Below, piece by piece: positions 1-64,000 of a stretch of 64,000 nucleotides of DNA (position 1 is the stretch's first letter; every line of letters starts with the position of its first letter). The notes beneath the pieces are model-generated. The model did not search any database and was not told the DNA's origin. It saw only the letters and a program-made list of their open reading frames with translations. The position numbers were made by a program, and so were the translations under genes. This DNA is from Streptomyces sp. 846.5 (lineage in GTDB: Bacteria; Actinomycetota; Actinomycetes; Streptomycetales; Streptomycetaceae): the NCBI RefSeq assembly GCF_004365705.1, contig NZ_SOBN01000003.1, positions 620,001 to 684,000 of the forward strand, read 5' to 3'.

Positions 1-938
1 AAGTACCCCTCGCGCTTGCGGTCTTCCATGGCGGCCTCGGACACCTTGTCGTCGGCCCGGGTGGCCCCGCGTTCGGTCAGGCGGCTGGCGGCCACCTCGG
101 TGACCACATCGGCGACGGTCGTCGCGTCGGAGTCGACGGCGCCGGTGCAGGACATGTCGCCGACGGTGCGGTAGCGCACCAGGCGCCGCTCGACGGTCTC
201 GCCGGCCTTGGGGCCGCCCCAGCCGCCCGCGGTCAGCCACATGCCGTTGCGCTGGAAGACCTCGCGCTCGTGCGCGTAGTAGATGGCCGGGAGCTCGATG
301 TTCTCGCGTTCGATGTACTGCCAGACGTCCAGCTCGGTCCAGTTGGACAGCGGGAACACCCGGACGTGCTCGCCGGGGGAGTGCCGGCCGTTGTAGAGCG
401 ACCACAGCTCGGGGCGCTGGCGGCGCGGGTCCCAGGCGCCGAACTCGTCGCGGAGCGAGAAGACCCGCTCCTTGGCGCGGGCCTTCTCCTCGTCGCGGCG
501 GCCGCCGCCGAAGACCGCGTCGAAGCGGCCCGTCTCGATGCCGTCCAGCAGCGGCACGGTCTGCAGCGGGTTGCGCAGCCCGTCCGGGCGCTCGCGCAGC
601 CGGCCGTCGTCGATGAAGTCCTGGACCTTGGCGACATGCAGCCGCAGACCGTGCTCGGCCACGGTGCGGTCGCGGTACTCCAGCACCTCGGGGAAGTTGT
701 GGCCGGTGTCCACGTGCAGCAGCGCGAAGGGGACCTGGGCCGGCCAGAAGGCCTTGAGCGCCAGGTGCAGCATGACGATGGAGTCCTTGCCGCCCGAGAA
801 GAGGATCACCGGGCGCTCGAACTCGCCGGCCACCTCGCGGAAGATGTGGACGGCCTCGGCCTCCAGCGCGTCCAGGTGCGAGAGCGCGTACGGGTTGCCG
901 TAGGACTCGGAGGTCAGGATGTCGGCAGCGGTGGTCAC
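1..938 (-). CDS. cysD: Sulfate adenylyltransferase subunit 2 (CysD), 3' end cut by window
   Basis: Small subunit of ATP sulfurylase, which makes adenosine 5'-phosphosulfate (APS) from sulfate and ATP with the GTPase subunit CysN, expected just outside the window. The PP-loop SGGKDS is at about residues 48-53, followed by the family's VDTGHNFPEVLEYRD and the RRDEEKARAKER segment. The protein ends in MEDRKREGY plus part of a Phe codon, matching the usual CysD C-terminus, so only about one codon and the stop are missing. The start is a GTG that overlaps the stop of the upstream cysC by four bases (GTGA), which indicates translational coupling. Last visible gene of the sulfate-assimilation operon. 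Confidence 0.95.
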   Translation of the reverse strand, partial: MTTAADILTSESYGNPYALSHLDALEAEAVHIFREVAGEFERPVILFSGGKDSIVMLHLALKAFWPAQVPFALLHVDTGHNFPEVLEYRDRTVAEHGLRLHVAKVQDFIDDGRLRERPDGLRNPLQTVPLLDGIETGRFDAVFGGGRRDEEKARAKERVFSLRDEFGAWDPRRQRPELWSLYNGRHSPGEHVRVFPLSNWTELDVWQYIERENIELPAIYYAHEREVFQRNGMWLTAGGWGGPKAGETVERRLVRYRTVGDMSCTGAVDSDATTVADVVTEVAASRLTERGATRADDKVSEAAMEDRKREGY

Positions 939-1516
939 GCCAGTCCCCTCTCGGTGAGCAGTGCGTGCAGGGCGGCGGCCGAGTCGGCCACCGGCTGGGT
1001 GTGCGCCTGGATGCGCAGGTCGGGTGCGGTGGGGGCCTCGTAGGGGTCGTCCACCCCGGTGAGGCCGGAGATCTCGCCGGCCGCCTGCTTGGCGTACAGG
1101 CCCTTGACGTCGCGCTCGGAGCAGACCTCGACCGGCGTGGCGACGTGCACCTCCAGGTACGGCGTCCCCTGCTGCGCGTGGCGGTCGGCGACGGCGGCGC
1201 GGGAGGCGGCGTAGGGGGCGATCACCGGGGCGAGCACCTTGACGCCGTTGGAGGCCAGCAGTTCGGCGACGAAGCCGATCCGCTGGATGTTGGTGTCGCG
1301 GTCCTCGGGGCTGAAGCCGAGCCCGGCCGAGAGGAAGGTGCGGATCTCGTCGCCGTCCAGGATCTCCACCCGGTGGCCCTCGGCGCGCAGCCGCTCCGCG
1401 AGGGCCAGCGCGATGGTGGTCTTCCCGGCGCTGGGCAGGCCGGTGAGCCACACGGTGGCGCCGGCTGCGGCCACGGCGGCCGCCGTGGCGGTCGCTGCGT
1501 CGACGGTGGTGGTCAT
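935..1516 (-). CDS. cysC: Adenylyl-sulfate kinase (CysC)
   Basis: Phosphorylates APS to PAPS with ATP. The 193-residue protein has the usual single-domain length. A Walker A loop GLPSAGKT lies at residues 26-33, followed by LDGDEIR, the DRDTNIQRIGFVA segment and the KGLYAKQAAGEI region typical of APS kinases. The first 20 residues are an alanine-rich low-complexity tail. It lies between cysH and cysD and overlaps cysD by 4 bp. PAPS is not the substrate of the adjacent APS-type CysH, so the kinase probably serves sulfotransferases; one such gene occurs about 20 kb away. The start region shares an 18-nt sequence with another gene start in the window (see findings). Confidence 0.95.
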   Translation of the reverse strand: MTTTVDAATATAAAVAAAGATVWLTGLPSAGKTTIALALAERLRAEGHRVEILDGDEIRTFLSAGLGFSPEDRDTNIQRIGFVAELLASNGVKVLAPVIAPYAASRAAVADRHAQQGTPYLEVHVATPVEVCSERDVKGLYAKQAAGEISGLTGVDDPYEAPTAPDLRIQAHTQPVADSAAALHALLTERGLA

Positions 1517-1609
1517 CGGTTCTGCTCCAAGCGTGGGTCGGGTGGTGCTGTGGGGGCGTCAGGGGCGCGCAGGGTAAGACTGCTACAGGAGTCTGAGAGC
1601 TTCCTGAAC

Positions 1610-2332
1610 CTAGAGATGGATGCCGCACTCGGTCTTGCCGGCTCCGGCCCAGCGGCCCGAGCGGGCGTCCTCGCCTGCGAGGATGCGCCGGGTGCAGGAC
1701 TCCGGTGAGCAGCCGATGGAGGCGAAGCCGTCACTGAGCAGCAGGTTCAGCAGGATGCCGTGTTCGGCGACATAGGCGTCCACGTCCTCCTGGGTCCAGC
1801 GGGCGATCGGCGCGATCTTCACCTTCTGCCGCTCGGCGTCGTAGGCGACGACCGGCGTGTTCGCCCGGGTCGGCGACTCGTCGCGGCGCAGCCCGGTGGC
1901 CCAGGCGTCGTAGCCGGCCAGGCCGCGGTTGAGCGGCTCGACCTTGCGCAGCGCGCAGCAGAGGTCGGGGTCGCGGTCGTGCAGTCGCGGGCCGAACTCG
2001 GCGTCCTGCTCGGCCACGGTCTGGCGCGGGGTGAGGGTGATCACATTGACCGGGTAGACCTCCGCGACGGCGTCGCGGGTGCCGAGGGTTTCCGGGAAGT
2101 GGTAGCCGGTGTCCAGGAAGATCACATCGACGCCGGGCAGCGCGGTGGACGCCAGGTGGGCGACGACCGCGTCCTCCATCGAGGAGGTGACGGCGAAACG
2201 GCGGCCGAAGGTCTCGGCGGCCCAGCGCATGATCTCCTGCGCGGAGGCGTTCTCCAGCTCCAGGTTCGCCTGCTCGGCGAGGGCCTGGAGCTGCTTGGGT
2301 GTTCGAGTCGGTATGTCAGTCTCTGTGGCCAT
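1610..2332 (-). CDS. cysH: Adenylyl-sulfate reductase, assimilatory (CysH), with altered cluster motif
   Basis: Reduces APS (or PAPS) to sulfite. The PP-loop fold is indicated by VTSSMEDAVVAHLA near residue 50 and DTGYHFPET near 74-82; the catalytic C-terminal Cys lies in KTECGIHL (C236). Tandem Cys125-Cys126 indicate the APS-type enzyme with a [4Fe-4S] cluster. The second half of the cluster motif is odd: GCSPESCTRR gives Cys208-X4-Cys213, where the family has C-X2-C (GCxPCT). I chose the ATG preceded by GGGGGAT about six bases upstream (240 aa); an ATG 39 bp further out has no good ribosome site. It overlaps the preceding small gene by 17 bp. Confidence 0.92.
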   Translation of the reverse strand: MATETDIPTRTPKQLQALAEQANLELENASAQEIMRWAAETFGRRFAVTSSMEDAVVAHLASTALPGVDVIFLDTGYHFPETLGTRDAVAEVYPVNVITLTPRQTVAEQDAEFGPRLHDRDPDLCCALRKVEPLNRGLAGYDAWATGLRRDESPTRANTPVVAYDAERQKVKIAPIARWTQEDVDAYVAEHGILLNLLLSDGFASIGCSPESCTRRILAGEDARSGRWAGAGKTECGIHL

Positions 2333-2519
2333 CTGACGATCCCCCAGAAGTGGATGCTCGTGTCTTTTCACTGCCCGGTGAAAGCAGGCCGAGGAACTTC
2401 AGCGAGAACGCCCGACAACAGCTCGCGCATTCCCATGTCCCGTGCCCCCCTTCCTCGCTGGGGCGCAGGTCCTCGTCCCCGCAGTACGGGCAGTAGAACG
2501 GTGCGGCACGCTCACTCAT
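2316..2519 (-). CDS. Small zinc-ribbon protein of the sulfate-assimilation operon
   Basis: A 67-residue protein between sulfite reductase and cysH. It has CPYCG near the N-terminus and CASCC some 20 residues later, so a small Cys4 zinc ribbon is likely; no enzymatic motif is visible. The ATG follows a strong GAGGAGG ribosome site. The 3' end overlaps cysH by 17 bp, pointing to coupled translation. Small proteins of this kind occupy the same place in streptomycete sulfur operons. Function unknown; metal binding or electron transfer to the reductases is only a guess from position. Confidence 0.8.
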   Translation of the reverse strand: MSERAAPFYCPYCGDEDLRPSEEGGHGTWECASCCRAFSLKFLGLLSPGSEKTRASTSGGSSDGHRD

Positions 2520-2595
2520 GTGCCCTCCTCGCTGCGCTCGTCCGTCACTTCGTGAGCCTGCACGCCCAACATTTGTGATCTCGCTACGCGCTCGA

Positions 2596-4305
2596 TCACT
2601 TGAGGGCCCCTTCCTCGGCGCGGAGCACCCATTCGGCGAAGCGCTCGTCGTCGGTGCGCTCCTGCTCGAACCGGCGCAGGACCCGCTCGATGTAGTCGGG
2701 GAGTTCGTCGGCGGTGACCTTGAGGCCGCGCAGCTTGCGGCCGAAGCCGGCCTCGAAGCCCAGGCTGCCGCCGAGGTGCACCTGGAAGCCCTCGACCTGC
2801 TCGCCCTCGGCGTTCAGGACCAGCTGGCCCTTGAGGCCGAAGTCGCCGGTCTGGATCCGGGCGCAGGCGTTGGGGCAGCCGTTGATGTTGATGCTGATCG
2901 GCTGGTCGAAGTCGGGGAGGCGCTTCTCCAGGTCGGCGATCAGGTCGTGGCCGCGGCCCTTGGTCTCGACGATGGCCAGCTTGCAGAACTCGATGCCGGT
3001 GCAGGCGATGGTGCCGCGCCGGAAGGAGGACGGGCGGACCTGGAAGTCCAGCTGGTCCAGGGCCGCGACCAGCGGGTCGACCTGGTCGGGCGCCACGTCC
3101 AGGATGATCATCTTCTGCTCGACCGTGGTGCGCAGCCGGCCCGAGCCGTGGGCGGCGGCGACGTCCGCGATCTTCGCCAGGGTCGGGCCGTCGATGCGGC
3201 CGACCTTGGGGGCGAAGCCGACGTAGAAGTTGCCGTCCTGCTGCTGGTGGACGCCCACGTGGTCGCGCCAGCGGGTGCTGGGCTCGGCCGGGGCCGGCCC
3301 GTCGATCAGCTTCGTCTTGAGGTAGTCGTCCTCGAGGATCTGCCGGAACTTCTCGGGGCCCCAGTCGGCCATCAGGAACTTCAGCCGGGCGCGGGTGCGC
3401 AGCCGGCGGTAGCCGTAGTCGCGGAAGATGCCGACGACGCCGGCCCAGACGTCCGGGACCTGCTCCAGCGGGACCCAGGTGCCCAGGCGCTCGGCCAGCC
3501 GGGGGTTGGTGGACAGGCCGCCGCCGACCCAGACGTCGAAGCCGGGGCCGTGCTCGGGGTGGACCACGCCGACGAAGGCGATGTCGTTGATCTCGTGCAC
3601 CACGTCCTGGACCGGCGATCCGGAGATCGCGGTCTTGAACTTGCGCGGGAGGTTGGAGAACTCCTTGTCGCCGATGTAGCGGCGGTGGATCTCGTCCACG
3701 GCCCAGCTGCCGTCGATGATCTCGTCCTCGGCGATGCCGGCGACCGGGGAGCCGATGATGACGCGCGGGCAGTCGCCGCAGGCCTCGGTGGTGGACAGGC
3801 CGACGGCCTCCAGCTTCTGCCAGATCGCCGGGACGTCCTCGATCCGGATCCAGTGCAGCTGGATGTTCTGCCGGTCGGTGATGTCGGCGGTGCCGCGGGC
3901 GTAGGTCTCGGAGACCTCGCCGATGGCGCGCAGCTGGGCGGTGGTCAGCCGGCCGCCGTCGATGCGGACCCGCAGCATGAAGTGCTCGTCGTCCAGCTCG
4001 TGCGGCTCCAGGATGGCGGTCTTGCCGCCGTCGATGCCGGCCTTGCGCTGGGTGTAGAGGCCCCACCAGCGCATCCGGCCGCGGAGGTCGGCCGGGTCGA
4101 TGGAGTCGAAGCCGCGCTGGGAGTAGATCGTCTCAATGCGTGTCCGCACATTGAGACCGTCGTCGTCCTTCTTGAACTGCTCGTTGGCGTTCAGCGGAGT
4201 GAAGTGACCCATGGCCCACTGGCCCTCACCGCGGTGGCGGGTCACCTTGCGGGTGGCCGCCGGGCGGCGCGCGGCGGCGTCGTCAGGGGTGGGGGTGGAG
4301 GCCAT
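2596..4305 (-). CDS. sir: Ferredoxin-dependent sulfite (nitrite/sulfite) reductase
   Basis: Six-electron reduction of sulfite to sulfide using siroheme and a [4Fe-4S] cluster, fed by ferredoxin. The duplicated nitrite/sulfite reductase half-domains are evident; the cluster cysteines are visible as CTGIEFC (C-X5-C) and GCPNAC (C-X3-C) in the C-terminal half. Placement with cysH, cysC and cysD supports sulfite rather than nitrite as substrate. I start at the ATG of MASTPTP, with GAAGGACT about six bases before it (569 aa); an in-frame upstream ATG would add 23 residues without a ribosome site. First enzyme gene of the operon, 160 bp downstream of a leader peptide. Confidence 0.94.
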   Translation of the reverse strand: MASTPTPDDAAARRPAATRKVTRHRGEGQWAMGHFTPLNANEQFKKDDDGLNVRTRIETIYSQRGFDSIDPADLRGRMRWWGLYTQRKAGIDGGKTAILEPHELDDEHFMLRVRIDGGRLTTAQLRAIGEVSETYARGTADITDRQNIQLHWIRIEDVPAIWQKLEAVGLSTTEACGDCPRVIIGSPVAGIAEDEIIDGSWAVDEIHRRYIGDKEFSNLPRKFKTAISGSPVQDVVHEINDIAFVGVVHPEHGPGFDVWVGGGLSTNPRLAERLGTWVPLEQVPDVWAGVVGIFRDYGYRRLRTRARLKFLMADWGPEKFRQILEDDYLKTKLIDGPAPAEPSTRWRDHVGVHQQQDGNFYVGFAPKVGRIDGPTLAKIADVAAAHGSGRLRTTVEQKMIILDVAPDQVDPLVAALDQLDFQVRPSSFRRGTIACTGIEFCKLAIVETKGRGHDLIADLEKRLPDFDQPISININGCPNACARIQTGDFGLKGQLVLNAEGEQVEGFQVHLGGSLGFEAGFGRKLRGLKVTADELPDYIERVLRRFEQERTDDERFAEWVLRAEEGALK

Positions 4306-4465
4306 GGTGCAGTCCTTCGGCAGAGTGGCGGGGGCCTGGGGCTCGGCGTCGGTTCCCGGTCTGCGCAGCAGCATTGACCTGCACGGTTGTGCTCGGCTCG
4401 TGCGGGCGGTGCTTGCGGTGAACCTGACCGGACCGACAGATGGCGGGAAAGAGCGGCGTGGGGAC

Positions 4466-4549
4466 TCAGGTCACCGGACAGATGGCGCTGGACATGCGGC
4501 CGAGATCGACGTGAAGTCGACCGACCAAGGCAGTTCCGGCACCAGACAT
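4466..4549 (-). CDS. Leader peptide of the sulfur-assimilation operon
   Basis: A 27-residue ORF, too short for routine gene calling, lies upstream of sulfite reductase in the same orientation. It carries RLHVDLGRMSSAIC near its C-terminus, the hallmark of the Cys-containing leader peptides found before sulfur and cysteine genes in actinobacteria (pattern R-x-H-V-D-L-x-R ... C). By analogy, ribosome pausing at the late Cys codon (residue 24) could couple operon expression to cysteine supply. The ATG has only a weak ribosome site. Identification rests on the motif and position. Confidence 0.82.
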   Translation of the reverse strand: MSGAGTALVGRLHVDLGRMSSAICPVT

Positions 4550-4614
4550 GGCAGAAGCGTCGCACGCCGAGCTTTCTTGCGTCCACCACCGTCCAGAATA
4601 TGAACAATTGTGTC

Positions 4615-4635
4615 TCGGATGGTGGGACTATCCGA
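4615..4635. promoter_or_regulatory. Inverted repeat upstream of the sulfur operon
   Basis: TCGGAT-N9-ATCCGA, perfect six-base arms, about 65 bp upstream of the leader-peptide start and overlapping the last codons of the converging-side acyl-CoA dehydrogenase gene. A nearby ACAATTGT palindrome and an AT-rich TATTCT stretch could belong to the promoter. An operator for a sulfur regulator is possible but not shown. Confidence 0.3.
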
Positions 4636-6280
4636 TCGTCGGCCGGGTCCGGGCCACGATCGCCGCGAGATCGAGGCCCGTCGGCAGCGTACCGAAGGTC
4701 GAACCCCGGTCGCCGCCCAGGCGGGATCCACCCAGCCGGGACATACGGAAGGCGTCGGCGACGCATGCCGGGGCATGCCGCAGCAGCAGCGACGCCTGCA
4801 GCAGCAGCGCCAGCCGCTCCACCACCCGGCGGGCCCTGGTCTCCAGCTCGGCCGGGTCGGCCAGCTCGGCGAGCAGTTCCTTCACGGCGGCGTCGAAGTG
4901 CTGGTCGGCGCCCTCGGCGAGCCGCAGCTCGGCCAGGAAGGCGTCCACCACCTGCGGCTCCCGGGCCAGGACGCGCAGCACGTCCAGGGCGTTCACATTG
5001 CCCGAGCCCTCCCAGACCGAGTTCAGCGGGGACTCGCGGAACAGCCGCGGCATCCCCGACTCCTCGACATAGCCGTTGCCGCCCAGGCACTCCAGCGCCT
5101 CGGCGGCGACCACCGGACAGCGCTTGGTAATCCAGTATTTGGACACCGCGACCGCCAGTCGGCGGAACTCCCGCTCCTGCGGGGTGTCCGTGTCGAAGGC
5201 GGAGGCGAGCCGCAGCGCGGTCGCGGTGGCCGCCTCGGACTCCAGCGCCAGATCGGCGAGGACATTGCGCATCAGCGGCTTGTCGACCAGCGGGCCGCCG
5301 AAGGCGCTGCGGTGCGCGGCATGGTGCGCCGCCTGGGCCAGGGCCTGCCGCATCAGCGAGGTGGAGCCCAGCACGCAGTCCATCCGGGTGGCCGCCACCA
5401 TCTCGATGATGGTCGGCACCCCGCGCCCCTCCGGGCCGAGTCGCTGCGCCCAGGTGGTGCCGTCGAACTCGACCTCGGAGGAGGCGTTGGAGCGGTTGCC
5501 CAGCTTGTCCTTGAGCCGCTGGATCCGGAACGTGTTGCGGCTGCCGTCCGGGAGCACCCGGGGCAGCACGAAGCAGGTCAGCCCGCCCGGGGCCTGCGCC
5601 AGCACCAGGAAGACGTCCGACATGGGGGCGGAGCAGAACCACTTGTGGCCGGTCAGCGCGTACTCGCCGTCCGCCGCCAGCGGCTCGGCCCGGGTGGTGT
5701 TGGCGCGGACGTCCGAGCCGCCCTGCTTCTCGGTCATCCCCATCCCGGCCAGCACGCCCCGCTTCCGCTGCGGCGCCCGCAGCCCGAAGTCGTACGTACG
5801 GGAGGTCAGCAGCGGCACCCACTGCTCGGCCAGCGCCGGATCGGTCCGCAGCGCGGGGACGGCGGCATGGGTCATCGACACCGGGCAGCCGTGCCCGTAC
5901 TCGGCCTGCGACCACACCATGAACCCGGCGGCCCGGCGCAGATGCCCGTCCGGGCGGGTCCAGGCATCGCCGGTCAGACCGGCGGAGACGGCGCGGTCCA
6001 TCAGCGAGTGCCAGGCCGGATGGAACTCGACCTCGTCGATCCGGTTGCCGTAGCGGTCATGGGTGCGCAGCAGCGGCTCATGGGTGTTGGCCAGCTCGCC
6101 CCAGTGCTGCGCCTCCGCCGAACCGGCGGCCCGCCCCAGCTCCCCGAGCTCGCCGTCGATCTCCGGCAGCCGCTCCGGCGCCGCGTACCGCGCCACACCC
6201 TCGCGCAGCGCGGCGTCGGCCCCGTACACGTCGTAGTCGACCAGCGGCGGGGCCTGGTTGGTGACGTCATGGGTGCTCAT
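4628..6280 (-). CDS. AidB-like acyl-CoA dehydrogenase family protein
   Basis: FAD flavoprotein of the AidB branch of acyl-CoA dehydrogenases, about 550 residues (E. coli AidB is 541). Visible features are the FAD-binding MGMTEKQGGSDVRANTT and TGHKWFCSAPMSD segments and the C-terminal NSVWEGSGNVNALDVLRVL, which is diagnostic of AidB rather than of short-chain acyl-CoA dehydrogenases. AidB is associated with protection from DNA alkylation in E. coli; many actinobacterial homologues are labelled isovaleryl-CoA dehydrogenase without proof. I start at MSTHDV, with GGTGG six bases upstream. It stands alone between the sulfur operon and the four-gene operon to its right. Confidence 0.88.
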   Translation of the reverse strand: MSTHDVTNQAPPLVDYDVYGADAALREGVARYAAPERLPEIDGELGELGRAAGSAEAQHWGELANTHEPLLRTHDRYGNRIDEVEFHPAWHSLMDRAVSAGLTGDAWTRPDGHLRRAAGFMVWSQAEYGHGCPVSMTHAAVPALRTDPALAEQWVPLLTSRTYDFGLRAPQRKRGVLAGMGMTEKQGGSDVRANTTRAEPLAADGEYALTGHKWFCSAPMSDVFLVLAQAPGGLTCFVLPRVLPDGSRNTFRIQRLKDKLGNRSNASSEVEFDGTTWAQRLGPEGRGVPTIIEMVAATRMDCVLGSTSLMRQALAQAAHHAAHRSAFGGPLVDKPLMRNVLADLALESEAATATALRLASAFDTDTPQEREFRRLAVAVSKYWITKRCPVVAAEALECLGGNGYVEESGMPRLFRESPLNSVWEGSGNVNALDVLRVLAREPQVVDAFLAELRLAEGADQHFDAAVKELLAELADPAELETRARRVVERLALLLQASLLLRHAPACVADAFRMSRLGGSRLGGDRGSTFGTLPTGLDLAAIVARTRPTIG

Positions 6281-6308
6281 AGCAGCCACCGTAGTTCGCC
6301 CACTGCCG

Positions 6309-8039
6309 CTAGCCCAGCCTGAACCGGGCGGCGGTTCGGATCAGGCCGGGGGAGAGGCGGCCCAGTACCCGGGCGGCCTTGGCCTCCACCGTCACCGGCA
6401 CGAAGGGGCGGTCGTCGGCGACGGCCCGGACGATCGCGGCGGCGACCTTCTCGGGCGGGAAGTTGCGCCGGGCGTACAGGCCGCTGACCCTGCGCCGCTG
6501 GGCGGTCTGCTCGGCGTCGTCCAGCCCGGAGAAGGTGGTGTTGCGGGTGATGTTGGTGTTGACGATGCCCGGGTAGATCGCCGACACCTTGATGCCCTGG
6601 TCGGCCAGCTCCGCGCGCAGGCAGTCGGAGAGCATGGAGACCCCCGCCTTGCTGGTGGCGTAGGCGGCCAGCATCCGGGACGGCAGGTAGGCCGCGGCCG
6701 AGGCCAGGTTGACGATGTGTCCGCCCTCGCCGCGCGCGGCCATCAGCGAGCCGAAGGCGCGGCAGCCGTGGATGACGCCCCACAGGTTGACGTCCAGCAC
6801 CCGCTTCCACTCCGCCTCGGTGGTCTCCAGGAAGCTGCCCGAGTGCCCGACCCCGGCGTTGTTGACCAGCACGTCGGGCACTCCGTGCTCGGTCGCTACC
6901 TTGGCGGCCAGCGCGTCCATGGCGGCGCCGTCGGAGACGTCCACCTGGTAGGCGTGGGCGGTCGCGCCCAGCAGCCGGGCCAGCTCGACGGTGCGTTCGG
7001 CGGACGGCAGGTCGCGGTCCAGCAGCACCACCTCGGCGCCCTGCTCGGCGAAGGCCAGCGCGGTGGCCCGGCCGATGCCGCTGCCCGCGCCGGTCAGCAC
7101 GACCAGCCGGCGCGGAGCCCTGGGCAGCGCGGGCCCGCCCTCGTGATGGGCGGTGAACTCGCGGACCATGCGTGCCACGGTGGTTCCCTTCTCCAGCAGC
7201 GCTCCCCAGTGGCCGACCGGGATGGTGCGCCGCCACAGCTGCGGTGCCCAGCGCTCCAGGCCCTCGGTCAGCGCCGGGCTGACGTAGTTGTCCTTGGTGA
7301 GGGTGATCGTCTGCACCGGCACGAGGGTCGGTCGCTGCCCCGGGTTCAGCAGGCGGGGCAGCATATTGGCGCGGTAGAGCGCGATGCCGCGCACCGCGTC
7401 GCCGGCCAGCTCGCCAACGGACCTGGGGTCCCCGTCACGCGGGGTGACCCCCTCGACCAGGCGCAGCAGCGAGTCCCAGCGGGCGGCCAGCCCGTGCTGC
7501 CAGGCGAGCGGCACCACCCCCGGCAGGTGGAACGCGACGATGTACCAGGAGTGCGCCGCCTGCCCGGCCAGCTGGGCGAGATGACGCGGTGTCGGCCTGG
7601 CCATCCGGTGCCGGGCCCAGTGGCCGATGTGGTCCAGGCAGGGCCCGGAGATGGAGGTGTACGAGGCGATCCGGGCCTCCGCGCCGGGGCGGGTGACCGC
7701 CTCCCAGGACTGGATGGAGCCCCAGTCGTGCGCCACCACATGGACCGGCCGGTCCGGGCTGACGGCGTCCGCGACGGCCGTCAGGTCGTCGGCCAGATGC
7801 TCCAGCCGGTAGTCGCGGACCCGTTCGGGACGGCCCGAGCCGCCCGCGCCGCGGACGTCGTAGCGGACCACCTGGTGGTCGGCGACCAGGTCGGCGGCGA
7901 CGTCGTCCCAGACCCGGTGGGTGTCGGGGTAGCCGTGCACCAGGATCACGGTCGGGTGGGCCGGGTCGCCCTCGGTGTGGACCGAGAGCGGCAGCCCGGA
8001 AGGACCGGTGACCGTGGTCCGGCGGATGGCGGCGGTCAT
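6309..8039 (-). CDS. EphD-like fusion: alpha/beta hydrolase plus short-chain dehydrogenase
   Basis: Two enzymes in one 576-residue chain. Residues about 1-290 are an alpha/beta hydrolase of the epoxide-hydrolase type: HGYPDTHRVWD gives the HG oxyanion motif and VVAHDWGS holds the candidate nucleophile Asp. Residues about 300-576 are a short-chain dehydrogenase: TGAGSGIG for NAD(P), NNAG, an S in NLASAAAYL and the catalytic YATSK. This architecture matches Mycobacterium EphD, which acts in mycolate metabolism; streptomycetes lack mycolates, so the substrate here is unknown. The ATG overlaps the M24 peptidase stop (ATGA), so it is the last gene of a coupled operon. Confidence 0.87.
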   Translation of the reverse strand: MTAAIRRTTVTGPSGLPLSVHTEGDPAHPTVILVHGYPDTHRVWDDVAADLVADHQVVRYDVRGAGGSGRPERVRDYRLEHLADDLTAVADAVSPDRPVHVVAHDWGSIQSWEAVTRPGAEARIASYTSISGPCLDHIGHWARHRMARPTPRHLAQLAGQAAHSWYIVAFHLPGVVPLAWQHGLAARWDSLLRLVEGVTPRDGDPRSVGELAGDAVRGIALYRANMLPRLLNPGQRPTLVPVQTITLTKDNYVSPALTEGLERWAPQLWRRTIPVGHWGALLEKGTTVARMVREFTAHHEGGPALPRAPRRLVVLTGAGSGIGRATALAFAEQGAEVVLLDRDLPSAERTVELARLLGATAHAYQVDVSDGAAMDALAAKVATEHGVPDVLVNNAGVGHSGSFLETTEAEWKRVLDVNLWGVIHGCRAFGSLMAARGEGGHIVNLASAAAYLPSRMLAAYATSKAGVSMLSDCLRAELADQGIKVSAIYPGIVNTNITRNTTFSGLDDAEQTAQRRRVSGLYARRNFPPEKVAAAIVRAVADDRPFVPVTVEAKAARVLGRLSPGLIRTAARFRLG

Positions 8040-8881
8040 CGGTTCTGCTCCCAGCGCCGCACGTGCGGCAGGTCGTCGTCCAGCCAGTAGGCGTCGTCCT
8101 CGGTGACGACCAGCAGTTCCTCGAACTTCAGCCCCACGTCCCGGAAGCCGATGTGCGGCTCGACCGCCCACAGCCCGGGCGTCGGCGGGTGCTGCGAGGA
8201 GCGGCCGTCCGCCCAGAGCGGGCTGCGGCCCTGGAGCTGCTCGCTGACCAGCTCGCGACCCAGCGTCTGCAGGGTGCGCACACCGAAGCCGAACAGGTTG
8301 ACCCCGGCCGGGCCGCGCTGGAGCGTCCTGGTCACCTGGTGGCCGATCACCCGGCCCGGGTAGACCCGGTGCCGGTTGTCGTAGCCGTGCTCGGTGATCA
8401 GCGCGTCCACGGAGGCGTACACCTCGTTCAGCGGGCGCCTGGCCTTCACCTCACGGAGGATCAGTTCCCGGTACTGGCGCAGGTCCTGGGCGATCATGTC
8501 CCAGATCGGGTTGTCGCCGACCTTCCCCGCGTAGCCGATGTCGGCGGTGTAGCCGTCCACCACCGGGGCGCAGTCCAGTACGAAGCACATGCCCTCCTCC
8601 AGCCGGCGTCCACTGGCGAAGAACTGCAGCGGGGTGCGGAAGTGCCGGAAGGCGGTGCGGTCGCCGAACCAGGCGAAGGGGATGTGGAAGAAGTCCTGGA
8701 CCCCGGCCGCGACCAGCTCGCGCCGCAGCCGGTTGGCGGCCTCGCGCTCGGTGACCCCGGGGGCCAGCCAGGCGGCGACGCTCTCGGCGCAGCCGTAGGC
8801 GAGCTGCTGCAACTCGCGGAAACGGTCCAGGTCGTGGGCGTCGTAGGGGAAGCGGGGCGGGGTCTTGGTTGCTGTGGTCAT
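8036..8881 (-). CDS. M24-family metallopeptidase (Xaa-Pro aminopeptidase-like)
   Basis: A single pita-bread domain of 281 residues. Metal ligands of the M24 family can be placed: LDCAPVVDGYTADIG supplies the two Asp, VIGHQV the His, AVEPH the first Glu and KFEELLVV the second Glu. It lacks the N-terminal creatinase-like domain of full Xaa-Pro aminopeptidases. The insert around residues 175-235 is long, so the substrate may not be a prolyl peptide. It lies 4 bp after the reductase gene and overlaps the EphD-like gene by 4 bp, so it is co-transcribed with redox enzymes. I see no Shine-Dalgarno at its start, consistent with coupling. Confidence 0.87.
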   Translation of the reverse strand: MTTATKTPPRFPYDAHDLDRFRELQQLAYGCAESVAAWLAPGVTEREAANRLRRELVAAGVQDFFHIPFAWFGDRTAFRHFRTPLQFFASGRRLEEGMCFVLDCAPVVDGYTADIGYAGKVGDNPIWDMIAQDLRQYRELILREVKARRPLNEVYASVDALITEHGYDNRHRVYPGRVIGHQVTRTLQRGPAGVNLFGFGVRTLQTLGRELVSEQLQGRSPLWADGRSSQHPPTPGLWAVEPHIGFRDVGLKFEELLVVTEDDAYWLDDDLPHVRRWEQNR

Positions 8882-8885
8882 CGGT

Positions 8886-9998
8886 TCAACCGTCCAGTTC
8901 GAGGCATTCGCCCTCGGGGGCGCGGGACACGCAGACGAGCATCTGGCCCTCGGCCCGCTCCTGGTCGCTGAGCCTGCGGTCGCGGTGCTCGACCGTGCCG
9001 GCCGTGACCTTGCGCCGGCAGACGCCGCAGAAGCCCTGGCGGCAGGAGTAGGGCGTGGCGGGGTCGTGCTCGCGCAGCACGTCCAGGGCGGAGCGGTCGG
9101 CGGGGACGGCGATGGTCACCCCGCTGCGGCGCAGCCGCAGGGTGAAGCGCTTGCCGTCGGTGACCGGGGCGGCGGAGAAGCGTTCGAAGTGCAGCGCGCG
9201 GGCGGGGGAGTCGTCGAAGGCGGCGCGGACCGCGTCCAGCATCGGCGCCGGGCCGCACATGTAGACGGCCGCGCCGGACGCGGGCGCGTGGCCGAGGAGT
9301 TCGGCGGCGTCGGCGTGACCGCCGTGCTCGTCGTCGGGACGGAGCACCAGGCGGGTGCCGTCCGGGTCGAGCGCGCCGAGCTCGGAGGCGAAGGGCATGG
9401 TGGCGCGGGAGCGGCCGGTGTGCACCAACCGCCAGTCCAGGCCGCGCCGGGCCGCCTCGCGGGCCATCGGCAGCAGCGGGGTGATGCCGATGCCGCCGGC
9501 GATCAGCAGTACGGCGGGGTCGGCGGCGAAGGGGAAGGCGTTGCGTGGGTGACTGATCGTCAATTCGCTGCCCACGGGGAGGTTCTGGTGGATCTCCAGG
9601 GATCCGCCGGCGCCGGTGTCGATCCGGCGTGCCGCGATCCGGTAGCGGCTGCGGTCGGTCGGGTCGCCGCACAGGGAGTACTGACGGCGCAGTCCTGACG
9701 GCAGGTCGACGTCCAGGTGCGCGCCCGGTTGCCAGGCGGGCAGCGGGTCGCTGCCGGCAGCGGCGGACCGCAGGTCGAGCGAGACCACACCCTCGGCCTC
9801 GACGGTGCGGGCGACCACCACGACCGGCAGCTGCGCCGACGTCGCCGGTATCGCGCCGCGACGGCCGTAGCGGTCCTTGCGGGTGCTGATGGGCAGGTAG
9901 AAACGGGTGACCGTGTCCAGGAAGCGCATGAAGCGGTCGTCGCGTCCGCGCCCGTACAGGTCGGGCGGGGGCGGCAGCGGGGTGGGTTCGGGGCTCAT
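8886..9998 (-). CDS. Phthalate-dioxygenase-reductase-type flavin/[2Fe-2S] oxidoreductase
   Basis: NAD(P)H-dependent electron donor with three domains in order: flavin domain (RQYSLCGDP about residue 125), nucleotide domain (LLIAGGIGITPLLPM and MCGPAPML), and a C-terminal plant-type ferredoxin with CRQGFCGVC plus a distal VCVS, i.e. C-X4-C-X2-C-Xn-C. The first 45 residues (DLYGRGRDDRFMRFLD) are an extra N-terminal segment. Such reductases pass electrons to oxygenases. The adjacent upstream gene encodes a ferritin-like diiron protein, so the two probably form an oxygenase system. It lies 34 bp after that gene and 4 bp before the M24 gene. Confidence 0.9.
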   Translation of the reverse strand: MSPEPTPLPPPPDLYGRGRDDRFMRFLDTVTRFYLPISTRKDRYGRRGAIPATSAQLPVVVVARTVEAEGVVSLDLRSAAAGSDPLPAWQPGAHLDVDLPSGLRRQYSLCGDPTDRSRYRIAARRIDTGAGGSLEIHQNLPVGSELTISHPRNAFPFAADPAVLLIAGGIGITPLLPMAREAARRGLDWRLVHTGRSRATMPFASELGALDPDGTRLVLRPDDEHGGHADAAELLGHAPASGAAVYMCGPAPMLDAVRAAFDDSPARALHFERFSAAPVTDGKRFTLRLRRSGVTIAVPADRSALDVLREHDPATPYSCRQGFCGVCRRKVTAGTVEHRDRRLSDQERAEGQMLVCVSRAPEGECLELDG

Positions 9999-10032
9999 GG
10001 GATGGCGTGGTCCTCGGGGTCGATGCGCTGGA

Positions 10033-10926
10033 TCAGTGCGCGGCGGCGCGGGCGGCCGGGGAGGTGCCCAGGTAGGCGACGGCCTGCCGGGTGGAGCCCT
10101 CCTGGGTCGGGTGGTAGCTGCGACTGAGGTAGCGCGCCGCCGAGCGGCCGGCCTTGCCCAGCTGCGGCAGCAGCCCGCGCTTCGACGCCGCGGTGTAGGC
10201 CCGCCAGCTGGGACGGGCCTGGCCGGGGACGAGCGTCGGATCGTTGGTCATCAGGAAGCGGGTGCCGCGGACCCAGAGGTGCACCAGCACCGGGCCGGTG
10301 ATCGCCATGGCGCGGATCCGCCGGACGTACCCCGGGTCCAGGTGCCGGAGCAGGTCGAAGGCGACGCTGCGGTGCTCGACCTCCTCGGCGCCGTGCCAGC
10401 GGATCAGGTCCAGCATGGTCGGGTCCACCCCGGCCCGGTCCAGGGCGTCCGCGTTCAGCACCCAGTCGCCGAGGAAGGCGGTGAAGTGCTCGATGGCGGC
10501 GATCACGGCGACCCGCTCGATCAGGTTCTCCCGGGCCGCCGTGCCGGTCAGCTCCGGGTGTTCGCCCAGCACACGCTGGAACAGGTACTCGGCCTGGCGG
10601 GTGTAGGGGCGCGGGTCGAGGCCCTTGGCCAGCAGGTGGTCCAGCACGCCCTGGTGCGCCTCGGCGTGAATGGCCTCCTGGCCGACAAAGCCCAGCACCT
10701 CCTCGCGCAGCCGCTCGTCGCGGATCAGCGGCAGCGCCTCCTTGAAGGTCCGGACGAACCAGCGCTCGCCCTCGGGGAGCAGCAGGTGCAGCACATTGAC
10801 CACATGGGTGGCCATCGGCTCGCCGGGGATCCAGTGCATCGGCAGGGCGTTCCAGTCGAACTGCACGTTCCTGGGCTGCAGGACGAGACCGTGGTGTTCG
10901 CCGTCCCCGGCCGGGCTGTGGGGCAT
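10033..10926 (-). CDS. PF10118-type 'metal-dependent hydrolase', ferritin-like diiron protein
   Basis: A 297-residue all-helical protein. Families of this kind are named metal-dependent hydrolases, but the sequence has the ligand pattern of diiron carboxylate oxygenases: Glu54 (GERWF), E84-A-I-H87, Glu146 (IEHFTAF) and E182-V-E-H185, i.e. E...ExxH...E...ExxH. With a PDR-type reductase immediately downstream, an O2-activating diiron oxygenase or desaturase is my preferred reading; this is inference. It is the first gene of the operon and diverges from a TetR gene across two related palindromes, so repression by that TetR protein is likely. Confidence 0.8.
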   Translation of the reverse strand: MPHSPAGDGEHHGLVLQPRNVQFDWNALPMHWIPGEPMATHVVNVLHLLLPEGERWFVRTFKEALPLIRDERLREEVLGFVGQEAIHAEAHQGVLDHLLAKGLDPRPYTRQAEYLFQRVLGEHPELTGTAARENLIERVAVIAAIEHFTAFLGDWVLNADALDRAGVDPTMLDLIRWHGAEEVEHRSVAFDLLRHLDPGYVRRIRAMAITGPVLVHLWVRGTRFLMTNDPTLVPGQARPSWRAYTAASKRGLLPQLGKAGRSAARYLSRSYHPTQEGSTRQAVAYLGTSPAARAAAH

Positions 10927-10963
10927 GGGGTCCTCCCTGACCGACGTCTTGTTGACGCTCTTA

Positions 10964-10978
10964 TTGATGCTTACTCAA
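10964..10978. promoter_or_regulatory. Putative TetR operator, site 2
   Basis: TTGA-N7-TCAA, less symmetrical than the neighbouring site but with the same half-site sequence and the same 7-bp spacer: both read TATTGA-N7-TCAA(C/T)AG. Its centre is 27 bp from that of site 1, nearer the minus-strand operon. Probably bound by the divergent TetR protein. Confidence 0.6.
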
Positions 10979-10985
10979 CAGTAGG

Positions 10986-11010
10986 GTCTATTGAGGACAA
11001 GTCAATAGAC
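10986..11010. promoter_or_regulatory. Putative TetR operator, site 1 (perfect palindrome)
   Basis: GTCTATTGA-N7-TCAATAGAC: perfect nine-base arms around a 7-bp spacer, ending seven bases before the tetR ATG. Size, symmetry and position between divergent genes are typical of TetR autoregulatory operators, so both directions are probably controlled. Confidence 0.75.
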
Positions 11011-11017
11011 TGTGCAC

Positions 11018-11662
11018 ATGGTTCGTTCCCCCGGCTCCCGGCTGTCCCCCGCCGACCGCAAGACGCAGATCCTCGCTGCCGCCCGTGGCCTGCTCGAAGC
11101 CCGCAGCATCGACGACCTCTCGGTGGAGGCGGTGGCGGAGGAGGTCGGGGTCTCGCCGGGGCTGCTGTTCCACTACTTCGGCTCGCAGCGCAAGCTGCGG
11201 CAGGCGGTGCTGCACGCGGTGGCGGCGGAACTGCTCGACCATGTGCGGCCCGACCCCGCGCTCACCCCCTCCGAACAGCTGCGCTCCGGTATCGACACCT
11301 TCGTCGAGCAGGTCTCCCGGCACCCCTCCCTCTATCTCGCCGTGGTCCGGCTGACCACCACCGGCGACAACGCGGAGATGAAGGCGCTGCACCGGGCGAT
11401 GCGGACCACCTTCACCGAGTGGATCACCGCGGGTCTGATGGGCGCCGGGATGCCGCCGAGTCCGCGGGTGGCGATGGCGGTGCACGGGTGGCAGGCCTTC
11501 CTGGAAGAGGTCGTGCTGGCCTGGCTGGACCAGCCCGCGGCGGAGCGGATGGAGCGGGCCGAGCTGGTGGAGCTCTGCCATCGCGCCTGCTACCAGCTGG
11601 TCATGGTGGCCCTGGACGACCCGGAGGCCTGGGAGCGGATGCTGCCCGTGCTGCGGCGCTGA
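11018..11662 (+). CDS. TetR-family transcriptional regulator
   Basis: A repressor-type protein of about 214 residues. The N-terminal HTH is plain: RKTQILAAARGLLE, then VEAVAEEVGVSPGLLFHYFGSQRKL at about residues 35-60, the TetR recognition helix with a HYF signature. The remaining helices form the ligand domain; a C-terminal TetR_C-like fold is likely. The ATG lies seven bases after a palindrome, so the transcript is probably very short-leadered or leaderless. It diverges from the diiron/reductase/M24/EphD-like operon and is the obvious candidate regulator. The ligand is unknown, but the operon suggests a lipid or hydrophobic compound. Confidence 0.92.
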   Translation: MVRSPGSRLSPADRKTQILAAARGLLEARSIDDLSVEAVAEEVGVSPGLLFHYFGSQRKLRQAVLHAVAAELLDHVRPDPALTPSEQLRSGIDTFVEQVSRHPSLYLAVVRLTTTGDNAEMKALHRAMRTTFTEWITAGLMGAGMPPSPRVAMAVHGWQAFLEEVVLAWLDQPAAERMERAELVELCHRACYQLVMVALDDPEAWERMLPVLRR

Positions 11663-11752
11663 CGCGGTCCGGATCCATCCCGATCTTTGAGCAGTCATAA
11701 GGTCGGCTTATGCACTCATAGGCCGGGGCCGGGTACCGTTCCTCGATCAGCG

Positions 11753-11771
11753 TTAGGCATGCTTACCCTTA
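11753..11771. promoter_or_regulatory. Weak iron-box-like sequence before fprA
   Basis: TTAGGCATGCTTACCCTTA matches about 12 of 19 positions of the actinobacterial DtxR/IdeR iron box as I remember it. The inner TAGGCATGCTTA is nearly palindromic. Position about 40 bp before the ferredoxin-NADP reductase start makes iron control possible, but the match is modest. Confidence 0.25.
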
Positions 11772-11811
11772 CCGGAGTCTCGCCTGCCGTCCAGATCGAA
11801 GGAAACACCAC

Positions 11812-13173
11812 ATGCCTCGCCCTCTGCGGGTCGCCATCGTCGGAGCCGGCCCCGCCGGGATCTACGCCGCCGACGCCCTGATGAAGTCCGACGTCGCGGC
11901 CGACCCCGGTGTCTCCATCGACCTGTTCGAGCGGATGCCGGCCCCCTTCGGGCTGATCCGCTACGGCGTCGCGCCCGACCACCCCCGCATCAAGGGCATC
12001 ATCACCGCGCTGCACCAGGTGCTCGACAAGCCGCAGATACGTCTCTTCGGCAACATCGACTACCCCGGCGACCTCAACCTGGACGACCTGCGCCAGTTCT
12101 ACGATGCCGTCATCTTCTCCACCGGCGCCGACGCCGACCGGGCGCTGAACATCCCCGGCATTGAGCTGGAGGGCTCCTACGGCGCCGCCGACTTCGTCTC
12201 CTGGTTCGACGGCCACCCCGACGTCCCGCGCACCTGGCCGCTGGAGGCCGAGAAGGTCGCCGTCCTCGGCGTCGGCAATGTCGCCCTGGACGTGGCCCGC
12301 ATCCTCGCCAAGACCGGGGACGAGCTGCGCCCCACCGAGATCCCGGCCAACGTCTACGAGGGCCTGGCCGCGAACAAGGCGCTGGAGGTGCACGTCTTCG
12401 GTCGCCGCGGCCCGGCCCAGGCCAAGTTCAGCCCGATGGAGCTGCGCGAACTCGACCACTCGCCGAACATCGAGGTCATCGTCAACCCCGAGGACATCGA
12501 CTACGACGAGGGCAGCATCACCACCCGCCGCTCCAACAAGCAGGCCGACATGGTCGCCTCCACGCTGGAGAACTGGGCCATCCGCGATGTCGGCGACCGC
12601 CCGCACAAGCTCTTCCTGCACTTCTTCGAGTCCCCGACCGAGGTGCTCGGCGAGGACGGCCGGGTGGTCGGGCTGCGCACCGAGCGCACCGAGCTGGACG
12701 GCACCGGCAATGTGAAGGGCACCGGCAGGTTCACCGACTGGGACATCCAGTCCGTCTACCGCGCCGTCGGCTACCTCTCCTCCGAGCTGCCCAAGCTGCC
12801 CTGGGACGAGGAGACCGGGACGGTGCCGCACGAGGCCGGGCGGGTCGTAGAGAACGGCGAGCACCTGACGTCCACCTACGTCACCGGCTGGATCAAGCGC
12901 GGCCCGGTCGGCCTGATCGGTCACACCAAGGGCGACGCCAACGAGACCGTCGCCAACCTGCTCGCCGACTTCCAGGCCGGGAGGCTGGCGGCGCCGGCCG
13001 CGCCGGAGGAGGAGGCGGTGACGGAGTTCCTGGCGGCCGCGGGGGTGCGGTACACGACGTGGGACGGGTGGTACCGGCTGGACGCGGCCGAGAAGGCGCT
13101 CGGGGAGGCGCAGGGGCGGGAGCGGGTGAAGATCGTTCCTCGGGACGGGATGCTGGACGCTTCGGGGGCTTAG
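11812..13173 (+). CDS. fprA: NADPH-ferredoxin reductase (FprA type)
   Basis: FAD-dependent reductase moving electrons between NADPH and ferredoxin, of the adrenodoxin-reductase/FprA family (453 residues, usual length). The FAD Rossmann motif AIVGAGPAG is at residues 8-16; APFGLIRYGVAPDHP follows, and the NADPH site VLGVGNVALDVAR is near residue 155. The C-terminal GWIKRGPVGLIGHTKGDA is characteristic. AAGGAAAC precedes the ATG. It could serve the sulfite reductase and cytochrome P450s; no P450 lies nearby. Monocistronic by orientation. Confidence 0.93.
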   Translation: MPRPLRVAIVGAGPAGIYAADALMKSDVAADPGVSIDLFERMPAPFGLIRYGVAPDHPRIKGIITALHQVLDKPQIRLFGNIDYPGDLNLDDLRQFYDAVIFSTGADADRALNIPGIELEGSYGAADFVSWFDGHPDVPRTWPLEAEKVAVLGVGNVALDVARILAKTGDELRPTEIPANVYEGLAANKALEVHVFGRRGPAQAKFSPMELRELDHSPNIEVIVNPEDIDYDEGSITTRRSNKQADMVASTLENWAIRDVGDRPHKLFLHFFESPTEVLGEDGRVVGLRTERTELDGTGNVKGTGRFTDWDIQSVYRAVGYLSSELPKLPWDEETGTVPHEAGRVVENGEHLTSTYVTGWIKRGPVGLIGHTKGDANETVANLLADFQAGRLAAPAAPEEEAVTEFLAAAGVRYTTWDGWYRLDAAEKALGEAQGRERVKIVPRDGMLDASGA

Positions 13174-13222
13174 GGGGTTCGTGGCGGGGGCTGTGCGGCG
13201 TGTGCACGGGGGTGCGTGGTTG

Positions 13223-13244
13223 GTCGCGCAGTTCCTCGCGCCCC
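13223..13244. repeat. Single arm of the intergenic palindromic repeat
   Basis: CGCGCAGTTCCTCGCGCCCCT, one mismatch from the arm repeated elsewhere in this window. The partner arm is missing here. It separates fprA from the BrkB gene. It also makes the upstream reading frame extension of the BrkB ORF unlikely to be coding. Confidence 0.75.
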
Positions 13245-13290
13245 TATCCGTGTGCCGGGTTGGGGTCTGCTGGTTGGATACTCTCTGAGA

Positions 13291-14511
13291 GTGCAACCAG
13301 CAGGCGAAACCCCCTCTCCGAAGGCCCGGCACAGAGCCAGGCCGTCCCGGCGCGCCGCCGGGCGGCGGGCGGGTGCGCCGTACCGGTCGATCGCCTGGCA
13401 GCTGGTCAAGGACACCACCAACACCTGCCTGGAGTACCGGGTCACCGGGCTCGCCGCCGAGGTGGCGTTCTTCACGCTGATGTCCGTGCCGCCGCTGCTG
13501 CTCTGCGTCGCGGGGACCCTGGGGTACCTCAGCGCGAGCACCATCAAGGTGCTGGAGCAGGACATCCTCAACGCGGCGTCGACCGTGCTCTCGCCGTCCT
13601 CCATCGACCAGACCGTCAAACCCCTGCTGAACAGCGTCTTCAGCGCCGGTCGGCCCGACCTGATCTCGATCGGCTTCATGCTGGCGCTCTGGTCGGGTTC
13701 GCGGGCGCTGTACGTCTTCGTCGAGACCGTGACCATCATGTACGGGCTGGAGGGCAAGCGCGGGATCATCCACACCAGGATGCTGTCGCTCGGCCTCTAC
13801 GTCGTCGCGCTGATCGTCAGCACCATCGTGCTGCCGCTGGTGGTGGCCGGCCCCGGGCAGGTGGTCGACGCCTTCCCGCAGTCGGCGGGGCTGGTGCACG
13901 CGCTGTACTGGCCCGGCGCGATGGTGCTCTCCGTGGTGTTCCTGACGACCCTTTACCACGTGGCCGTCCCGGTGCGGACCCCGTGGAAGGAGGACCTGCC
14001 CGGGGCGCTGGTGGCGCTGCTGGTGCTGGTGCTCGGCAGCGGCGTCCTCCGGTTCTACCTGGTGAACGCCGTCGAGGGGCCGACCGTGTACGGGTCGCTG
14101 GCCGCGCCGGTGGCGGTGCTGCTGTGGATCGGCGTGACGGCGCTGGCGGTGCTGGTCGGCGCGGCGATGAATGCCGCCATCGACCGGATGTGGCCCAGCC
14201 GCGAGACCGCGATGGCCCGGGCCGAGAACGAGCGGGCCCGCGAGGAGGCCGCGGCGGAGCTGGTACGCCGCGCCGAGGCCCGCCGCGCCGCGGTACGCAA
14301 CAAGGCCGCCAACCCGCCGCCGGAGGGCGAGGAGGCGGAGGGCGAGGCCCCGTCCGAGTACCCCGAGCGCTGGGCCGACTTCCTGGCGCCGACCAACCTC
14401 CGCGACCGGATCCAGTCCCGGGGCATCCGCCGCCGCAACCCCTACCCGCCGCCGGAGGACCCGAAGGACCGCCGCAGGCGCGGCGGCTGGGAACGCGGTC
14501 GCCGCGACTGA
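13291..14511 (+). CDS. YihY/BrkB-family inner membrane protein
   Basis: Integral membrane protein of the YihY/BrkB (UPF0761) family, about 406 residues. The signature TGLAAEVAFFTLMSVPPLLL starts near residue 50, with further hydrophobic spans around GLYVVALIVSTIVLPLVVAG, GAMVLSVVFLTTLYHV, LVALLVLVLGSGVL and VAVLLWIGVTALAVLVGAAMNA, giving about six helices. A charged cytoplasmic C-tail rich in Arg, Glu and Ala ends RRGGWERGRRD. I start at the GTG after the repeat arm; the 25 codons upstream overlap the repeat. The biochemical role of the family is unsettled; it was mis-described as RNase BN in E. coli. Confidence 0.85.
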   Translation: MQPAGETPSPKARHRARPSRRAAGRRAGAPYRSIAWQLVKDTTNTCLEYRVTGLAAEVAFFTLMSVPPLLLCVAGTLGYLSASTIKVLEQDILNAASTVLSPSSIDQTVKPLLNSVFSAGRPDLISIGFMLALWSGSRALYVFVETVTIMYGLEGKRGIIHTRMLSLGLYVVALIVSTIVLPLVVAGPGQVVDAFPQSAGLVHALYWPGAMVLSVVFLTTLYHVAVPVRTPWKEDLPGALVALLVLVLGSGVLRFYLVNAVEGPTVYGSLAAPVAVLLWIGVTALAVLVGAAMNAAIDRMWPSRETAMARAENERAREEAAAELVRRAEARRAAVRNKAANPPPEGEEAEGEAPSEYPERWADFLAPTNLRDRIQSRGIRRRNPYPPPEDPKDRRRRGGWERGRRD

Positions 14512-14613
14512 CCCCCGGGAAGGTCAGTGCGCGGCCGGCATGTGGCACAGGTCCCATGTGAGCCGGGTAACTCGGGGCCCGGACCGGCCGGGTTGCGGGC
14601 CTAGTGTGGGCGG

Positions 14614-14934
14614 ATGTCCGCTGCTGCCCCCCGCGACCCGTTGGCCGAGGTCGCCGCCGTGTTCACTCCGCGCTTCGCGGAGTTCGCGTTCGAGCCCGGG
14701 TTCGTGGCCGAGGTCGACCAGCACGCCGCCGCCGTACGTGAGCGCCTGCAGGCGCAGGGGCCGGAGCTCGGGCTCCGGCCCCTGGACCGCGAGGCGCTGT
14801 CGGACTACGCCCTCGGTTTCACCGACGTCCTCGCCGAGACGGGCTGGCGGGAGCCGGTCGGGTACGACTTCGCGGTGTGCCGGCTGACCGCGATCTGCTG
14901 GCTGGCGCACCAGCACCGGCTGCTCGCCGCGTAG
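14614..14934 (+). CDS. Small conserved protein, DUF6401-like
   Basis: A 106-residue soluble protein with no catalytic motif. The middle [30 protein letters not shown] and the C-terminal [16 protein letters not shown] resemble, from memory, small actinobacterial DUF6401 proteins that have been linked by name to natural-product clusters; no such cluster is present here. The ATG has a poor ribosome site, so a transcript with a short leader is possible. It is convergent with the TM-helix protein, five bases apart. Function unknown. Confidence 0.6.
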
Positions 14935-14939
14935 CGCCT

Positions 14940-15782
14940 CTACCGCAGGCCGGTACCGCCGTCCTGGCCCTCGCCCCGGTCCATGCCCCGGTCCATGGTC
15001 TGTCCGGGGCCCGAGCCGGCCATCGGGGTCGGCCGCTGTGCCGGCTGGCCCTCCAGCGCGTCCGCGCGTCCGGCCTGGTAGGCCTCCAGACTGCCGCGGG
15101 CGTTGGCGGTCTCCCGCTCGGCCGCGTCGAGCCAGCGCTCCCAGCGGGCCCGCATCGGGATGATCAGGCCGCCGCCGACGCCGACGACGGCGATGCCGAC
15201 CACGGCGGCGAGGACGGCGATCAGCACCGGCTGGGACACCGAGGTGGCGATGCCGACCTGTCCCAGCGCGGCGATGACGCCCAGGGCCACGATGAAGCCC
15301 CAGACCACGGTGCCCATCCGGTGGCCGTAGGAGACCCCGCTGAGCGCGCCGCTGACGATGCCGCGCACCGCATTGGCGATGGCCATCGCGACCACGATGA
15401 TCACGATCGCGACGATGGCCTTCGGCAGCCAGGCCACAATGCTGTTGATCATGGTGCTGATCGGGTTGGTCCCGAAGACGCCCAGCGCCAGCTGGAGCAC
15501 CATCAGCATCAGCACGTAGTAGACGATCCGGCAGATGATCCCGGTGCCGTCGTTGTCGGAGTTACGGAGCATCCGGGCCACCCCGGAGCGCTCGGAGAGC
15601 TTCTCCGAGCCGACCCTGCGCAGCACCCGGTCCAGAACCCTGGCGAGCAGCCGGGCCACGAACCAGCCGATGACGAGGATCGCCAGGAAGGCCAGGAACT
15701 GCGGGACGAAAGTGGCGATCTTCGACCAGGCGTCGTTGAAGCCCTGGCTGAAGTTGACGGAGAGAGCGAGTTGCTGTGCCAC
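14940..15782 (-). CDS. Conserved TM-helix (MscS-like) membrane protein
   Basis: About 280 residues with the 'conserved TM helix' repeats found at the N-terminus of some MscS-like channels: VPQFLAFLAILVIGWFVARLLARVLDRVLRRVG and SIVAWLPKAIVAIVIIVVAMAIANAVRGIV are the paired repeats, followed by two more hydrophobic spans. The MscS beta-domain is absent, so gating activity is doubtful. The C-tail is Gly/Met/Asp-rich. The GTG start has an excellent GGAGGA seven bases upstream and is preferred over an ATG 15 bp further out. Confidence 0.78.
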   Translation of the reverse strand: MAQQLALSVNFSQGFNDAWSKIATFVPQFLAFLAILVIGWFVARLLARVLDRVLRRVGSEKLSERSGVARMLRNSDNDGTGIICRIVYYVLMLMVLQLALGVFGTNPISTMINSIVAWLPKAIVAIVIIVVAMAIANAVRGIVSGALSGVSYGHRMGTVVWGFIVALGVIAALGQVGIATSVSQPVLIAVLAAVVGIAVVGVGGGLIIPMRARWERWLDAAERETANARGSLEAYQAGRADALEGQPAQRPTPMAGSGPGQTMDRGMDRGEGQDGGTGLR

Positions 15783-15986
15783 GGGGCAGTCCTCCACTCG
15801 ACGGGGCCGGCCGCGCAGCGCGTCCGGACGGATCCCCTCCAGTTGTGTGACTCCGTGTTACCAGGGGTGGCCGGGATCCGCCTTCTCTGCGCCGCAGTCC
15901 TGGTCCGTGCGGGTGAACGGGCCCCTCGCGCGGCCGGGCTTCGGCATACCGCTGCGCGCCGGGGCCTCGGTCGAAAGAATGTCCCC

Positions 15987-16421
15987 ATGGTTGCGTGGGG
16001 GATCGCACTGATGACCGCTTGCGCCGCGGTCGCCGGGAGCCTGGTGACGGGGTGGTACACCCGCGTCTCCGGGGGCAGGCAGGCGGACGCCGTGCTGGAG
16101 ACGGTCCGGATGACCTTGCAGGACCAGCGCGCGGTCCGCCTCCTCGACCTGCGCAGGGGCGTCTACGCGGAGTTCCTCGCCGCCGCCGAGGTGCTGGCGC
16201 TGACCCGCAGGACCCGCGTCGGCGATCCCGCCGACCTGCCCGCGCTGCGTCGTGCCTTCGCCGCCGTCCTCCTGGAGGGGCCCGCCGACACCGCGACTGC
16301 CGCCCGCGGCCTGGTCGACCTCCTCGGCACCGGACGGGGCTCGATGGACGAGATCGAACTGCGCCGCGAGGCCTTCATCGCCACCGCGCAGCAGGCGCTC
16401 CGGCCCGGAGCGCCGTCCTAG
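15987..16421 (+). CDS. Small membrane-anchored protein of unknown function
   Basis: A 144-residue protein. The first 20 residues (MVAWGIALMTACAAVAGSLV) form one hydrophobic helix, so the rest, mostly amphipathic helix with many Arg and Leu (LLDLRRGVYAEFLAAAEVLALT), is probably anchored at the membrane. No known domain recognised. GAAAGAA upstream is a weak ribosome site. It lies 80 bp before the MFS transporter in the same direction and may be co-transcribed with it. A homologous fold with streptomycete proteins of similar TM-plus-helical layout is likely, but I cannot name it. Confidence 0.6.
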   Translation: MVAWGIALMTACAAVAGSLVTGWYTRVSGGRQADAVLETVRMTLQDQRAVRLLDLRRGVYAEFLAAAEVLALTRRTRVGDPADLPALRRAFAAVLLEGPADTATAARGLVDLLGTGRGSMDEIELRREAFIATAQQALRPGAPS

Positions 16422-16503
16422 CGCCACCCGGCCGGAGAACCGCTACTCTCAGCGTCCGTACAAGCACCGCACAGGCGGATGACCAACAGGGGGAGCTGAC
16501 CGA

Positions 16504-18060
16504 GTGAGCAGTGTGAGTCCAGGGGCCGTGGGAACGGGCCGGAAGAATCTGGTGCTGACCGCGATGATTTTCGCGGTGGCGATGACCTTCATCGACCAGA
16601 CCATCGTGTCGATCGCGGCACCGAAGATCCAGAGCGAGCTCGGCCTGTCGAGCACTGGGATGCAGTGGGCCGTCAACTCCTATCTGCTCACCATGGCGGC
16701 ACTGTTCGCCTACGGCGGGCGGCTGGCCGACACCATGGGCCACCGGAGGATGGTCACCATCGGCGTGATCGTGTTCGCCGGCGCCTCCGCGCTGTGCGGG
16801 CTCACGCCCAAGGGAAGTCTGGCCGAGACCTGGATCGTGGCCTTCCGCGCGCTCCAGGGCGTGGGCGGCGCCCTGATGTACCCGGCCGCGCTGGCCATCG
16901 TCGTCAACACCTACGAACTGCGGGAGCGCGGGCGGGCGCTGGCCCTCTTCTTCGGCATCGCCGGCGGGCTGACCGCGGTGGGGCCGGTGCTCGGCGGCTA
17001 CCTCAGCGCCTGGACCTGGCGGGCCATCTTCTGGGTCAACATCCCGATCGCGCTGATCGCGCTGGTGCTCATCGTGGTCTCCGAACCGACGACCCGGCAC
17101 CGTCCCGCGCCGATGGACTACCGCGGCCTGGCACTCATCGCCGGCGGTGTAGCGCTCAGCGTCTTCGGCTTCCAGCAGTCGAACATCTGGGGCTGGAGCA
17201 ACCCCGGCATCGGTCTGAGCATCGGCCTCGGGCTGGTGCTGCTGGTGCTGTTCTACCGCTACGAGAAGACCGTCGCCTCGCCGCTGATGAACGTCTCGAT
17301 CTTCGGCAACCGGGCGTTCGTGGTGCAGAACGTCATCCTGGGCATCGCCATGATGGTGTTCGTCCCGATGTTCTTCTTCGCCAGCGAGTACGCCGCCGTC
17401 AGTCTCAACCAGAAGGCGTCCCAGGCCGGGGAGAGCCTGCTCTACTTCTTCCTCGGCTTCGTCGTCGCCGCGCAGATCGGCGGACGGATGCTGGACCGGG
17501 TCGGCGCCAAGCGCCCGGTGGTCATCGGCTGCGCGGTCGCCGCCGTCGGTTTCTTCCTCTGGGCCAGGCAGTTGACCACCCTCGACTTCAACAAGGAGCT
17601 GTGGATGATCGTCATCGCCGGCGCCGGGATGGGCCTGATGATGGGCCCGGCCAACACCGACGCGGTCAACCGGGCCTCCAGCCTCTCCTACGGCGAGGCC
17701 ACCGGGATCACCCAGACGGTGCGCAACTACGGCTCCAGCCTCAGCCTGGCGATCCTCGGCACCGTGATGGTCACCGAGACCCGGTCGAACCTGGTCTCCT
17801 CGCTCACCTCCCAGGGCCTGAGCCACGCGGAGGCGGTCAGGGTGGCCAACGCCAACTCGGGCACCGGTTCCGGCGGCAGCACCGCGGCCATCCCCCCGTT
17901 CGTCCGGCTGGACTTCGCCCGGGCCACCCAGACGGTCTTCTACATCATGGCCGGGGTGATGGCGCTGGCCTGCGTGGTCGCGCTGCTGGGCCTGCGCCGC
18001 GGACTCCAGGAGCAGCCGGAGCAGGAGGAGTCCGACGACGCTGCCGTCACTACGGCCTGA
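16504..18060 (+). CDS. MFS transporter, DHA2 (14-TM drug:H+ antiporter) family
   Basis: A 518-residue efflux pump with about 14 membrane helices. Motif A is seen as GRLADTMGHRRM near residue 75, the DHA2-type motif C as GGLTAVGPVLGGYLS near 155, and FIDQTIVSIAAPKIQ in helix 1 is the usual DHA signature. A GGGGGAG ribosome site lies about nine bases before the GTG. A hydrophilic Ser/Gly loop lies before the last helix and the tail is acidic. The substrate cannot be read from sequence. No dedicated TetR or MarR gene is adjacent. Confidence 0.9.
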   Translation: MSSVSPGAVGTGRKNLVLTAMIFAVAMTFIDQTIVSIAAPKIQSELGLSSTGMQWAVNSYLLTMAALFAYGGRLADTMGHRRMVTIGVIVFAGASALCGLTPKGSLAETWIVAFRALQGVGGALMYPAALAIVVNTYELRERGRALALFFGIAGGLTAVGPVLGGYLSAWTWRAIFWVNIPIALIALVLIVVSEPTTRHRPAPMDYRGLALIAGGVALSVFGFQQSNIWGWSNPGIGLSIGLGLVLLVLFYRYEKTVASPLMNVSIFGNRAFVVQNVILGIAMMVFVPMFFFASEYAAVSLNQKASQAGESLLYFFLGFVVAAQIGGRMLDRVGAKRPVVIGCAVAAVGFFLWARQLTTLDFNKELWMIVIAGAGMGLMMGPANTDAVNRASSLSYGEATGITQTVRNYGSSLSLAILGTVMVTETRSNLVSSLTSQGLSHAEAVRVANANSGTGSGGSTAAIPPFVRLDFARATQTVFYIMAGVMALACVVALLGLRRGLQEQPEQEESDDAAVTTA

Positions 18061-18071
18061 CGGAGGGTCAG

Positions 18072-19088
18072 CTACGAGCCGGCGGCGCCCTTCAGGGCGC
18101 TGCCGGCCAGCCACTGGGTCCAGCTCAGGTTCCAGTCGCCGTAGCCGTTGCCGGCGGCGACGGTGTCCGTGGAGTTGACCACCTTGACGACATCGCCGGG
18201 GATCACCTGGTTGTAGAAGTCCTGGGCGGTGCCGTCGTCCGCGAGGCCGACGCAGCCGTGGGTCACGTTCTCCTTGCCCCCGTAGGTGTCGGCCCGCGGG
18301 TTCTGGTGGACGTAGGTCCCGGACGTGGTGATGTGCACCGCCCAGTAGTAGTAGCCCTTGTAGGCGTCGCCGAGGCCGACGGTGCGGGAGTCCATCAGCA
18401 CCTTCTGCGCCTTGTCGAGCACCACCATGACGCCGTTCCAGGTGTCCAGCCCGGGCCGGCCCGCGGTGATGGGGATGCGGGTGGTCTTCCCGCCCTTGAC
18501 CACGGTCATCTGGTGGGTGTGCACGTCGACGGTGGCTATCAGCGATCGGCCGACGGTGAAGTGCCGTACGGTGCCCGATCCCAGATGCACCGTCACCTGG
18601 GTGCCGGTCTGCCAGTAGCTCTGCGGACGGAAGTCCACCCGCTCGCCGTCCAGCAGATCGCGGTCCCTGATCCAGCTCCAGGCCCCGGTGACGCCGCCGG
18701 CCTGCACCGTCAGCCACTGCTCCACCGCGGCCCGCTGCGAGGCGGGGACCGGGTGCGGGAAGGTCACCGAGACGGGCATGCCGACACCGACGGTCTGGCC
18801 CTCGGCGATATTGATCTGCGCATCGGAAAGGACGGCGGGCTCGGGGACGGTCGGCCCGGTGGGGGAGGGCGAGGCCGAGGGGCTGCTCGGCGCGGCCGAG
18901 GGGGTGGAGGACGCGGCCGCCCCGGTGCTCGGGCTCGCACTCGGCGCCGCGCCGAGGCCGGCGGCCGCGTTCGAGCCGGTTCCGCCGCCGCCCGCCGAGC
19001 AGCCGGCCAGCGCCAGCGCGACGAGGGCCGCCGCCCCCGAGCCGATCAGGCCGTTCTTCCGGCGGACGGTGTTGTTCTGCGCGTTCAT
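18072..19088 (-). CDS. L,D-transpeptidase lipoprotein (YkuD domain)
   Basis: Extracytoplasmic cell-wall enzyme making 3-3 cross-links in peptidoglycan, 338 residues. N-terminal signal with lipobox LAGC (Cys at about residue 30), then a Ser/Pro/Ala-rich linker to about residue 80, an Ig-like domain (about 90-185) and the YkuD catalytic domain ending in HITTSGTYVHQN and THGCVGL, where His and Cys are catalytic. The layout is that of mycobacterial Ldt proteins. Convergent with the MFS gene, 11 bp apart. No obvious co-transcribed partner. Confidence 0.92.
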   Translation of the reverse strand: MNAQNNTVRRKNGLIGSGAAALVALALAGCSAGGGGTGSNAAAGLGAAPSASPSTGAAASSTPSAAPSSPSASPSPTGPTVPEPAVLSDAQINIAEGQTVGVGMPVSVTFPHPVPASQRAAVEQWLTVQAGGVTGAWSWIRDRDLLDGERVDFRPQSYWQTGTQVTVHLGSGTVRHFTVGRSLIATVDVHTHQMTVVKGGKTTRIPITAGRPGLDTWNGVMVVLDKAQKVLMDSRTVGLGDAYKGYYYWAVHITTSGTYVHQNPRADTYGGKENVTHGCVGLADDGTAQDFYNQVIPGDVVKVVNSTDTVAAGNGYGDWNLSWTQWLAGSALKGAAGS

Positions 19089-19245
19089 GGTCCCCCCACA
19101 GGCATCTCAATGTTCTCGAATAGCCTCACGCAACTTCGTTCGACTTGGTTGCACGGCTGTCGGGCCGAAAAAACCGTTGGCAGCGGGCGTCGGCGCCCGA
19201 TTATGGTGGCCACCGCGTACCCGGACAGAGGAGGTGAGGACATTG

Positions 19246-19296
19246 ATGGCGATCTCGGTGAGGCACATCAATCCCACTCCTGCGGTCGCTGCCTGA
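19246..19296 (+). CDS. Possible 16-residue upstream ORF before rsgA
   Basis: ATG-started ORF ending TPAVAA, preceded by a strong GAGGAGGTGAGG. The ribosome site is much better than that of the neighbouring rsgA, 47 bp downstream. It contains SVRHINPTP, faintly like actinobacterial leader peptides but with no Cys. It may be a translated leader that controls rsgA or just a chance ORF; an alternative TTG start lies immediately upstream. Confidence 0.35.
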   Translation: MAISVRHINPTPAVAA

Positions 19297-19342
19297 CGCC
19301 ACATCATTTGACGTCACAGGGCCGCCCTTCGAAGGGTTCCCC

Positions 19343-20440
19343 TTGCACATCACCACCGCGCACCCGCTCGCCGGCTACGGCTGGGACGAGCTCTGCGCCG
19401 AACAGTTCACCGAACACGCCGCGGCCGGTCTGCTGCCCGGACGGGTCGTCCGGGTCGACCGCGGCCTCTGCGAGGTCGTGGTCGCGGACGGGGGCGAGGT
19501 CACTCCGCTGCGCGCCGACATCGCGCCGGTCGCCGTCCATGACCCGCTGCACTACGTCTGCACAGGCGACTGGGTGGCCGTCGGCGCCGCGGCGGCCGGC
19601 CATGCCGGCCATGCCGTCCACGCGCTGCTGTCGCGCCGCACCTCGGTGGTGCGGTCCACCTCCTCCAAGCGCTCCGAGGGGCAGGTGCTGGCGGCCAATG
19701 TCGACACCGTCGTGATCGCCGTCTCGCTGTCCGTCGAGCCCGACCTGGGGCGGGTCGAGCGCTTTCTCGCCCTGGCCTGGGAGAGCGGGGCGCAGCCGCT
19801 GGTGGTGCTCACCAAGGCGGACGCCGCTCCCGACGGGGACCACATCAGGGCGGACGTCGAACGGGTCAGCCCCGGTGTGGGCGTCCTCGTGGTCAGCGCC
19901 CTGACCGGGTACGGCATGGCGGAGCTCGGCGGCCGCCTGCCCGGCACCAGCGCCCTGGTCGGGCTCTCCGGCGCGGGCAAGTCCACCCTCGCCAACGCGC
20001 TGACCGGGCGCACCGGTTCGGCCGCCATGGAGGTCCGACCGATCGGCGGCGCGGGCAAGGGCCGGCACACCACCACCGCCCGGGAACTGCTGCCGCTGCC
20101 GGGCGGGGGCGTCCTGATCGACACCCCGGGGCTGCGCGGAGTCGGCATGTTCGACGCCGCGCAGGGCCTGCAGCAGGCGTTCGCCGAGATCGAGGCGCTG
20201 GCGGGGGGCTGCCGCTTCGGCGACTGCGGCCATGTCGCCGAGCCTGGCTGCGCCGTCCTGAAGGCTTTGCGGGACGGCGTGTTGGAGCAGCGCCGGCTGG
20301 ACAGCTACCGCAAGCTGCGGCGCGAGAACGAGTGGATCGCCTCGCGGACCGACGCCCGGCTGCGCGCTGAGCAGTTGCGGCGCTGGAAGGCCGCCGACCG
20401 GGACAGGGAGGCGGTGGCACGGGCGAAGGGGCGGCGCTGA
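19343..20440 (+). CDS. rsgA: Ribosome small-subunit-dependent GTPase RsgA
   Basis: Circularly permuted GTPase that helps late 30S maturation. An OB-fold occupies about residues 35-95; G motifs come in the permuted order, TKAD (G4) near residue 155, then GLSGAGKST (G1) near 215 and DTPGLRG (G3) near 265. The C-terminal zinc knuckle CRFGDCGHVAEPGC is intact. The 365-residue length is usual. I accept the TTG start, which has GAAGGG about nine bases upstream; no other start fits the N-terminus. A short ORF with a strong ribosome site precedes it. Confidence 0.9.
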   Translation: MHITTAHPLAGYGWDELCAEQFTEHAAAGLLPGRVVRVDRGLCEVVVADGGEVTPLRADIAPVAVHDPLHYVCTGDWVAVGAAAAGHAGHAVHALLSRRTSVVRSTSSKRSEGQVLAANVDTVVIAVSLSVEPDLGRVERFLALAWESGAQPLVVLTKADAAPDGDHIRADVERVSPGVGVLVVSALTGYGMAELGGRLPGTSALVGLSGAGKSTLANALTGRTGSAAMEVRPIGGAGKGRHTTTARELLPLPGGGVLIDTPGLRGVGMFDAAQGLQQAFAEIEALAGGCRFGDCGHVAEPGCAVLKALRDGVLEQRRLDSYRKLRRENEWIASRTDARLRAEQLRRWKAADRDREAVARAKGRR

Positions 20441-20486
20441 CACGCCGGTCCTACGGTGCGTCGGGCGGGGCCCAGTCACCCGGCGT

Positions 20487-20645
20487 TCAGTCACTCGGGG
20501 GTGCGTCGTCCGGGGGCCTGCGCCGGGCTCTCCGATACCTGGAGAGGCTTCGGGGCAGGCCCTGGCCGTCCTGCCACAGCGTGAAGGCGATGGCGGCGAG
20601 CACCAGCAGGGCGATCACGATGCCGACCATCACCACGCCGACCAT
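20487..20645 (-). CDS. Small single-pass membrane protein
   Basis: A 52-residue protein: one membrane helix (VGVVMVGIVIALLVLAAIAF) followed by a basic tail (LSRYRRARRRPP) expected in the cytoplasm. GGGAGG lies five bases before the ATG; an upstream in-frame start adds 19 residues without a ribosome site. Convergent with rsgA. No family recognised. Confidence 0.6.
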   Translation of the reverse strand: MVGVVMVGIVIALLVLAAIAFTLWQDGQGLPRSLSRYRRARRRPPDDAPPSD

Positions 20646-20846
20646 CGCGACCTCCCGCCGTCCGCCTATCTGACTGGTGCCCGATCCGTCCGATTCCCAC
20701 ACCGGGACGGCGGTTCGGGATCACCTGGTGACAATCCTGTTGCCCGACCGTCGAACTGACTTGTCCTTGGGTCGGCGGGTACGGGGTAGGAGGTGGTCGA
20801 GGGCGTCGGAGCGACGTCCCCGACACCCCTGGCAGAGGAGACAACC

Positions 20847-21539
20847 ATGAGGTCCCTGCGTGGCGACGCGACGGAGACCGAGCGGCCCGTCGTCGAGGAG
20901 CGGCGGTACGCCCGGCGCCGCGTCCCCTGGTACATCAGCATCCCGATCACCTTCGTGGTGATCGTCGCGCTCTTCCTCGCCGCCGGGAAGTTCAACTGGC
21001 TTCCCTCGCTGCCCAATCCGTTCGGCACCACGACCGTCGACCGCAGCCAGCCGGCGGTGCTCCAGTCCATCGAGAACATGAGCCGCTACGAGGCGGCCGA
21101 CGGCAACTTCCAACTGGTGGTCGACATAGACAAGGAGGCCAAGTTCCTGCCCTCGGCGCTGCTCGGCAAGCGCACCCTCTATGTCGCGGCCGGCACCGTC
21201 GGCTCGTACGTGGACATGGGCAAGGCCGGGGTGACGGTCAGCAGTGACCGCAGGAGCGCGACCATCGTGCTCCCGCACGCCGCACTGGACAAGGCGGCGC
21301 TCGACCCCAAGAACTCCTACACCTACGCGGAGAGCCGGGGGCTGTTCAACCGCATCGGCGACTTCTTCTCCAGCGACCCCAACGACCAGCAGCAGCTGAA
21401 CATCCTGGCCGTGCAGAAGATCCAGACCGCGGCCGCCGCCAGCGGGCTGACCACCCGCGCGGAGCAGAACACCAGCGCCATGCTCAAGGGGCTGCTCGGT
21501 TCGCTCGGATTCACGACGGTGACGGTCACCTTCAAGTGA
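20847..21539 (+). CDS. DUF4230 membrane-anchored protein
   Basis: About 230 residues. A basic cytoplasmic N-terminus (RRYARRRVPWY) precedes one membrane helix (about residues 33-52), and the C-terminal DUF4230 domain is expected outside the membrane. Family-typical segments are LQSIENMSRYEAADGNFQLVVDI and VGSYVDMGKAGV. GAGGAGA lies five bases before the ATG. The function of DUF4230 is not known. A strong hairpin follows the stop, so the gene is probably a single transcription unit. Confidence 0.85.
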   Translation: MRSLRGDATETERPVVEERRYARRRVPWYISIPITFVVIVALFLAAGKFNWLPSLPNPFGTTTVDRSQPAVLQSIENMSRYEAADGNFQLVVDIDKEAKFLPSALLGKRTLYVAAGTVGSYVDMGKAGVTVSSDRRSATIVLPHAALDKAALDPKNSYTYAESRGLFNRIGDFFSSDPNDQQQLNILAVQKIQTAAAASGLTTRAEQNTSAMLKGLLGSLGFTTVTVTFK

Positions 21540-21556
21540 GATGAGCCCTGCATGAG

Positions 21557-21585
21557 GGGGAGGCCCGCGGTGCGCGGGCCTCCCC
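21557..21585. terminator. Strong hairpin terminator after the DUF4230 gene
   Basis: GGGGAGGCCCGCG and its exact complement form a 13-bp stem closed by a 3-nt loop, 17 bases after the stop codon. It is followed by CTTCC only, without a long T-run, as is common in streptomycetes. Confidence 0.85.
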
Positions 21586-21690
21586 TTCCGTATCTGCGGC
21601 CGCTATGGGCTTCCTGGGAGTCTCCCGTCACACGCTGCGCTCATTCGATCCTTAGAATTCATTAGGAAAACTACGTGAGTCTTGTCCCTC

Positions 21691-22545
21691 ATGGAGCAGA
21701 CGCAGCGCAGCAAGGCGGTCGGACGGGCAGTCCGACGCAGGTCGAAGCACCTGATCGAGGCTTTCCGGCCGCCGGGCGTCAAGCCCCGGCGCACGATCCC
21801 GCTTCCGGACCGGGGGGCGAGTCCACGGCTGGTCGACTCCCCGGTCTTTGTGATCTCCACGCAGCGCTCCGGCTCGACCCTGCTGCGCGTGCTGCTGAAC
21901 AGCCACTCGCGCATCCGTGCCCCGCACGAGCTGCACCTGGACTCGCTCCAGGTCGAGCCGAGCGCGGACTATGCGGACAGCATCATGGACGAGCTCGGCC
22001 TCGCCCGTCAGTCGCTGGAGCACCTGCTCTGGGACGGGGTGCTGGACCACGAACTGCGCCGCAGCGGCAAGGACCTCATCGTCGACAAGACCCCGTCCAA
22101 TGCCTTCATCTGGCGCCGCATCTCCTCGGCCTGGCCCAACGCCCGCTACCTGTTCCTGCTCCGCCACCCGGGTTCGGTCCTCGAGTCGCTTCTCGCCAGG
22201 CACGACGACTTCACCGAGGAGCGGGCGATCGACGACGTACGGACCCAGGTCAACGCGGTGGACGAAGCGCGCCGATGTCTCGACGGCCTGACCGTCACCT
22301 ACGAGGACCTCACCGCCGACCCCGAGCGGGAGACCCGCCGCATCTGCAGCTACCTCGGCGTCGACTGGGAACCGCAGATGCTCGACTACGGCAAGCAGGA
22401 ACACGGCCCCTTCAAGCCCTACTTCGGCGACTGGAGCGAGAACATCGCCTCCGGCCAGGTCCAGCAGGCCCGCCCGCTCCCGCCCGCGACACAGGTCCCG
22501 GAGGTGCTGCGCGGGATCTCCCGGGACTGGGGGTACGGCAGCTGA
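21691..22545 (+). CDS. Sulfotransferase family protein
   Basis: PAPS-dependent sulfotransferase of about 284 residues. The 5'-phosphosulfate loop ISTQRSGSTLLRVLLNSH lies near residue 55 and the 3'-phosphate site FLLRHPGSVLESLL near 155, with YEDLTADPERETRRICSYLGV near the C-terminus. PAPS would come from CysC at the left of the window. The acceptor is not predictable; similar bacterial proteins modify glycans, lipids or metabolites. The start is uncertain: the ATG chosen lacks a close ribosome site, and an in-frame TTG lies nine bases upstream. AT-rich sequence before it probably holds the promoter. Confidence 0.85.
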   Translation: MEQTQRSKAVGRAVRRRSKHLIEAFRPPGVKPRRTIPLPDRGASPRLVDSPVFVISTQRSGSTLLRVLLNSHSRIRAPHELHLDSLQVEPSADYADSIMDELGLARQSLEHLLWDGVLDHELRRSGKDLIVDKTPSNAFIWRRISSAWPNARYLFLLRHPGSVLESLLARHDDFTEERAIDDVRTQVNAVDEARRCLDGLTVTYEDLTADPERETRRICSYLGVDWEPQMLDYGKQEHGPFKPYFGDWSENIASGQVQQARPLPPATQVPEVLRGISRDWGYGS

Positions 22546-22563
22546 GGAATCCGCTCGGGCCGG

Positions 22564-23040
22564 TCAGCAGGCGCAGGCGATGCCCGAGCGCGGGGCGGTG
22601 AGGTCGTCGATCGGGCGTTGTTCGGTGCCCTGGGCGGTGTCGAAGGGGAAGCCCTCGCGGGCCCAGTACTCGAAGCCGCCGAGCATCTCCTTGACCGGGT
22701 GGCCGAGGCGGGCGAAGGCGAGGGCGGCACGGGTGGCTCCGTTGCACCCCGGGCCCCAGCAGTAGGTGACCACGGTGGAGCCGGGGGTGATCAGGGCCGG
22801 GGCCAGCTCGGCGATCCGGGCGGTGGGGATGTGGACCGCGCCGGGGATGCGGCCCTGGGCCCAGGCGGCCTCGCTGCGGGTGTCCACGACGACGAGCCCC
22901 GGGACGCCGGCCTCCAGGTCGGCGTGGACGTCGGAGACGTCGGCCTCGAAGGCCAACCGGGCGGCGAAGTGATCGGCGGCCACAGCCGGTGCGGCTGCGG
23001 GGGCGGAGAGAACGGCGCTGGTGGGGGCGGTGGTGGTCAT
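22564..23040 (-). CDS. Single-domain rhodanese-like protein
   Basis: A 158-residue protein with one rhodanese domain. VDTRSEAAWAQGRIPGAVHIP gives the CH2A-type motif and TYCWGPGCNGATRAALAFA the active-site loop, with the catalytic Cys in CNGATR. The preceding Cys in CWGPGC is extra. It may act in sulfur transfer or detoxification. I start at MTTTAP, which follows GAGGAGTC; an upstream in-frame start adds 17 residues. Convergent with the sulfotransferase gene, 18 bp apart. Confidence 0.88.
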   Translation of the reverse strand: MTTTAPTSAVLSAPAAAPAVAADHFAARLAFEADVSDVHADLEAGVPGLVVVDTRSEAAWAQGRIPGAVHIPTARIAELAPALITPGSTVVTYCWGPGCNGATRAALAFARLGHPVKEMLGGFEYWAREGFPFDTAQGTEQRPIDDLTAPRSGIACAC

Positions 23041-23223
23041 GGCGACTCCTCGGGGGCGGCGGGCCGGTCGGCCTGGTGTCGCACCGATCATTCCGCTCCG
23101 GCCGGGGCGTCCACGAGTGGCGTGAATGCCTGGGGGCGTGAAGATTCCGCCAGCTGAACCGGCTGAACCGTCGTGTCCGATTCCCGCCAGTCATCGCCTC
23201 GCGGATACCGCAGACTGGGGCAT

Positions 23224-24705
23224 GTGATTGACGAGGAGAGCAGCTACCGGGCGGTGAGCAGCCGCGACGCACGCTTCGACGGCGTGTTCTTCACCGCCGT
23301 CCGCACCACCGGCATCTACTGCCGTCCGAGCTGCCCCGCGATGACCCCCAAGCGTCAGAACGTGCACTTCTACCCCAGCGCGGCCGCCGCGCAGGCCGGT
23401 GGCTACCGGGCCTGCCGCCGCTGCCGTCCGGACGCCGTCCCGGGCTCGCCGGACTGGAACCTGCGCGCCGACCTGGTCGGCCGCGCCATGCGCATGATCG
23501 GCGACGGCGTGGTCGACCGGGAGGGCGTCTCCGGCCTCGCCACCCGCCTCGGCTACAGCGAGCGGCACCTGACCCGCGAGCTGGTCACCGAGCTCGGCGC
23601 CGGAGCGCTCGCCCTGGCCCGCTCCCAGCGTGCCCACACCGCGCGGCTGCTGCTGCAGACCACCGACCTCAGCGCGACGGACACGGCCTTCGCGGCCGGG
23701 TTCGCCAGCGTCCGCCAGTTCAACGACACCATGCGTGAGGTCTACGGGCTGACGCCGACCGAGCTGCGCCAGAGGCCGGCCCGCTCGTCGCAGCCGGCTC
23801 CGGTGCCGGGGACGATCCCGCTGCGGCTGGCGCACCGTCAGCCGCTGGACGCCGCGCACCTCTTCGACTTCCTGGCGGTCCGCGCGGTGCCCGGCGTCGA
23901 GGAGGTCACCGCCGCGCGCAGCAGGGGCGCGGTCCGCAGCTACCGCCGCACGCTGGCGCTCCCTGGCGGCCCCGGCGTCGCCGAGGTCGACCAGCCGCGC
24001 AAGCCGCAGGGCTGGCTGGACTGCCGGCTGCGGCTCACCTCCCTGCGCGACCTCACCACCGCCGTCCAGCGGCTACGCGCCTTGTTCGACCTGGACGCCG
24101 ACCCCGACGCCGTGGACCGGGTCCTGGGCGCGGACCCGTGGCTGGCCCCGCTGGTCGCCGCCCGTCCCGGGCTGCGGTCGCCCGGCCATGTCGACCCGCA
24201 CGAGCTCGCCGTCCGTGCGGTGCTCGGCCAGCAGGTCACGGTCGCAGCCGCGCGCACCCTGGCCGCGCGGCTGGTCGAGCGCTACGGCGAACGGCTGCCC
24301 GCCGCCGACGGGGGCCTGACCTCGCTGTTCCCGGCCGCCGCAGCCCTCGCCGAGGCCGACCCCGCGGACCTGGCGATGCCGGGCGCACGGCAGCGGGCGC
24401 TGCGCGGACTGTGCACGGCGCTGGCCTCCGGCGAGGTGGACCTCAGCCCGGGCGTGGACCGGGAGCAGGCCGCAGCCGCGCTGCTGGCCCTGCCGGGGAT
24501 CGGCCCCTGGACCGTCTCCTATGTGCGGATGCGGGCCCTGGGAGACCCGGACGCCCATCTCCCGACCGACATCGGCGTCCGACACGGGCTGGCTGCCGCG
24601 GGCGCGCCAGAAGCTGCCGACTCGGCGGGGTGGCGCCCCTGGCGCTCGTACGCGGTGCACCACCTGTGGGTGGCGGCCACCGAAGCGGACCATAAGAGGA
24701 ACTGA
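23224..24705 (+). CDS. Ada-AlkA fusion: methyl-phosphotriester sensor and 3-methyladenine glycosylase
   Basis: Adaptive-response alkylation repair protein of about 493 residues. Domains in order: Ada zinc domain with four Cys (GIYCRPSCP and CRRCRP; one Cys is the methyl acceptor in Ada), AraC-type HTH (about 85-185), AlkA N-terminal domain, and the HhH-GPD glycosylase with LPGIGPWTVSYVRMRALGD and the catalytic Asp in PTDIGVRHG. I use the GTG start, with weak GGGG upstream; a GTG 51 bp earlier is possible. Its stop overlaps the ogt start by one base, so sensor, glycosylase and methyltransferase form one repair operon. Confidence 0.9.
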   Translation: MIDEESSYRAVSSRDARFDGVFFTAVRTTGIYCRPSCPAMTPKRQNVHFYPSAAAAQAGGYRACRRCRPDAVPGSPDWNLRADLVGRAMRMIGDGVVDREGVSGLATRLGYSERHLTRELVTELGAGALALARSQRAHTARLLLQTTDLSATDTAFAAGFASVRQFNDTMREVYGLTPTELRQRPARSSQPAPVPGTIPLRLAHRQPLDAAHLFDFLAVRAVPGVEEVTAARSRGAVRSYRRTLALPGGPGVAEVDQPRKPQGWLDCRLRLTSLRDLTTAVQRLRALFDLDADPDAVDRVLGADPWLAPLVAARPGLRSPGHVDPHELAVRAVLGQQVTVAAARTLAARLVERYGERLPAADGGLTSLFPAAAALAEADPADLAMPGARQRALRGLCTALASGEVDLSPGVDREQAAAALLALPGIGPWTVSYVRMRALGDPDAHLPTDIGVRHGLAAAGAPEAADSAGWRPWRSYAVHHLWVAATEADHKRN

Positions 24706-25199
24706 TGAGGGAGCACTCGATGACCAGCTACACCACCATGGACTCACCGCTCGGCGTGCTGCTGCTGGTGGCGGACGAGCAGGGACGGCTCTCCCACGTG
24801 CTCGCACCCAGCATGAAGGGGCAGGTGAGCCGCCCGGACCCGGCCTGGACCGAGGACGCGGCGCCGTTCACCGCGGCCGTCGCCCAGCTCACCGCGTACT
24901 TCGCCGGCGAGCTCAAGGAGTTCGACCTGCCGCTGGCTCCGGTCGGCAGTGAGTTCCGGCAGAGGGTGTGGGAGGCCCTCGACGCCATCCCCTACGGCGC
25001 GACCGTCACCTACGGCGAGCTCACCACGGCGGCGGGCCGCCCCGCCACGTCGGTACGGGCGGTCGCCGGAGCCGTCGGAGCCAACCCGCTGCTCATCATC
25101 CGCCCCTGCCACCGCGTCCTGGGCGCCAACGGCGCGCTCACCGGGTTCGCCGCGGGGCTTGATGCCAAGCGGCTCCTGTTGTACCTGGAGAACCACTAG
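24705..25199 (+). CDS. ogt: Methylated-DNA-protein-cysteine methyltransferase (Ogt type)
   Basis: Suicide repair of O6-methylguanine, 164 residues. The active-site IIRPCHRVLG is present, with the HTH segment IPYGATVTYGELTTAAGRP before it. The ATG overlaps the ada-alkA stop (TGATG) and has AGAGGA before it. A second in-frame ATG five codons on, with GGGAG upstream, is an equally good start. Coupled to the Ada-AlkA gene, so both are probably induced by alkylation damage. A palindromic repeat follows directly after the stop codon. Confidence 0.93.
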   Translation: MREHSMTSYTTMDSPLGVLLLVADEQGRLSHVLAPSMKGQVSRPDPAWTEDAAPFTAAVAQLTAYFAGELKEFDLPLAPVGSEFRQRVWEALDAIPYGATVTYGELTTAAGRPATSVRAVAGAVGANPLLIIRPCHRVLGANGALTGFAAGLDAKRLLLYLENH

Positions 25200-25269
25200 G
25201 GGGCGCGGGGAACTGCGCGATCAACCCTCTACGGAGGTGCATGGTTGGCAGCGCAGTTCCCCGCGCCCC
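25200..25269. repeat. Intergenic palindromic repeat between convergent ogt and marR
   Basis: Two perfect 19-bp arms (core GGGGCGCGGGGAACTGCGC and its complement), 32 bp apart, begin right after the ogt stop and end at the marR stop. The loop holds CCTCTACGGAGGTGCA, which recurs near another copy in this window. It may act as a bidirectional terminator. Confidence 0.85.
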
Positions 25270-25752
25270 TTACGTCGTCGGTGGTTCGGCGCCGAGGGCG
25301 ACTGCTAGCCGTTCCAATCCGCCGAGCGCCCCCAAGACGGCTGCGCTGTCCTCCGCCGAGATCAACGACAAAGCCGCGGCCATGCGCCGCTCGTGCGCCT
25401 GCTGCCAGTCGGCGAGCTGGCGGTGTCCGGCCTCGGTCACCGCGATCCTCGCGGTCCTGCGGTCGCCGGGATCGGCCTGCCGGTCCACGAAGCCCGCTTC
25501 CAGCAGCTTCCCGATGAGCCCGCTGACCGTGTTCGGCGCCAGCCGCTGACGCGCCGCCAGTTCGCCGACCCGCAGCGGTCCCGTGGCCAGCGTCTGCAGC
25601 AGTTCGACCTGGGCCATCGGCAGCGACTCCCACGGGTAGTCCGTGCGGATGCTGCTGCGCAGGGCCCGGCGCAGCTGGGTCACCACGTCGGTGAGGCGCT
25701 GTACCTGCGCGGGGTTCACGGCGGTTGTGGTACGGGAGGCAGGATCGGACAT
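25270..25752 (-). CDS. MarR-family transcriptional regulator
   Basis: A winged-helix regulator of 160 residues. LRVGELAARQRLAPNTVSGLIGKLLEAGFV at about residues 60-90 is the DNA-binding segment and DPGDRRTARIAVTEAG the wing, both typical of MarR. TAGTCT on the minus strand ends six bases before the ATG, so the mRNA is probably leaderless. The target is unclear: the next gene on the same strand is an HTH regulator, and the convergent genes are DNA repair enzymes. Confidence 0.9.
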   Translation of the reverse strand: MSDPASRTTTAVNPAQVQRLTDVVTQLRRALRSSIRTDYPWESLPMAQVELLQTLATGPLRVGELAARQRLAPNTVSGLIGKLLEAGFVDRQADPGDRRTARIAVTEAGHRQLADWQQAHERRMAAALSLISAEDSAAVLGALGGLERLAVALGAEPPTT

Positions 25753-25787
25753 GACGACAGACTAGTGTGCGACCCCGGCACCTGCTC

Positions 25788-26783
25788 CTAGCGGGAGACC
25801 CAGCCGCGCTCGTACGCATGCCAGCCGAGCTGCATCCTGGTGGTGACCTCGGCGAGGTCCATCAGCCGCTTGACCCTGCGCTGCACCGTGCGCAGACCCA
25901 GGTCGAGCTGCTTGGCGACGCTCACGTCGGTCAGCCCCACCAGCAGCAGCGAGAGGATCTGCAGGTCCACGTCCTCCGGCTGCTCGCCGGCGTCCCGCAC
26001 CAGCGCGCGCCGTCCGGAGGCCTCGGACACCCGCAGCGGCAGGGCCGACTCCCAGACGGATTCAAACAGCCCGGTCAGCGCCTCCAGCAGGCCGCCCGCG
26101 CGGACGATCAGCGCGGAGGGCTCGCCGGGGGCGTTCAGCGGACGGAGCGGCAGCATCGCCAGCGAGCGGTCCGCCATGATCAGCTTGGTGGGCACCCGGT
26201 CGGCGACCCGGACCTCCTCGTTCCGGTCCAGGGCGGTGAACAGCGCCACGGCGTTGGCGGGATCGTCCAGCGCGGCGCGCTCCAGCACCACCCGGTAGTC
26301 GACCCCGCGCGCGACCGCGGCGGGCTCGGCGTCGTTGTCGTCGCCGTTCACGGCCACCGGGGAGCTGGTGACCAGGGCCAGGACCTCATGCTCCGCGCCC
26401 AGTTGCAGCTGCTCGAAGCGGTGGCGGACGGCGTCGGCCCCGGTGACGACCTCGATGAGGTCGCCGAGCGAGAGGCCGACGGCGTTGCGCCGGTACTCCT
26501 GTGCCAGGATCTCCACCGACTGCTCGGCCTGGGTGAGTTCGTGCCTGCGCTGGGACAGGAGCGCTCCGAGGGCGACCGCGGGCGGCGCGGCCACGAGTCG
26601 GCCGGGCTCGATGGTGGACTGCGCGACCAGGCCCAGGCCCTCCAGCACGGTCAGGGAGTCGGCCACCTGGCCGTGGCGGAGGCCGAGCTTGCCCGCGAGC
26701 TCGTCGATCGCGGCCGAGCCCAGGCCGACGAGCAGCCGGTAGACCTCTTCGCTCACGTCGTCCAGACCGACGAAGCCAAGCAC
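25788..26783 (-). CDS. TrmB/LuxR-type HTH regulator
   Basis: A 331-residue regulator with two DNA-binding-like regions: an N-terminal TrmB-like winged helix (IDELAGKLGLRHGQVADSLTVLEGLGLV, about 28-55) and a C-terminal LuxR-type HTH (LLLVGLTDVSVAKQLDLGLRTVQRRVKRLM, about 280-312). Between them is a sugar-sensor-like or PLD-like region. Many paralogues of this layout exist in streptomycetes, often uncharacterised. The GTG start follows GAGGCGGG. It lies 35 bp downstream of the marR start on the same strand and may be transcribed separately. Confidence 0.8.
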   Translation of the reverse strand: MLGFVGLDDVSEEVYRLLVGLGSAAIDELAGKLGLRHGQVADSLTVLEGLGLVAQSTIEPGRLVAAPPAVALGALLSQRRHELTQAEQSVEILAQEYRRNAVGLSLGDLIEVVTGADAVRHRFEQLQLGAEHEVLALVTSSPVAVNGDDNDAEPAAVARGVDYRVVLERAALDDPANAVALFTALDRNEEVRVADRVPTKLIMADRSLAMLPLRPLNAPGEPSALIVRAGGLLEALTGLFESVWESALPLRVSEASGRRALVRDAGEQPEDVDLQILSLLLVGLTDVSVAKQLDLGLRTVQRRVKRLMDLAEVTTRMQLGWHAYERGWVSR

Positions 26784-27016
26784 CTGACCCGCCTCGCTTT
26801 CGCGTCGCCGTCCTGCCCGGGAAGCTGGAGCAACCGGAGTACTTCAAGGTCATCATGCCTGGCCAGGCGCTTTCCGGGTAGTCGGGACCCTGTGGAGGAA
26901 GTGTGCTTGCGCGCCACGGGGTGATCCGATTCGCCCGTTCCGCCCGGTGAGCGGGGTCGGGACGTGGACAATGGCGTCCGTCCGGGGTGCGGAATTGTCG
27001 CTGAGGAGACGAATCG

Positions 27017-28462
27017 ATGAGCAGCCAGGGTGGACCCGCGTCTGGTGGGGCGGACGGTTCCTGGTGGGATGCCGTGTACGAGGGGCCGGGGGACGAGGTC
27101 CCCGACGCGCCGCGGGCCGACGCCGGGCCCGGGTCGGTGGACGACTGGTTCGACTCGGCCAGCGGCATGCTGAGCGGCGCGGCGCCGTCGCCCCCCGCAG
27201 CACCCCCGTCAGCACCCCGCGACGCGAGCCCGGAGGACGCCGCCCCGGCCGGTCCGCCCACGCTGGTCGACGCGCCGCCGCAGGATGCCGTACCGCCGAA
27301 GGACGCCGCCGAGCCGCCGCTGCCGCCGCTGCCGGTGCGTCCGCCCCGCATACCGGCGCTTAAGGCCGACCCCAGGGTCGTCCCCCCACCGCGGGCGCCG
27401 GCCGACGCTGTAAGTGACAGTCAGGGGGCGGTGACTGACGAGTCGTTCGATCCCTACGACCCCTTCGACGACATCCCGGACCTCCCGGTCCCACCGCTGC
27501 CCAGCGCCGCGCCGAACCGGCCGTCGGCCCCGCCCACCGTGCCGCGAATCACTGTGCCCGCGGCCCGGCCGCTGCCGCCGCGCGCGGGGGAGCAGGCGTC
27601 CGACGACGAGCCGGAACCCGCGGCGCTGCCGGCCGCCGACCCCGACCTGCTCGTCGGCATGGTCCCGGACACCGCCCTGGACGGGGCCCGCTACGGCACC
27701 ATGACGCTGCGCGCCGCCTCGGTCCGCGGGGACAGGGCCCGCCGCCGCGGTGAGGTCCGCGCCGACCGGCTGCTGACCCTGCGCTTCGGCGAGGGCAGCG
27801 AGGCGCTGCTGCTGGTCGTCATGGCGACCCCGCCCCCGGAGGAGAGCCCGTCGGTCGCGGACGACGCCTGTCGCCAGCTCGCCGCCTCGGTCGGCCGCAG
27901 CCGCAGCGAGCTGCTCGCCGACCTGCGGGTGGGCGCGCAGGAGCGGTTGCGGTACGGACTGCAGCGGCTCACCGCCCGCGCCGCGGTCCGGCTGCAGCGG
28001 GTGCCGGAGTCCGGCTCGTCCACCGAACTCAGCGGCACCGGTGGGTCGTTGCACGCGCTGCTCGCCCCGCTGGACCCGACCAGCAGGCTGCGGGCGGGGT
28101 TCGGCCTGGGCCCCGGCGGGCTGCTGCTGCTCGGCGACGACGCCTGGTACGACGCGTACGCCGGGCGGCGGCTGGTCGGCTCGCAGCAGCCGAACGGCGG
28201 CGGGGCCGACAAGCCGGCCGCGCCGCGCAGCCCGGACCGCTTCCGGTTCCGGGTGGTGGTGCCCGAACCCGGGGACGTGCTGCTGCTCTGCAGCGAGGGC
28301 CTGGACCAGCCGCTGCGCGAGGAGCCCGCGGTCTCCGACTTCCTCGCCGACCACTGGGCGCATCCGCACCCGCCCGGCCAGGTCGACTTCCTGCGGCAGA
28401 TCCAGGTCCGCGCCGAGGGCTATGCGGCGGACCGCACGGCGGCGGCGATCTGGGAGGACTGA
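27017..28462 (+). CDS. Degenerate PP2C-like protein with proline-rich N-terminus
   Basis: A 481-residue protein. Residues 1-200 are disordered, rich in Pro, Ala and Asp. Residues about 215-480 resemble a PP2C serine/threonine phosphatase: YGTMTLRAASVRGDRARRRGEVRADRLL corresponds to the first motif, DVLLLCSEGLDQPLR to the GDxxLLCSDGL motif and ADRTAAAIWED to the DNxT motif. The DGMGG metal motif is missing and key Asp residues are changed, so catalysis is doubtful; a pseudophosphatase role is likely. Convergent with the DUF4328 gene, 16 bp apart. Confidence 0.7.
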   Translation: MSSQGGPASGGADGSWWDAVYEGPGDEVPDAPRADAGPGSVDDWFDSASGMLSGAAPSPPAAPPSAPRDASPEDAAPAGPPTLVDAPPQDAVPPKDAAEPPLPPLPVRPPRIPALKADPRVVPPPRAPADAVSDSQGAVTDESFDPYDPFDDIPDLPVPPLPSAAPNRPSAPPTVPRITVPAARPLPPRAGEQASDDEPEPAALPAADPDLLVGMVPDTALDGARYGTMTLRAASVRGDRARRRGEVRADRLLTLRFGEGSEALLLVVMATPPPEESPSVADDACRQLAASVGRSRSELLADLRVGAQERLRYGLQRLTARAAVRLQRVPESGSSTELSGTGGSLHALLAPLDPTSRLRAGFGLGPGGLLLLGDDAWYDAYAGRRLVGSQQPNGGGADKPAAPRSPDRFRFRVVVPEPGDVLLLCSEGLDQPLREEPAVSDFLADHWAHPHPPGQVDFLRQIQVRAEGYAADRTAAAIWED

Positions 28463-28478
28463 CCGGGCTCGGGTGCGG

Positions 28479-29453
28479 TCACTCCTCGGTCGTCGTCGCG
28501 TCGGCGGGTTCGGCGGTGGGCTCGACCGTGGGCTTGGCGAGATCCACGGCCGGCTCGGCGACCGGTGCGGGCGCCGGCGCCGGAACCGCGTCCTGCGGCG
28601 GCTGGTAGGCGGAGGGGGCCGGGGCGGTCCCGTAGACCGGGGGCTGCATCGCCGCGGCCATCGAGTAGGGGTGCCCCGCCCCCGGACCCTGCATGATCCG
28701 CACCTGCTGACGGCTGGTCAGCCGGCGCACCACCAGGATGCCCAGCACGCACGCCGCGATCCGCAGCACCCCGACCACTATGGCCACGACGAACCACGCG
28801 GTGCTGACCGACCGGGTCGTGACGTCGGGATCGCTCCTCAGCAGCTCCAGCGGCACGACCGGCAGGAAGAACAGCGTCTGGCTGATGGTGAAGGCGAGCC
28901 ACCAGAAGGTCACCAGCGGGGTGCGGGGCTTCCACACCCGATCCGGCGTCAGCGGCTCGCTCGCCCGCCAGATGTCCCCGGCCATCAGCCGCTGCGTGAT
29001 CAGGCCCGCGAGCGGGACGAACCAGCCGCCGACGGCCCAGCCCGGGCTCAGCCGCTGCCGGCCCGGTGCCAGCACCGCGGACAGGTTCGCCGACTTGGCG
29101 AACCAGACGATGAAGGTGATGCCGGTGCCGAGCATCAGCAGCAGCGTGAGGTCGAATATCAGACTGGTCGCCACGAATGTCGCGTTCGCCGCGTCCACGT
29201 GGCTGCCGGCTCCGTCCACGCCGATGGAGTGGGACAGCGTGATGCCGTAGCCGTCCAGGCCGAGGAACAGCAGCGACGTCAGCAGGCTGGTGCCGAACAG
29301 GATCTGCACGGCCAGCGCCAGCCCGGTCGGTGCGGAGGGCACGGTGTAGGCGACCGGGTAGTAGGCCGAGGGCTGGGCGCCGCCGCCCCAGCCGCAGGCG
29401 GAGCACCGTCCGTAGGGATCGACGTACGGGGAGGAGCAGGACGGACAGGACAC
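28479..29453 (-). CDS. DUF4328 membrane protein with zinc ribbon
   Basis: A 324-residue protein. The N-terminal CPSC...CSAC (residues 3-20) forms a small zinc ribbon. About six membrane helices follow between residues 40 and 230; GWAVGGWFVPLAGLITQRLMAGDIWRAS is the DUF4328 signature. The C-terminal 90 residues are Pro/Ala/Glu-rich. The GTG start follows GGTGGAG. Function unknown; the family is abundant in actinobacteria. Confidence 0.85.
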   Translation of the reverse strand: MSCPSCSSPYVDPYGRCSACGWGGGAQPSAYYPVAYTVPSAPTGLALAVQILFGTSLLTSLLFLGLDGYGITLSHSIGVDGAGSHVDAANATFVATSLIFDLTLLLMLGTGITFIVWFAKSANLSAVLAPGRQRLSPGWAVGGWFVPLAGLITQRLMAGDIWRASEPLTPDRVWKPRTPLVTFWWLAFTISQTLFFLPVVPLELLRSDPDVTTRSVSTAWFVVAIVVGVLRIAACVLGILVVRRLTSRQQVRIMQGPGAGHPYSMAAAMQPPVYGTAPAPSAYQPPQDAVPAPAPAPVAEPAVDLAKPTVEPTAEPADATTTEE

Positions 29454-29555
29454 AGTGACTCCACCAGAGAAAGCCCGCTCATCGGCGGCGGGGGGCTGAT
29501 GCTACCGAGCGGTCGGGTGGCCGTCCATCGGCTTCCCGGCTCCGGCCCGGGACGA

Positions 29556-30158
29556 TCAGCGCAGGTGAAGGGAGTCGTCCAGGTATTCGCCGATGTGTGC
29601 CAGCGCGGCCTCCCGGCTCGCCCCGGGCACCCCCGTGACGACGGGCGTGCCGAAGCCGTCCAGCAGCGCGCCGAGCCGCACCGCGAAGCGCTCCGGATCG
29701 ACGGCGCGGAACTCGCCGGCGGCGATGCCCCGGCGCAGCAGCGCGACCAGGTCGGTCCGCCAGGCGGCCTCGATCGCGGCCTGCCCGGTGCGCATCGCCT
29801 CGACGGCGAGCGAGCGACCCCACACCTCCACCCACAGGGCCCAGCGCGGGTCCCCGGCCCTGGTCGGCAGGTAGAGGGCGACGTAGTCGTCCAGCTGCCG
29901 TGCCGCCGGCGCGTCCGCGGCGAGCGCGGCGCGGCGGCGCTCGCCCAGCTCGGCCTCGCTCCAGCCCAGGGTCTCCAGCAGCAGCCGGTCCTTGCTGCCG
30001 AAGTAGTAGAGGAGATGTCCGGCGCTCATGCCGAGGCGCCGTCCGAGCGCGGCCATGGTCAGCGCGGCCAGCCCCTGCCGGGCGATGGCGTCCATGGCGG
30101 CGGCGAACACCTCCTCGCGCGGCGGCGCGGGGCGTCGGCCCTGCTCCCGGTCTGACAC
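29556..30158 (-). CDS. TetR-family transcriptional regulator
   Basis: A 200-residue regulator. The HTH AMDAIARQGLAALTMAALGRRLGMSAGHLLYYFGSKDRLL spans about residues 17-56. The ligand domain is ordinary. I start at the GTG six bases after GGAGGG; the upstream 39 codons in frame are not supported. A near-palindrome lies 18 bp upstream and is probably its own operator. The divergent gene is a SigF-type sigma factor, which it could also affect. Confidence 0.88.
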   Translation of the reverse strand: MSDREQGRRPAPPREEVFAAAMDAIARQGLAALTMAALGRRLGMSAGHLLYYFGSKDRLLLETLGWSEAELGERRRAALAADAPAARQLDDYVALYLPTRAGDPRWALWVEVWGRSLAVEAMRTGQAAIEAAWRTDLVALLRRGIAAGEFRAVDPERFAVRLGALLDGFGTPVVTGVPGASREAALAHIGEYLDDSLHLR

Positions 30159-30176
30159 GCCGGTCCCTCCGATGGC

Positions 30177-30195
30177 GTTGGAATGTCGTTCTAAC
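30177..30195. promoter_or_regulatory. Putative TetR operator between tetR and sigma gene
   Basis: GTTGGAATGTCGTTCTAAC: seven-base arms with one mismatch around a 5-bp centre, 18 bp upstream of the TetR start. The half-site GTTCTAA is typical of TetR operators. Confidence 0.5.
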
Positions 30196-30315
30196 CCAGT
30201 AAAGCAGCCGGACGCGAGCGCCCGTCCGAAATCTTGCGGCTCCCGGGCGCATGAGGTCGGCGGTCCCGGGTACACGACGGCCCGAAGTCAGTCCCGATCA
30301 GTGAGGACCGAGGTC

Positions 30316-31185
30316 ATGACGAGGAGCACCACCGCCGCCCCGCGGCGGTCCGCCGAACCCGTCGCGGACGTGGCACTGCCTGCCTTCGCCGTCCCTGCCG
30401 CGCTGCGTCCTGCCGCTGTCGGCCCCGCCGACGCCCGGACCATGTCCAAGGTGCTGTTCGCCCGGATGGCGACGCTGGAGGAGGGCACGCACGAGTACCA
30501 GTACGTGCGCAACACCCTGGTGGAGCTCAACCTGGCGCTGGTCCACTTCGCCGCCGGGCGGTTCCGCACCCGCAGCGAGCCGATGGAGGACATCGTCCAG
30601 GTCGGCACGATCGGCCTGATCAAGGCCATCGACCGGTTCGACCCGGCCCGCGAGGTCGAGTTCCCCACCTTCGCCCTGCCCACCGTCCTCGGCGAGATCA
30701 AGCGCTTCTTCCGGGACACCAGCTGGGCCGTCCATGTGCCGCGCCGGCTCCAGGAGTTGCGGCTCGCACTGGCCCGGGCCGGCGACGACCTCGCGCAGGC
30801 GCTGGACCGCGCCCCGACCGCGGCCGAGCTCGCCGCGCACCTCGGCATCACCGAGGACGAGGTCTGTGAGGGCCTGGTCGCCAGCAACGCCTACTCGGTG
30901 AGCTCCCTGGACGCGCAGCCCGGTGAGGACGAGACCGAGGGCTCCTTCGCGGACCGCGTCGGGGCCGTCGACCCCGGCCTTGAGGGCATCGAGAACCTGG
31001 AGTCGCTCAAGCCGCTGATCGGCCGGCTCAGCGAGCGCGAGCGGACGCTGCTGTCGCTCCGTTTCGGCGCCGAGTTGACGCAGGCTCAGATCGGCGAGGA
31101 GCTCGGGATCTCGCAGATGCATGTCTCCCGACTGCTCTCCCGGGCGCTGGAAACGCTGCGGTCGCACCTGCTCGTCGAGGAGTGA
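30316..31185 (+). CDS. SigB/SigF-family RNA polymerase sigma factor
   Basis: Alternative sigma factor of group 3, about 289 residues. Region 2 contains EDIVQVGTIGLIKAIDRFDP and the -10 recognition stretch EFPTFALPTVLGEIKRFFRD; region 3 lies near residue 150; region 4.2 has LTQAQIGEELGISQMHVSRLLSRALETLR. The N-terminal 40 residues are low complexity. In streptomycetes such factors (SigB, SigF, SigG and others) handle stress and development. GAGG lies four bases before the ATG. Genes for a STAS antagonist and an anti-sigma-like ATPase follow, suggesting partner switching. Confidence 0.92.
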   Translation: MTRSTTAAPRRSAEPVADVALPAFAVPAALRPAAVGPADARTMSKVLFARMATLEEGTHEYQYVRNTLVELNLALVHFAAGRFRTRSEPMEDIVQVGTIGLIKAIDRFDPAREVEFPTFALPTVLGEIKRFFRDTSWAVHVPRRLQELRLALARAGDDLAQALDRAPTAAELAAHLGITEDEVCEGLVASNAYSVSSLDAQPGEDETEGSFADRVGAVDPGLEGIENLESLKPLIGRLSERERTLLSLRFGAELTQAQIGEELGISQMHVSRLLSRALETLRSHLLVEE

Positions 31186-31217
31186 CCGGTGCTCACCGAG
31201 CCCAGGGAGGTGCCGAG

Positions 31218-31610
31218 ATGAGCCGAAAGGTCGTCGCAGGCGGTGCGGACGCGGTCCCCCGCTTCGCGGTGGAGCTTCGTCCCGTCGGGTCTGCCACGGT
31301 GCTCGCGCTCACCGGTGAGCTGGACCACGACACCGCTCCGGCGCTGCGCGAGCGGCTGGCGCAGGCGCTGGCCCGGGCCGGCCGGCCCGGGCACACGCCG
31401 ACCGTGGTCGTGGACTGCGCCGGGCTGCTCTTCTGCGACTCCACCGGGCTCAATGTGCTGCTGACGGCCCGGCTGCAGGCCGACGAGCAGGGCATCTCGA
31501 TCCGTCTCGCCGCCCTGCGCGGCCATGTGGTGCGGATGTTCGACATCACCGGCGCCGGAACGGTGTTCAGCGTCCATCCGGATCTCGACGACGCCCTGGC
31601 GGCCGTGTGA
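31218..31610 (+). CDS. STAS-domain anti-sigma factor antagonist
   Basis: A 130-residue RsbV/SpoIIAA-like protein. The domain runs from about residue 15 to the end. FCDSTGLNVLLTA carries the Ser that is phosphorylated in the family (DSTGL). AGGGAGG lies seven bases before the ATG. Unphosphorylated, such proteins release a sigma factor by binding the cognate kinase. The next gene overlaps by one base and encodes a HATPase, its probable partner; the preceding gene is the sigma factor. Confidence 0.9.
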   Translation: MSRKVVAGGADAVPRFAVELRPVGSATVLALTGELDHDTAPALRERLAQALARAGRPGHTPTVVVDCAGLLFCDSTGLNVLLTARLQADEQGISIRLAALRGHVVRMFDITGAGTVFSVHPDLDDALAAV

Positions 31611-32056
31611 TGGGACAGGACACCATCAGGCGCTCCCCGGTGCTGCCGCCCGGCGGCCAGATCCGGCGGCTCTCCCTGACCGGCACCGCCGCCCCGGTCG
31701 GACGGGCCCGTGACTTCTCCCGGAAGGCGCTGACCGACTGGGAGTGGCTCCCCGGGGAGACCGCGGAGCAGCGGGCGGTGGCCGAGGACGTGCTGCTGCT
31801 GGTCTCGGAACTGGTCACCAACGCCTGCCTGCACGCCGGCGGGCCGACCGAGCTGGCACTGCGCTGCACCGGCGAGCGCCTGCGGGTGGAGGTCTCCGAC
31901 CTCAGCCCGAACCCGCCCCGCCCGCGCACCCCGCACGAGGCCGCCCGCCCGGGCGGCCACGGCCTGCACATCGTCGCCCGGCTGGCCCACGCCTGGGGCA
32001 CCGTCCCGTCCGACCGCGGCAAGACGGTCTGGCTGGAGGTCCGGACACCGCACTGA
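31610..32056 (+). CDS. Anti-sigma-factor-like serine kinase (HATPase, RsbW type)
   Basis: A 148-residue GHKL ATPase domain. The N-box ELVTNACLHAGGP and the G-box GGHGLHIVARLAHAWG are clear, and the C-terminal KTVWLEV strand is usual. The ATG overlaps the STAS stop (TGATG), so both are made in step. The likely task is to bind the sigma factor upstream and phosphorylate the STAS protein. It ends 29 bp from the convergent agmatine deiminase gene. Confidence 0.9.
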   Translation: MGQDTIRRSPVLPPGGQIRRLSLTGTAAPVGRARDFSRKALTDWEWLPGETAEQRAVAEDVLLLVSELVTNACLHAGGPTELALRCTGERLRVEVSDLSPNPPRPRTPHEAARPGGHGLHIVARLAHAWGTVPSDRGKTVWLEVRTPH

Positions 32057-32085
32057 GCGGGCCTGTCCTGACGGGCTCGGCGCTT

Positions 32086-33129
32086 TCAGACGGAGGGCTG
32101 CTGCTGGGTGATGCAGTGGATGCCGCCGCCGTTGGCGAAGATCTCCCGGGCGTCGACCAACTCGACCTTGCGGTCCGGGAAGTGATGGGCGAACAGTTCT
32201 GCGGCGGACTGGTCGCGGGGGTCGTCGAAGGCGCAGAGGACCACGGCGCCGTTGCAGAGGTAGTGGTTGATGTAGGAGTAGTCGACGGGTTCGCCGTCCT
32301 CCTCGAAGAGGACGGTGGGGGCGGGGAGTTCGACAACCTCAAGCCGGCGGCCCCGGGCGTCGGTGGAGGCCCGGAGCAGATCGGCGATCTGCCGGGTGAC
32401 CTCGTGGTCGGGGTGGGCCGGGTCGGGCTGGCTGTGGACGACGACGGTGCCCGGCTTGAGGAAGGCGGCGACGATGTCGATGTGGCCGCGGGTCCCGAAG
32501 CGCTGGTAGTCGCGGGTCAGGCCGCGCGGGACCCAGATCGCCTTGGTGGTGCCCAGATGGGCGTGGATCTCCGCCTCGACCTGCTCCTTGGTCCAGTCCG
32601 CGTTGCGGCCCTCGCCGAGCTGGACGGTCTCGGTGAGCAGCACCGTGCCCTCGCCGTCGACGTGGATGCCGCCGCCCTCGTTGATCAGACGGGAGGCGAA
32701 GCGGCGGACCCCGGCCAGGGTGCTGACCTCCTCGGCGATGTGCTGGTCGTGCTCCCAACTGGCCCAGTCCTGGGCGCCCCAGCCGTTGAAGACCCAGTCG
32801 GCGGCGGCCAGTCCGCCCCTGCCGTCGGTGAGGAAGGTAGGGCCGATGTCGCGCATCCAGGCGTCGTCCAGCGGTCGTTCGACGATCTCGACCTCGGTGG
32901 ACACATAGCCGCGGGCCGCCTCGGTCTCGCCGAGGTTGACGACCAGGGTGACCGGCTCGTAGCGGACCACGGTGTTGGCGACGGCCGCCCAGGCCGTGCG
33001 GGCGGCGTGCAGGTCCTCGCCGCCGAAGGTCTCGTTGGGGGTGGGGAAGGCCATCCAGGTGCGGTCGTGCGGCTGCCATTCGGCGGGCATGGCGTAGCCC
33101 AGCTCGGCGGGGGTCTGAGGGATCGTCAT
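32086..33129 (-). CDS. aguA: Agmatine deiminase
   Basis: Converts agmatine to N-carbamoylputrescine and ammonia. 347 residues, the usual length of porphyromonas-type peptidyl-arginine deiminase enzymes. Recognisable are RTWMAFP, DDAWMRDIGPTF, INEGGGIHVDGEGT, RGHIDIVAAF and the catalytic Cys in GGGIHCITQQQP near the C-terminus. The ATG is 11 bp after the ureC stop, so it is the third gene of a urease/deiminase operon. N-carbamoylputrescine amidohydrolase is not adjacent. The pairing with an unusual urease is of interest (see findings). Confidence 0.93.
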   Translation of the reverse strand: MTIPQTPAELGYAMPAEWQPHDRTWMAFPTPNETFGGEDLHAARTAWAAVANTVVRYEPVTLVVNLGETEAARGYVSTEVEIVERPLDDAWMRDIGPTFLTDGRGGLAAADWVFNGWGAQDWASWEHDQHIAEEVSTLAGVRRFASRLINEGGGIHVDGEGTVLLTETVQLGEGRNADWTKEQVEAEIHAHLGTTKAIWVPRGLTRDYQRFGTRGHIDIVAAFLKPGTVVVHSQPDPAHPDHEVTRQIADLLRASTDARGRRLEVVELPAPTVLFEEDGEPVDYSYINHYLCNGAVVLCAFDDPRDQSAAELFAHHFPDRKVELVDAREIFANGGGIHCITQQQPSV

Positions 33130-33140
33130 GGTGCCTGTCC

Positions 33141-34898
33141 TTAGAGGAAGTAGAGGCGGCTGAGGGACACCGAGTCGGCGGCGACGGACTGCAGCAGCTC
33201 GCCGTCGAGCGAGACCAGGCCGGTGGCGGGGTTGACGTCGACCGTGCCGGTGCGGCCGTTGCGCAGCATGTCCCGCGGGCCGATGCCGCGGGTGTTGCGG
33301 ACGGCGACGCGTCGGCGCCGGGTCGGCATGGCGTCGCCGTTGTCGACGGCGGCCTGGGCGACGAAGGCCACCGAGATGTCGGCGGCGGTCGCCCCGTGCG
33401 CCCCGAACTGCGGGCCCAGTACCAGCGGTTCGCAGCGGTCGGTGGAGGCGTTGGGGTCGCCGGTGACGCCGTAGGCGGGGAAGCCGGACTTCAGCACCAG
33501 CTGCGGCTTGGCGCCGAAGTGGTCGGCGCGCCAGAGCACCAGGTCGGCGAGCTTGCCGACCTCGATGGAGCCGATCTCGTGGGCCAGGCCGTGGGCGATG
33601 GCCGGGTTGATGGTGAGCTTGGCGATGTAGCGGAGCACGCGCTCGTTGTCGTCCCCGCCGTTCGTCTCGCCGAAGGAACCTGTGCCGTCCATCGGGCCCA
33701 ACTCGTACTTCATCTTCCCGGCCAACGCGAAGGTCCGGCGCACGGTCTCGCCGGCCCTTCCCATGCCCTGGGCGTCGGAGGAGGTGATGCCGATGACGCC
33801 AAGGTCGTGCAGCACGTCCTCGGCGCCCATCGTCCCGGCGCGGATCCGGTCGCGGGCCATGGCGGCGTCGCCGGGCAGGTCGACCTTGAGGTCGTGCGCA
33901 GAGACGATCATGCCGAAGTGCTCGCCCAGCGCGTCCCGGCCGAAGGGCAGGGTCGGGTTGGTGGAGGAGCCGATGACATTGGGCACGCCCGCCATCTTCA
34001 GCACATTGGGGACGTGCCCGCCGCCGCAGCCCTCGATGTGGAAGGCATGGATGGTGCGGCCCGCCAGCACGGCGAGGGTGTCCTCGACGGACAGGCACTC
34101 GTTCAACCCGTCGGTGTGCAGGGCGACCTGGACGTCGTGCTCCTCGGCGACCCGCAGTGCGGTGTCCAGGGCGCGGGTGTGCGCGCCCATGTCCTCGTGC
34201 ACCTTGAAGCCGGAGGCGCCGCCCTCGGCGAGGGCCTCGACCAGCGGCGCGCCGTCGGAGGAGGAGCCCCGGGCCAGGAAGCCGATGTTCACCGGCCAGG
34301 CGTCGAACGCGTTGAACGCGTGCCGCAGCGCCCAGGGCGAGTTGACGCCGACGCCCCAGACCGGGCCGAACTCCTGGCCGATGATCGTGGTGACGCCGGA
34401 GGCCAGCGAGGCCTCCATGATCCGCGGCGACAGCAGATGCACATGGGTGTCGATGGCCCCGGCGGTGGCGATCATGCCCTCGCCGGAGACGATGCTGGTG
34501 CCGGTGCCGACCACGACGTCCACCCCGTCCAGGGTGTCCGGGTTCCCGGCCCGGCCGATGGCGTGGATCCGGCCCTCGCGGATGCCGATGCTGGTCTTGC
34601 GGATGCCCAGTACGGCGTCGATGACCAGGACGTTGCTGATCACCACGTCGCAGGTGTCGCGGACGGCGGCGGCCTTGAGGTGCAGGCCGTCCCTGGCGGT
34701 CTTGCCGAAGCCGGCCAGGAACTCCTCGCCGGGCTGCTGGGAGTCGGACTCGACCCGGACGATCAGGCCGGAGTCGCCCAGCCGGACCCGGTCGCCGGCG
34801 CGCGGACCGTGCACGGCGATGTAGTCGGCGGGGGTGATGGTGCTGCTGGGCCCGGGGCGGCCGTGGCAGCCGTGGGCGTCGAAACCGCTGGCGGTCAC
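33141..34898 (-). CDS. ureC: Urease alpha subunit, non-canonical flap
   Basis: 585-residue metal amidohydrolase matching UreC along its length. Nickel ligands are all present: H152 and H154 (DTHVHLL), the carbamylated Lys232 with H234 (GFKVHEDMG), H261 (ALHTDGLNE), H287 (AFHIEGCGGGH) and D375 (TSSDAQGMGR). The mobile flap is altered: canonical MVCHHL reads MIVSAHDL, so the conserved Cys is Ser333 and the catalytic His position appears as Ala334. Trp in HEDWG is Met. GTG start after AGGAGG, overlapping the ureAB stop (GTGA). No ureDEFG accessory genes are in the window. Confidence 0.88.
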   Translation of the reverse strand: MTASGFDAHGCHGRPGPSSTITPADYIAVHGPRAGDRVRLGDSGLIVRVESDSQQPGEEFLAGFGKTARDGLHLKAAAVRDTCDVVISNVLVIDAVLGIRKTSIGIREGRIHAIGRAGNPDTLDGVDVVVGTGTSIVSGEGMIATAGAIDTHVHLLSPRIMEASLASGVTTIIGQEFGPVWGVGVNSPWALRHAFNAFDAWPVNIGFLARGSSSDGAPLVEALAEGGASGFKVHEDMGAHTRALDTALRVAEEHDVQVALHTDGLNECLSVEDTLAVLAGRTIHAFHIEGCGGGHVPNVLKMAGVPNVIGSSTNPTLPFGRDALGEHFGMIVSAHDLKVDLPGDAAMARDRIRAGTMGAEDVLHDLGVIGITSSDAQGMGRAGETVRRTFALAGKMKYELGPMDGTGSFGETNGGDDNERVLRYIAKLTINPAIAHGLAHEIGSIEVGKLADLVLWRADHFGAKPQLVLKSGFPAYGVTGDPNASTDRCEPLVLGPQFGAHGATAADISVAFVAQAAVDNGDAMPTRRRRVAVRNTRGIGPRDMLRNGRTGTVDVNPATGLVSLDGELLQSVAADSVSLSRLYFL

Positions 34899-35599
34899 TG
34901 TCCGTCCTCCTGGTACTGCGTCAGATATCCGGTGGCGCGGGCCTTCTCCAGCGCCGCTTCCTTCGCGCCGGGGGCGTCCAGCGGGCCGTCCACCAGGCCG
35001 GCGAAGCCGATGGCGACCCGGGCGCCGGCGATCGGCTGCAGCTCCACCTCCACGGTCGCCCCCGCGTCGAAGCGCACCGTGGAGCCGGCCGGGATGGCCA
35101 GCCGGGTGCCGTAGGCGGCGGCGCGGTCGAAGGCGAGCCGGGGATTGGCCTCGAAGAAGTGGAAGTGCGAGGTGACGCTGATCGGCACCGGCGAGGTGTT
35201 GCGCACCGGCAGCCGCACCGGCGGCTCGGGCGGCTGATAGCCCTCGCCCGCGCCGGGCAGCGCGGCCCCGGGGGCGTCCGGCCCCAGCGATCCCGCGCCG
35301 CGGAACGGGTCGTCGATTACGCAGAGCCTGGTCCCGTCGTCGAACACCGCCTCCACCTGCAGCGTGGTCACCACGTCCGGAACGCCGGGCAGCACGTCGT
35401 CCGCGGTGAGCACGGACCGCCCGGCCTCGATCGCCTCGGCCAGCCGCCTGCCGTCCCGGGCGGCCTCGCAGACGGTGTCGGCGATCAGCGCGGTGGCCTC
35501 CGGCACATTGAGCCGCACCCCGCGCGCCCGCCGCGCCCGGGCCAGCTCGGCGGCGGTGAAGAGCAGCAGCCGGTCCCGCTCGGTCGGTGTCAGTCGCAC
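34895..35599 (-). CDS. ureAB: Urease gamma-beta fusion subunit
   Basis: A 234-residue fusion of the small subunits. Residues 1-100 are UreA-like (LTPTERDRLLLFTAAELARARRARG, LNVPEATALIADTV, DVLPGVPDVVTTLQVEAVFDDGTRL), and residues about 125-225 are UreB-like (VRNTSPVPISVTSHFHFFEANPRLAFDR, RLAIPAGSTVRFDAG). The linker is Gly/Pro/Ala-rich. GTG start with GAGG upstream. It overlaps ureC by 4 bp. A near-palindrome lies 18 bp upstream of the start and could be an operator. Confidence 0.9.
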   Translation of the reverse strand: MRLTPTERDRLLLFTAAELARARRARGVRLNVPEATALIADTVCEAARDGRRLAEAIEAGRSVLTADDVLPGVPDVVTTLQVEAVFDDGTRLCVIDDPFRGAGSLGPDAPGAALPGAGEGYQPPEPPVRLPVRNTSPVPISVTSHFHFFEANPRLAFDRAAAYGTRLAIPAGSTVRFDAGATVEVELQPIAGARVAIGFAGLVDGPLDAPGAKEAALEKARATGYLTQYQEDGQ

Positions 35600-35616
35600 A
35601 ATGCCTCGTCCCGGTC

Positions 35617-35635
35617 TTTAGAACGCCGTTCAAAC
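35617..35635. promoter_or_regulatory. Near-palindrome before ureAB
   Basis: TTTAGAACGCCGTTCAAAC: GAACG-C-CGTTC core, perfect over five-base arms and 7/9 over the full arms. It resembles TetR-type operators and sits just upstream of the ureAB-ureC-aguA operon. The 3-bp gap between GAAC and GTTC rules out a normal LexA box. Confidence 0.4.
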
Positions 35636-35715
35636 CCTCGCTGGCATTGAACCCCGAGGGCCGGGTCGATGTCCAGCAAGGACCCTTCGTGGCGGTGACC
35701 GGACCGCGGTCCGTC

Positions 35716-38700
35716 TCACTCCCGGCGGAGCCGCACCGTCAGGATCTGGAAGGGGCGGAGCGGCAGGGTGAGAGAGCCGTCGTCGCCCGGGGTCAGCGGG
35801 GTCGGTGGGCTTGTGGGGCGTTCGAGGAGGTCGGTGAGGGCGGCCGAGGTCGGGGGGAAGGCGGGGCGGAGGGTGCAGGTGGTGCGGGCGCCGAGGGATT
35901 CGTAGAGGCGGACGATCACGTCGCCGGAGCGGTCGTCGGCGAGTTTGACGGACTCGACGACGGCGGTGGTGGGGCCGGCGAGGGTGATCAGCGGGGCCGC
36001 CGGTGCGGCGGCGGTGCGGCGCAGCGGGAGGTTGAGGGCGTGACCCGCGGCGACCGCGTCGGTCAGGGTGGCGCCGGGCTGCAGGGCGTAGCGGAAGCTG
36101 TGGCGGCCGGTGTCGGTCTCCGGGTCGGGGGAGTGCGGGGAGCGCAGCAGGGTCAGCCGGACGGTGGTGGTGGATCCGTCGCGGCCGATGTCATGGCCGT
36201 AGGTGGAGTCGTTGACGACGGCGATGCCGTAGCCGGGCTCGCCGACATGGACCCAGCGGTGCGCGCAGATCTCGAAGCGGGCGGCGTCCCAGCTGGTGTT
36301 GGCGTGGGTGGGGCGCTGGACATGGCCGAACTGGATCTCGGAGCTGGAGCGGTCGGCGTGCACATCCAGCGGAAACGCGGCCTTCAGGACCTTCTCCGAC
36401 TCCTGCCAGTCGATGTCGGTGTCGACCAGCAGCCGTGGCGAGCCGGCGTCGAGGCTCAGCAGCTGGACGATGCGTGAGGCGCCGAAGGCGCGTTCCACCC
36501 GGACGGTGGCGCTCATCGGGCCGTCCGAGACCACGGTCACCGACTCGGCTGCGGTGAGGTCGGTCCAACGGCGGCGGTAGTGGCGGTCGATGTCCCAGGC
36601 GTCCCATTTGCTGGGGTGGTCCGGGTGCAGCTGGAGCAGGTTGCCGTAGGTTCCCGGGGCCAGGACTTCACGGCTGTCGGCGGTCAGGTCCAGGACCGAG
36701 CCGAGCAGGCCGTCCGGGGTGACCGTGATCCGCAGCAGTCCGTTGTCGAGGACGGTGCCCTCGGGCGAGGAAGCCGTCCGGACCGGGGCGATCCCGTCCG
36801 GGAGGCCGGCGGAGAGGGTGCCGACGGCCAGCGCGGGGGCCTGCGCCCACCGGCCGTCCAGCACCTCGGCCCGGTCGAACGAGGAGGCGTTGAGGACCCG
36901 GTCGCCGTCGTCCGCGTTGCCGGGCGGGCAGGCGGAGGCGATCAGGGCCTCCAACTCCTCCGCCACCGCCCGGTAGGTCTCCCGTGCCTCCCGGTGCACC
37001 CAGGCGATGGAGCTGCCCGGCAGGATGTCGTGGAACTGGTGCAGCAGCACCGTCTTCCACAGCCGGTCCAGTTCCTCGTAGGGGTACTCCGCCGCCGGCA
37101 GGAAGCTCGCGGCCCACAGTTCGGCCTCGCGCAGCAGGTGTTCGCTGCGGCGGTTGCCGCGCTTGATCGCGGCCTGGGTGGTGTAGGTGGCGCGGTGCAG
37201 CTCCAGGTACATCTCGCCGGACCAGACCGGCGCCGCCGCCCCGTACTCGGCCTCCGCCGCGGCGAAGAAGGCCGACGGCGGCTCGACCACCACCCGCGGC
37301 GAGCCCTCCAGGTCGCGGACCCGGCGGGCCCGCTCCAGCATCTCCCTGGTGGGGCCGCCACCGCCGTCGCCGTAGCCGAAGGGGAGCAGCGAGCGGGTCG
37401 CCAGTCCCTTGTCGCTGAAGGTGCGCACGGCCCGGGCCAGCTCGTTCCCGGACACGGTGGCGTTGTAGGTGTCGACCGGCGGGAAGTGGGTGAAGACCCG
37501 GCTGCCGTCGATGCCCTCCCACCAGAAGCTGTGGTGCGGCATCCGGTTGGTCTCGTTCCAGGACATCTTCTGGGAGAGGAACCAGCGCACCCCGGCCAGC
37601 CGGGCCAGCTGCGGGAACGCGGCGGTGTAGCCGAAGGAGTCGGGCAGCCAGACCTCCTCGGTCTCCACCCCCAGCTCGTCCAGGAAGAACCGCTTGCCGT
37701 GCACCAGTTGCCGGGCCAGCGCCTCGCCGCCGGGCATGTTGGTGTCGGACTCCACCCACATGGAGCCGACCGGGGCCCAGTTCCCGGCCGCCACGGCGTC
37801 CTTGATGCGCTGCCAGATCTGCGGCTGGTGGTCCCTGGTCCAGGCGTACTGCTGGGCCTGCGAGCAGGCGAACACCAGTTCCGGATAGTCCTGCGCCAGT
37901 GCGGTGACATTGGCGAAGGTCCTGGCCGTCTTGCGGACGGTCTCCCGCAGCGGCCAGAGCCAGGCCGAGTCGATATGGGCGTGCCCGACGGCCGAGAGCC
38001 GGTGTGCACTTGCGTGCGCGGGGCGCGCGAGCATATGCGCAAGCTGGGCTCGTGCTTCGAGCGCCGTTCCCGGGACGTCGTGCAGGTCCAGCGCGTCCAG
38101 CATCCGCTCCAGCGCGCGCAGGATCTCGTGTCGGCGCGGGTCCTCGGTGCTCAGCTCGTGCATCAGGCCGCTGAGCACCTCGATGTCCAGGTCGAGGTGG
38201 AAGACCTGCTCGTCCAGGACCGCCAGCTCGGCCCTGCCGAGCCGGTAGAGCGGGGTGTCGCCGCCGGTCAGCCGGTCGCCGAGGGCGGTGGGGCGGAAGC
38301 CGTTGCCGAGGATGTCGGGGTTGGCCGCGGCCTCCGCGAGCAGGTCCACCTCTTCGCCGCCGGCCGCCGGAGCGGCGACCGCGATCCAGCGGTTGTCCCG
38401 GTGGATGCCCTTGACGGGGACCCCGTCCCGGTCGTGGACCAGGGCCTCGGCGTTGAATCCCGGCCAGGCCCCGCCGTAGCCGAGGTCGAGCAGGGCCTCG
38501 ACCCGCCGTCCGGCCCAGTCCGGAGGAACCTCGCCCCGGAACCGGAACCAGGTGGTGGACCAGGGCCCGCCCCACTCCCCGCCGGCCTCAAACGGCCGGT
38601 ACTCCGCCTTCAGGGCCTCCTGCACCGGCACCGGCTCGCCCGGGGCGTGCCAGGCCGACACCTGCAGCGGCACGGTCAGCGGATAGCGGGCGGGGTGGAC

Positions 38701-38757
38701 GAACTGCGACACCGCCCGTTCCAGACGGCTTTCCACCATGCGACGGTCGTCATGCAC
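35716..38757 (-). CDS. Glycoside hydrolase family 38 alpha-mannosidase
   Basis: A 1013-residue enzyme of the cytosolic Ams1-like GH38 group. AVGHAHIDSAWLWPLRETVRK near residue 265 holds zinc ligands (HxH-type and Asp), SMWVESDTNMPGGEALARQ holds the probable nucleophile Asp, and FHDILPGSSI a further zinc-site His. The N-terminal 200 residues are the carbohydrate-binding-like domain; the C-terminal half is beta-rich. I use the GTG with AGGAGG eight bases upstream; the longer ORF is unsupported. No signal peptide, so it is cytoplasmic and probably degrades imported mannosides. No transporter is adjacent. Confidence 0.9.
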   Translation of the reverse strand: MHDDRRMVESRLERAVSQFVHPARYPLTVPLQVSAWHAPGEPVPVQEALKAEYRPFEAGGEWGGPWSTTWFRFRGEVPPDWAGRRVEALLDLGYGGAWPGFNAEALVHDRDGVPVKGIHRDNRWIAVAAPAAGGEEVDLLAEAAANPDILGNGFRPTALGDRLTGGDTPLYRLGRAELAVLDEQVFHLDLDIEVLSGLMHELSTEDPRRHEILRALERMLDALDLHDVPGTALEARAQLAHMLARPAHASAHRLSAVGHAHIDSAWLWPLRETVRKTARTFANVTALAQDYPELVFACSQAQQYAWTRDHQPQIWQRIKDAVAAGNWAPVGSMWVESDTNMPGGEALARQLVHGKRFFLDELGVETEEVWLPDSFGYTAAFPQLARLAGVRWFLSQKMSWNETNRMPHHSFWWEGIDGSRVFTHFPPVDTYNATVSGNELARAVRTFSDKGLATRSLLPFGYGDGGGGPTREMLERARRVRDLEGSPRVVVEPPSAFFAAAEAEYGAAAPVWSGEMYLELHRATYTTQAAIKRGNRRSEHLLREAELWAASFLPAAEYPYEELDRLWKTVLLHQFHDILPGSSIAWVHREARETYRAVAEELEALIASACPPGNADDGDRVLNASSFDRAEVLDGRWAQAPALAVGTLSAGLPDGIAPVRTASSPEGTVLDNGLLRITVTPDGLLGSVLDLTADSREVLAPGTYGNLLQLHPDHPSKWDAWDIDRHYRRRWTDLTAAESVTVVSDGPMSATVRVERAFGASRIVQLLSLDAGSPRLLVDTDIDWQESEKVLKAAFPLDVHADRSSSEIQFGHVQRPTHANTSWDAARFEICAHRWVHVGEPGYGIAVVNDSTYGHDIGRDGSTTTVRLTLLRSPHSPDPETDTGRHSFRYALQPGATLTDAVAAGHALNLPLRRTAAAPAAPLITLAGPTTAVVESVKLADDRSGDVIVRLYESLGARTTCTLRPAFPPTSAALTDLLERPTSPPTPLTPGDDGSLTLPLRPFQILTVRLRRE

Positions 38758-38856
38758 GACAGCCACCTCCTGTGGGGTCACCCTCGGCTTTCCCTGGTCA
38801 CCGAGGGCTGAATCGGAGGACGCGCCGGGCTCCGATTCCGGCATTGCCGCTGATAC

Positions 38857-38876
38857 CTTCATCCGACAGGATGAAG
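38857..38876. promoter_or_regulatory. Perfect palindrome between GH38 and SpoIIE genes
   Basis: CTTCATC-N6-GATGAAG, perfect seven-base arms, 100 bp upstream of the mannosidase start and 95 bp before the divergent phosphatase. Size and place suit an operator of a sugar regulator (LacI or GntR type); no such regulator gene is next to it. Confidence 0.4.
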
Positions 38877-38971
38877 CCAAGATAAACGTGAGGATTCACT
38901 GAGTCGCCGACCCACTGTTCAGCGGGTTGCCGACGGCGAGGAATCACCGACCACGACCGGCAGGGAGAGCA

Positions 38972-41209
38972 ATGGCGTCCGCACCCCAGTCGCCGTCGCC
39001 GCGCCCGCCCGCCGACCTTCCGGGCTTCCCGTTCCTGCCGGCCTCCGGCCTGCTGGCGGTGGGCCCCCAGAACGGCGGCGCCGACACCAACGGTGACGCT
39101 GCTCCCGCCTGGCTGGCCCCGGCCATGGCCGCCAACGGGATCGGCTCCTTCGACTGGGACCTGCACACCGACCTGGTCGACGGCGACGACCGCGCCTGCC
39201 TGATTCTGGGCATCCCCCTCGACGACGGGACCGGCCACCGTCCCCCGCCGATGAACTCCGAGTCCTTCCTCGCCATGCTGCACCCCGACGACGCCCCGAT
39301 CGTGCGGCGCCGGGTGGCCAGGGCCGTCGAGACGCTGGGTCAGTGCGGCGCCTACTACCGCACCGTCTTCGCCGACGGCGAGATGCACGCGGTCCGCTTC
39401 CGCGGCCGGGTCCTGGCCGATGAGCGCGGCAGGCCCTCGCACATGGTCGGCTTTGTCTGGGACGCCACCGCTGAGCTGCACAAACGCGTCCGCGCCGACC
39501 ATCTCGCGGTGCTCCGCGAGGAGCGCACCCGCTTCATCAAGGAAGCCGCCCGGGCCTTGTCCGAGGCCACCACCATGAACGACGTCGCCCGGGTCTTCAC
39601 CGAGCTGCCGCTCCCGGGCATCCCGCCGGACGGGCTGATCCTGGCCGCGCTGGAGAACGGCCGGATCCAGATCCTGCGCTCCATGGGCTACGACCCGGAC
39701 ACCGCGCCGCCGCCGCACAACCACGTCCCGCTGGACGCCGACCACCCGGCGGCGCTGGCGCTGCGCACCCGCACCCCGGTGTTCATCTCCAGCCGGCCCG
39801 AGTACCAGGAGCGCTTCCCCGGCGCCTGGGCGCCGGTGGTGCACTCCCGGCACAGCGCCTGGGCCTTCCTCCCGCTGATCGCCAGCGGCCGCCCGCTGGG
39901 GGTGTGCCTGGTCAGCTTCACCGAGGAACGGTCCCTGGACGCCGAGGACCGGACCCTGCTCAGCACCCTCGGCGGCATGGTCGCCCAGTCGCTGGCCCGG
40001 GCCCGGCTGCACGACGCCGAGCACGAGCTGGCCGCGGGCCTGCAGCGGGTGCTGCTGCCGCGCCGGGTGCCGCCGCTGCCCGGGTTCAGCACCGCCGTGC
40101 GCTACCTCCCGGCCGGGACCGGGCTGCAGATCGGCGGCGACTGGTACGACGTGGTGCCGTTGCCCGGCGGCCATGTCGGACTGGTCATCGGCGACGTCCA
40201 GGGGCACGACGTGCACGCCGCCGGCGTGATGGGCCAGCTGCGGATCGCCCTGCGCGCCTACGCCGCCGAGGGCCACCCGCCGGCCGCGGTGATGGCCCGT
40301 GCCTCCCGCTTCCTCGCCGACCTGGACACCGGGCACTTCGCGACCTGCCTCTACGCCGAGGTCAATGTCGACTACGGCGCCGTCTACGCGGTGCGCGCCG
40401 GGCATCTGGACCCGCTGGTGCGCCGCGCCGACGGCAGCGCCGCGGTGCAGCCGGTGGCGGGCGGGCTGCCGCTGGGCATCGACCCCGACAGCGCCTACCC
40501 GGTCACCCGCTTCACCCTGGACCCCGGGGAGCTGCTGCTGCTCTGCACCGACGGACTGGTGGAGACCCGCAGCATCGACATCGACGAGGGCATGGAGCGG
40601 CTGCGCCGGACCATCGCCGGTCCGCACCCCGAAGGGCCGGCCGCCCTGGAGGCGCTGGCCGACCGGCTGGAGGAGCAGGCCGCCGACAGCCATGAGCGGG
40701 ACGACGACATCGCGCTGCTGCTGCTCCGCTGGGAGGGCCCGGCCGAGAACCGCCCCCGGCAGCTGCGCCGCCGGATCCAGCAGGCCGACCTGGCGCAGAT
40801 CTCCGAGGTGCGCGGCGAGCTGCGGGACGCGGTACGGCGCTGGGGCGTCGGCGACCTCGCCGACACCGTCGAGCTGCTGACCTCGGAGCTGATCACCAAC
40901 GCCCTGGTGCACACCGACCGGGACGCACTGCTGACCGCCCGGCTCTACCAGGAGGGTGGCCCGGACGGCCGGGCCCGGCTCCGGGTCGAGGTGGACGACG
41001 AGTCCGACCTGTGGCCCCGGCGCCGCACGCCCGGGGAGCAGGCATCCTCCGGGCGCGGGCTGATGCTGGTCGAGGCGCTCTCCGACGCCTGGGGCGTGGA
41101 CCCGCGCGGCAGCGGCAAGCGGATGTGGTTCGAGCTGATCCACCGCCGGCCGACGGCCGAGGCCGCCCCCGGGCCGAAGCCGGAGGCGGCGCCGGAACCT
41201 CAGCCGTAG
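38972..41209 (+). CDS. PAS-GAF-SpoIIE phosphatase-HATPase signalling protein
   Basis: A 745-residue soluble regulator. Domains in order: PAS-like (about 50-170, with IGSFDWDLHTDLVDGDDRA), GAF (about 190-335), SpoIIE/PP2C phosphatase (about 350-570, with IGGDWYDVVPLPGGHVGLVIGDVQGHD and LLCTDGLVETR) and a C-terminal HATPase (about 600-725, ELLTSELITNALVHTD and SSGRGLMLVEALSDAWG). Phosphatase plus kinase in one chain is common in streptomycetes and acts on STAS proteins in sigma partner switching. GGGAGAG precedes the ATG. The STAS gene 8 kb to the left is a possible substrate. Its 3' end overlaps the convergent DUF2637 gene by 10 bp. Confidence 0.9.
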   Translation: MASAPQSPSPRPPADLPGFPFLPASGLLAVGPQNGGADTNGDAAPAWLAPAMAANGIGSFDWDLHTDLVDGDDRACLILGIPLDDGTGHRPPPMNSESFLAMLHPDDAPIVRRRVARAVETLGQCGAYYRTVFADGEMHAVRFRGRVLADERGRPSHMVGFVWDATAELHKRVRADHLAVLREERTRFIKEAARALSEATTMNDVARVFTELPLPGIPPDGLILAALENGRIQILRSMGYDPDTAPPPHNHVPLDADHPAALALRTRTPVFISSRPEYQERFPGAWAPVVHSRHSAWAFLPLIASGRPLGVCLVSFTEERSLDAEDRTLLSTLGGMVAQSLARARLHDAEHELAAGLQRVLLPRRVPPLPGFSTAVRYLPAGTGLQIGGDWYDVVPLPGGHVGLVIGDVQGHDVHAAGVMGQLRIALRAYAAEGHPPAAVMARASRFLADLDTGHFATCLYAEVNVDYGAVYAVRAGHLDPLVRRADGSAAVQPVAGGLPLGIDPDSAYPVTRFTLDPGELLLLCTDGLVETRSIDIDEGMERLRRTIAGPHPEGPAALEALADRLEEQAADSHERDDDIALLLLRWEGPAENRPRQLRRRIQQADLAQISEVRGELRDAVRRWGVGDLADTVELLTSELITNALVHTDRDALLTARLYQEGGPDGRARLRVEVDDESDLWPRRRTPGEQASSGRGLMLVEALSDAWGVDPRGSGKRMWFELIHRRPTAEAAPGPKPEAAPEPQP

Positions 41210-42285
41210 AGCTGTTCCAGGTCCTTGAGCTTCTGCTCCAGCGAGTCCAGCCGGGGCAGGGTCAGCGTGTCGTCCTCGGCCGACAGGTCGAAGGTCCGTT
41301 CCTCCGGCCTGGGCCGCACCGGCAGCTCGACCACCGGCGTCTCGGTTCTGGGCGTCTCCATCCCCGGCGTCTTGATCCCCAATGTCTCCGTCTCCAGCGG
41401 GTCGTTGCCCGCTATGACGGGCTCCGCGGCCGGCGAGCGTTCGCCACCCGCCGTGCGCGGACCGGCCGACGCGGGCAGCTCCGCCTGCGCGCGCAGCCCG
41501 CGCGACCAGCCCCGGCTGCTCAGCGCCCGCAGCTCGGCGCGCTCATGGCGGGAGGCCCGGCGCTGCTCGTGCCGCTCGATCTCGCGCTGCCGCTTGTCGT
41601 CGCGGACCTCGTCGACGGCCTCGTCCAGACTGCGGACGTTCTCCAGCAGCATCAGCGACCAGGCCGCGTAGGTCTCCCTGGGCGCGCGCAGCCAGCGCAC
41701 GATCCGGATCTGCGGCAGCGGTCGCGGCACCAGGCCCTGCTCGCGCAGCGCCGCCCGGCGGGTCTGCTTCAGCGCGCGGTCGAAGAGCACCGCCGCCGAG
41801 AGCGACATGCCGGCGAAGAACTGCGGCGCACCGTGGTGGTCCACTCCGCGCGGCGCGTGCACCCAGTTGAACCAGGCGGAGGCGGCCGCGAACAGCCACA
41901 CCAGGATGCGCGAACCCAGCGCGGCGTCGCCGTGGCTGGCCTCGCGCACCGCCAGCACCGAGCAGAACATCGCCGCCCCGTCCAGGCCGAACGGCACCAG
42001 GTACTCCCAGCCGCCGGAAAGCCCCAGGTTCTGCAGACCGAAGCCGACCAGCCCGTGGAAGGACAGCGCGGCCGCGACCGCGGCGCAGCAGAACAGCAGG
42101 ACGTAGGAGGCCGAACCGTAGAGTGCCTCCTTCTTGCGGCGCCGTTCCTCGCTCCGTTCCCAGGAGTCGGTGCTCGCGCGTGAAGCCGAGCCGCGCGACC
42201 GCAGCAGGGTCGCCAGCCCCGCGATGAGAAGGAGGCTCGCGACGACCGCGACGCCCCACCCCAGCGTTATGTCGGTAACTCTCAT
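41200..42285 (-). CDS. DUF2637 membrane protein
   Basis: About 361 residues. Four to five membrane helices lie in the first 190 residues (GWGVAVVASLLLIAGLATLL, ASYVLLFCCAAVAAALSFHGLVG, GAAMFCSVLAVREASHG, ILVWLFAAASAWFNWVHAPRG). The second half is charged and helical and ends in a coiled-coil-like LDSLEQKLKDLEQLYG. DUF2637 proteins are widespread in actinobacteria, some on plasmids as Spd-like proteins and some developmentally regulated. The start is at MRVTDI, with only a weak GGGG ribosome site. It diverges from a glycosyltransferase across a long perfect palindrome. Confidence 0.8.
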   Translation of the reverse strand: MRVTDITLGWGVAVVASLLLIAGLATLLRSRGSASRASTDSWERSEERRRKKEALYGSASYVLLFCCAAVAAALSFHGLVGFGLQNLGLSGGWEYLVPFGLDGAAMFCSVLAVREASHGDAALGSRILVWLFAAASAWFNWVHAPRGVDHHGAPQFFAGMSLSAAVLFDRALKQTRRAALREQGLVPRPLPQIRIVRWLRAPRETYAAWSLMLLENVRSLDEAVDEVRDDKRQREIERHEQRRASRHERAELRALSSRGWSRGLRAQAELPASAGPRTAGGERSPAAEPVIAGNDPLETETLGIKTPGMETPRTETPVVELPVRPRPEERTFDLSAEDDTLTLPRLDSLEQKLKDLEQLYG

Positions 42286-42371
42286 GCCCCTGCCCAAACC
42301 TCGGATGCCCCGGCCGGTGCCGAAGTGGGAACCATCCTGGCTCAAACCTGCGGGGCGCATGATGCTTTTGG

Positions 42372-42400
42372 GATGGATACACCGGAAGGGTGTATCCATC
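42372..42400. promoter_or_regulatory. Long perfect palindrome between DUF2637 and glycosyltransferase genes
   Basis: GATGGATACACC and its complement, 12-bp arms around GGAAG. A related GGTATACACACC follows within a few bases. It is 87 bp upstream of the DUF2637 start and 30 bp before the glycosyltransferase ATG. Suits a dimeric regulator controlling both directions, or an RNA hairpin in one leader. Confidence 0.55.
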
Positions 42401-42430
42401 GTTGGTATACACACCGGGTAGGGTGGCCGG

Positions 42431-43933
42431 ATGTCCCCCGTCCCCACCTACTCCAGCCTGCGGCTTCGCCCCTCTGAGCAGCCCGGGGACGGTGGTCGCG
42501 GACCGGAGTGGACACCCGGGACCCTGGCCCTGCTGCTGCCTCCTGTGGTACTGGCGTTGACGCTGGGCCTGTGGGGCATCGGCCGGGACCGCAGCCTCTG
42601 GGGCGACGAGGCGGTCAGCCTGGAGGTCGCGCACCGCAGCACCGCGCAGATCTGGGAGCTGGCCCACCACGTCGACGCCGTGCACACGCTCTACTACCTG
42701 CTGCTGCACGGCATGTTCCAGCTCCACGACGGCGGCCCGGCGTTGCTCCGGCTGCCCTCGGTGCTGGGCACCGCGGCCGCGGCGGCCGGCGTCGCCCTGA
42801 TCGGACGCCGGCTGGCCGGTCCGAGCGCCGGGCTCGCCGCGGGGCTGGTCCTGCCGGTCTTCCCCGCCGTCCAGCAGTACGCGCAGGAGGGGCGCTCCTA
42901 TGCGCTGGTCATGGCCGCGGTGGTGGGCAGCGGACTGCTGCTGCTCCGGGCCGTGGAACGCCCCGACCCCGGCCGCTGGTGCGGCTACGCGGCCGCCGCC
43001 CTGGCCACCTGCCTGCTGCAGGAGTACGCGGCCCTGGCCGTCGCCGCACACGCGGTGACGCTCGGGCTGGCGCGGGTGGAGCGTCGGGTGTGGGTGGGCT
43101 GGTGTTCGGCCGTCGCGGCGGTGCTGGCCGGGCTGGCGCCGCTGGCCGTGGTCGGGGCTGAGCAGGCCAAGCAGGTCGCCTGGATCACCGCGCCGACCAC
43201 CAACACGGTGCTGTTCGCCGCCGGGATGTGCCTGCTGGGCGCCCTGTGCGCGCTGGTCCCGCAGCGGCCGGCCGGCGCGGTGAGCCTCCGTGGGTTCGCG
43301 CTGCCGCTGCTCCTGCTGCCGCAGGGGCTGCTGCTGGCCGTCTCGCTGGTGCACCCGGTCTACCTCGACCGCTACGTCCTGTTCGAGTACGCGGGACTGG
43401 CCCTGCTGCTCGGCTCGGCGTTGGACGCGTTCGGACGGCGGCTGCCCCGGGTCGGCCCGCGCGCCCTGCTGGCCGTGCCGCTGGCGCTGCTCCTGCTGCT
43501 GCCGGTGGAGACCCAGCTGCGAACACCGATGAGCCGGTCGGACGACCTTCAGGGAACCGCCAGGGCCGTCGCCGTGCTCGCCGAGCCCGGGGACGGGGTG
43601 CTCTTCCTGCCGTCCTCGCGGCGCCAGTCCGAGCTGGCGTTCCCGCAGGACTACGCGGGGCTGACCGATCTGGCGCTGTCCGCTCCGGTGGCCGGATCCG
43701 CGACCCTGGGCGGCGTCGAGTTGACCCCGCAGCAGATCGGGGCACGGATGGCCGGCTTCGCCCGGATCATCACCGTCCGCACCCAGGGCAAGGGCCCGTC
43801 CCCGACCGCGGCGAGCCGGGACAAGGCCAAGCAGGCGGCGCTGACTGCCGGGTTCCAGAAGTGCACCGGCCTGGAGGTCCGGGGCGTCGAGGTCAGCCTC
43901 TACGCCCGCCCCGGCGCCTGCCCGTCCCGCTGA
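42431..43933 (+). CDS. GT39-like membrane glycosyltransferase
   Basis: A 500-residue polytopic protein of the ArnT/PMT (GT39, GT-C) type. About 11 to 12 helices are visible. The first extracytoplasmic loop has RSLWGDEAVSLEVA with the DE-type catalytic acid, and YAQEGRSYALVM lies in a later loop. The C-terminal 130 residues form a soluble outer domain. It would transfer a sugar from a lipid-phosphate donor to a lipid or protein outside the membrane; acceptor unknown. The transcript leader is very short, because TAGGGT lies seven bases before the ATG. Confidence 0.85.
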   Translation: MSPVPTYSSLRLRPSEQPGDGGRGPEWTPGTLALLLPPVVLALTLGLWGIGRDRSLWGDEAVSLEVAHRSTAQIWELAHHVDAVHTLYYLLLHGMFQLHDGGPALLRLPSVLGTAAAAAGVALIGRRLAGPSAGLAAGLVLPVFPAVQQYAQEGRSYALVMAAVVGSGLLLLRAVERPDPGRWCGYAAAALATCLLQEYAALAVAAHAVTLGLARVERRVWVGWCSAVAAVLAGLAPLAVVGAEQAKQVAWITAPTTNTVLFAAGMCLLGALCALVPQRPAGAVSLRGFALPLLLLPQGLLLAVSLVHPVYLDRYVLFEYAGLALLLGSALDAFGRRLPRVGPRALLAVPLALLLLLPVETQLRTPMSRSDDLQGTARAVAVLAEPGDGVLFLPSSRRQSELAFPQDYAGLTDLALSAPVAGSATLGGVELTPQQIGARMAGFARIITVRTQGKGPSPTAASRDKAKQAALTAGFQKCTGLEVRGVEVSLYARPGACPSR

Positions 43934-44763
43934 TCGGCCCGTTGGTCGGGCCGCAGGCCGTCCGGCTCGCGCTCCTCGGCCAGCCACACCGGCACGTCCC
44001 CGAACGTGCGCACCAGGCGGGCGGCCTGGGCCCGGAGCAGGACGGCCTCCGGGCTCGGGGAGACCTCGGCGAGCGCGGCCAGCGCGGGGGCGATGCCGAT
44101 GGCGAAGCCGACCAGCTCGCGCAGCCGCAGCGACTCGGCGAAGCCGTGCCTGGCCCCGGCCAGGTTGCCGTCCTGCTGGGCGATCGAGGCGAGATGCCGC
44201 CAGGTGTAGGAGAGCAGCAGGTCGTCCCGCTGCTGCTCGGCCCCGGCGTGGGCGCGGCGGTAGGCGGTGCGGGCGGCGGCCGGGTCCTTCAGCAGGTTCT
44301 CGGCGACCAGGCCGCGGCGGAAGTCCAGCAGTGGACGGCCCGGTGCGTCCGGCGGCAGCATCGCCGAGGCCCGGCCGAGGGCCATCTGGGCCTCGTCCAG
44401 TCGGTCGTGGACCTGGAGCAGGGTGGCGCAGTAGGCGAGGTAGCCGCGGGCGCAGGCCGCGGCGGCGCGGGTGGTGTCGACCCGCGCGCTTGCCTCGGCC
44501 AGCCGCAGCGCGGATTCGGCTTCGCCCCAGCCCCGGTTCTCGAAGAGCGCGCGCTCGATCAGCAGCTCGGCCCGCTCCAGCGCGGCCTCGGCGGAGTGCG
44601 CGGCCGCCGGCTCCAGCAGCGCGGCGGCGGCCTGCCAGCAGCCGCGCGAGCGCAGCAGCCACACCGTGGCGCCGTCGTCGGGGGCGGCGGCTCCGGGAAC
44701 CGAGTCGTCGGAATTCGGGATCGCTGCCGTTCGCTGGTCCGACGCGTCTCGGTTGACCGACAA
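43900..44763 (-). CDS. TPR-like helical protein of unknown function
   Basis: About 287 residues made of repeated helix pairs rich in Ala, Leu, Arg and Glu (LERAELLIERALFENRGWGEAESALRLAEASARV, LDEAQMALGRASAML, ARTAYRRAHAGAEQQ), which suggests degenerate tetratricopeptide repeats. No catalytic motif. I start at the TTG preceded by GGAGGGGAG; a GTG 51 bp upstream without a ribosome site is the alternative. The 3' end overlaps the glycosyltransferase gene by 34 bp, convergent. A scaffold or regulatory role is possible. Confidence 0.55.
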   Translation of the reverse strand: MSVNRDASDQRTAAIPNSDDSVPGAAAPDDGATVWLLRSRGCWQAAAALLEPAAAHSAEAALERAELLIERALFENRGWGEAESALRLAEASARVDTTRAAAACARGYLAYCATLLQVHDRLDEAQMALGRASAMLPPDAPGRPLLDFRRGLVAENLLKDPAAARTAYRRAHAGAEQQRDDLLLSYTWRHLASIAQQDGNLAGARHGFAESLRLRELVGFAIGIAPALAALAEVSPSPEAVLLRAQAARLVRTFGDVPVWLAEEREPDGLRPDQRADQRDGQAPGRA

Positions 44764-44868
44764 GGACGGCTCCCCTCCGTGCTGCTGGCCGGGTAGGTGA
44801 CGGAATTGCAACACGAGTCGACCACCCGCGCCAGATCAATCACACGCCCAGTTCCAACTGACGATACG

Positions 44869-45678
44869 TCAGTTCGAGCCGCCGGTGCGCAACAGCTCCC
44901 GGGCCGCGGAGTTCACCGGTTGCGGCACGCCTTCCAGATCCAGCTCGAAGAGGGCCACCAGCAGCTGGTCCGCCCGGTTGCGGGACTCCTGGTTGTAGCC
45001 GGCCAGCGTGAACATCACCGGCTGTAGTTCGTCGGCGTGCAGGGTGTTCAGCCACAGGCACTCGACCGCGCGCAGGTCGGCCGGTTCGGTCCAGGTGTCG
45101 ACCTGGGCGACGACCGTGCTGCCCAGCAGGCACACGCCCTCGCGGTCCTGCGAGTCGGACACCTCCAGCGTGCCGAAGCCCAGCCACTCCAGGTAGCGGG
45201 CGGCGGCCAGGATCGCGTCCTCCGAGGTCCGCACCGGATGCGGGACGAACGGCGGCCGTGAGGGCGCCGGGCGCCGGGCCACCGGGGGCGGCACGACGGG
45301 CGGCTGCTGCCCGGCCGGGTGCTGGACCGGGCGCTGGACCGGCGGCGGCTTGGGCGGCGCGATCGGCACCGGCCTGCGGTCGGTGTCCACCGGCAGCCGC
45401 ACGGTGGCCCCGCAGGAGCAGGTGAACTCGGGCTGCGGCCACTGCTCGGACCGGCCGCAGGACGGGCACCGCATGCTCAGCCAGGAGTCCTCCCAGGAGC
45501 GGAACCGCACCTGGACCGGCACCCCGCCGCGCAGCAGCGGCACCTTGAGGCTGGCCCCGCAGGGACAGGGGAACACCGAGGGCTCGTAGGCGTGCTCCCG
45601 GCGGCAGGACGGGCAGCGCACCGGGCGGGCAGAGGGCTGTGGGGCCCCCTGGCTGTCGGGCTGCGGCGTGGCGGGCAT
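44869..45678 (-). CDS. Double zinc-ribbon protein with inactive Mrr-like endonuclease domain
   Basis: A 269-residue protein. Two zinc ribbons (C22/C25/C38/C40 and C71/C74/C87/C89) precede a Pro-rich linker (105-145). The C-terminal domain (about 150-260) resembles Mrr-type restriction endonucleases: SEDAILAAARYLEWLGF, GVCLLGSTVVAQVDTW, VMFTLAGYNQESRNRADQLLVALFELD. The catalytic D...QxK pattern is not conserved, because QVD stands where QxK is expected, so nuclease activity is unlikely. It may bind nucleic acid. Possibly transcribed after moaA, 118 bp apart. Family assignment is by eye. Confidence 0.55.
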   Translation of the reverse strand: MPATPQPDSQGAPQPSARPVRCPSCRREHAYEPSVFPCPCGASLKVPLLRGGVPVQVRFRSWEDSWLSMRCPSCGRSEQWPQPEFTCSCGATVRLPVDTDRRPVPIAPPKPPPVQRPVQHPAGQQPPVVPPPVARRPAPSRPPFVPHPVRTSEDAILAAARYLEWLGFGTLEVSDSQDREGVCLLGSTVVAQVDTWTEPADLRAVECLWLNTLHADELQPVMFTLAGYNQESRNRADQLLVALFELDLEGVPQPVNSAARELLRTGGSN

Positions 45679-45796
45679 GACGAACCGTCCGTTCCGGTCG
45701 GGGCGGGCTGCGCTCTAACATCCTCGCTGATCCAAACGGGTTCGGGGAGGCCCTTTATCGGACGGGACTGCAAGGATCGTGCAGGAATGCGTGCGA

Positions 45797-46804
45797 TCAG
45801 CCGCCGATGGCCGACATCGGGCGGTCCGGCTGCCGGAAGTCCGCGCTGTTGATCGCGTGGCCGGGGCCCTTGCCGGCGACCGAGGCGCGCCAGGCGGCCT
45901 CGACGGCGTCGTCGTCGGCACCGCTTCTGAGCAGGGCGCGCAGATCGGATTCGGTGGCCGCGAACAGGCAGTTCCGCAGCTGGCCGTCGGCGGTGAGCCG
46001 GACCCGGTCGCAGCCGCCGCAGAACGGTCGGGTCACGCTGGCGATCACGCCGATGGCGGCGTCCGTCCCGACGACGCGCCACTCCTCGGCGGGGGCGTTG
46101 CCCTCGCGGGGCAGCGGCTCCAGGTCGAAGCGTTCACCGAGCCGCTCCAGGATCTCGTCGGCGCTGACCATGCGGGAGCGGTCCCAGGCGCCCTGGGCGT
46201 CCAGCGGCATGGACTCGATGAAGCGCATCCGGTAGCCGTGCTCGACCGCGAAGGCGGCCAGGTCGGCGATCTCGTCGTCGTTGACGCCGCGCACCGGCAC
46301 GGCGTTGACCTTCACCGGGGCCAGCCCTGCGGCCTGCGCCGCGGCCAGTCCCAGCAGCACGTCCGGGAGCCGGTCGCGGCGGGTGATCCGGGCGAAGCGC
46401 TCGGGTCGCAGCGTGTCCAGGCTGACGTTGACCCGCCGCAGCCCGGCCTCCCGCAGGGCGGCGGCGCTGCGGGCCAGGCCGATGCCGTTGGTGGTGATCG
46501 ACAGCTCCGGCGGGCCCGGCAGCGCGGTCAGTCGCGCGATCAGGCCCGGCAGCCCGCGCCGCAGCAGCGGCTCCCCGCCGGTGAGCCGGACCGTGCGGAT
46601 GCCCAGCCGGGCGGTCGCCAGGCCGACCAGCCGGACCAGCTCGTCGTCGGTCAGCAGCTCCGGCTTCGGCAGCCAGGCCAGGCCCTCCTCCGGCATGCAG
46701 TAGCTGCAGCGCAGGTTGCACCGGTCGGTGAGGGAGACCCGCAGATCGGTGTGGACCCGGCCGAGGCGGTCCATCAGGGGGGAGGAGACGGCAGTGCTGG
46801 GCAT
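45797..46804 (-). CDS. moaA: GTP 3',8-cyclase MoaA
   Basis: Radical SAM enzyme of the first step of molybdopterin synthesis. 335 residues. The SAM cluster motif CNLRCSYC (C29, C33, C36) is present, as are GGEPLLR and the C-terminal second cluster CGGCDRVRLTADGQLRNC. The chain ends SAIGG, the double-Gly C-terminus required in MoaA. Start at MPSTAV, with a weak ribosome site. The product supports molybdoenzymes such as xanthine dehydrogenase, which would feed the purine region to the right. Divergent from a MobA-like gene. Confidence 0.95.
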   Translation of the reverse strand: MPSTAVSSPLMDRLGRVHTDLRVSLTDRCNLRCSYCMPEEGLAWLPKPELLTDDELVRLVGLATARLGIRTVRLTGGEPLLRRGLPGLIARLTALPGPPELSITTNGIGLARSAAALREAGLRRVNVSLDTLRPERFARITRRDRLPDVLLGLAAAQAAGLAPVKVNAVPVRGVNDDEIADLAAFAVEHGYRMRFIESMPLDAQGAWDRSRMVSADEILERLGERFDLEPLPREGNAPAEEWRVVGTDAAIGVIASVTRPFCGGCDRVRLTADGQLRNCLFAATESDLRALLRSGADDDAVEAAWRASVAGKGPGHAINSADFRQPDRPMSAIGG

Positions 46805-46934
46805 TGGCCCAGTAGAACGGCCGTACCGGACGGCGGTCCAGCGGGTGAAGCCCCGGTGAACGGGTGAGGGGGTGCTGGTACGGCTGTAGTTTCGTCCAAC
46901 GCGGGGTCCGGGTCTCTCCCGGCAGACTGGACGC

Positions 46935-47516
46935 ATGTGCTCCACACCAGCTGTCGCCCTGCTGCTGGCCGCGGGGGCGGGCCGCCGTCTCGGGCTCGGC
47001 CCCAAGGCGCTGCTGCCGTACCGGGGGCGCCCGCTGATCGAGCACGCGCTGGCGGTGCTGCGGGCGGGGGGCTGCGAGCGGATCGTGGTCGTCCTGGGCG
47101 CGGGCGCGGAAGATGTCCTGGCGACGGCCGAGTTGGGCGACTGCGGGGTCGTTCGCAACGGGGACTGGCGTACGGGGATGGGGTCTTCGCTCCGCGCGGG
47201 GCTCAGCGCGCTGCCGGCGGACGCCGCGTCGGTGTTGGTCGCGCTGGTGGACACGCCCGGGCTGACACCGGCGGCGGTGGCCCGGCTGCTGGGTGCGGAC
47301 GGGTTGGCTGCGGCGGCGTACGGGGGGAGGCGGGGGCATCCGGTGGTCATTCCGTCGCGGTACTGGGGGGAGGCGGCGGACGGTGCGGTGGGGGATGCGG
47401 GAGCGCGGGCTCTGTTTGTGGCTCGGGCTGGGGAGCTGGTGCTGGTGGAGTGTGGGGACGTTGCTTCGGGAGACGACGTCGACACCGTTGAGCAGTGGGA
47501 GCGGTGGCGGGGTTAG
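46935..47516 (+). CDS. MobA/MocA-like nucleotidyltransferase
   Basis: A 193-residue NTP transferase. LLLAAGAGRRLGLGPKALLPYRG at residues 9-31 is the nucleotide site, and VALVDTPGLTP the metal-binding Asp region. The length and the LGxGPKALL form fit molybdenum cofactor cytidylyl- or guanylyltransferases that serve xanthine dehydrogenase. It diverges from moaA and sits beside the purine genes, which supports this role. A long inverted repeat follows. The third-position GC bias is somewhat lower at the 3' end. Confidence 0.82.
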   Translation: MCSTPAVALLLAAGAGRRLGLGPKALLPYRGRPLIEHALAVLRAGGCERIVVVLGAGAEDVLATAELGDCGVVRNGDWRTGMGSSLRAGLSALPADAASVLVALVDTPGLTPAAVARLLGADGLAAAAYGGRRGHPVVIPSRYWGEAADGAVGDAGARALFVARAGELVLVECGDVASGDDVDTVEQWERWRG

Positions 47517-47536
47517 CGCAGGGCTCTACCGTGTGC

Positions 47537-47630
47537 ATGGCTTGTCGCGCAGTTCCCCGCGCCCCTGGACGATTGCAACTGACCCTTGGTTGCAATTGCT
47601 AGGGGCGCGGGGAACTGCGCGACAAGCCAT
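47537..47630. repeat. Intergenic palindromic repeat, 30-bp perfect arms
   Basis: Perfect 30-bp arms containing GCGCAGTTCCCCGCGCCCCT and its complement, separated by 34 bp that hold a second inner palindrome (ATTGCAAC...GTTGCAAT). Between the convergent MobA-like and iclR genes, 20 and 6 bp from their stops. Probably forms a strong cruciform or bidirectional terminator; related copies occur at four other places in the window. Confidence 0.9.
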
Positions 47631-47636
47631 CTACGG

Positions 47637-48431
47637 TCAGTCAGCCGTCCCCAAAGCCTTGCCCAAGCGAACAGCAATCTCCCGCATCTGCGGAATGAGC
47701 CCCCCGCTCCGCGCTTCCAAAGCCTGTACCCGGGCCTCCGGCCCAGAGATGGACAGCGCCGTTGGCGTCGGTGCGCCGGGGACCAGGACGGCGATGCAGC
47801 GGACGCCGATCTCCTGTTCCTGGTCGTCCACGGCGTAGCCGCCTGCACGGATCGCGTCGAACTGGGAGAGCAGCAGGGACGGGTCGGTGACGGTGTGTGC
47901 GGTGTGCGCGGGCAGCGCCCCGCTGCCGAGCACGCCTGCCGCCTCCTCCCGGGGCAACTGCGCCAGCAGGATCTTGCCGACGGCGGTGCAGTGCGGCTGC
48001 ACCCTGCGGCCGACCTCGGTGAACATCCGCATGGAGTGCCGGGAGGGCACCTGCCCCACGTAGACGACCTCGCCCGCCTCCAGGACGGCGAGGTTCGCCG
48101 TCTCCCCGGTGGCCTCCATCAGCTCGGCCAGGTAGGGCCGGGCCCAACTGCCCAGCAGCCGCCCGGCGGTCTCGCCGAGGCGGATCAGCCGGGGGCCGAG
48201 GGTGTAGCGGCGGGCGGTGTCCTGGCGGACGTACCCCTGCTGGACCAGGGTGCGGACCAGGCGGTGAATGGTGGGCATCGGCAGTCCCGAGGCCGCCGCG
48301 AGATCGCTCAGCGTGCTCACCCCGCCCGAGTCGGCGAGCACTTCGAGCAGTTGGAAGGCACGCTCGACGGACTGGACGCCTCCGGAGCGGTCAGCTGTCG
48401 GTGCGTCGATCGATGCGGGGGATACCGCCAC
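47637..48431 (-). CDS. IclR-family regulator of the glyoxylate/allantoin genes (AllR-like)
   Basis: A 264-residue repressor-type protein. The winged HTH LSDLAAASGLPMPTIHRLVRTLVQQGYVRQ is at about 40-70; the IclR effector domain follows, with YVGQVPSRHSMRMFTEVGRR and HCTAVGKILLAQL, and DQEQEIGVRCIAVLV near the C-terminus. The GTG start has GGAAGG seven bases upstream. It diverges from malate synthase. In S. coelicolor an IclR protein, AllR, represses allantoin genes; position and family fit an orthologue. Candidate TTCCGC...GAA-type sites lie before aceB and hyi. Confidence 0.88.
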   Translation of the reverse strand: MAVSPASIDAPTADRSGGVQSVERAFQLLEVLADSGGVSTLSDLAAASGLPMPTIHRLVRTLVQQGYVRQDTARRYTLGPRLIRLGETAGRLLGSWARPYLAELMEATGETANLAVLEAGEVVYVGQVPSRHSMRMFTEVGRRVQPHCTAVGKILLAQLPREEAAGVLGSGALPAHTAHTVTDPSLLLSQFDAIRAGGYAVDDQEQEIGVRCIAVLVPGAPTPTALSISGPEARVQALEARSGGLIPQMREIAVRLGKALGTAD

Positions 48432-48475
48432 AGGACTACCTTCCAGGGCAGGGGTACGGTGTGCCGCGATCAACA

Positions 48476-48515
48476 TCAACAAAGTGTTGAAATTCTGTAT
48501 CGCGGAAACTAGCCT
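48476..48515 (+). promoter_or_regulatory. aceB promoter with two operator-like elements
   Basis: A perfect TCAACA-N3-TGTTGA palindrome (first 15 bases) overlaps the -35 box TTGAAA. Then 17 bp, filled by TTCTGTATCGCGGAA (IclR-like), and the -10 box TAGCCT. The palindrome recurs at three other purine-gene promoters. Placement inside the promoter suits repression. Confidence 0.6.
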
Positions 48516-48582
48516 CCACCTTACAGAAGACCGAGGGTACCGAGCACGCCTTTCGATCATCATCCCGAAGGAGCATTGGACC

Positions 48583-50217
<1,635 letters not shown>

Positions 50218-50234
50218 GCGGGCAGTCACGGACC

Positions 50235-50266
50235 GGCGGCGGTGATCCTTCCCGGTCACCGCCGCC
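50235..50266. terminator. Bidirectional hairpin between aceB and the bL37-like gene
   Basis: GGCGGCGGTGA and its complement: an 11-bp perfect stem with a 10-nt loop, 17 bases after aceB and 10 bases after the convergent small gene. Confidence 0.75.
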
Positions 50267-50276
50267 TGATTGCCTG

Positions 50277-50351
50277 TCAGCGGCAGTTGGGGCGCCGCCC
50301 GTGGTTGGCCTTGCGCCTGCGCCAGCTGCGCTTGCGGGTCTTCTTCGACAT
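50277..50351 (-). CDS. Putative ribosomal protein bL37-like (24 aa)
   Basis: A 24-residue, highly basic ORF: MSKKTRKRS at the start, a run of Arg/Lys, then KANHGRRPN near the C-terminus. Small proteins with R/K-rich N-terminus and an ANHGxRPN ending are known as the actinobacterial 50S protein bL37. GGGAGG five bases before the ATG is a strong ribosome site. Far too short for normal gene finding. Convergent with aceB. Identification is from memory of the family. Confidence 0.78.
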   Translation of the reverse strand: MSKKTRKRSWRRRKANHGRRPNCR

Positions 50352-50450
50352 GATGCCTCCCGGGATCGTGTCCTACGAGGCAGATGATGGACCGTCAGAA
50401 CAGTTGTGGCTAGGGCGTGGGCTCTTCACTGCGGACCGTAGATAGCTGGG

Positions 50451-50525
50451 CGCGCAGTTCCCCGCGCCCCTAAGCAATTGCAACTGAGCCAGTTGCAGAC
50501 CCCCAGGGGCGCGGGGAACTGCGCG
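50451..50525. repeat. Intergenic palindromic repeat before the quinone oxidoreductase stop
   Basis: Perfect 21-bp arms with the same core as the other copies, plus an inner GCAACT...AGTTGC stem in the 33-bp loop. It separates the leader side of the bL37-like gene from the 3' end of the zinc-type oxidoreductase gene. Confidence 0.85.
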
Positions 50526-50548
50526 ACAAGCCACGCACAACACTGCAC

Positions 50549-51502
50549 CTACCGGCGGGGATCAAGCACCAGCTTCCCCGTCGTCCGCCGAGCGCGCAGC
50601 TCACTGTGCGCGCGTGCCGCCTCGGACATCGGGTACGCCTCGCCTACCAAGGGCTTCAGCTCACCCGCGGCAACCATCCGGAGCAACTCCGCCATCGGCT
50701 CGGCATGCAGCGCCGGCTTGCCCACACAGTGCATCAGCCAGAAGCCGACCACGGCGGTCGAGTGCGCCATCAGCTTGCCCGCGGCCACCGCCCGCGGCTC
50801 GATGCGCGACGCCATCCCGTAGGTCACCAGCCGCCCGAACGGGGCCAGCGCGGCCAGCGACGCGTCGAACACCGGGCCGCCGGTCATCTCCAGCACCAGG
50901 TCGACCTTGGCGCCGCCGTTGGCCTCGATCAGGCGCTCCTTCAGCCCCTCGGCCTCGGCCTCCACCGCGACGTCCGCTCCGAGCTCCAGGGCCAGGTCCC
51001 GCTTCTCCTTGCTGGACGCGGTGGCGATGATCCGTCCGGCCCCGAAGCGCCGGGCCAGCTGCACCGCCAGCGATCCGGTGCCGCCCGCCGCCGCGTGCAC
51101 CACCACGGTCTCGCCGGGAGCCATCCGTCCGGACGTCCGCAGCAGGTGCCAGGCCGTCAGGCCCTGGACGACCAGGGCCAGCGCGGCCCCGTCGGAGACC
51201 TCGTCGGGCACCTCGGTCGCCATGTTCTCCCAGGCCACGGCCTTCTCGGCGTAGCCGCCGGTGGCGGTGAGCGCGACCATCCGGCGCCCGTCCGCGGTCC
51301 GCCCGACGACCTCGCCGCCGGGCACCATAGGCAGGGTGCTGCGGGAGAGGTAGGAGTCCTCCACGGAGTGGGTGTCCGCGTAGTTCACGCCGACCGCGGC
51401 GACATCGATGAGCAGCTGCCCCGGCTTGGCCACAGGATCGGGCAGCTCGACCGGCCGCAGTACCTCGGGGCCGCCGAACTCGGTGATCTGGATCGCCCGC
51501 AT
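50549..51502 (-). CDS. Quinone oxidoreductase-like zinc-type (MDR) dehydrogenase
   Basis: Medium-chain dehydrogenase of the zinc-free quinone oxidoreductase branch, about 317 residues. GroES-like N-terminal half, then VVVHAAAGGTGSLAVQLARRFGAGRIIATASS, the NADPH Rossmann site with the AAGGxG form, and the closing TTGKLVLDP. No structural zinc Cys cluster. The ATG has GGGAG upstream. Substrate unknown. It lies between the malate synthase and the purine genes without obvious pathway link. A short palindrome lies 40 bp before the start. Confidence 0.88.
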   Translation of the reverse strand: MRAIQITEFGGPEVLRPVELPDPVAKPGQLLIDVAAVGVNYADTHSVEDSYLSRSTLPMVPGGEVVGRTADGRRMVALTATGGYAEKAVAWENMATEVPDEVSDGAALALVVQGLTAWHLLRTSGRMAPGETVVVHAAAGGTGSLAVQLARRFGAGRIIATASSKEKRDLALELGADVAVEAEAEGLKERLIEANGGAKVDLVLEMTGGPVFDASLAALAPFGRLVTYGMASRIEPRAVAAGKLMAHSTAVVGFWLMHCVGKPALHAEPMAELLRMVAAGELKPLVGEAYPMSEAARAHSELRARRTTGKLVLDPRR

Positions 51503-51542
51503 ACCTGACTCCCTACTAACGAGTAACACCTTGGGAGTGTCA

Positions 51543-51560
51543 ACATACCCGCTGGTATGT
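51543..51560. promoter_or_regulatory. Palindrome upstream of the quinone oxidoreductase gene
   Basis: ACATACC-N4-GGTATGT, perfect seven-base arms, 41 bp upstream of the start. Likely an operator for a TetR- or MarR-like protein not identified here. Confidence 0.45.
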
Positions 51561-51572
51561 CATTCGGGTACG

Positions 51573-51611
51573 CCGCGGCCCCGGATCCTCGCCGTGGATC
51601 CGGGGCCGCGG
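51573..51611. terminator. Strong hairpin after the 8-oxoguanine deaminase operon
   Basis: CCGCGGCCCCGGATCC and its complement: a 16-bp perfect stem with a 7-nt loop, about 90 bases downstream of the deaminase stop on the minus strand. Probably ends the four-gene purine operon. No T-run. Confidence 0.8.
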
Positions 51612-51699
51612 TCCCCGGCCGCACGCAGGGCGCAGCCGGGGAGCCCGGGTGCCACACCGTCCAGCGGCACCCGGAGAACAGGGGGGTTGGTGCACCGGC

Positions 51700-53082
51700 T
51701 CAGGTGCGGGAGGCCAGCTCCTTGGCCGCGTCCGCGGCCGCCTTGGCGATGCGGTCCTCGTTGACCGTGGTCAGGTGGCCGTTCTCGACCACCGGGCGGC
51801 CGTTGACCAGGAGCAGGGTCAGCGGCGGCAACGCGCCGAAGGTGAGCGCGGCGACCGGGTCGGCGATCGAGGAGTGCATCACTCCGTCGATCTTCCACAG
51901 CGCCAGGTCGGCCAGCTTGCCGACCTCGATCGAGCCGATCTCGTTCTGCCGGCCCAGCACCCTGGCGCCGCCCATGGTGCCCAGGCGCAGCGCCTTGCGG
52001 CCGGTGAGCGCGTCGGGGCGGCCGTGCAGCCGGTTGATCAGCAGCGCGTTGCGCAGCTCGGTGCCGAGCTCGCCGGACTCGTTGGACGCGGTGCCGTCCA
52101 CACCCAGGCCGACCGGGACGCCGGCCGCGAGCATGTCCGGGACCCGGGCGATCCCGGCCGCGAGCCGGGCGTTGGAGGACGGGCAGTGCGCCACCCCGGT
52201 GCCGGTCTCGGCGAACTTGGCGATGTCGGAGTCGTTCATGTGGACGCAGTGCGCCATCCACACGTCCTCGCCCAGCCAGCCGGTGGACTCGAAGTAGTCG
52301 GTCGGGCCCATGCCGAACAGCTCCTTGCAGAACTGCTCCTCCTCGGCCGTCTCCGAGCCGTGGGTGTGCAGCCGTACGCCCTTGCGCCGGGCCAGCACGG
52401 CGGCCTCGCGCATCAGCTCGGTGGAGACCGAGAACGGCGAGCAGGGCGCGATGGCGATCTGCAGCATCGAGTCGAACGAGGCGTCGTGGTAGCGGTCCAC
52501 GGCCGCCTCCGAGGCGATCAGGATCGCCTCGGTCTCCTCCACCGCGTGGTCCGGCGGCAGGCCGCCGTCCTTCTTGCTGCGGTCCATCGAGCCGCGCAGC
52601 GCGGTGAAGCGCATGCCCAGCTCGGCCACCGCCTCGATCTCGGCGCCGAGGATGTCGCCGCCGTCCTTGGGGAAGACGTAGTGATGGTCGCTGGCGGTGG
52701 TGCAGCCGGACTTCAGCAGCGCGGCGGTAGAACCCTGGGCGGCGGCGTGGACCAGCCGGTCGTCGATCCGGGCCCAGGTCGGGTAGAGCGCGACCAGCCA
52801 GTCGAACAGGATGTTGTCCTGCGCGAGCCCGCGGGTGATCCACTGGTAGAAGTGGTGGTGGGTGTTGACCAGGCCCGGGGTGACCAGGTGGCCCTCGGCG
52901 TTGATCCGGCGCTCCACGCCCTGCAGCCACTGCGGAGCGGGGCCCTCGCCGACCGACTCGATGCGGTTGCCGGCGATCACGACATGTCCGCGGGTGTACT
53001 CGGTGTCGGCGGCGTCCACGGTGGCGATGGCCGCGTTCTCGATGACGATGCGCTCGTCGGTGGACGGGGGGAGGGTTGTCAT
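51700..53082 (-). CDS. 8-oxoguanine deaminase-like amidohydrolase
   Basis: Metal-dependent amidohydrolase of the AtzA/TrzN/guanine-deaminase superfamily, 460 residues. VNTHHHFYQWITRG supplies the HxH metal site, GVRLHTHGSE and AHCVHM further His, and GLGVDGTASNES the metal Asp. The NTHHHFYQ...ARIDD form is that of 8-oxoguanine deaminases, which give urate from 8-oxoguanine; this fits the downstream position in a urate operon. Other substrates in the family cannot be excluded. It is 104 bp after the urate oxidase gene. Confidence 0.82.
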   Translation of the reverse strand: MTTLPPSTDERIVIENAAIATVDAADTEYTRGHVVIAGNRIESVGEGPAPQWLQGVERRINAEGHLVTPGLVNTHHHFYQWITRGLAQDNILFDWLVALYPTWARIDDRLVHAAAQGSTAALLKSGCTTASDHHYVFPKDGGDILGAEIEAVAELGMRFTALRGSMDRSKKDGGLPPDHAVEETEAILIASEAAVDRYHDASFDSMLQIAIAPCSPFSVSTELMREAAVLARRKGVRLHTHGSETAEEEQFCKELFGMGPTDYFESTGWLGEDVWMAHCVHMNDSDIAKFAETGTGVAHCPSSNARLAAGIARVPDMLAAGVPVGLGVDGTASNESGELGTELRNALLINRLHGRPDALTGRKALRLGTMGGARVLGRQNEIGSIEVGKLADLALWKIDGVMHSSIADPVAALTFGALPPLTLLLVNGRPVVENGHLTTVNEDRIAKAAADAAKELASRT

Positions 53083-53186
53083 CTGCTGTCTCAGCTCCTC
53101 GGCGATGGCGGTTGGCGGGACCGCCGTCGGGTGGGGCTGCCCAGGGCGGGACGGCGGGAGAATCCCTGGGGTGGATCTGGGAAAGG

Positions 53187-54110
53187 CTAGGCCACCGGGA
53201 TGACCGGGGTCACGCCCTCGCGGTGCACCGTACCCTCGATCAGACCGTACGGGCGGTCCGCGGCGAAGTAGACCTCGTTGTTGTTCTTGAGGCCGAACGG
53301 TTCCAGGTCCACCAGGAAGTGGTGCTTGTTGGGCAGCTCCAGGCGGACCTCGTCCACCTCGGCGCGGTTGTTCAGCACCCGGCTGCCCATCGCGTACAGG
53401 GTCTGCTGCAGCGAGTAGGAGTAGGTCTCGGCGAAGGCCTCCAGCAGGTGGCGGCGTACCTGGGCGTACGAGCGCTCCCAGTTGGGCTGGGTCTCCTCAC
53501 CGCTCCAGGAGTGCGCCCAGCGGGCCGTCACCTGGGTGGCCAGGATCCGGTCGTAGGCCTCCTTGAGGGTGGTGTACTTGTCCTTGATGTAGCCCCAGAA
53601 CTCCGAGTTGGTGGAGTTCATGACGGTCAGTTCCTTGAGGCCGGAGACGACCTCGAAGCGGCTGCCGTCATAGGTGATCTGCGCGGTGCGGATCTCGCCG
53701 CCGTTGCGGACGAAGGAGTGCCCGACCTCCTCCGACCCTATGCTGCGCTTTTCAAGATACGGGGCCGAGTTGTCCGGCGTGCTGATCCGGTCCCAGCTGT
53801 ACTCCTCGATCCGGATCCGGGCCCGGCGGATCGGCTCGTTGTTGTCGACGAAGTGCCGGGCCAGCAGGATGCCGAAGGCCTCGGCGGACTCGATGCCGTG
53901 CTCCTTGGCGAACGCGTACACCGTGTTCTTGGTGGTGTCGGTCGGCAGGCAGTTGGCGTTGGAGCCGGTGAGGTGGACGTCGTCCAGGTCGCCGGAGAGG
54001 GCGACCGAGACGTTCAGGTCCTTGATCTCGTGGCGGTTTGTGTCCCGGTAGACGCGGACGACACGGGTCTCCGCCTTTCCGTACTGGTTCTGGCCAAGAA
54101 CATGAGCCAT
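53187..54110 (-). CDS. uox: Urate oxidase
   Basis: Cofactor-free oxidase turning urate into 5-hydroxyisourate. 307 residues, two T-fold domains. QNQYGKAETRVVRV near the start has the catalytic Lys; LPTDTTKNTVYAFAKEHG has the family's Thr; LKELTVMNSTNSEFWGYIKD and the C-terminal LPNKHHFLVDLEPFGLKNNNEVYFAADRPYGLIEG are diagnostic. Seven bases after the HIU hydrolase gene, so co-transcribed. It produces hydrogen peroxide; the catalase at the edge of the window, a likely detoxifier, is broken. Confidence 0.97.
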   Translation of the reverse strand: MAHVLGQNQYGKAETRVVRVYRDTNRHEIKDLNVSVALSGDLDDVHLTGSNANCLPTDTTKNTVYAFAKEHGIESAEAFGILLARHFVDNNEPIRRARIRIEEYSWDRISTPDNSAPYLEKRSIGSEEVGHSFVRNGGEIRTAQITYDGSRFEVVSGLKELTVMNSTNSEFWGYIKDKYTTLKEAYDRILATQVTARWAHSWSGEETQPNWERSYAQVRRHLLEAFAETYSYSLQQTLYAMGSRVLNNRAEVDEVRLELPNKHHFLVDLEPFGLKNNNEVYFAADRPYGLIEGTVHREGVTPVIPVA

Positions 54111-54117
54111 GGGTTCT

Positions 54118-54435
54118 CTAGCTTCCTCGGTAGACGGAGTACCCGTACGGGTTGAGCAGCAGGGGTACGTGGTAGTGGGCCTGGGCCGGGTCGACGTCGA
54201 AGACGATGGAGACCTCGGGGAAGAAGGGGCCCTCGGTGGTGAAGCTCAGCCGCAGGACCGTCCCCGCTGCCGCGTCCGGGACCGGCAGGTCCTTGCAGCG
54301 GCCGTCGGCGTCGGTCCTGGAGCTGCCGAGGACGGTCCAGCCGCCGTCGGCCCCGCGCTGGGCCAGCTCGACCGGGACGCCCTCGGCGGGGCGGCCGGTG
54401 CTGGTGTTCAGCACATGGGTGGAGATGGACGTCAT
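54118..54435 (-). CDS. hiuH: 5-Hydroxyisourate hydrolase
   Basis: Transthyretin-like enzyme for 5-hydroxyisourate to OHCU. 105 residues. The N-terminal STHVLNTSTGRPAEGVPVEL carries the catalytic His, the middle TDADGRCKDL the Arg, and the C-terminal YHVPLLLNPYGYSVYRGS the YRGS signature. 10 bases after the OHCU decarboxylase stop and 7 bases before urate oxidase, in one operon. Confidence 0.97.
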   Translation of the reverse strand: MTSISTHVLNTSTGRPAEGVPVELAQRGADGGWTVLGSSRTDADGRCKDLPVPDAAAGTVLRLSFTTEGPFFPEVSIVFDVDPAQAHYHVPLLLNPYGYSVYRGS

Positions 54436-54444
54436 GATGCTCCG

Positions 54445-54924
54445 TCAGTTCTCGGTGAGAAGCCGGTCGATGCGGATGTCGTTGATCTTCCGCAGCTCAC
54501 CGCGGACGGTCTCGCGCTCGGTCGCGGCGTCGTTGCCGTAGCGCTCGCGCAGGGCGCCGAGCATCGTCTCGGCGGTGCGGCCGGTGGCGCAGATCAGGAA
54601 GACATGGCCGAACTTGGCCTCGTAGTCGGCGTTGGCCTGCGCCAGCTCGTCCAGCAGGGCGTGGTCGGCGCCCCGGACGCCGGACTGCTCGCGCTCGGAG
54701 GTGGCGTCGCCGGCCTTGGGCTGCCCGATCCGGGCGTGCCCCGCCATCGCGTCGGCCAGGTCGGCGGCGCTGAGCCGGGCCATCGCCGCGGCGTTGGCGG
54801 CGTGCACGGCGTCGGGATCGGCCCAGGGGCCGGCGGTCCGGACGAGCTTCGCCCAGGCGGGGCTGGTGCAGATCTCGTCGAGCCCGGCTTCGAGCCGGGC
54901 GAGCGCGGAGGTGGACAGGGCCAC
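54445..54924 (-). CDS. uraD: OHCU decarboxylase
   Basis: Gives S-allantoin from OHCU. 159 residues. The fold and the active-site AGHARIGQPK (catalytic His and the substrate contacts) are clear, with SEREQSGV and KFGHVFLICATGRT following. The family residues Glu and Arg are in place. The GTG start has GAGGAGG; an upstream ATG adds 10 codons. First gene of the operon uraD-hiuH-uox-deaminase. Its promoter is visible: -35 TTGACG, 18 bp, -10 TAGCTT, with the -35 inside the TCAACA-N3-TGTTGA palindrome. Confidence 0.93.
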   Translation of the reverse strand: MALSTSALARLEAGLDEICTSPAWAKLVRTAGPWADPDAVHAANAAAMARLSAADLADAMAGHARIGQPKAGDATSEREQSGVRGADHALLDELAQANADYEAKFGHVFLICATGRTAETMLGALRERYGNDAATERETVRGELRKINDIRIDRLLTEN

Positions 54925-54954
54925 GGATGACCTCCTCGGAGGGGCGTCATCCAA

Positions 54955-54995
54955 AAGCTAGGTCCACGGGCCGCCGTACGTCAACAGTTTGTTGA
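54955..54995 (-). promoter_or_regulatory. uraD promoter and TCAACA-N3-TGTTGA operator
   Basis: On the minus strand TTGACG (-35), 18 bp, TAGCTT (-10), 30 bp before the uraD start. The perfect 15-bp palindrome TCAACA-GTT-TGTTGA covers the -35. Same layout as the allB promoter. Confidence 0.65.
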
Positions 54996-55012
54996 AACGG
55001 GGTTGACGGTGC

Positions 55013-55396
55013 TCAGGTGTCCTTGGCTGCGGTCGCCTGCTGCCGGTTGAGGTAGTTGTAGACCGTGAAGCGGCTGACGCCGAGCGCCGTCGCGACGGTC
55101 TCCACACCGTGCCGGATGGTGAACGCGCCGCGCTCCTCCAACTGCGCCACCACCCGCTGCTTGCTCGCCCGGTCCAGCGTGGTCAGCTCCGCGCCGCCGA
55201 ACTGTCGGCGCACCTCGCCGAGCAGCCGGTCCAGCGCGCTCTCCAGCCCGGGGAGCCGTACGGCCACGGCCGGCTGCTCGTCCCACTCCAGCAGGACGTC
55301 GTCGGGCCGGGCGTCGGCCGGGCTGACCGCGGTGGCGCCGACCGCGTCCAGGAGCGGCTTGATGGCCTGCGCCAGCGGGTGCTCCTCGCGGCTCAT
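55013..55396 (-). CDS. Small YheO/DauR-type HTH_22 regulator
   Basis: A 127-residue protein. The C-terminal 60 residues match the HTH_22 domain at the end of YheO/DauR regulators: LEERGAFTIRHGVETVATALGVSRFTVYNYLNRQQ. The N-terminal YheO-like PAS domain is missing or replaced by a short segment (about 1-60). It is encoded inside the purine cluster, just upstream of the uraD operator, so it is a good candidate for a local regulator. The ATG overlaps the previous stop (ATGA) and GGAGGG precedes it. Confidence 0.78.
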   Translation of the reverse strand: MSREEHPLAQAIKPLLDAVGATAVSPADARPDDVLLEWDEQPAVAVRLPGLESALDRLLGEVRRQFGGAELTTLDRASKQRVVAQLEERGAFTIRHGVETVATALGVSRFTVYNYLNRQQATAAKDT

Positions 55397-55671
55397 GCGC
55401 CGCCCTCCTCTCGCTCGGCTATCGGCAGGCCGGTCTCGTCCAGGGTGCTGATCTGGAGTGAGATCCGGGTGGCGCCGCTGGCCAGGGTGGACCGGATCAG
55501 CCGGTCCACGGCCGCGAGGGCGGCCGTGGCCTCGCCCTCGGCGCTGGTGCCGAACGGGCCGACGTCGACCGTCAGTCCCGCCTCGTCCACGGCGCGGCGG
55601 GCGGCCTTGGCATGGTCGGGGAAGCCGTCGAGTTCGAACGGCTCTGTCGTGAACTCCACCTTCAATCGCAC
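55393..55671 (-). CDS. Thiamine-binding (YqgV/MTH1187)-like small protein
   Basis: A 92-residue ferredoxin-like-fold protein. LKVEFTTEPF, AGLTVDVGPFGTSAEGEATAAL and GATRISLQISTL resemble thiamine-binding MTH1187/YkoF-type proteins (PF01910). The GTG start has no obvious ribosome site. It overlaps the HTH_22 gene by 4 bp, so the two work together, perhaps as a ligand sensor and DNA binder. Glyoxylate carboligase in this cluster uses thiamine diphosphate, which gives a possible but unproved reason for the link. Confidence 0.6.
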   Translation of the reverse strand: MRLKVEFTTEPFELDGFPDHAKAARRAVDEAGLTVDVGPFGTSAEGEATAALAAVDRLIRSTLASGATRISLQISTLDETGLPIAEREEGGA

Positions 55672-55725
55672 GGGCGCAGCGTATCCGACCGCTCGCGGGC
55701 GGGCTGGGGTGATGACCGGCCAACT

Positions 55726-55814
55726 TCAACATTTTGTTGCGACGGCCCTTGACAGTCCCGCGCGCCTCCATGCGATAGTTCCATCAAGCAGAAACAAGCT
55801 TCCGCATTGTGGAA
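55726..55814 (+). promoter_or_regulatory. hyi promoter region with two operator-like elements
   Basis: The palindrome TCAACA-TTT-TGTTGC lies at the left end, nine bases before TTGACA (-35). GATAGT, 19 bp on, is the likely -10. TTCCGCATTGTGGAA (TTCCnCA-N-TGnGGAA) ends the region, just downstream of the start of transcription. Two factors could act here: one on the palindrome and an IclR/AllR-type one on the TTCC...GGAA site. Confidence 0.6.
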
Positions 55815-55829
55815 TTGATTGGTGACCGC

Positions 55830-56681
55830 ATGACCGCCGCCGCGCAGAACGACTGGCTCGACCAGCGCTGGACCGTGAACCTGTCGATCCTCTTCACCGA
55901 GCTCCCGCTGTTCGAGCGCCCCGCCGCCGCGGCGGCAGCAGGCTTCGACGCCGCGGAGCTCTGGTGGACCCTGGACGGCCCCACTCCGCCCGACAGCGAC
56001 CTGGACGCGCTGCGCCGCGCCTTCACCGACGCCGGCGTCCAGCTCACCGGGCTCAACTTCGACGCCGGGAACATGGCGGCGGGCTCCAAGGGCCTGCTCT
56101 CGCGGCCGGCCGAGTCCCAGCAGTTCCGCGACAACATCGCGGTCGCGGTCGGCCTCGCCGAGTCGCTCGGCTGCCGCGCGTTGAACGCCCTCTACGGCAA
56201 CCGAGTGGAGGGGGTGGCCATCGAGGTCCAGGACGAACTAGCGCTGGAGAACCTCGCGCTCGCCGCGCAGGCCGTCCACGGCATCGGCGCAACGCTGCTG
56301 GTCGAGGCCCTGAACGCGCCGGAGGCGCCGCTCTACGGGTTGCTCTCCAGCAAGGACGCCGTCGCGGTGGTGGACCAGGTCAACGCCGCCACCGGCCTCG
56401 ACAACACCCGCTTCCTCTGCGACCTCTACCACCTGGCCCGCAACGGCGAAGATCTCCTCTCGGTCATCGACACCCACGCCGCCCGCATCGGCCACGTACA
56501 GGTGGCCGATGCCCCCTCCCGCACCTTCCCTGGCTCGGGAGACCTGGACTTCCCGGCGCTGCTGAGCCGCCTCGACGCCGTGGGCTACACCGGGTACATC
56601 GGCCTGGAATACAAGGCGGCGGAAGCGCAGGACCCCTTCGCCTGGCTGCCGCGGGGCTTGCGCACCAGTGCACGCGGCTGA
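55830..56681 (+). CDS. hyi: Hydroxypyruvate isomerase
   Basis: TIM-barrel isomerase converting hydroxypyruvate and tartronate semialdehyde. 283 residues. NLSILFTELPLFERPAAAAAAGFDAAELWW is the first strand-loop; GATLLVEALNAPEAPLYG, FLCDLYHLARNGED, GHVQVADAPSRTFPGSGDLDF and GLEYKA carry the metal ligands (Glu, Asp, His, Glu). ATG with GGTGA five bases upstream; a GTG 21 bp before has no ribosome site. First gene of the hyi-glxR-gcl unit, with a palindromic repeat after the stop. Confidence 0.9.
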   Translation: MTAAAQNDWLDQRWTVNLSILFTELPLFERPAAAAAAGFDAAELWWTLDGPTPPDSDLDALRRAFTDAGVQLTGLNFDAGNMAAGSKGLLSRPAESQQFRDNIAVAVGLAESLGCRALNALYGNRVEGVAIEVQDELALENLALAAQAVHGIGATLLVEALNAPEAPLYGLLSSKDAVAVVDQVNAATGLDNTRFLCDLYHLARNGEDLLSVIDTHAARIGHVQVADAPSRTFPGSGDLDFPALLSRLDAVGYTGYIGLEYKAAEAQDPFAWLPRGLRTSARG

Positions 56682-56694
56682 CCACTGACCACCC

Positions 56695-56844
56695 AGGGGC
56701 GCGGGGCTCTGCTTGATTAACTGCGCGCGCGCTCAGCCCTCTACGGAGGTGCACGGTTTCTCGCGCAGTTCCCCGCGCCCCTCAGGGGCTGCAACTTTCG
56801 CTCGCGTCATTGAACACCGCTCAGGGGCGCGGGGAACTGCGCGA
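56695..56844. repeat. Composite intergenic palindromic repeat between hyi and glxR
   Basis: Perfect 22-bp arms of the common repeat, plus an additional partial arm (AGGGGCGCGGGG) at the left and the shared CCTCTACGGAGGTGCA flank. Three arms in all. It stands within the presumed operon, so it may lower downstream expression or process the mRNA. Confidence 0.85.
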
Positions 56845-56906
56845 CAAGCCCCCGCAGACCCGCACCCTCCCACCCCTCAAAACTTGCACCCCCTGAGGAG
56901 CACCAC

Positions 56907-57797
56907 ATGTCACCCCGCACCATCGCGTTCATCGGCCTCGGGATCATGGGCAGCCCGATGGCTGCCAACCTGGTCAAGGCCGGTCACACCATCACCGGGT
57001 TCAATCTGACGCAGCCCGCCATCGACAAACTCGTCGCGGACGGCGGCCGCGGAGCGGCGAGCATCGCCGAGGCGGTGGCCGAGGCCGAGGTCGTGATCAC
57101 CATGGTCCCCGCCGACCGGCAGGTCGAGGAGGTCATCCTGGGGGAGGGCGGGGTCCTCGAGAACGCCAAGCCCGGCACCCTGGTCATCGACATGAGCAGC
57201 ATCACCCCGCAGACCTCCATCAGGGTCGCCGAGGCCGCCGCCGCGAAGGGCATCCGCACCCTGGACGCCCCGGTGTCCGGCGGCGAGGCCGGTGCCGTCG
57301 AGGCGGTGCTCTCGATCATGGTCGGCGGCAGCGCCGCCGACTTCGCCGAGGCGAAGCCACTGTTCGACGCGCTGGGCACCACGGTCATCCACGTCGGCCC
57401 GGCCGGCGCCGGACAGACCGTCAAGGCCGCCAACCAGCTGATCGTCGCGGTGAACATCCAGGTCCTGGCCGAGGCCGTGGTCTTCCTGGAGAACGCCGGC
57501 GTCGACCTGCAGGCCGCGCTGGACGTCCTCGCGGGCGGCCTAGCCGGCTCCACCGTGCTGAACCGCAAGAAGGCCAACATGGTGGACCGCCAGTTCGCCC
57601 CGGGCTTCCGGATCGACCTGCACCACAAGGACATGGGCATCGTCACCGCCGCCGCCCGAGCCGTCGAGGCGCCGCTGCCGGTCGGCTCCCTGGTCGCCCA
57701 GCTCGTCGCCTCGGCCCGGGCCAACGGCGACGGCTCGCTGGACCACTCGGCACTGCTGCGCGGCGTCGAGCGCCTCGCCGGACGGAAGGTCAACTGA
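56907..57797 (+). CDS. glxR: 2-Hydroxy-3-oxopropionate (tartronate semialdehyde) reductase
   Basis: NAD(P)H-dependent reduction of tartronate semialdehyde to glycerate. 296 residues, beta-hydroxyacid dehydrogenase family. [20 protein letters not shown] near residues 8-27 is the cofactor site, [14 protein letters not shown] the substrate site, and [13 protein letters not shown] holds the catalytic Lys. GAGGAGC precedes the ATG. One base before gcl, so they are co-transcribed. Confidence 0.94.
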
Positions 57798-57798
57798 C

Positions 57799-59577
57799 AT
57801 GGCGCGTATGACTGCCGCCCAGGCGGCTGTTGAGATCCTCAAGGCCGAGGGCGTCACCCACCTGTTCGGCCTGCCGGGTGCGGCGATCAACCCGTTCTAC
57901 TCCGCGATGCGGACCAACGGCGGGCTGACCCACATCCTGGCCCGCCACGTCGAGGGCGCCTCGCACATGGCGGAGGGCTACACCCGCGCCAAGGCCGGCA
58001 ACATCGGCGTCTGCATCGGCACCAGCGGCCCGGCCGGCACCGACATGATCACCGGTCTGTACTCGGCCAGCGCCGACTCCATCCCGATCCTGTGCATCAC
58101 CGGGCAGGCTCCGGTCTCGAAGCTCCACAAGGAGGACTTCCAGGCCGTCGACATCACCTCCATCGCCAAGCCGCTCACCAAGATGGCGATGACCGTGCTG
58201 GAGCCGGCCCAGGTGCCGGGCGCCTTCCAGCAGGCCTTCCACCTGATGCGCTCGGGCCGTCCCGGCCCGGTCCTGCTCGACCTGCCGATCGACGTCCAGA
58301 TGGCCGAGATCGAGTTCGACATCGAGACCTACCAGCCGCTGCCGGTCTACAAGCCGTCCGCGTCGCGGGCCCAGATCGAGAAGGCGCTGGACCTGTTGGA
58401 GGCCGCCGACCGGCCGCTGATCGTCTCCGGCGGCGGCGTCATCAACGCGGACGCGGCCGACCTGCTGGTCGAGTTCGCCGAGCTGACCGGCGTCCCGGTG
58501 GTCCCGACCCTGATGGGCTGGGGCAGCATCCCGGACGACCACGAGCTGACGGCCGGCATGGTCGGCCTGCAGACCGCGCACCGCTACGGCAACGCGACCA
58601 TGCTGGCCTCTGACTTCGTCCTGGGCATCGGCAACCGCTGGGCCAACCGCCACACCGGCGGCATCGACACCTACACGGCCGGACGGACCTTCGTCCACGT
58701 CGACATCGAGCCGACCCAGATCGGCCGCGTCTTCGCCCCGGACTTCGGCATCGTCTCCGACGCCAGGGCCGCGCTGGAGCTCTTCGTCGAGGTGGCGCGC
58801 GAGCGCAGGGCCGCCGGGCGGCTGAAGGACCGCAGCGTGTGGGCGGCCAGCTGCCAGCAGCGCAAGGGCGAGCTGCTGCGCAAGACCGACTTCGACAATG
58901 TGCCGGTCAAGCCGCAGCGGGTCTACCAGGAGATGAACCTGGCCTTCGGACGCGACACCCGCTACGTCACCACCATCGGCCTCTCGCAGATCCAGGCCGC
59001 GCAGATGCTGCACGTCTACGGGCCGCGCAACTGGATCAACGCCGGCCAGGCCGGGCCGCTGGGCTGGACCCTGCCCGCCGCGCTGGGCGTCGCCACCGCC
59101 GACCCCGAGGGTACGGTCGTCGCGCTCTCCGGTGACTACGACTTCCAGTTCATGATCGAGGAGCTGGCGGTGGGGGCGCAGTTCCAGATCCCCTACATCC
59201 ACGTCGTCGTCAACAACGCCTACCTGGGCCTGATCCGCCAGGCCCAGCGCAACTTCGACATGGACTACCACGTCCAGCTGTCCTTCGAGAACGTCAACGC
59301 TCCCGAGGTCAACGGCTACGGCGTGGACCACGTCAAGGTCGCCGAGGGCCTGGGCTGCAAGGCGATCCGGGTGTTCGACCCCAACGAGCTCGGCGCGGCC
59401 TTCGAGCAGGCCAAGAAGCTCGCGGCGGAGTTCCGGGTGCCGGTCGTGGTCGAGGTGATCCTGGAACGCGTCACCAATGTGTCGATGGGCGTCGAGATCG
59501 ACAAGGTGAACGAGTTCGAGCCTATCGCCGAGCGCGCCTCGGACGCGCCGAGCGCCCTGCTCAACACCCTGGCCTAG
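57799..59577 (+). CDS. gcl: Glyoxylate carboligase
   Basis: ThDP- and FAD-dependent condensation of two glyoxylates to tartronate semialdehyde and CO2. 592 residues. Val51 ([13 protein letters not shown]) stands where other ThDP enzymes have the catalytic Glu, the hallmark of Gcl. The ThDP-Mg motif is [29 protein letters not shown]-like (split: GDYDFQF ... VVVNN). The middle FAD domain is intact. One base after glxR. Tandem hairpins follow the stop. Confidence 0.97.
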
Positions 59578-59588
59578 CCTCCAAAACT

Positions 59589-59709
59589 CCCCCCGCGCCG
59601 GTATATCCATCTCCGGTCGTGCCCGCCGACGCGGGGGGCTCCAAGCTTCCTCCCGGCGGCGTGACCCATCCCATGATGGAATCCGGTCGTGCCCGCGCCG
59701 CCGGGAGGA
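59589..59709 (+). repeat. Tandem hairpins with identical loop sequence between gcl and glxK
   Basis: Hairpin 1: CCCCCCGCG pairs with CGCGGGGGG (9 bp), loop 32 nt. Hairpin 2: TCCTCCCGGCGGCG pairs with its complement (14 bp), loop 34 nt. Both loops contain TCCGGTCGTGCCCGC, the two copies 70 bp apart. The second stem holds GGAGGAG. It may be a terminator-plus-leader or a regulatory RNA structure for glxK. Confidence 0.6.
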
Positions 59710-59739
59710 GACCCACCTGCAACGAAGAAGAGGACGGCG

Positions 59740-60891
59740 ATGACCCAGCAGCAGGAGACCACCGGTCATGTGGTCATCGCCCCCGACAAGTTCAAGGGCA
59801 GCCTGACCGCCGCCGAGGCCGCCGAGCACATCGCCGCAGGCATCCTGCGCGTCGCGCCCGGCACCGACATCCGCAAGCTGCCCGTCGCCGACGGAGGGGA
59901 GGGCACGGTCCTGGCCGCGCTCGCTGCGGGCTACCGGCGGATCGCGTTGACGGTCAGCGGCCCCACCGGCGAACCGGTCGACGCGGCCATCGCCGTCCTC
60001 GACGACACCGCCGTGGTCGAGGCCGCCCAGGCCAGCGGCCTGACCCTGCTCCCCGGCGGGGTCCCGGCGCCGCTGACGGCAAGCAGCTACGGCACCGGGC
60101 AGCTGGTCGCCCGGGCGCTGCAGCTCGGCTGCACCCGCATCGTTCTCGGCCTGGGCGGAGTCGCCTGTACCGACGGGGGTGCCGGCCTGGCCCAGGCCCT
60201 CGGCGCGACGCTCCAGGGCGCCGAGGGCGCCGACCTCCCCCCTGGCGGCGCCGCCCTGCGCCGACTGCACCACCTCGACCTCGGACCCGTCGCGGGCACC
60301 CTCGGTGGGGTCGAGGTGGTGATCGCCAGCGATGTCGACAACCCGCTGCTCGGCGAGCGCGGCGCCCCCGCCGTCTACGGCCCGCAGAAGGGCGCGAGCC
60401 CGGCCGACGTGGCCGAGTTGGACGCGGCGCTGGCGCACTGGGCCGACGCGGTCGCCAAGGCCACCGGGACCGAACTGCGCGATGCCCCCGGCGCCGGCGC
60501 GGCCGGCGGTCTGGGCTTCGGCGCGATGGCCCTGCTGGGGGCCCATATGCGGCCCGGCATCGAGCTGCTGCTCGATCTGCTGGGCTTCGACCAGGCTGTG
60601 CGGGGAGCCGGCCTGGTCGTGACCGGCGAGGGTTGCCTGGACGCGCAGACCCTGCACGGCAAGGCCCCCGCCGGGGTCGCCGCTGCGGCCGCCGGGGCGG
60701 GGGTCCCGGTGGTCGCCGTGGCAGGCCGACTCGAACTCGACGCTCCCACCTGGAGCGGCGCCGGTTTCGCCGCCGCCTACGAGCTCGCCGAGCTCGCCGG
60801 ACCGGGCGCGGCGGCGGGCGACAGCATCGCCCGCGCCGCGGAGCTGGCCGAGCTGGCGGGCGAGCGGATCGCTCAACAGTTCCTGCTGTGA
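59740..60891 (+). CDS. glxK: Glycerate kinase (GlxK/GarK family)
   Basis: Phosphorylates D-glycerate, so glyoxylate carbon reaches glycolysis. About 383 residues. APDKFKGSLTAAEAAEHIAAG starts the family signature, PVADGGEGT follows, GLGGVACTDGG is the variant of GxGGSATNDGG, and VTGEGCLDAQTLHGKAP lies near the C-terminus. GAGGACGG before the ATG. 162 bp after gcl with two hairpins between. The next gene, allB, has its own promoter. Confidence 0.92.
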   Translation: MTQQQETTGHVVIAPDKFKGSLTAAEAAEHIAAGILRVAPGTDIRKLPVADGGEGTVLAALAAGYRRIALTVSGPTGEPVDAAIAVLDDTAVVEAAQASGLTLLPGGVPAPLTASSYGTGQLVARALQLGCTRIVLGLGGVACTDGGAGLAQALGATLQGAEGADLPPGGAALRRLHHLDLGPVAGTLGGVEVVIASDVDNPLLGERGAPAVYGPQKGASPADVAELDAALAHWADAVAKATGTELRDAPGAGAAGGLGFGAMALLGAHMRPGIELLLDLLGFDQAVRGAGLVVTGEGCLDAQTLHGKAPAGVAAAAAGAGVPVVAVAGRLELDAPTWSGAGFAAAYELAELAGPGAAAGDSIARAAELAELAGERIAQQFLL

Positions 60892-60911
60892 TCGGTGTCC
60901 GATGTGGAGAT

Positions 60912-60948
60912 TCGAACGTTGACGTTTTGTTGAAACCGCCCGTAGTCT
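60912..60948 (+). promoter_or_regulatory. allB promoter and TGTTGA-type operator
   Basis: TTGACG (-35), 18 bp, TAGTCT (-10), 61 bp before the allB start. The half-site TGTTGAAAC sits in the spacer; the left half is degenerate and coincides with the -35, so symmetry is poor here. Same -35/-10 layout as the uraD promoter. Confidence 0.55.
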
Positions 60949-61009
60949 CCCCGTACCACCTGAGCCGCAGCATCCGTCCCGCGCCGCAGCACCGATTCCG
61001 GAGGTTGAG

Positions 61010-62356
61010 TTGACCCAAGTCTTCCGATCCCGTCGCGCCGTCCTTCCCGAGGGGGAGCAGGCTGCGGACGTGGTGGTAGTGGACGGCAGGATTGCCGAGG
61101 TCCGGCCCTACGGCGAGGGTGAGGGTGTCGGCGAGCTGATCGACCTCGGCGACCTCGCGCTGCTGCCCGGCCTGGTCGACAGCCACGTGCACGTCAACGA
61201 GCCGGGCCGGACCGAGTGGGAGGGCTTCGCCACCGCGACCCGCGCGGCCGCCGCCGGCGGGGTCACCACGATCGTCGACATGCCGCTCAACTCCATCCCG
61301 CCGACCACCACGGTCGCCAACCTGGAGGCCAAGCGGAAGGCTGCCGACGGCCAGATTTTCGTCGACGTCGGCCTTTGGGGCGGTGCGATCCCCGGCAACA
61401 CCGCCGACCTCGAACCGCTGTACCGGGCCGGGGTGTTCGGCTTCAAGAGCTTCCTCGCCCCCTCCGGGGTGGACGAGTTCCCACATCTGACGGGCGGTCA
61501 ACTCGAAGAGGCCCTCGCCGAGCAGGCCTGGATCGGCGCGCTGGCCATCATCCACGCCGAGGACCCCGCCGTCCTCGACGCCGCGCCGCAGCAGCCGGGC
61601 CCGCACTACGCCGACTTCCTCGCCTCCCGGCCGGACGACGCCGAGGCCACCGCCGTGGCCGGGCTGCTCGCCGCCGCCGGACGCACCGGCGCCCGGGTGC
61701 ACATCCTGCACGTCTCCTCGGCCGCCGTGCTGCCGCTGCTGCGGCAGGCCCGCGCCGACGGCGTCCAGGTCACCGCCGAGACCTGCCCGCACTACCTCAC
61801 CCTGGCCGCGGAGCAGGTCCCGGACGGGGACACCGCCTTCAAGTGCTGCCCGCCGATCCGGGACGAGTCCAATCGCGACCTGCTCTGGCAGGCCCTGGCG
61901 GACGGGGAGTTCGCGGCCGTGGTGTCCGACCACTCGCCGTCCACGCCGGACCTCAAGCACCTCGCCCGCTACGGCGGCAGCGGCGACTTCGCCGCCGCCT
62001 GGGGCGGCATCGCCTCGCTCCAGCTCGGCCTGCCGGCCATCTGGACCGAGGCCCGCCGCCGCGGCTTCGCCCTCACCGACGTGGTGCGCTGGATGAGCGC
62101 GGGCCCGGCATCCCTGGTCGGGCTGTGTACGAAGGGGGCCATCGCCCCCGGCATGGACGCCGACCTGGTCGCCTTCGATCCCGACGCCGCCTTCACCGTC
62201 GACCCCGAGGGCCTGCACCACCGCAATCCCGTCACCCCCTACGCCGGCCGCTCGTTGACCGGCGCCGTCCGTACCACCTGGCTTCGCGGCCAGGTCGTGG
62301 ACGTCGACGCGGACGCCCGTCCGATCGGCCGCATCATCGTCCGAGGAGAAGCATGA
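61010..62356 (+). CDS. allB: Allantoinase
   Basis: Opens the allantoin ring to give allantoate. Metal-dependent cyclic amidohydrolase, 448 residues. [17 protein letters not shown] gives the HxH site, the carbamylated Lys is in [10 protein letters not shown], and IIHAED, HILHVSS and VVSDHSPS supply His, His and Asp. TTG start with GGAGG six bases upstream. The allC-type next step is instead done by allantoicase, whose gene overlaps by 4 bp (ATGA). Confidence 0.95.
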
Positions 62357-63591
62357 CCGACAGTCAGCAGCCCGCCGCCTTCACCGAGTTGGTCAACCTC
62401 GCAGCCCGCGGGCTGGGCGCCGGGGTGGTGGACGCCAATGACGAGCTGTTCGCCGAGAAGGAGAACCTGATCGTCGCGGCGGCCGCCGAGTTCCGGCCGC
62501 ACACCTTCGGGCACAAGGGCCAGATCATGGACGGCTGGGAGACCCGCCGTCGCCGTGGCGTGAGCGCCGACGAGCCGCACCCCACCGACGAGGACCACGA
62601 CTGGGCGGTGGTCCGGCTGGGCGCGGCGGGCGTCGTCCGCGGCGTCATCGTCGACACCGCCCACTTCACCGGCAACTACCCGGAGACCGCCTCGGTCGAG
62701 GCCGCTTCCGTGCCCGGGCATCCCTCCCCGGCCGAGCTGGCCGCCGCCGAGTGGACCGAGATCGTCCCCCGCACCGCGCTCAAGGGCGACACCGCGCACG
62801 AGTTCCCGGTCGACACCGAGCAGCGCTTCACCCACGTCCGCCTCAACATCTGGCCGGACGGCGGCGTCGCCCGGCTCCGCGTCCACGGCGAGGTCGTCCC
62901 CGACCCGCGCGACCTGGACGGGCTCACCTTCGACCTGGCCGCCCAGGAGCACGGCGGGGTCGCCACCGGCGCGTCCGACCGGTACTTCTCCTCCCCGCAC
63001 AACCTCAACTCCCTGGGCCGCGCGGCGGTCATGGGCGAGGGCTGGGAGACCCGGCGCCGTCGTAACAAGGACAACGACTGGGTCGAGCTGGAGCTGGCCG
63101 GCACCGGCAAGGTGCTGGCGATCGAGTTGGACACCACCCACTTTGTCGCCAACTGCCCCGGCTGGGCCTCGGTTTCGGGCCGCGACGCGGCGACCGGGGA
63201 GTGGTTCGACCTGCTGCCGCGCACCCGGCTCCAGCCCGACACCCGGCACCGCTTCCGGATCGAACCGCAGCGTCCGGTCGACGGCGCGCGGCTGAACGTC
63301 TTCCCGGACGGCGGCGTGGCCCGACTGCGCCTCATCGGCCGTCTCACCGAAGCGGGACGCGCGGCGCTGGCGCTGCGCTGGTTCAACCTCGTCCCGGCGG
63401 GTGAGGCTGAGCAGGCGCTGGCGGAAGCCGGCCTGTCGGAAACTGAGGCTGCGTCAGTGACCGCTGCCCGCCCGCTTACTGACGTAACGTCAGTTCAATC
63501 AGCGACCGCCGCGCTCCAGCCCGGCGACACCCCCGACGGCGCGGAGACTTCCCGCCGCCGGGCCGCGATCTGGCGGCTGCTGGGCGTCTGA
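62353..63591 (+). CDS. alc: Allantoicase
   Basis: Splits allantoate to ureidoglycolate and urea. 412 residues, two repeated jelly-roll domains: [18 protein letters not shown] at about 52-69 and [20 protein letters not shown] at about 226-245 are the paired motifs, with [17 protein letters not shown] and [17 protein letters not shown] closing each half. The 45-residue C-terminal tail is longer than usual. Coupled to allB. Ureidoglycolate lyase is not found in the window. Confidence 0.95.
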
Positions 63592-63659
63592 GACGACGGC
63601 CCGCCCAGCAGCTGTCACCCACTCCACACGTTTCCCTGAGCCACTACCGAGGTCTTGTC

Positions 63660-63981
63660 ATGCCTGAAATCCTCACCACCGAGTCCGGCGCACCCGTCGC
63701 CGACAACCAGAACAGCGCCCAGGCCGGCATCGGCGGCCCGGACCCATGCGGCCCAGGCCCACGCCAAGGACGACGACTTCTTCCAGGCGGGTGAGCTGTA
63801 CCGGCTGATGTCGGACGGGGAGAAGGACCGTCTGATCGCCAACCTGGCCGGCTCCATCGGCTCGGTCGGCCGCGACGACGTGGTCGAGCGGGTCCTGCCG
63901 TTCTTCCACGCGGCCGACGCCGACTACGGCAGGCGGCTGCAGGCCGCCGTCGAGGCCGTCCGCAACGCCGACGAGGCGTGA
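63660..63981 (+). pseudogene. Catalase remnant: N- and C-terminal ends only, different frames
   Basis: Begins with an ATG (GAGG nine bases upstream) reading MPEILTTESGAPVADNQNSA, a typical catalase N-terminus, for about 27 residues to GIGGP, then loses homology and stops at 63794. In another frame, from about 63750 on, the C-terminal 72 residues of a clade-3 catalase appear (DDDFFQAGELYRLMSDGEKDRLIANL, ADADYGRRLQAAVEA) up to the stop. About 390 residues of the core, including the heme site, are missing, with a net frameshift. An internal deletion is the simplest reading; misassembly or a cloning artefact cannot be excluded. Confidence 0.85.
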
Positions 63982-64000
63982 GGACCAGCGGACCCCGGTG

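Follow-up and report, generated by a model that had tools for sequence, protein, structure and literature searches.

The PF10118 protein encoded in the window considered here, namely, a 64,000-nucleotide stretch of Streptomyces sp. 846.5 DNA, and its homologues are best explained as ferritin-like diiron enzymes, not hydrolases, with the protein encoded here probably acting in an epoxide-forming pathway, a reading to which a probability of about 0.6 can be assigned. The components of this reading differ in strength. It is very probable that the PF10118 protein is a diiron protein served by the PDR-type reductase encoded beside it, there is good reason to consider the protein encoded here an oxygenase, and the chances that it feeds an epoxide route, with epoxidation at the diiron site being followed by hydrolysis, are about even. 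The iron content, O2 chemistry, epoxidation and substrate of the PF10118 protein are features that we infer. The co-occurrence of the protein with its reductase and an epoxide-opening enzyme suggests an undescribed oxidation pathway.

The gene encoding the PF10118 protein (positions 10033-10926, minus strand; 297 aa), a probable ferritin-like diiron oxygenase that scores 259.4 bits against the family profile (cut-off 33.2), opens a four-gene minus-strand operon. It is followed by genes encoding a PDR/VanB-type reductase (8886-9998, minus strand; 370 aa), an M24-fold protein (8036-8881, minus strand; 281 aa) and an EphD-like epoxide hydrolase-SDR fusion (6309-8039, minus strand; 576 aa if translation starts at the ATG of position 8039, with the longest ORF beginning at 8171), with a gene encoding a TetR-family regulator (11012-11662, plus strand; start at GTG 11012 or ATG 11018) being divergently oriented. 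The spacing listed in the first-pass annotation, namely, 34 bp between the PF10118 and reductase genes, 4 bp between the reductase and M24 genes and a 4-bp overlap of the M24 and fusion genes, agrees with these coordinates. A gene encoding an AidB-like acyl-CoA dehydrogenase (4628-6289, minus strand; GTG start) begins 19 bp past the SDR stop codon and could represent a fifth operon gene here. AidB as a generally conserved fifth gene was rejected, since among the loci searched such adjacency was seen only in genomes G000, G002 and G019; at loci L061 and L226, apparently from one contig, AidB is distant from the operon and oppositely oriented. Scanning of positions 4300-6500 revealed no terminator-like site, and scanning of positions 10850-11100 revealed no sigma-70-like promoter. 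The operon is also found in a number of actinomycete genera and on a plasmid of Dietzia, while a version lacking the reductase is present in Burkholderia.

The first-pass annotation had assigned the PF10118 protein a full diiron carboxylate signature, comprising E54, E84, H87, E146, E182 and H185. These six proposed ligands are indeed present and are invariant both in 37 of 37 aligned homologues and in all 163 rows of a broader alignment (162 distinct sequences from three phyla), drawn from a family that numbers at least 597 loci in a scan of species genomes. Equally invariant in the 163 rows are Q83, H91, H178, E181 and E184, such that the family motif reads QExxH...HxxEExxH, with H178 as the extra histidine also seen in AurF N-oxygenases and as the probable seventh ligand. 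Among 8192 further long frames at these loci, none contains this two-part motif. Histidine four residues before the second ExxH glutamate (HxxxExxH) is common to PF10118 proteins (163/163) and the AurF family (30/30) but is absent from R2 proteins (0/20) and from three 'R2lox-like' sequences (0/3), a label given in this analysis to three weak PF00268 matches. The residue preceding the first ExxH is Gln in every PF10118 row, as opposed to an acid (D/E) in 26 of the 30 AurF-family domains, all 30 of which carry a Glu equivalent to E181; these comparisons cover 30 loci among the matches listed, the family matches being more numerous, and restricted motif positions.

As to fold, the AlphaFold model of the PF10118 protein describes a helical bundle (pLDDT 94.1; pTM 0.91) whose core helices span residues 37-67 (carrying E54), 71-100 (E84 and H87), 128-157 (E146) and 169-196 (E182 and H185). 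The structure prediction proposed earlier as a check thus yields a confident R2/R2lox-type bundle with ligand residues on each of four core helices, that is, two ExxH motifs and two further Glu/Asp residues on a predicted ferritin-like four-helix bundle; that the Glu and His ligands cluster in this model is what we infer. R2lox and R2 proteins were returned as structural neighbors in two fold searches. The best Foldseek E-value was just 6.3e-3 (TM approximately 0.5), and the 50 VIA-align matches listed were all R2 or R2lox proteins, with 227-252 residues aligned, rmsd values of 3.9-5.5 and Z scores of 12.9-14.1, values borderline for helical bundles. AurF is absent among those 50 matches, which is not evidence against AurF kinship.

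In profile alignments, E54, E84, H87, E146, E182 and H185 fall opposite D/E, E, H, E, E and H, respectively, of the R2 and R2lox-like profiles. Nonetheless, PF10118 matches the profiles of characterised diiron families only weakly. In single hhalign comparisons, AurF was the best of three (E 6.7e-4, 27% probability; H178, E182, H185, E84 and H87 aligned, E54 and E146 opposite gaps), followed by R2 (E 0.017) and the three-sequence R2lox-like profile (E 0.18). A Pfam-A hmmscan at E-values up to 0.001 returned PF10118 alone, with PF11583 (AurF) and PF00268 (R2) unmatched, and phmmer identified no PDB relative at E-values up to 1. The five matches from a PDB profile search all fell short of significance, namely, 7twa, a 4-chloro-allylglycine synthase (0.2), ribosomal protein S8 (0.27), AurF entries 3chh (0.33) and 2jcd (0.34), and a designed protein (0.85).

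The neighboring reductase had been described earlier as a PDR-type enzyme with a plant-type ferredoxin, encoded 3' of the PF10118 gene, and both the domain order and the four cysteines bear this out. The protein contains flavin (RQYSL at 105), NAD (GGIGITP at 168) and C-terminal plant-type [2Fe-2S] (C319, C324, C327 and C356) domains, the arrangement of PDR/VanB-type enzymes, and matches 2pia over residues 73-365 (E 4.5e-55). A survey across genomes, also proposed at the outset, found the PF10118-reductase pair to be conserved and in some cases even fused, such that neither outcome named in the first-pass annotation as contrary to its reading was seen. The reductase gene lies directly downstream of the PF10118 gene in 80/80 close relatives (the best 80 of at least 597 loci) and adjoins it in 66 of 99 family-level genes (100 rows minus the G070 fragment, with adjacency of reductase rows picked and misses checked by eye). 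Across the 163 rows, 130 place a reductase beside PF10118, a distribution requiring 4 changes on the tree, as compared to 30.4 with shuffled labels, the tree being a FastTree reconstruction with several long branches used only for this label count and for identifying nearest rows. Among 20 more diverse PF10118 loci, 12 have no adjoining reductase, including all seven at 28-33% local identity. Given these 12 loci and the 33 of 99 family genes similarly lacking an adjoining reductase, the reductase is not obligatory for the PF10118 family.

Of the 14 genus genomes considered, 11 have PF10118 and the reductase in one open frame, with six of these having been read through without stops and five being based on equal open-frame lengths. 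In one of the six, from the 76%-complete genome G070, the PF10118 portion is broken near residue 51 and in frame thereafter. The possibility that the reductase instead serves a Rieske oxygenase was rejected, as the only Rieske match on the contig (of 14 in the genome) is located some 210 kb away. Unlike the operon reductase, a paralog at C1:835493 (43% identity) lies next to a Rieske match (C1:834286).

The EphD-like fusion scores 802 bits against NF004514 (cut-off 455) and comprises an epoxide hydrolase domain with D105, Y166, Y222, D250 and H277, and an SDR domain with TGAGSGIG at 316 and Y460/K464. The hydrolase site residues align with those of solved epoxide hydrolases, with the isobutylene epoxide hydrolase 9c2g being among the matches, and are retained in partner proteins elsewhere (D105, Y166, Y222 and H277 in 53/53; D250 in 52/53). 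An Asp nucleophile accompanied by two ring-opening Tyr residues is the pattern of an epoxide hydrolase and not of a dehalogenase. The fusion is also found where the reductase is absent, as at L217, L219-L223, L232 and L233, and at the Burkholderia locus L158. When partners were scored by a tblastn match within 3.5 kb, a rule by which divergent or cut-off epoxide hydrolase and M24 partners are missed, 55 of 87 reductase-linked PF10118 genes whose locus sequence extended to 9 kb or more showed no nearby epoxide hydrolase match. As such, epoxidation cannot be a rule for the PF10118 family. The M24 protein, in turn, scores 76.9 bits against PF00557 (cut-off 23), finds no PDB sequence match at 1e-4 and contains D103, D114, H181, E241, E254 and E255, all invariant in 29/29 sequences. 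M24 peptidases bind metal through a D, D, H, E, E pattern, and the fold family includes non-peptidases as well.

Two palindromes of the same consensus (TATTGA-N7-TCAAYAG), noted earlier before the divergent tetR gene, are both real and unique to this locus in the 9.03-Mb genome. The first (TATTGATGCTTACTCAACAG) spans positions 10962-10981, and the second (CTATTGA-N7-TCAATAG) spans positions 10988-11009, immediately before the tetR start, with the consensus matching both strands at 10989-11008. No further site was found in the window with one mismatch allowed, and shuffled sequences also gave none. In a genome-wide search, the exact pattern occurred at a single place in G000, the tetR/PF10118 intergenic region, and was seen at the equivalent intergenic place in G002 and G019, two relatives in which the block is identical. 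Of the remaining 11 genomes of the genus, 10 lack the pattern and one, G042, contains it on a contig other than that encoding PF10118; a reversed control pattern gave no matches in 14/14 genomes. These palindromes are putative operators, to which TetR would bind, so repressing both the operon and its own gene, with repression presumably being lifted by a ligand, probably the substrate or product of the pathway.

In the pathway envisaged, NADH would reduce the flavin and then the [2Fe-2S] center of the PDR-type reductase, which would hand electrons to the PF10118 diiron site. The diferrous site would activate O2 and oxygenate a hydrophobic substrate, with an epoxide being the most likely product. 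The EphD-like hydrolase domain would convert this epoxide into a diol, to be oxidised by the fused SDR domain, and the M24 metalloenzyme may perform a further step on the same compound. The substrate is perhaps a lipid, judging from gene company, namely, EphD activity and the acyl-CoA ligase, P450 or NAD(P)/FAD-dependent oxidoreductase genes that adjoin other PF10118 genes. Mycobacterial EphD is reported to open 9,10-epoxystearate, thus acting on epoxystearic acid (PMC7998700). In an earlier description of the locus as an undescribed oxygenase pathway, perhaps for a lipid, oxygenase accordingly stands as the best reading of sequence and model, undescribed holds within the open-access searches reported below, and lipid is suggested by the genes nearby.

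Other readings place different chemistry at the same site. A PF10118 protein that hydroxylates aliphatic C-H bonds in an alkane, fatty or terpenoid chain, with the EphD-like protein acting on a separate epoxide or in by-product detoxification, would account for the 55 reductase-linked genes showing no epoxide hydrolase match. It would equally suit certain PF10118 loci elsewhere, where the neighboring genes encode a long-chain acyl-CoA ligase together with an aldehyde dehydrogenase, a set made up of a ferredoxin, a P450 and an FAD-oxidoreductase, or SDR proteins alongside NAD(P)/FAD-dependent oxidoreductases. Yet, the EphD fusion is a constant partner in the present operon type, even without the reductase, and this alternative is considered unlikely, if deserving of attention. 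An AurF-type N-oxygenase, with the M24 protein, whose fold can cleave C-N bonds, freeing or handling an amine that is oxidised at the diiron site, finds support in the AurF-like seventh ligand and in AurF having given the best of the three profile matches and having also appeared, weakly, in the PDB profile search. This proposal is nonetheless improbable in light of the Gln that replaces the acid before the first ExxH, the unmatched PF11583 profile and the presence of epoxide hydrolase and SDR proteins, which do not suit an N-oxidation pathway.

Less probable still is a CylC-type radical halogenase acting on an acyl chain. The PF10118 motif resembles the QExxH/HxxDExxH reported for CylC homologues (PMC12101540), but where the published motif has Asp, PF10118 proteins have E181, a Glu shared with the AurF-family domains. 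Moreover, a scan of seven neighboring proteins turned up no acyl-carrier protein and no halogen enzyme, and the Asp-nucleophile partner retains both ring-opening Tyr residues, the mark of an epoxide hydrolase. That the protein is a metal-dependent hydrolase or protease, in keeping with the Pfam name and with candidate use as a lanthipeptide protease (PMC8960859), is hardly credible when set against the predicted R2-like bundle, the diiron ligand set and fusion to a redox reductase in relatives. UfaO, a furan fatty acid oxygenase, was rejected as a PF10118 relative, as it is described as carrying DUF1365 (PMC7380195). A broader and tentative possibility is that PF10118 represents a new and widespread branch of the ferritin-like diiron enzymes, having a three-histidine site of the AurF/CylC type, served by a dedicated NADH reductase, either fused or adjacent, and selectively oxidising or even halogenating aliphatic chains. 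Were this so, the whole 'metal-dependent hydrolase' family, with at least 597 loci, would consist of redox enzymes.

Searches of the open-access literature found no description of PF10118 (COG3687, IPR016516, UCP07580) as a diiron enzyme, and none of a metal-dependent hydrolase paired with a VanB family oxidoreductase or CYP153. A network analysis took a PF10118 group as a candidate lanthipeptide-maturation protease on the basis of correlation and co-expression (PMC8960859). If PF10118 proteins are reductase-coupled diiron oxygenases, such protease-type assignments would need revision, and the operon of actinomycetes, the Dietzia plasmid and Burkholderia would become a testable oxidation pathway. 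A natural diiron-reductase fusion, being a single chain, would lend itself to spectroscopy and biocatalysis. An AurF-like site with an extra histidine, combined with epoxide hydrolase partners, would inform on the role of the third histidine in C as opposed to N oxidation.

Read as part of an epoxide-forming pathway, the operon recalls the alkene and isobutylene monooxygenase pathways, in which soluble diiron monooxygenases work with a ferredoxin-type reductase and an epoxide hydrolase. The working set is the same, whereas the PF10118 protein is a single oxygenase chain of another family, the reductase follows the order flavin-NAD-Fe2S and no coupling protein was found among the neighboring proteins scanned at the operon. 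R2lox (R2-like ligand-binding oxidase) and ribonucleotide reductase R2 are the best fold neighbors, with all six ligand positions coinciding in profile alignments, yet these proteins lack the additional His, the PF00268 profile misses the PF10118 protein and the latter has a redox partner encoded next door or fused. With the AurF/CmlI/AzoC N-oxygenases (PF11583), PF10118 proteins share a ferritin-like site, two ExxH motifs and a further His placed four residues ahead of the second of these; the ligands modelled for AzoC are E102, E137, H140, E198, H225, E229 and H232 (PMC6783550). They differ in the residue that precedes the first ExxH, which is Gln rather than an acid such as D135 of AurF (PMC12101540), in the invariant H91 and E184 and in the marginal profile match. 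CylC/NocO dimetal halogenases are similar by published motifs (QExxH and HxxxExxH; PMC12101540) but have Asp where PF10118 has Glu in the second motif, keep different gene company and reportedly do not absolutely conserve the third-helix Glu (PMC12101540) that is invariant in PF10118 (163/163). Finally, mycobacterial EphD presents the same epoxide hydrolase-SDR fusion, which here, by contrast, shares an operon with a diiron protein, a reductase and an M24 protein.

Four genes run leftwards from position 10926 on the reverse strand, encoding the PF10118 protein (10033-10926), a PDR-type reductase, an M24 protein and an EphD-like epoxide hydrolase-SDR fusion, with intergenic distances of 34 bp, 4 bp and then a 4-bp overlap, while a TetR-encoding gene starts at 11012 in the opposite direction. 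The operon order, spacing and divergent tetR of the first-pass annotation were all borne out on the sequence. The assembly (9.03 Mb in five contigs, the window lying on contig 3) holds a single PF10118 gene, whose closest named relatives, among the matches listed, are from Streptomyces, Embleya and Kitasatospora; the G+C content of the window is 70-74% per 4 kb. A gene encoding an AidB-like acyl-CoA dehydrogenase (4628-6289, reverse strand) starts 19 bp past the SDR stop. Among the loci searched, it adjoins the operon only in the window's own genome (G000) and in two others of the genus (G002 and G019).

Two palindromes of the same consensus, TATTGA-N7-TCAAYAG, had also been noted ahead of tetR. 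Both are present (10962-10981 and 10989-11008), and no further site was found in the 64 kb with one mismatch tolerated, shuffled sequences likewise giving zero. The exact palindrome occurs in four of 14 genomes of the genus, namely, at the operon promoter in G000, G002 and G019, and as a single copy on a different contig in G042; a control with the reversed pattern gave no match in the 14. A 70-bp block containing both palindromes is identical in G000, G002 and G019, and the adjoining sequence carries insertions and deletions. On these counts, the consensus is private to the operon, as expected of a candidate operator of the local TetR.

The database name of the PF10118 protein is 'predicted metal-dependent hydrolase'. 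In an alignment of 37 homologues (identity down to 25%), E54, Q83, E84, H87, H91, E146, W177, H178, E181, E182, E184 and H185 were invariant, and all twelve remained so across 163 rows (162 distinct) from Actinomycetota, with plasmid records adding Alpha-, Beta- and Gammaproteobacteria and a Nostoc. The proposed diiron carboxylate signature (E54, E84/H87, E146 and E182/H185) is, accordingly, confirmed as invariant. The two-part motif QExxHxxxH...WHxxEExEH was found in 163/163 PF10118 rows vs. 0/8192 other long frames from the same loci. The Nostoc plasmid gene (L234, 4950-6924), divergent at 27% identity and located beside a methyltransferase gene, keeps all twelve residues.

An AlphaFold2 model built on the 37-row alignment (pLDDT 94.1, pTM 0.91) contains long helices at residues 37-67, 71-100, 128-157 and 169-196, each bearing part of the ligand set. 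Foldseek ranked R2-like ligand-binding oxidases first, weakly (E 6.3e-3), and VIA-align gave Z scores of 12.9-14.1 over 227-252 residues against R2 and R2lox chains among the matches listed, values to be read as borderline, as helical bundles can approach them by chance. Profile-profile comparison was also weak (AurF, E 6.7e-4 and probability 27%; R2, 0.017; R2lox-like, 0.18). Despite these scores, E54, E84, H87, E146, E182 and H185 aligned opposite D/E, E, H, E, E and H in R2 and R2lox-like proteins, a telling pairing, at the sequence level, in which none of the six ligand positions is missed. Against AurF, the residues E84, H87, H178, E182 and H185 fell on AurF motifs, and E54 and E146 opposite gaps. 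The predicted structure hence agrees with the helical bundle anticipated earlier, with R2/R2lox fold neighbours and putative ligands spread over four long helices.

Ferritin-like diiron enzymes are, as a type, already known. The PF10118 ligand pattern, the PDR-reductase fusion, the operon and the family as such were not found described in the open-access literature searched, where COG, InterPro and gene-context terms gave no account of the family beyond a single mention. That mention is a correlation network in which one group of PF10118 proteins served as the candidate proteases for lanthipeptides (PMC8960859), an assignment that may reflect the misleading family name. The earlier term 'undescribed' thus holds within that literature for the operon and for PF10118 as a diiron family, not for the enzyme type.

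The PDR-type reductase belongs to the PF10118 protein as its partner. A homologue lies downstream of PF10118 on the same strand in 80/80 of the best-matching loci (the best 80 of at least 597 named), 15-359 bp from the PF10118 match. In an even sample of the window's taxonomic family, 93 of 121 genomes contain PF10118, and the reductase follows within 614 bp for 66 of the 99 genes; in a phylum sample, 23/296 genomes contain PF10118. Among 20 more diverse loci with flanks of about 10 kb, the reductase was near PF10118 in eight, with no match in 12, including the seven most divergent (0/7). Over the 163-row tree, the pair state changed four times vs. 30.4 with shuffled labels. The expected conservation of the pair was therefore seen, and is joined by fusions: PF10118 and reductase share a single open frame in 11 of 14 genus genomes, six frames reading through without stops, with a short, Ala-rich linker wherever the PF10118 part is complete. 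Fusion loci (L004, L007, L031, L155-L157 and L229-L231) come from most genomes of the genus. G000, G002 and G019 have the two-gene form, and their PF10118 proteins are nearest other Streptomycetaceae on the tree, which suggests operon replacement within the genus. The closest structure to the reductase, which has four Fe-S cysteines, is phthalate dioxygenase reductase (2pia). No Rieske oxygenase is encoded near it, the sole Rieske match on the contig lying about 210 kb away. Elsewhere in the genome, a paralogous PDR reductase gene (43% identity) adjoins a Rieske-domain gene in the classical arrangement, the pair spanning G000:C1:834286-836428.

The window's order, PF10118-reductase-M24-EphD/SDR, recurs in relatives (L058, L060, L062-L066, L072, L214, L215 and L225). 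M24-EphD/SDR precedes a fused PF10118::reductase in L156, L157, L230 and L231, and PF10118 without a window-type reductase in L217, L219-L223, L232, L233 and Burkholderia L158. In Rhodococcus (L079, L082, L119 and L130), PF10118-reductase-hydrolase lacks a matched SDR; in many Streptomyces, PF10118-reductase is followed by tetR, with no epoxide hydrolase match. As a 58-kb mobilizable Dietzia plasmid (L159, 30-5346) carries the same five genes, ordered M24-EphD/SDR-PF10118-reductase-TetR, the set can probably move horizontally. Where the locus extends over at least 9 kb (103 rows), reductase, epoxide hydrolase-SDR and M24 occur together in 14, the latter two without reductase in eight, and reductase alone in 53. 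M24 tracks the fusion (both in 22, fusion without M24 in four, M24 without fusion in two). The M24 metal-ligand pattern is kept in 29/29, and no PDB relative was found at 1e-4.

In the hydrolase domain, D105, Y166, Y222 and H277 are kept in 53/53 sequences and D250 in 52/53, aligning with the active site of solved epoxide hydrolases; we take these to be the nucleophile (D105), ring-opening tyrosines, acid and base. Mycobacterial EphD, the same epoxide hydrolase-SDR fusion, is reported to open 9,10-epoxystearate and to modify epoxymycolates (PMC7998700).

With a diiron protein and its own reductase beside an epoxide-opening enzyme and an alcohol dehydrogenase, the operon reads most simply as epoxidation, then hydrolysis, then oxidation. 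The diiron protein and dedicated reductase would epoxidize the substrate, the EphD-like hydrolase would open the epoxide and the SDR would oxidize the product. Several independent lines argue for the diiron-reductase step; the epoxide step would follow from partner chemistry, and a lipid substrate is suggested by gene company only. Other PF10118 genes neighbour NAD(P)/FAD-dependent oxidoreductases, SDRs, a long-chain acyl-CoA ligase or a P450 set. On an Acinetobacter plasmid (L239, 1007-8484), genes for a 2Fe-2S protein, a presumably CYP153-like cytochrome P450 and an FAD oxidoreductase precede PF10118, TetR and two PaaI thioesterases. Given this varied company, and with no epoxide hydrolase match near 55 of 87 reductase-linked PF10118 genes, PF10118 enzymes as a whole probably oxidize a range of hydrophobic compounds, and by more than a single route.

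H178, a probable seventh ligand, lies four residues ahead of E182, and a histidine occupies the equivalent position in 30/30 of the AurF-family domains retrieved, but in 0/20 R2 and 0/3 R2lox-like domains. The corresponding histidine is reported to be an iron ligand in AurF-type enzymes (H225 in the AzoC model; PMC6783550), and a 3-His/4-carboxylate site to be largely unique to N-oxygenases (PMC12101540). Before the first ExxH, 26 of the 30 AurF-family domains have Asp or Glu, whereas every PF10118 row has Gln; CylC halogenases are reported to carry QExxH and HxxDExxH (PMC12101540). Since the Glu preceding the second ExxH is common to PF10118 and all 30 AurF-family domains, only the Gln points towards CylC. 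With an extra histidine as in AurF and a glutamine as in CylC, the latter compared by published motifs, PF10118 is, judged by its predicted ligands, a distinct branch.
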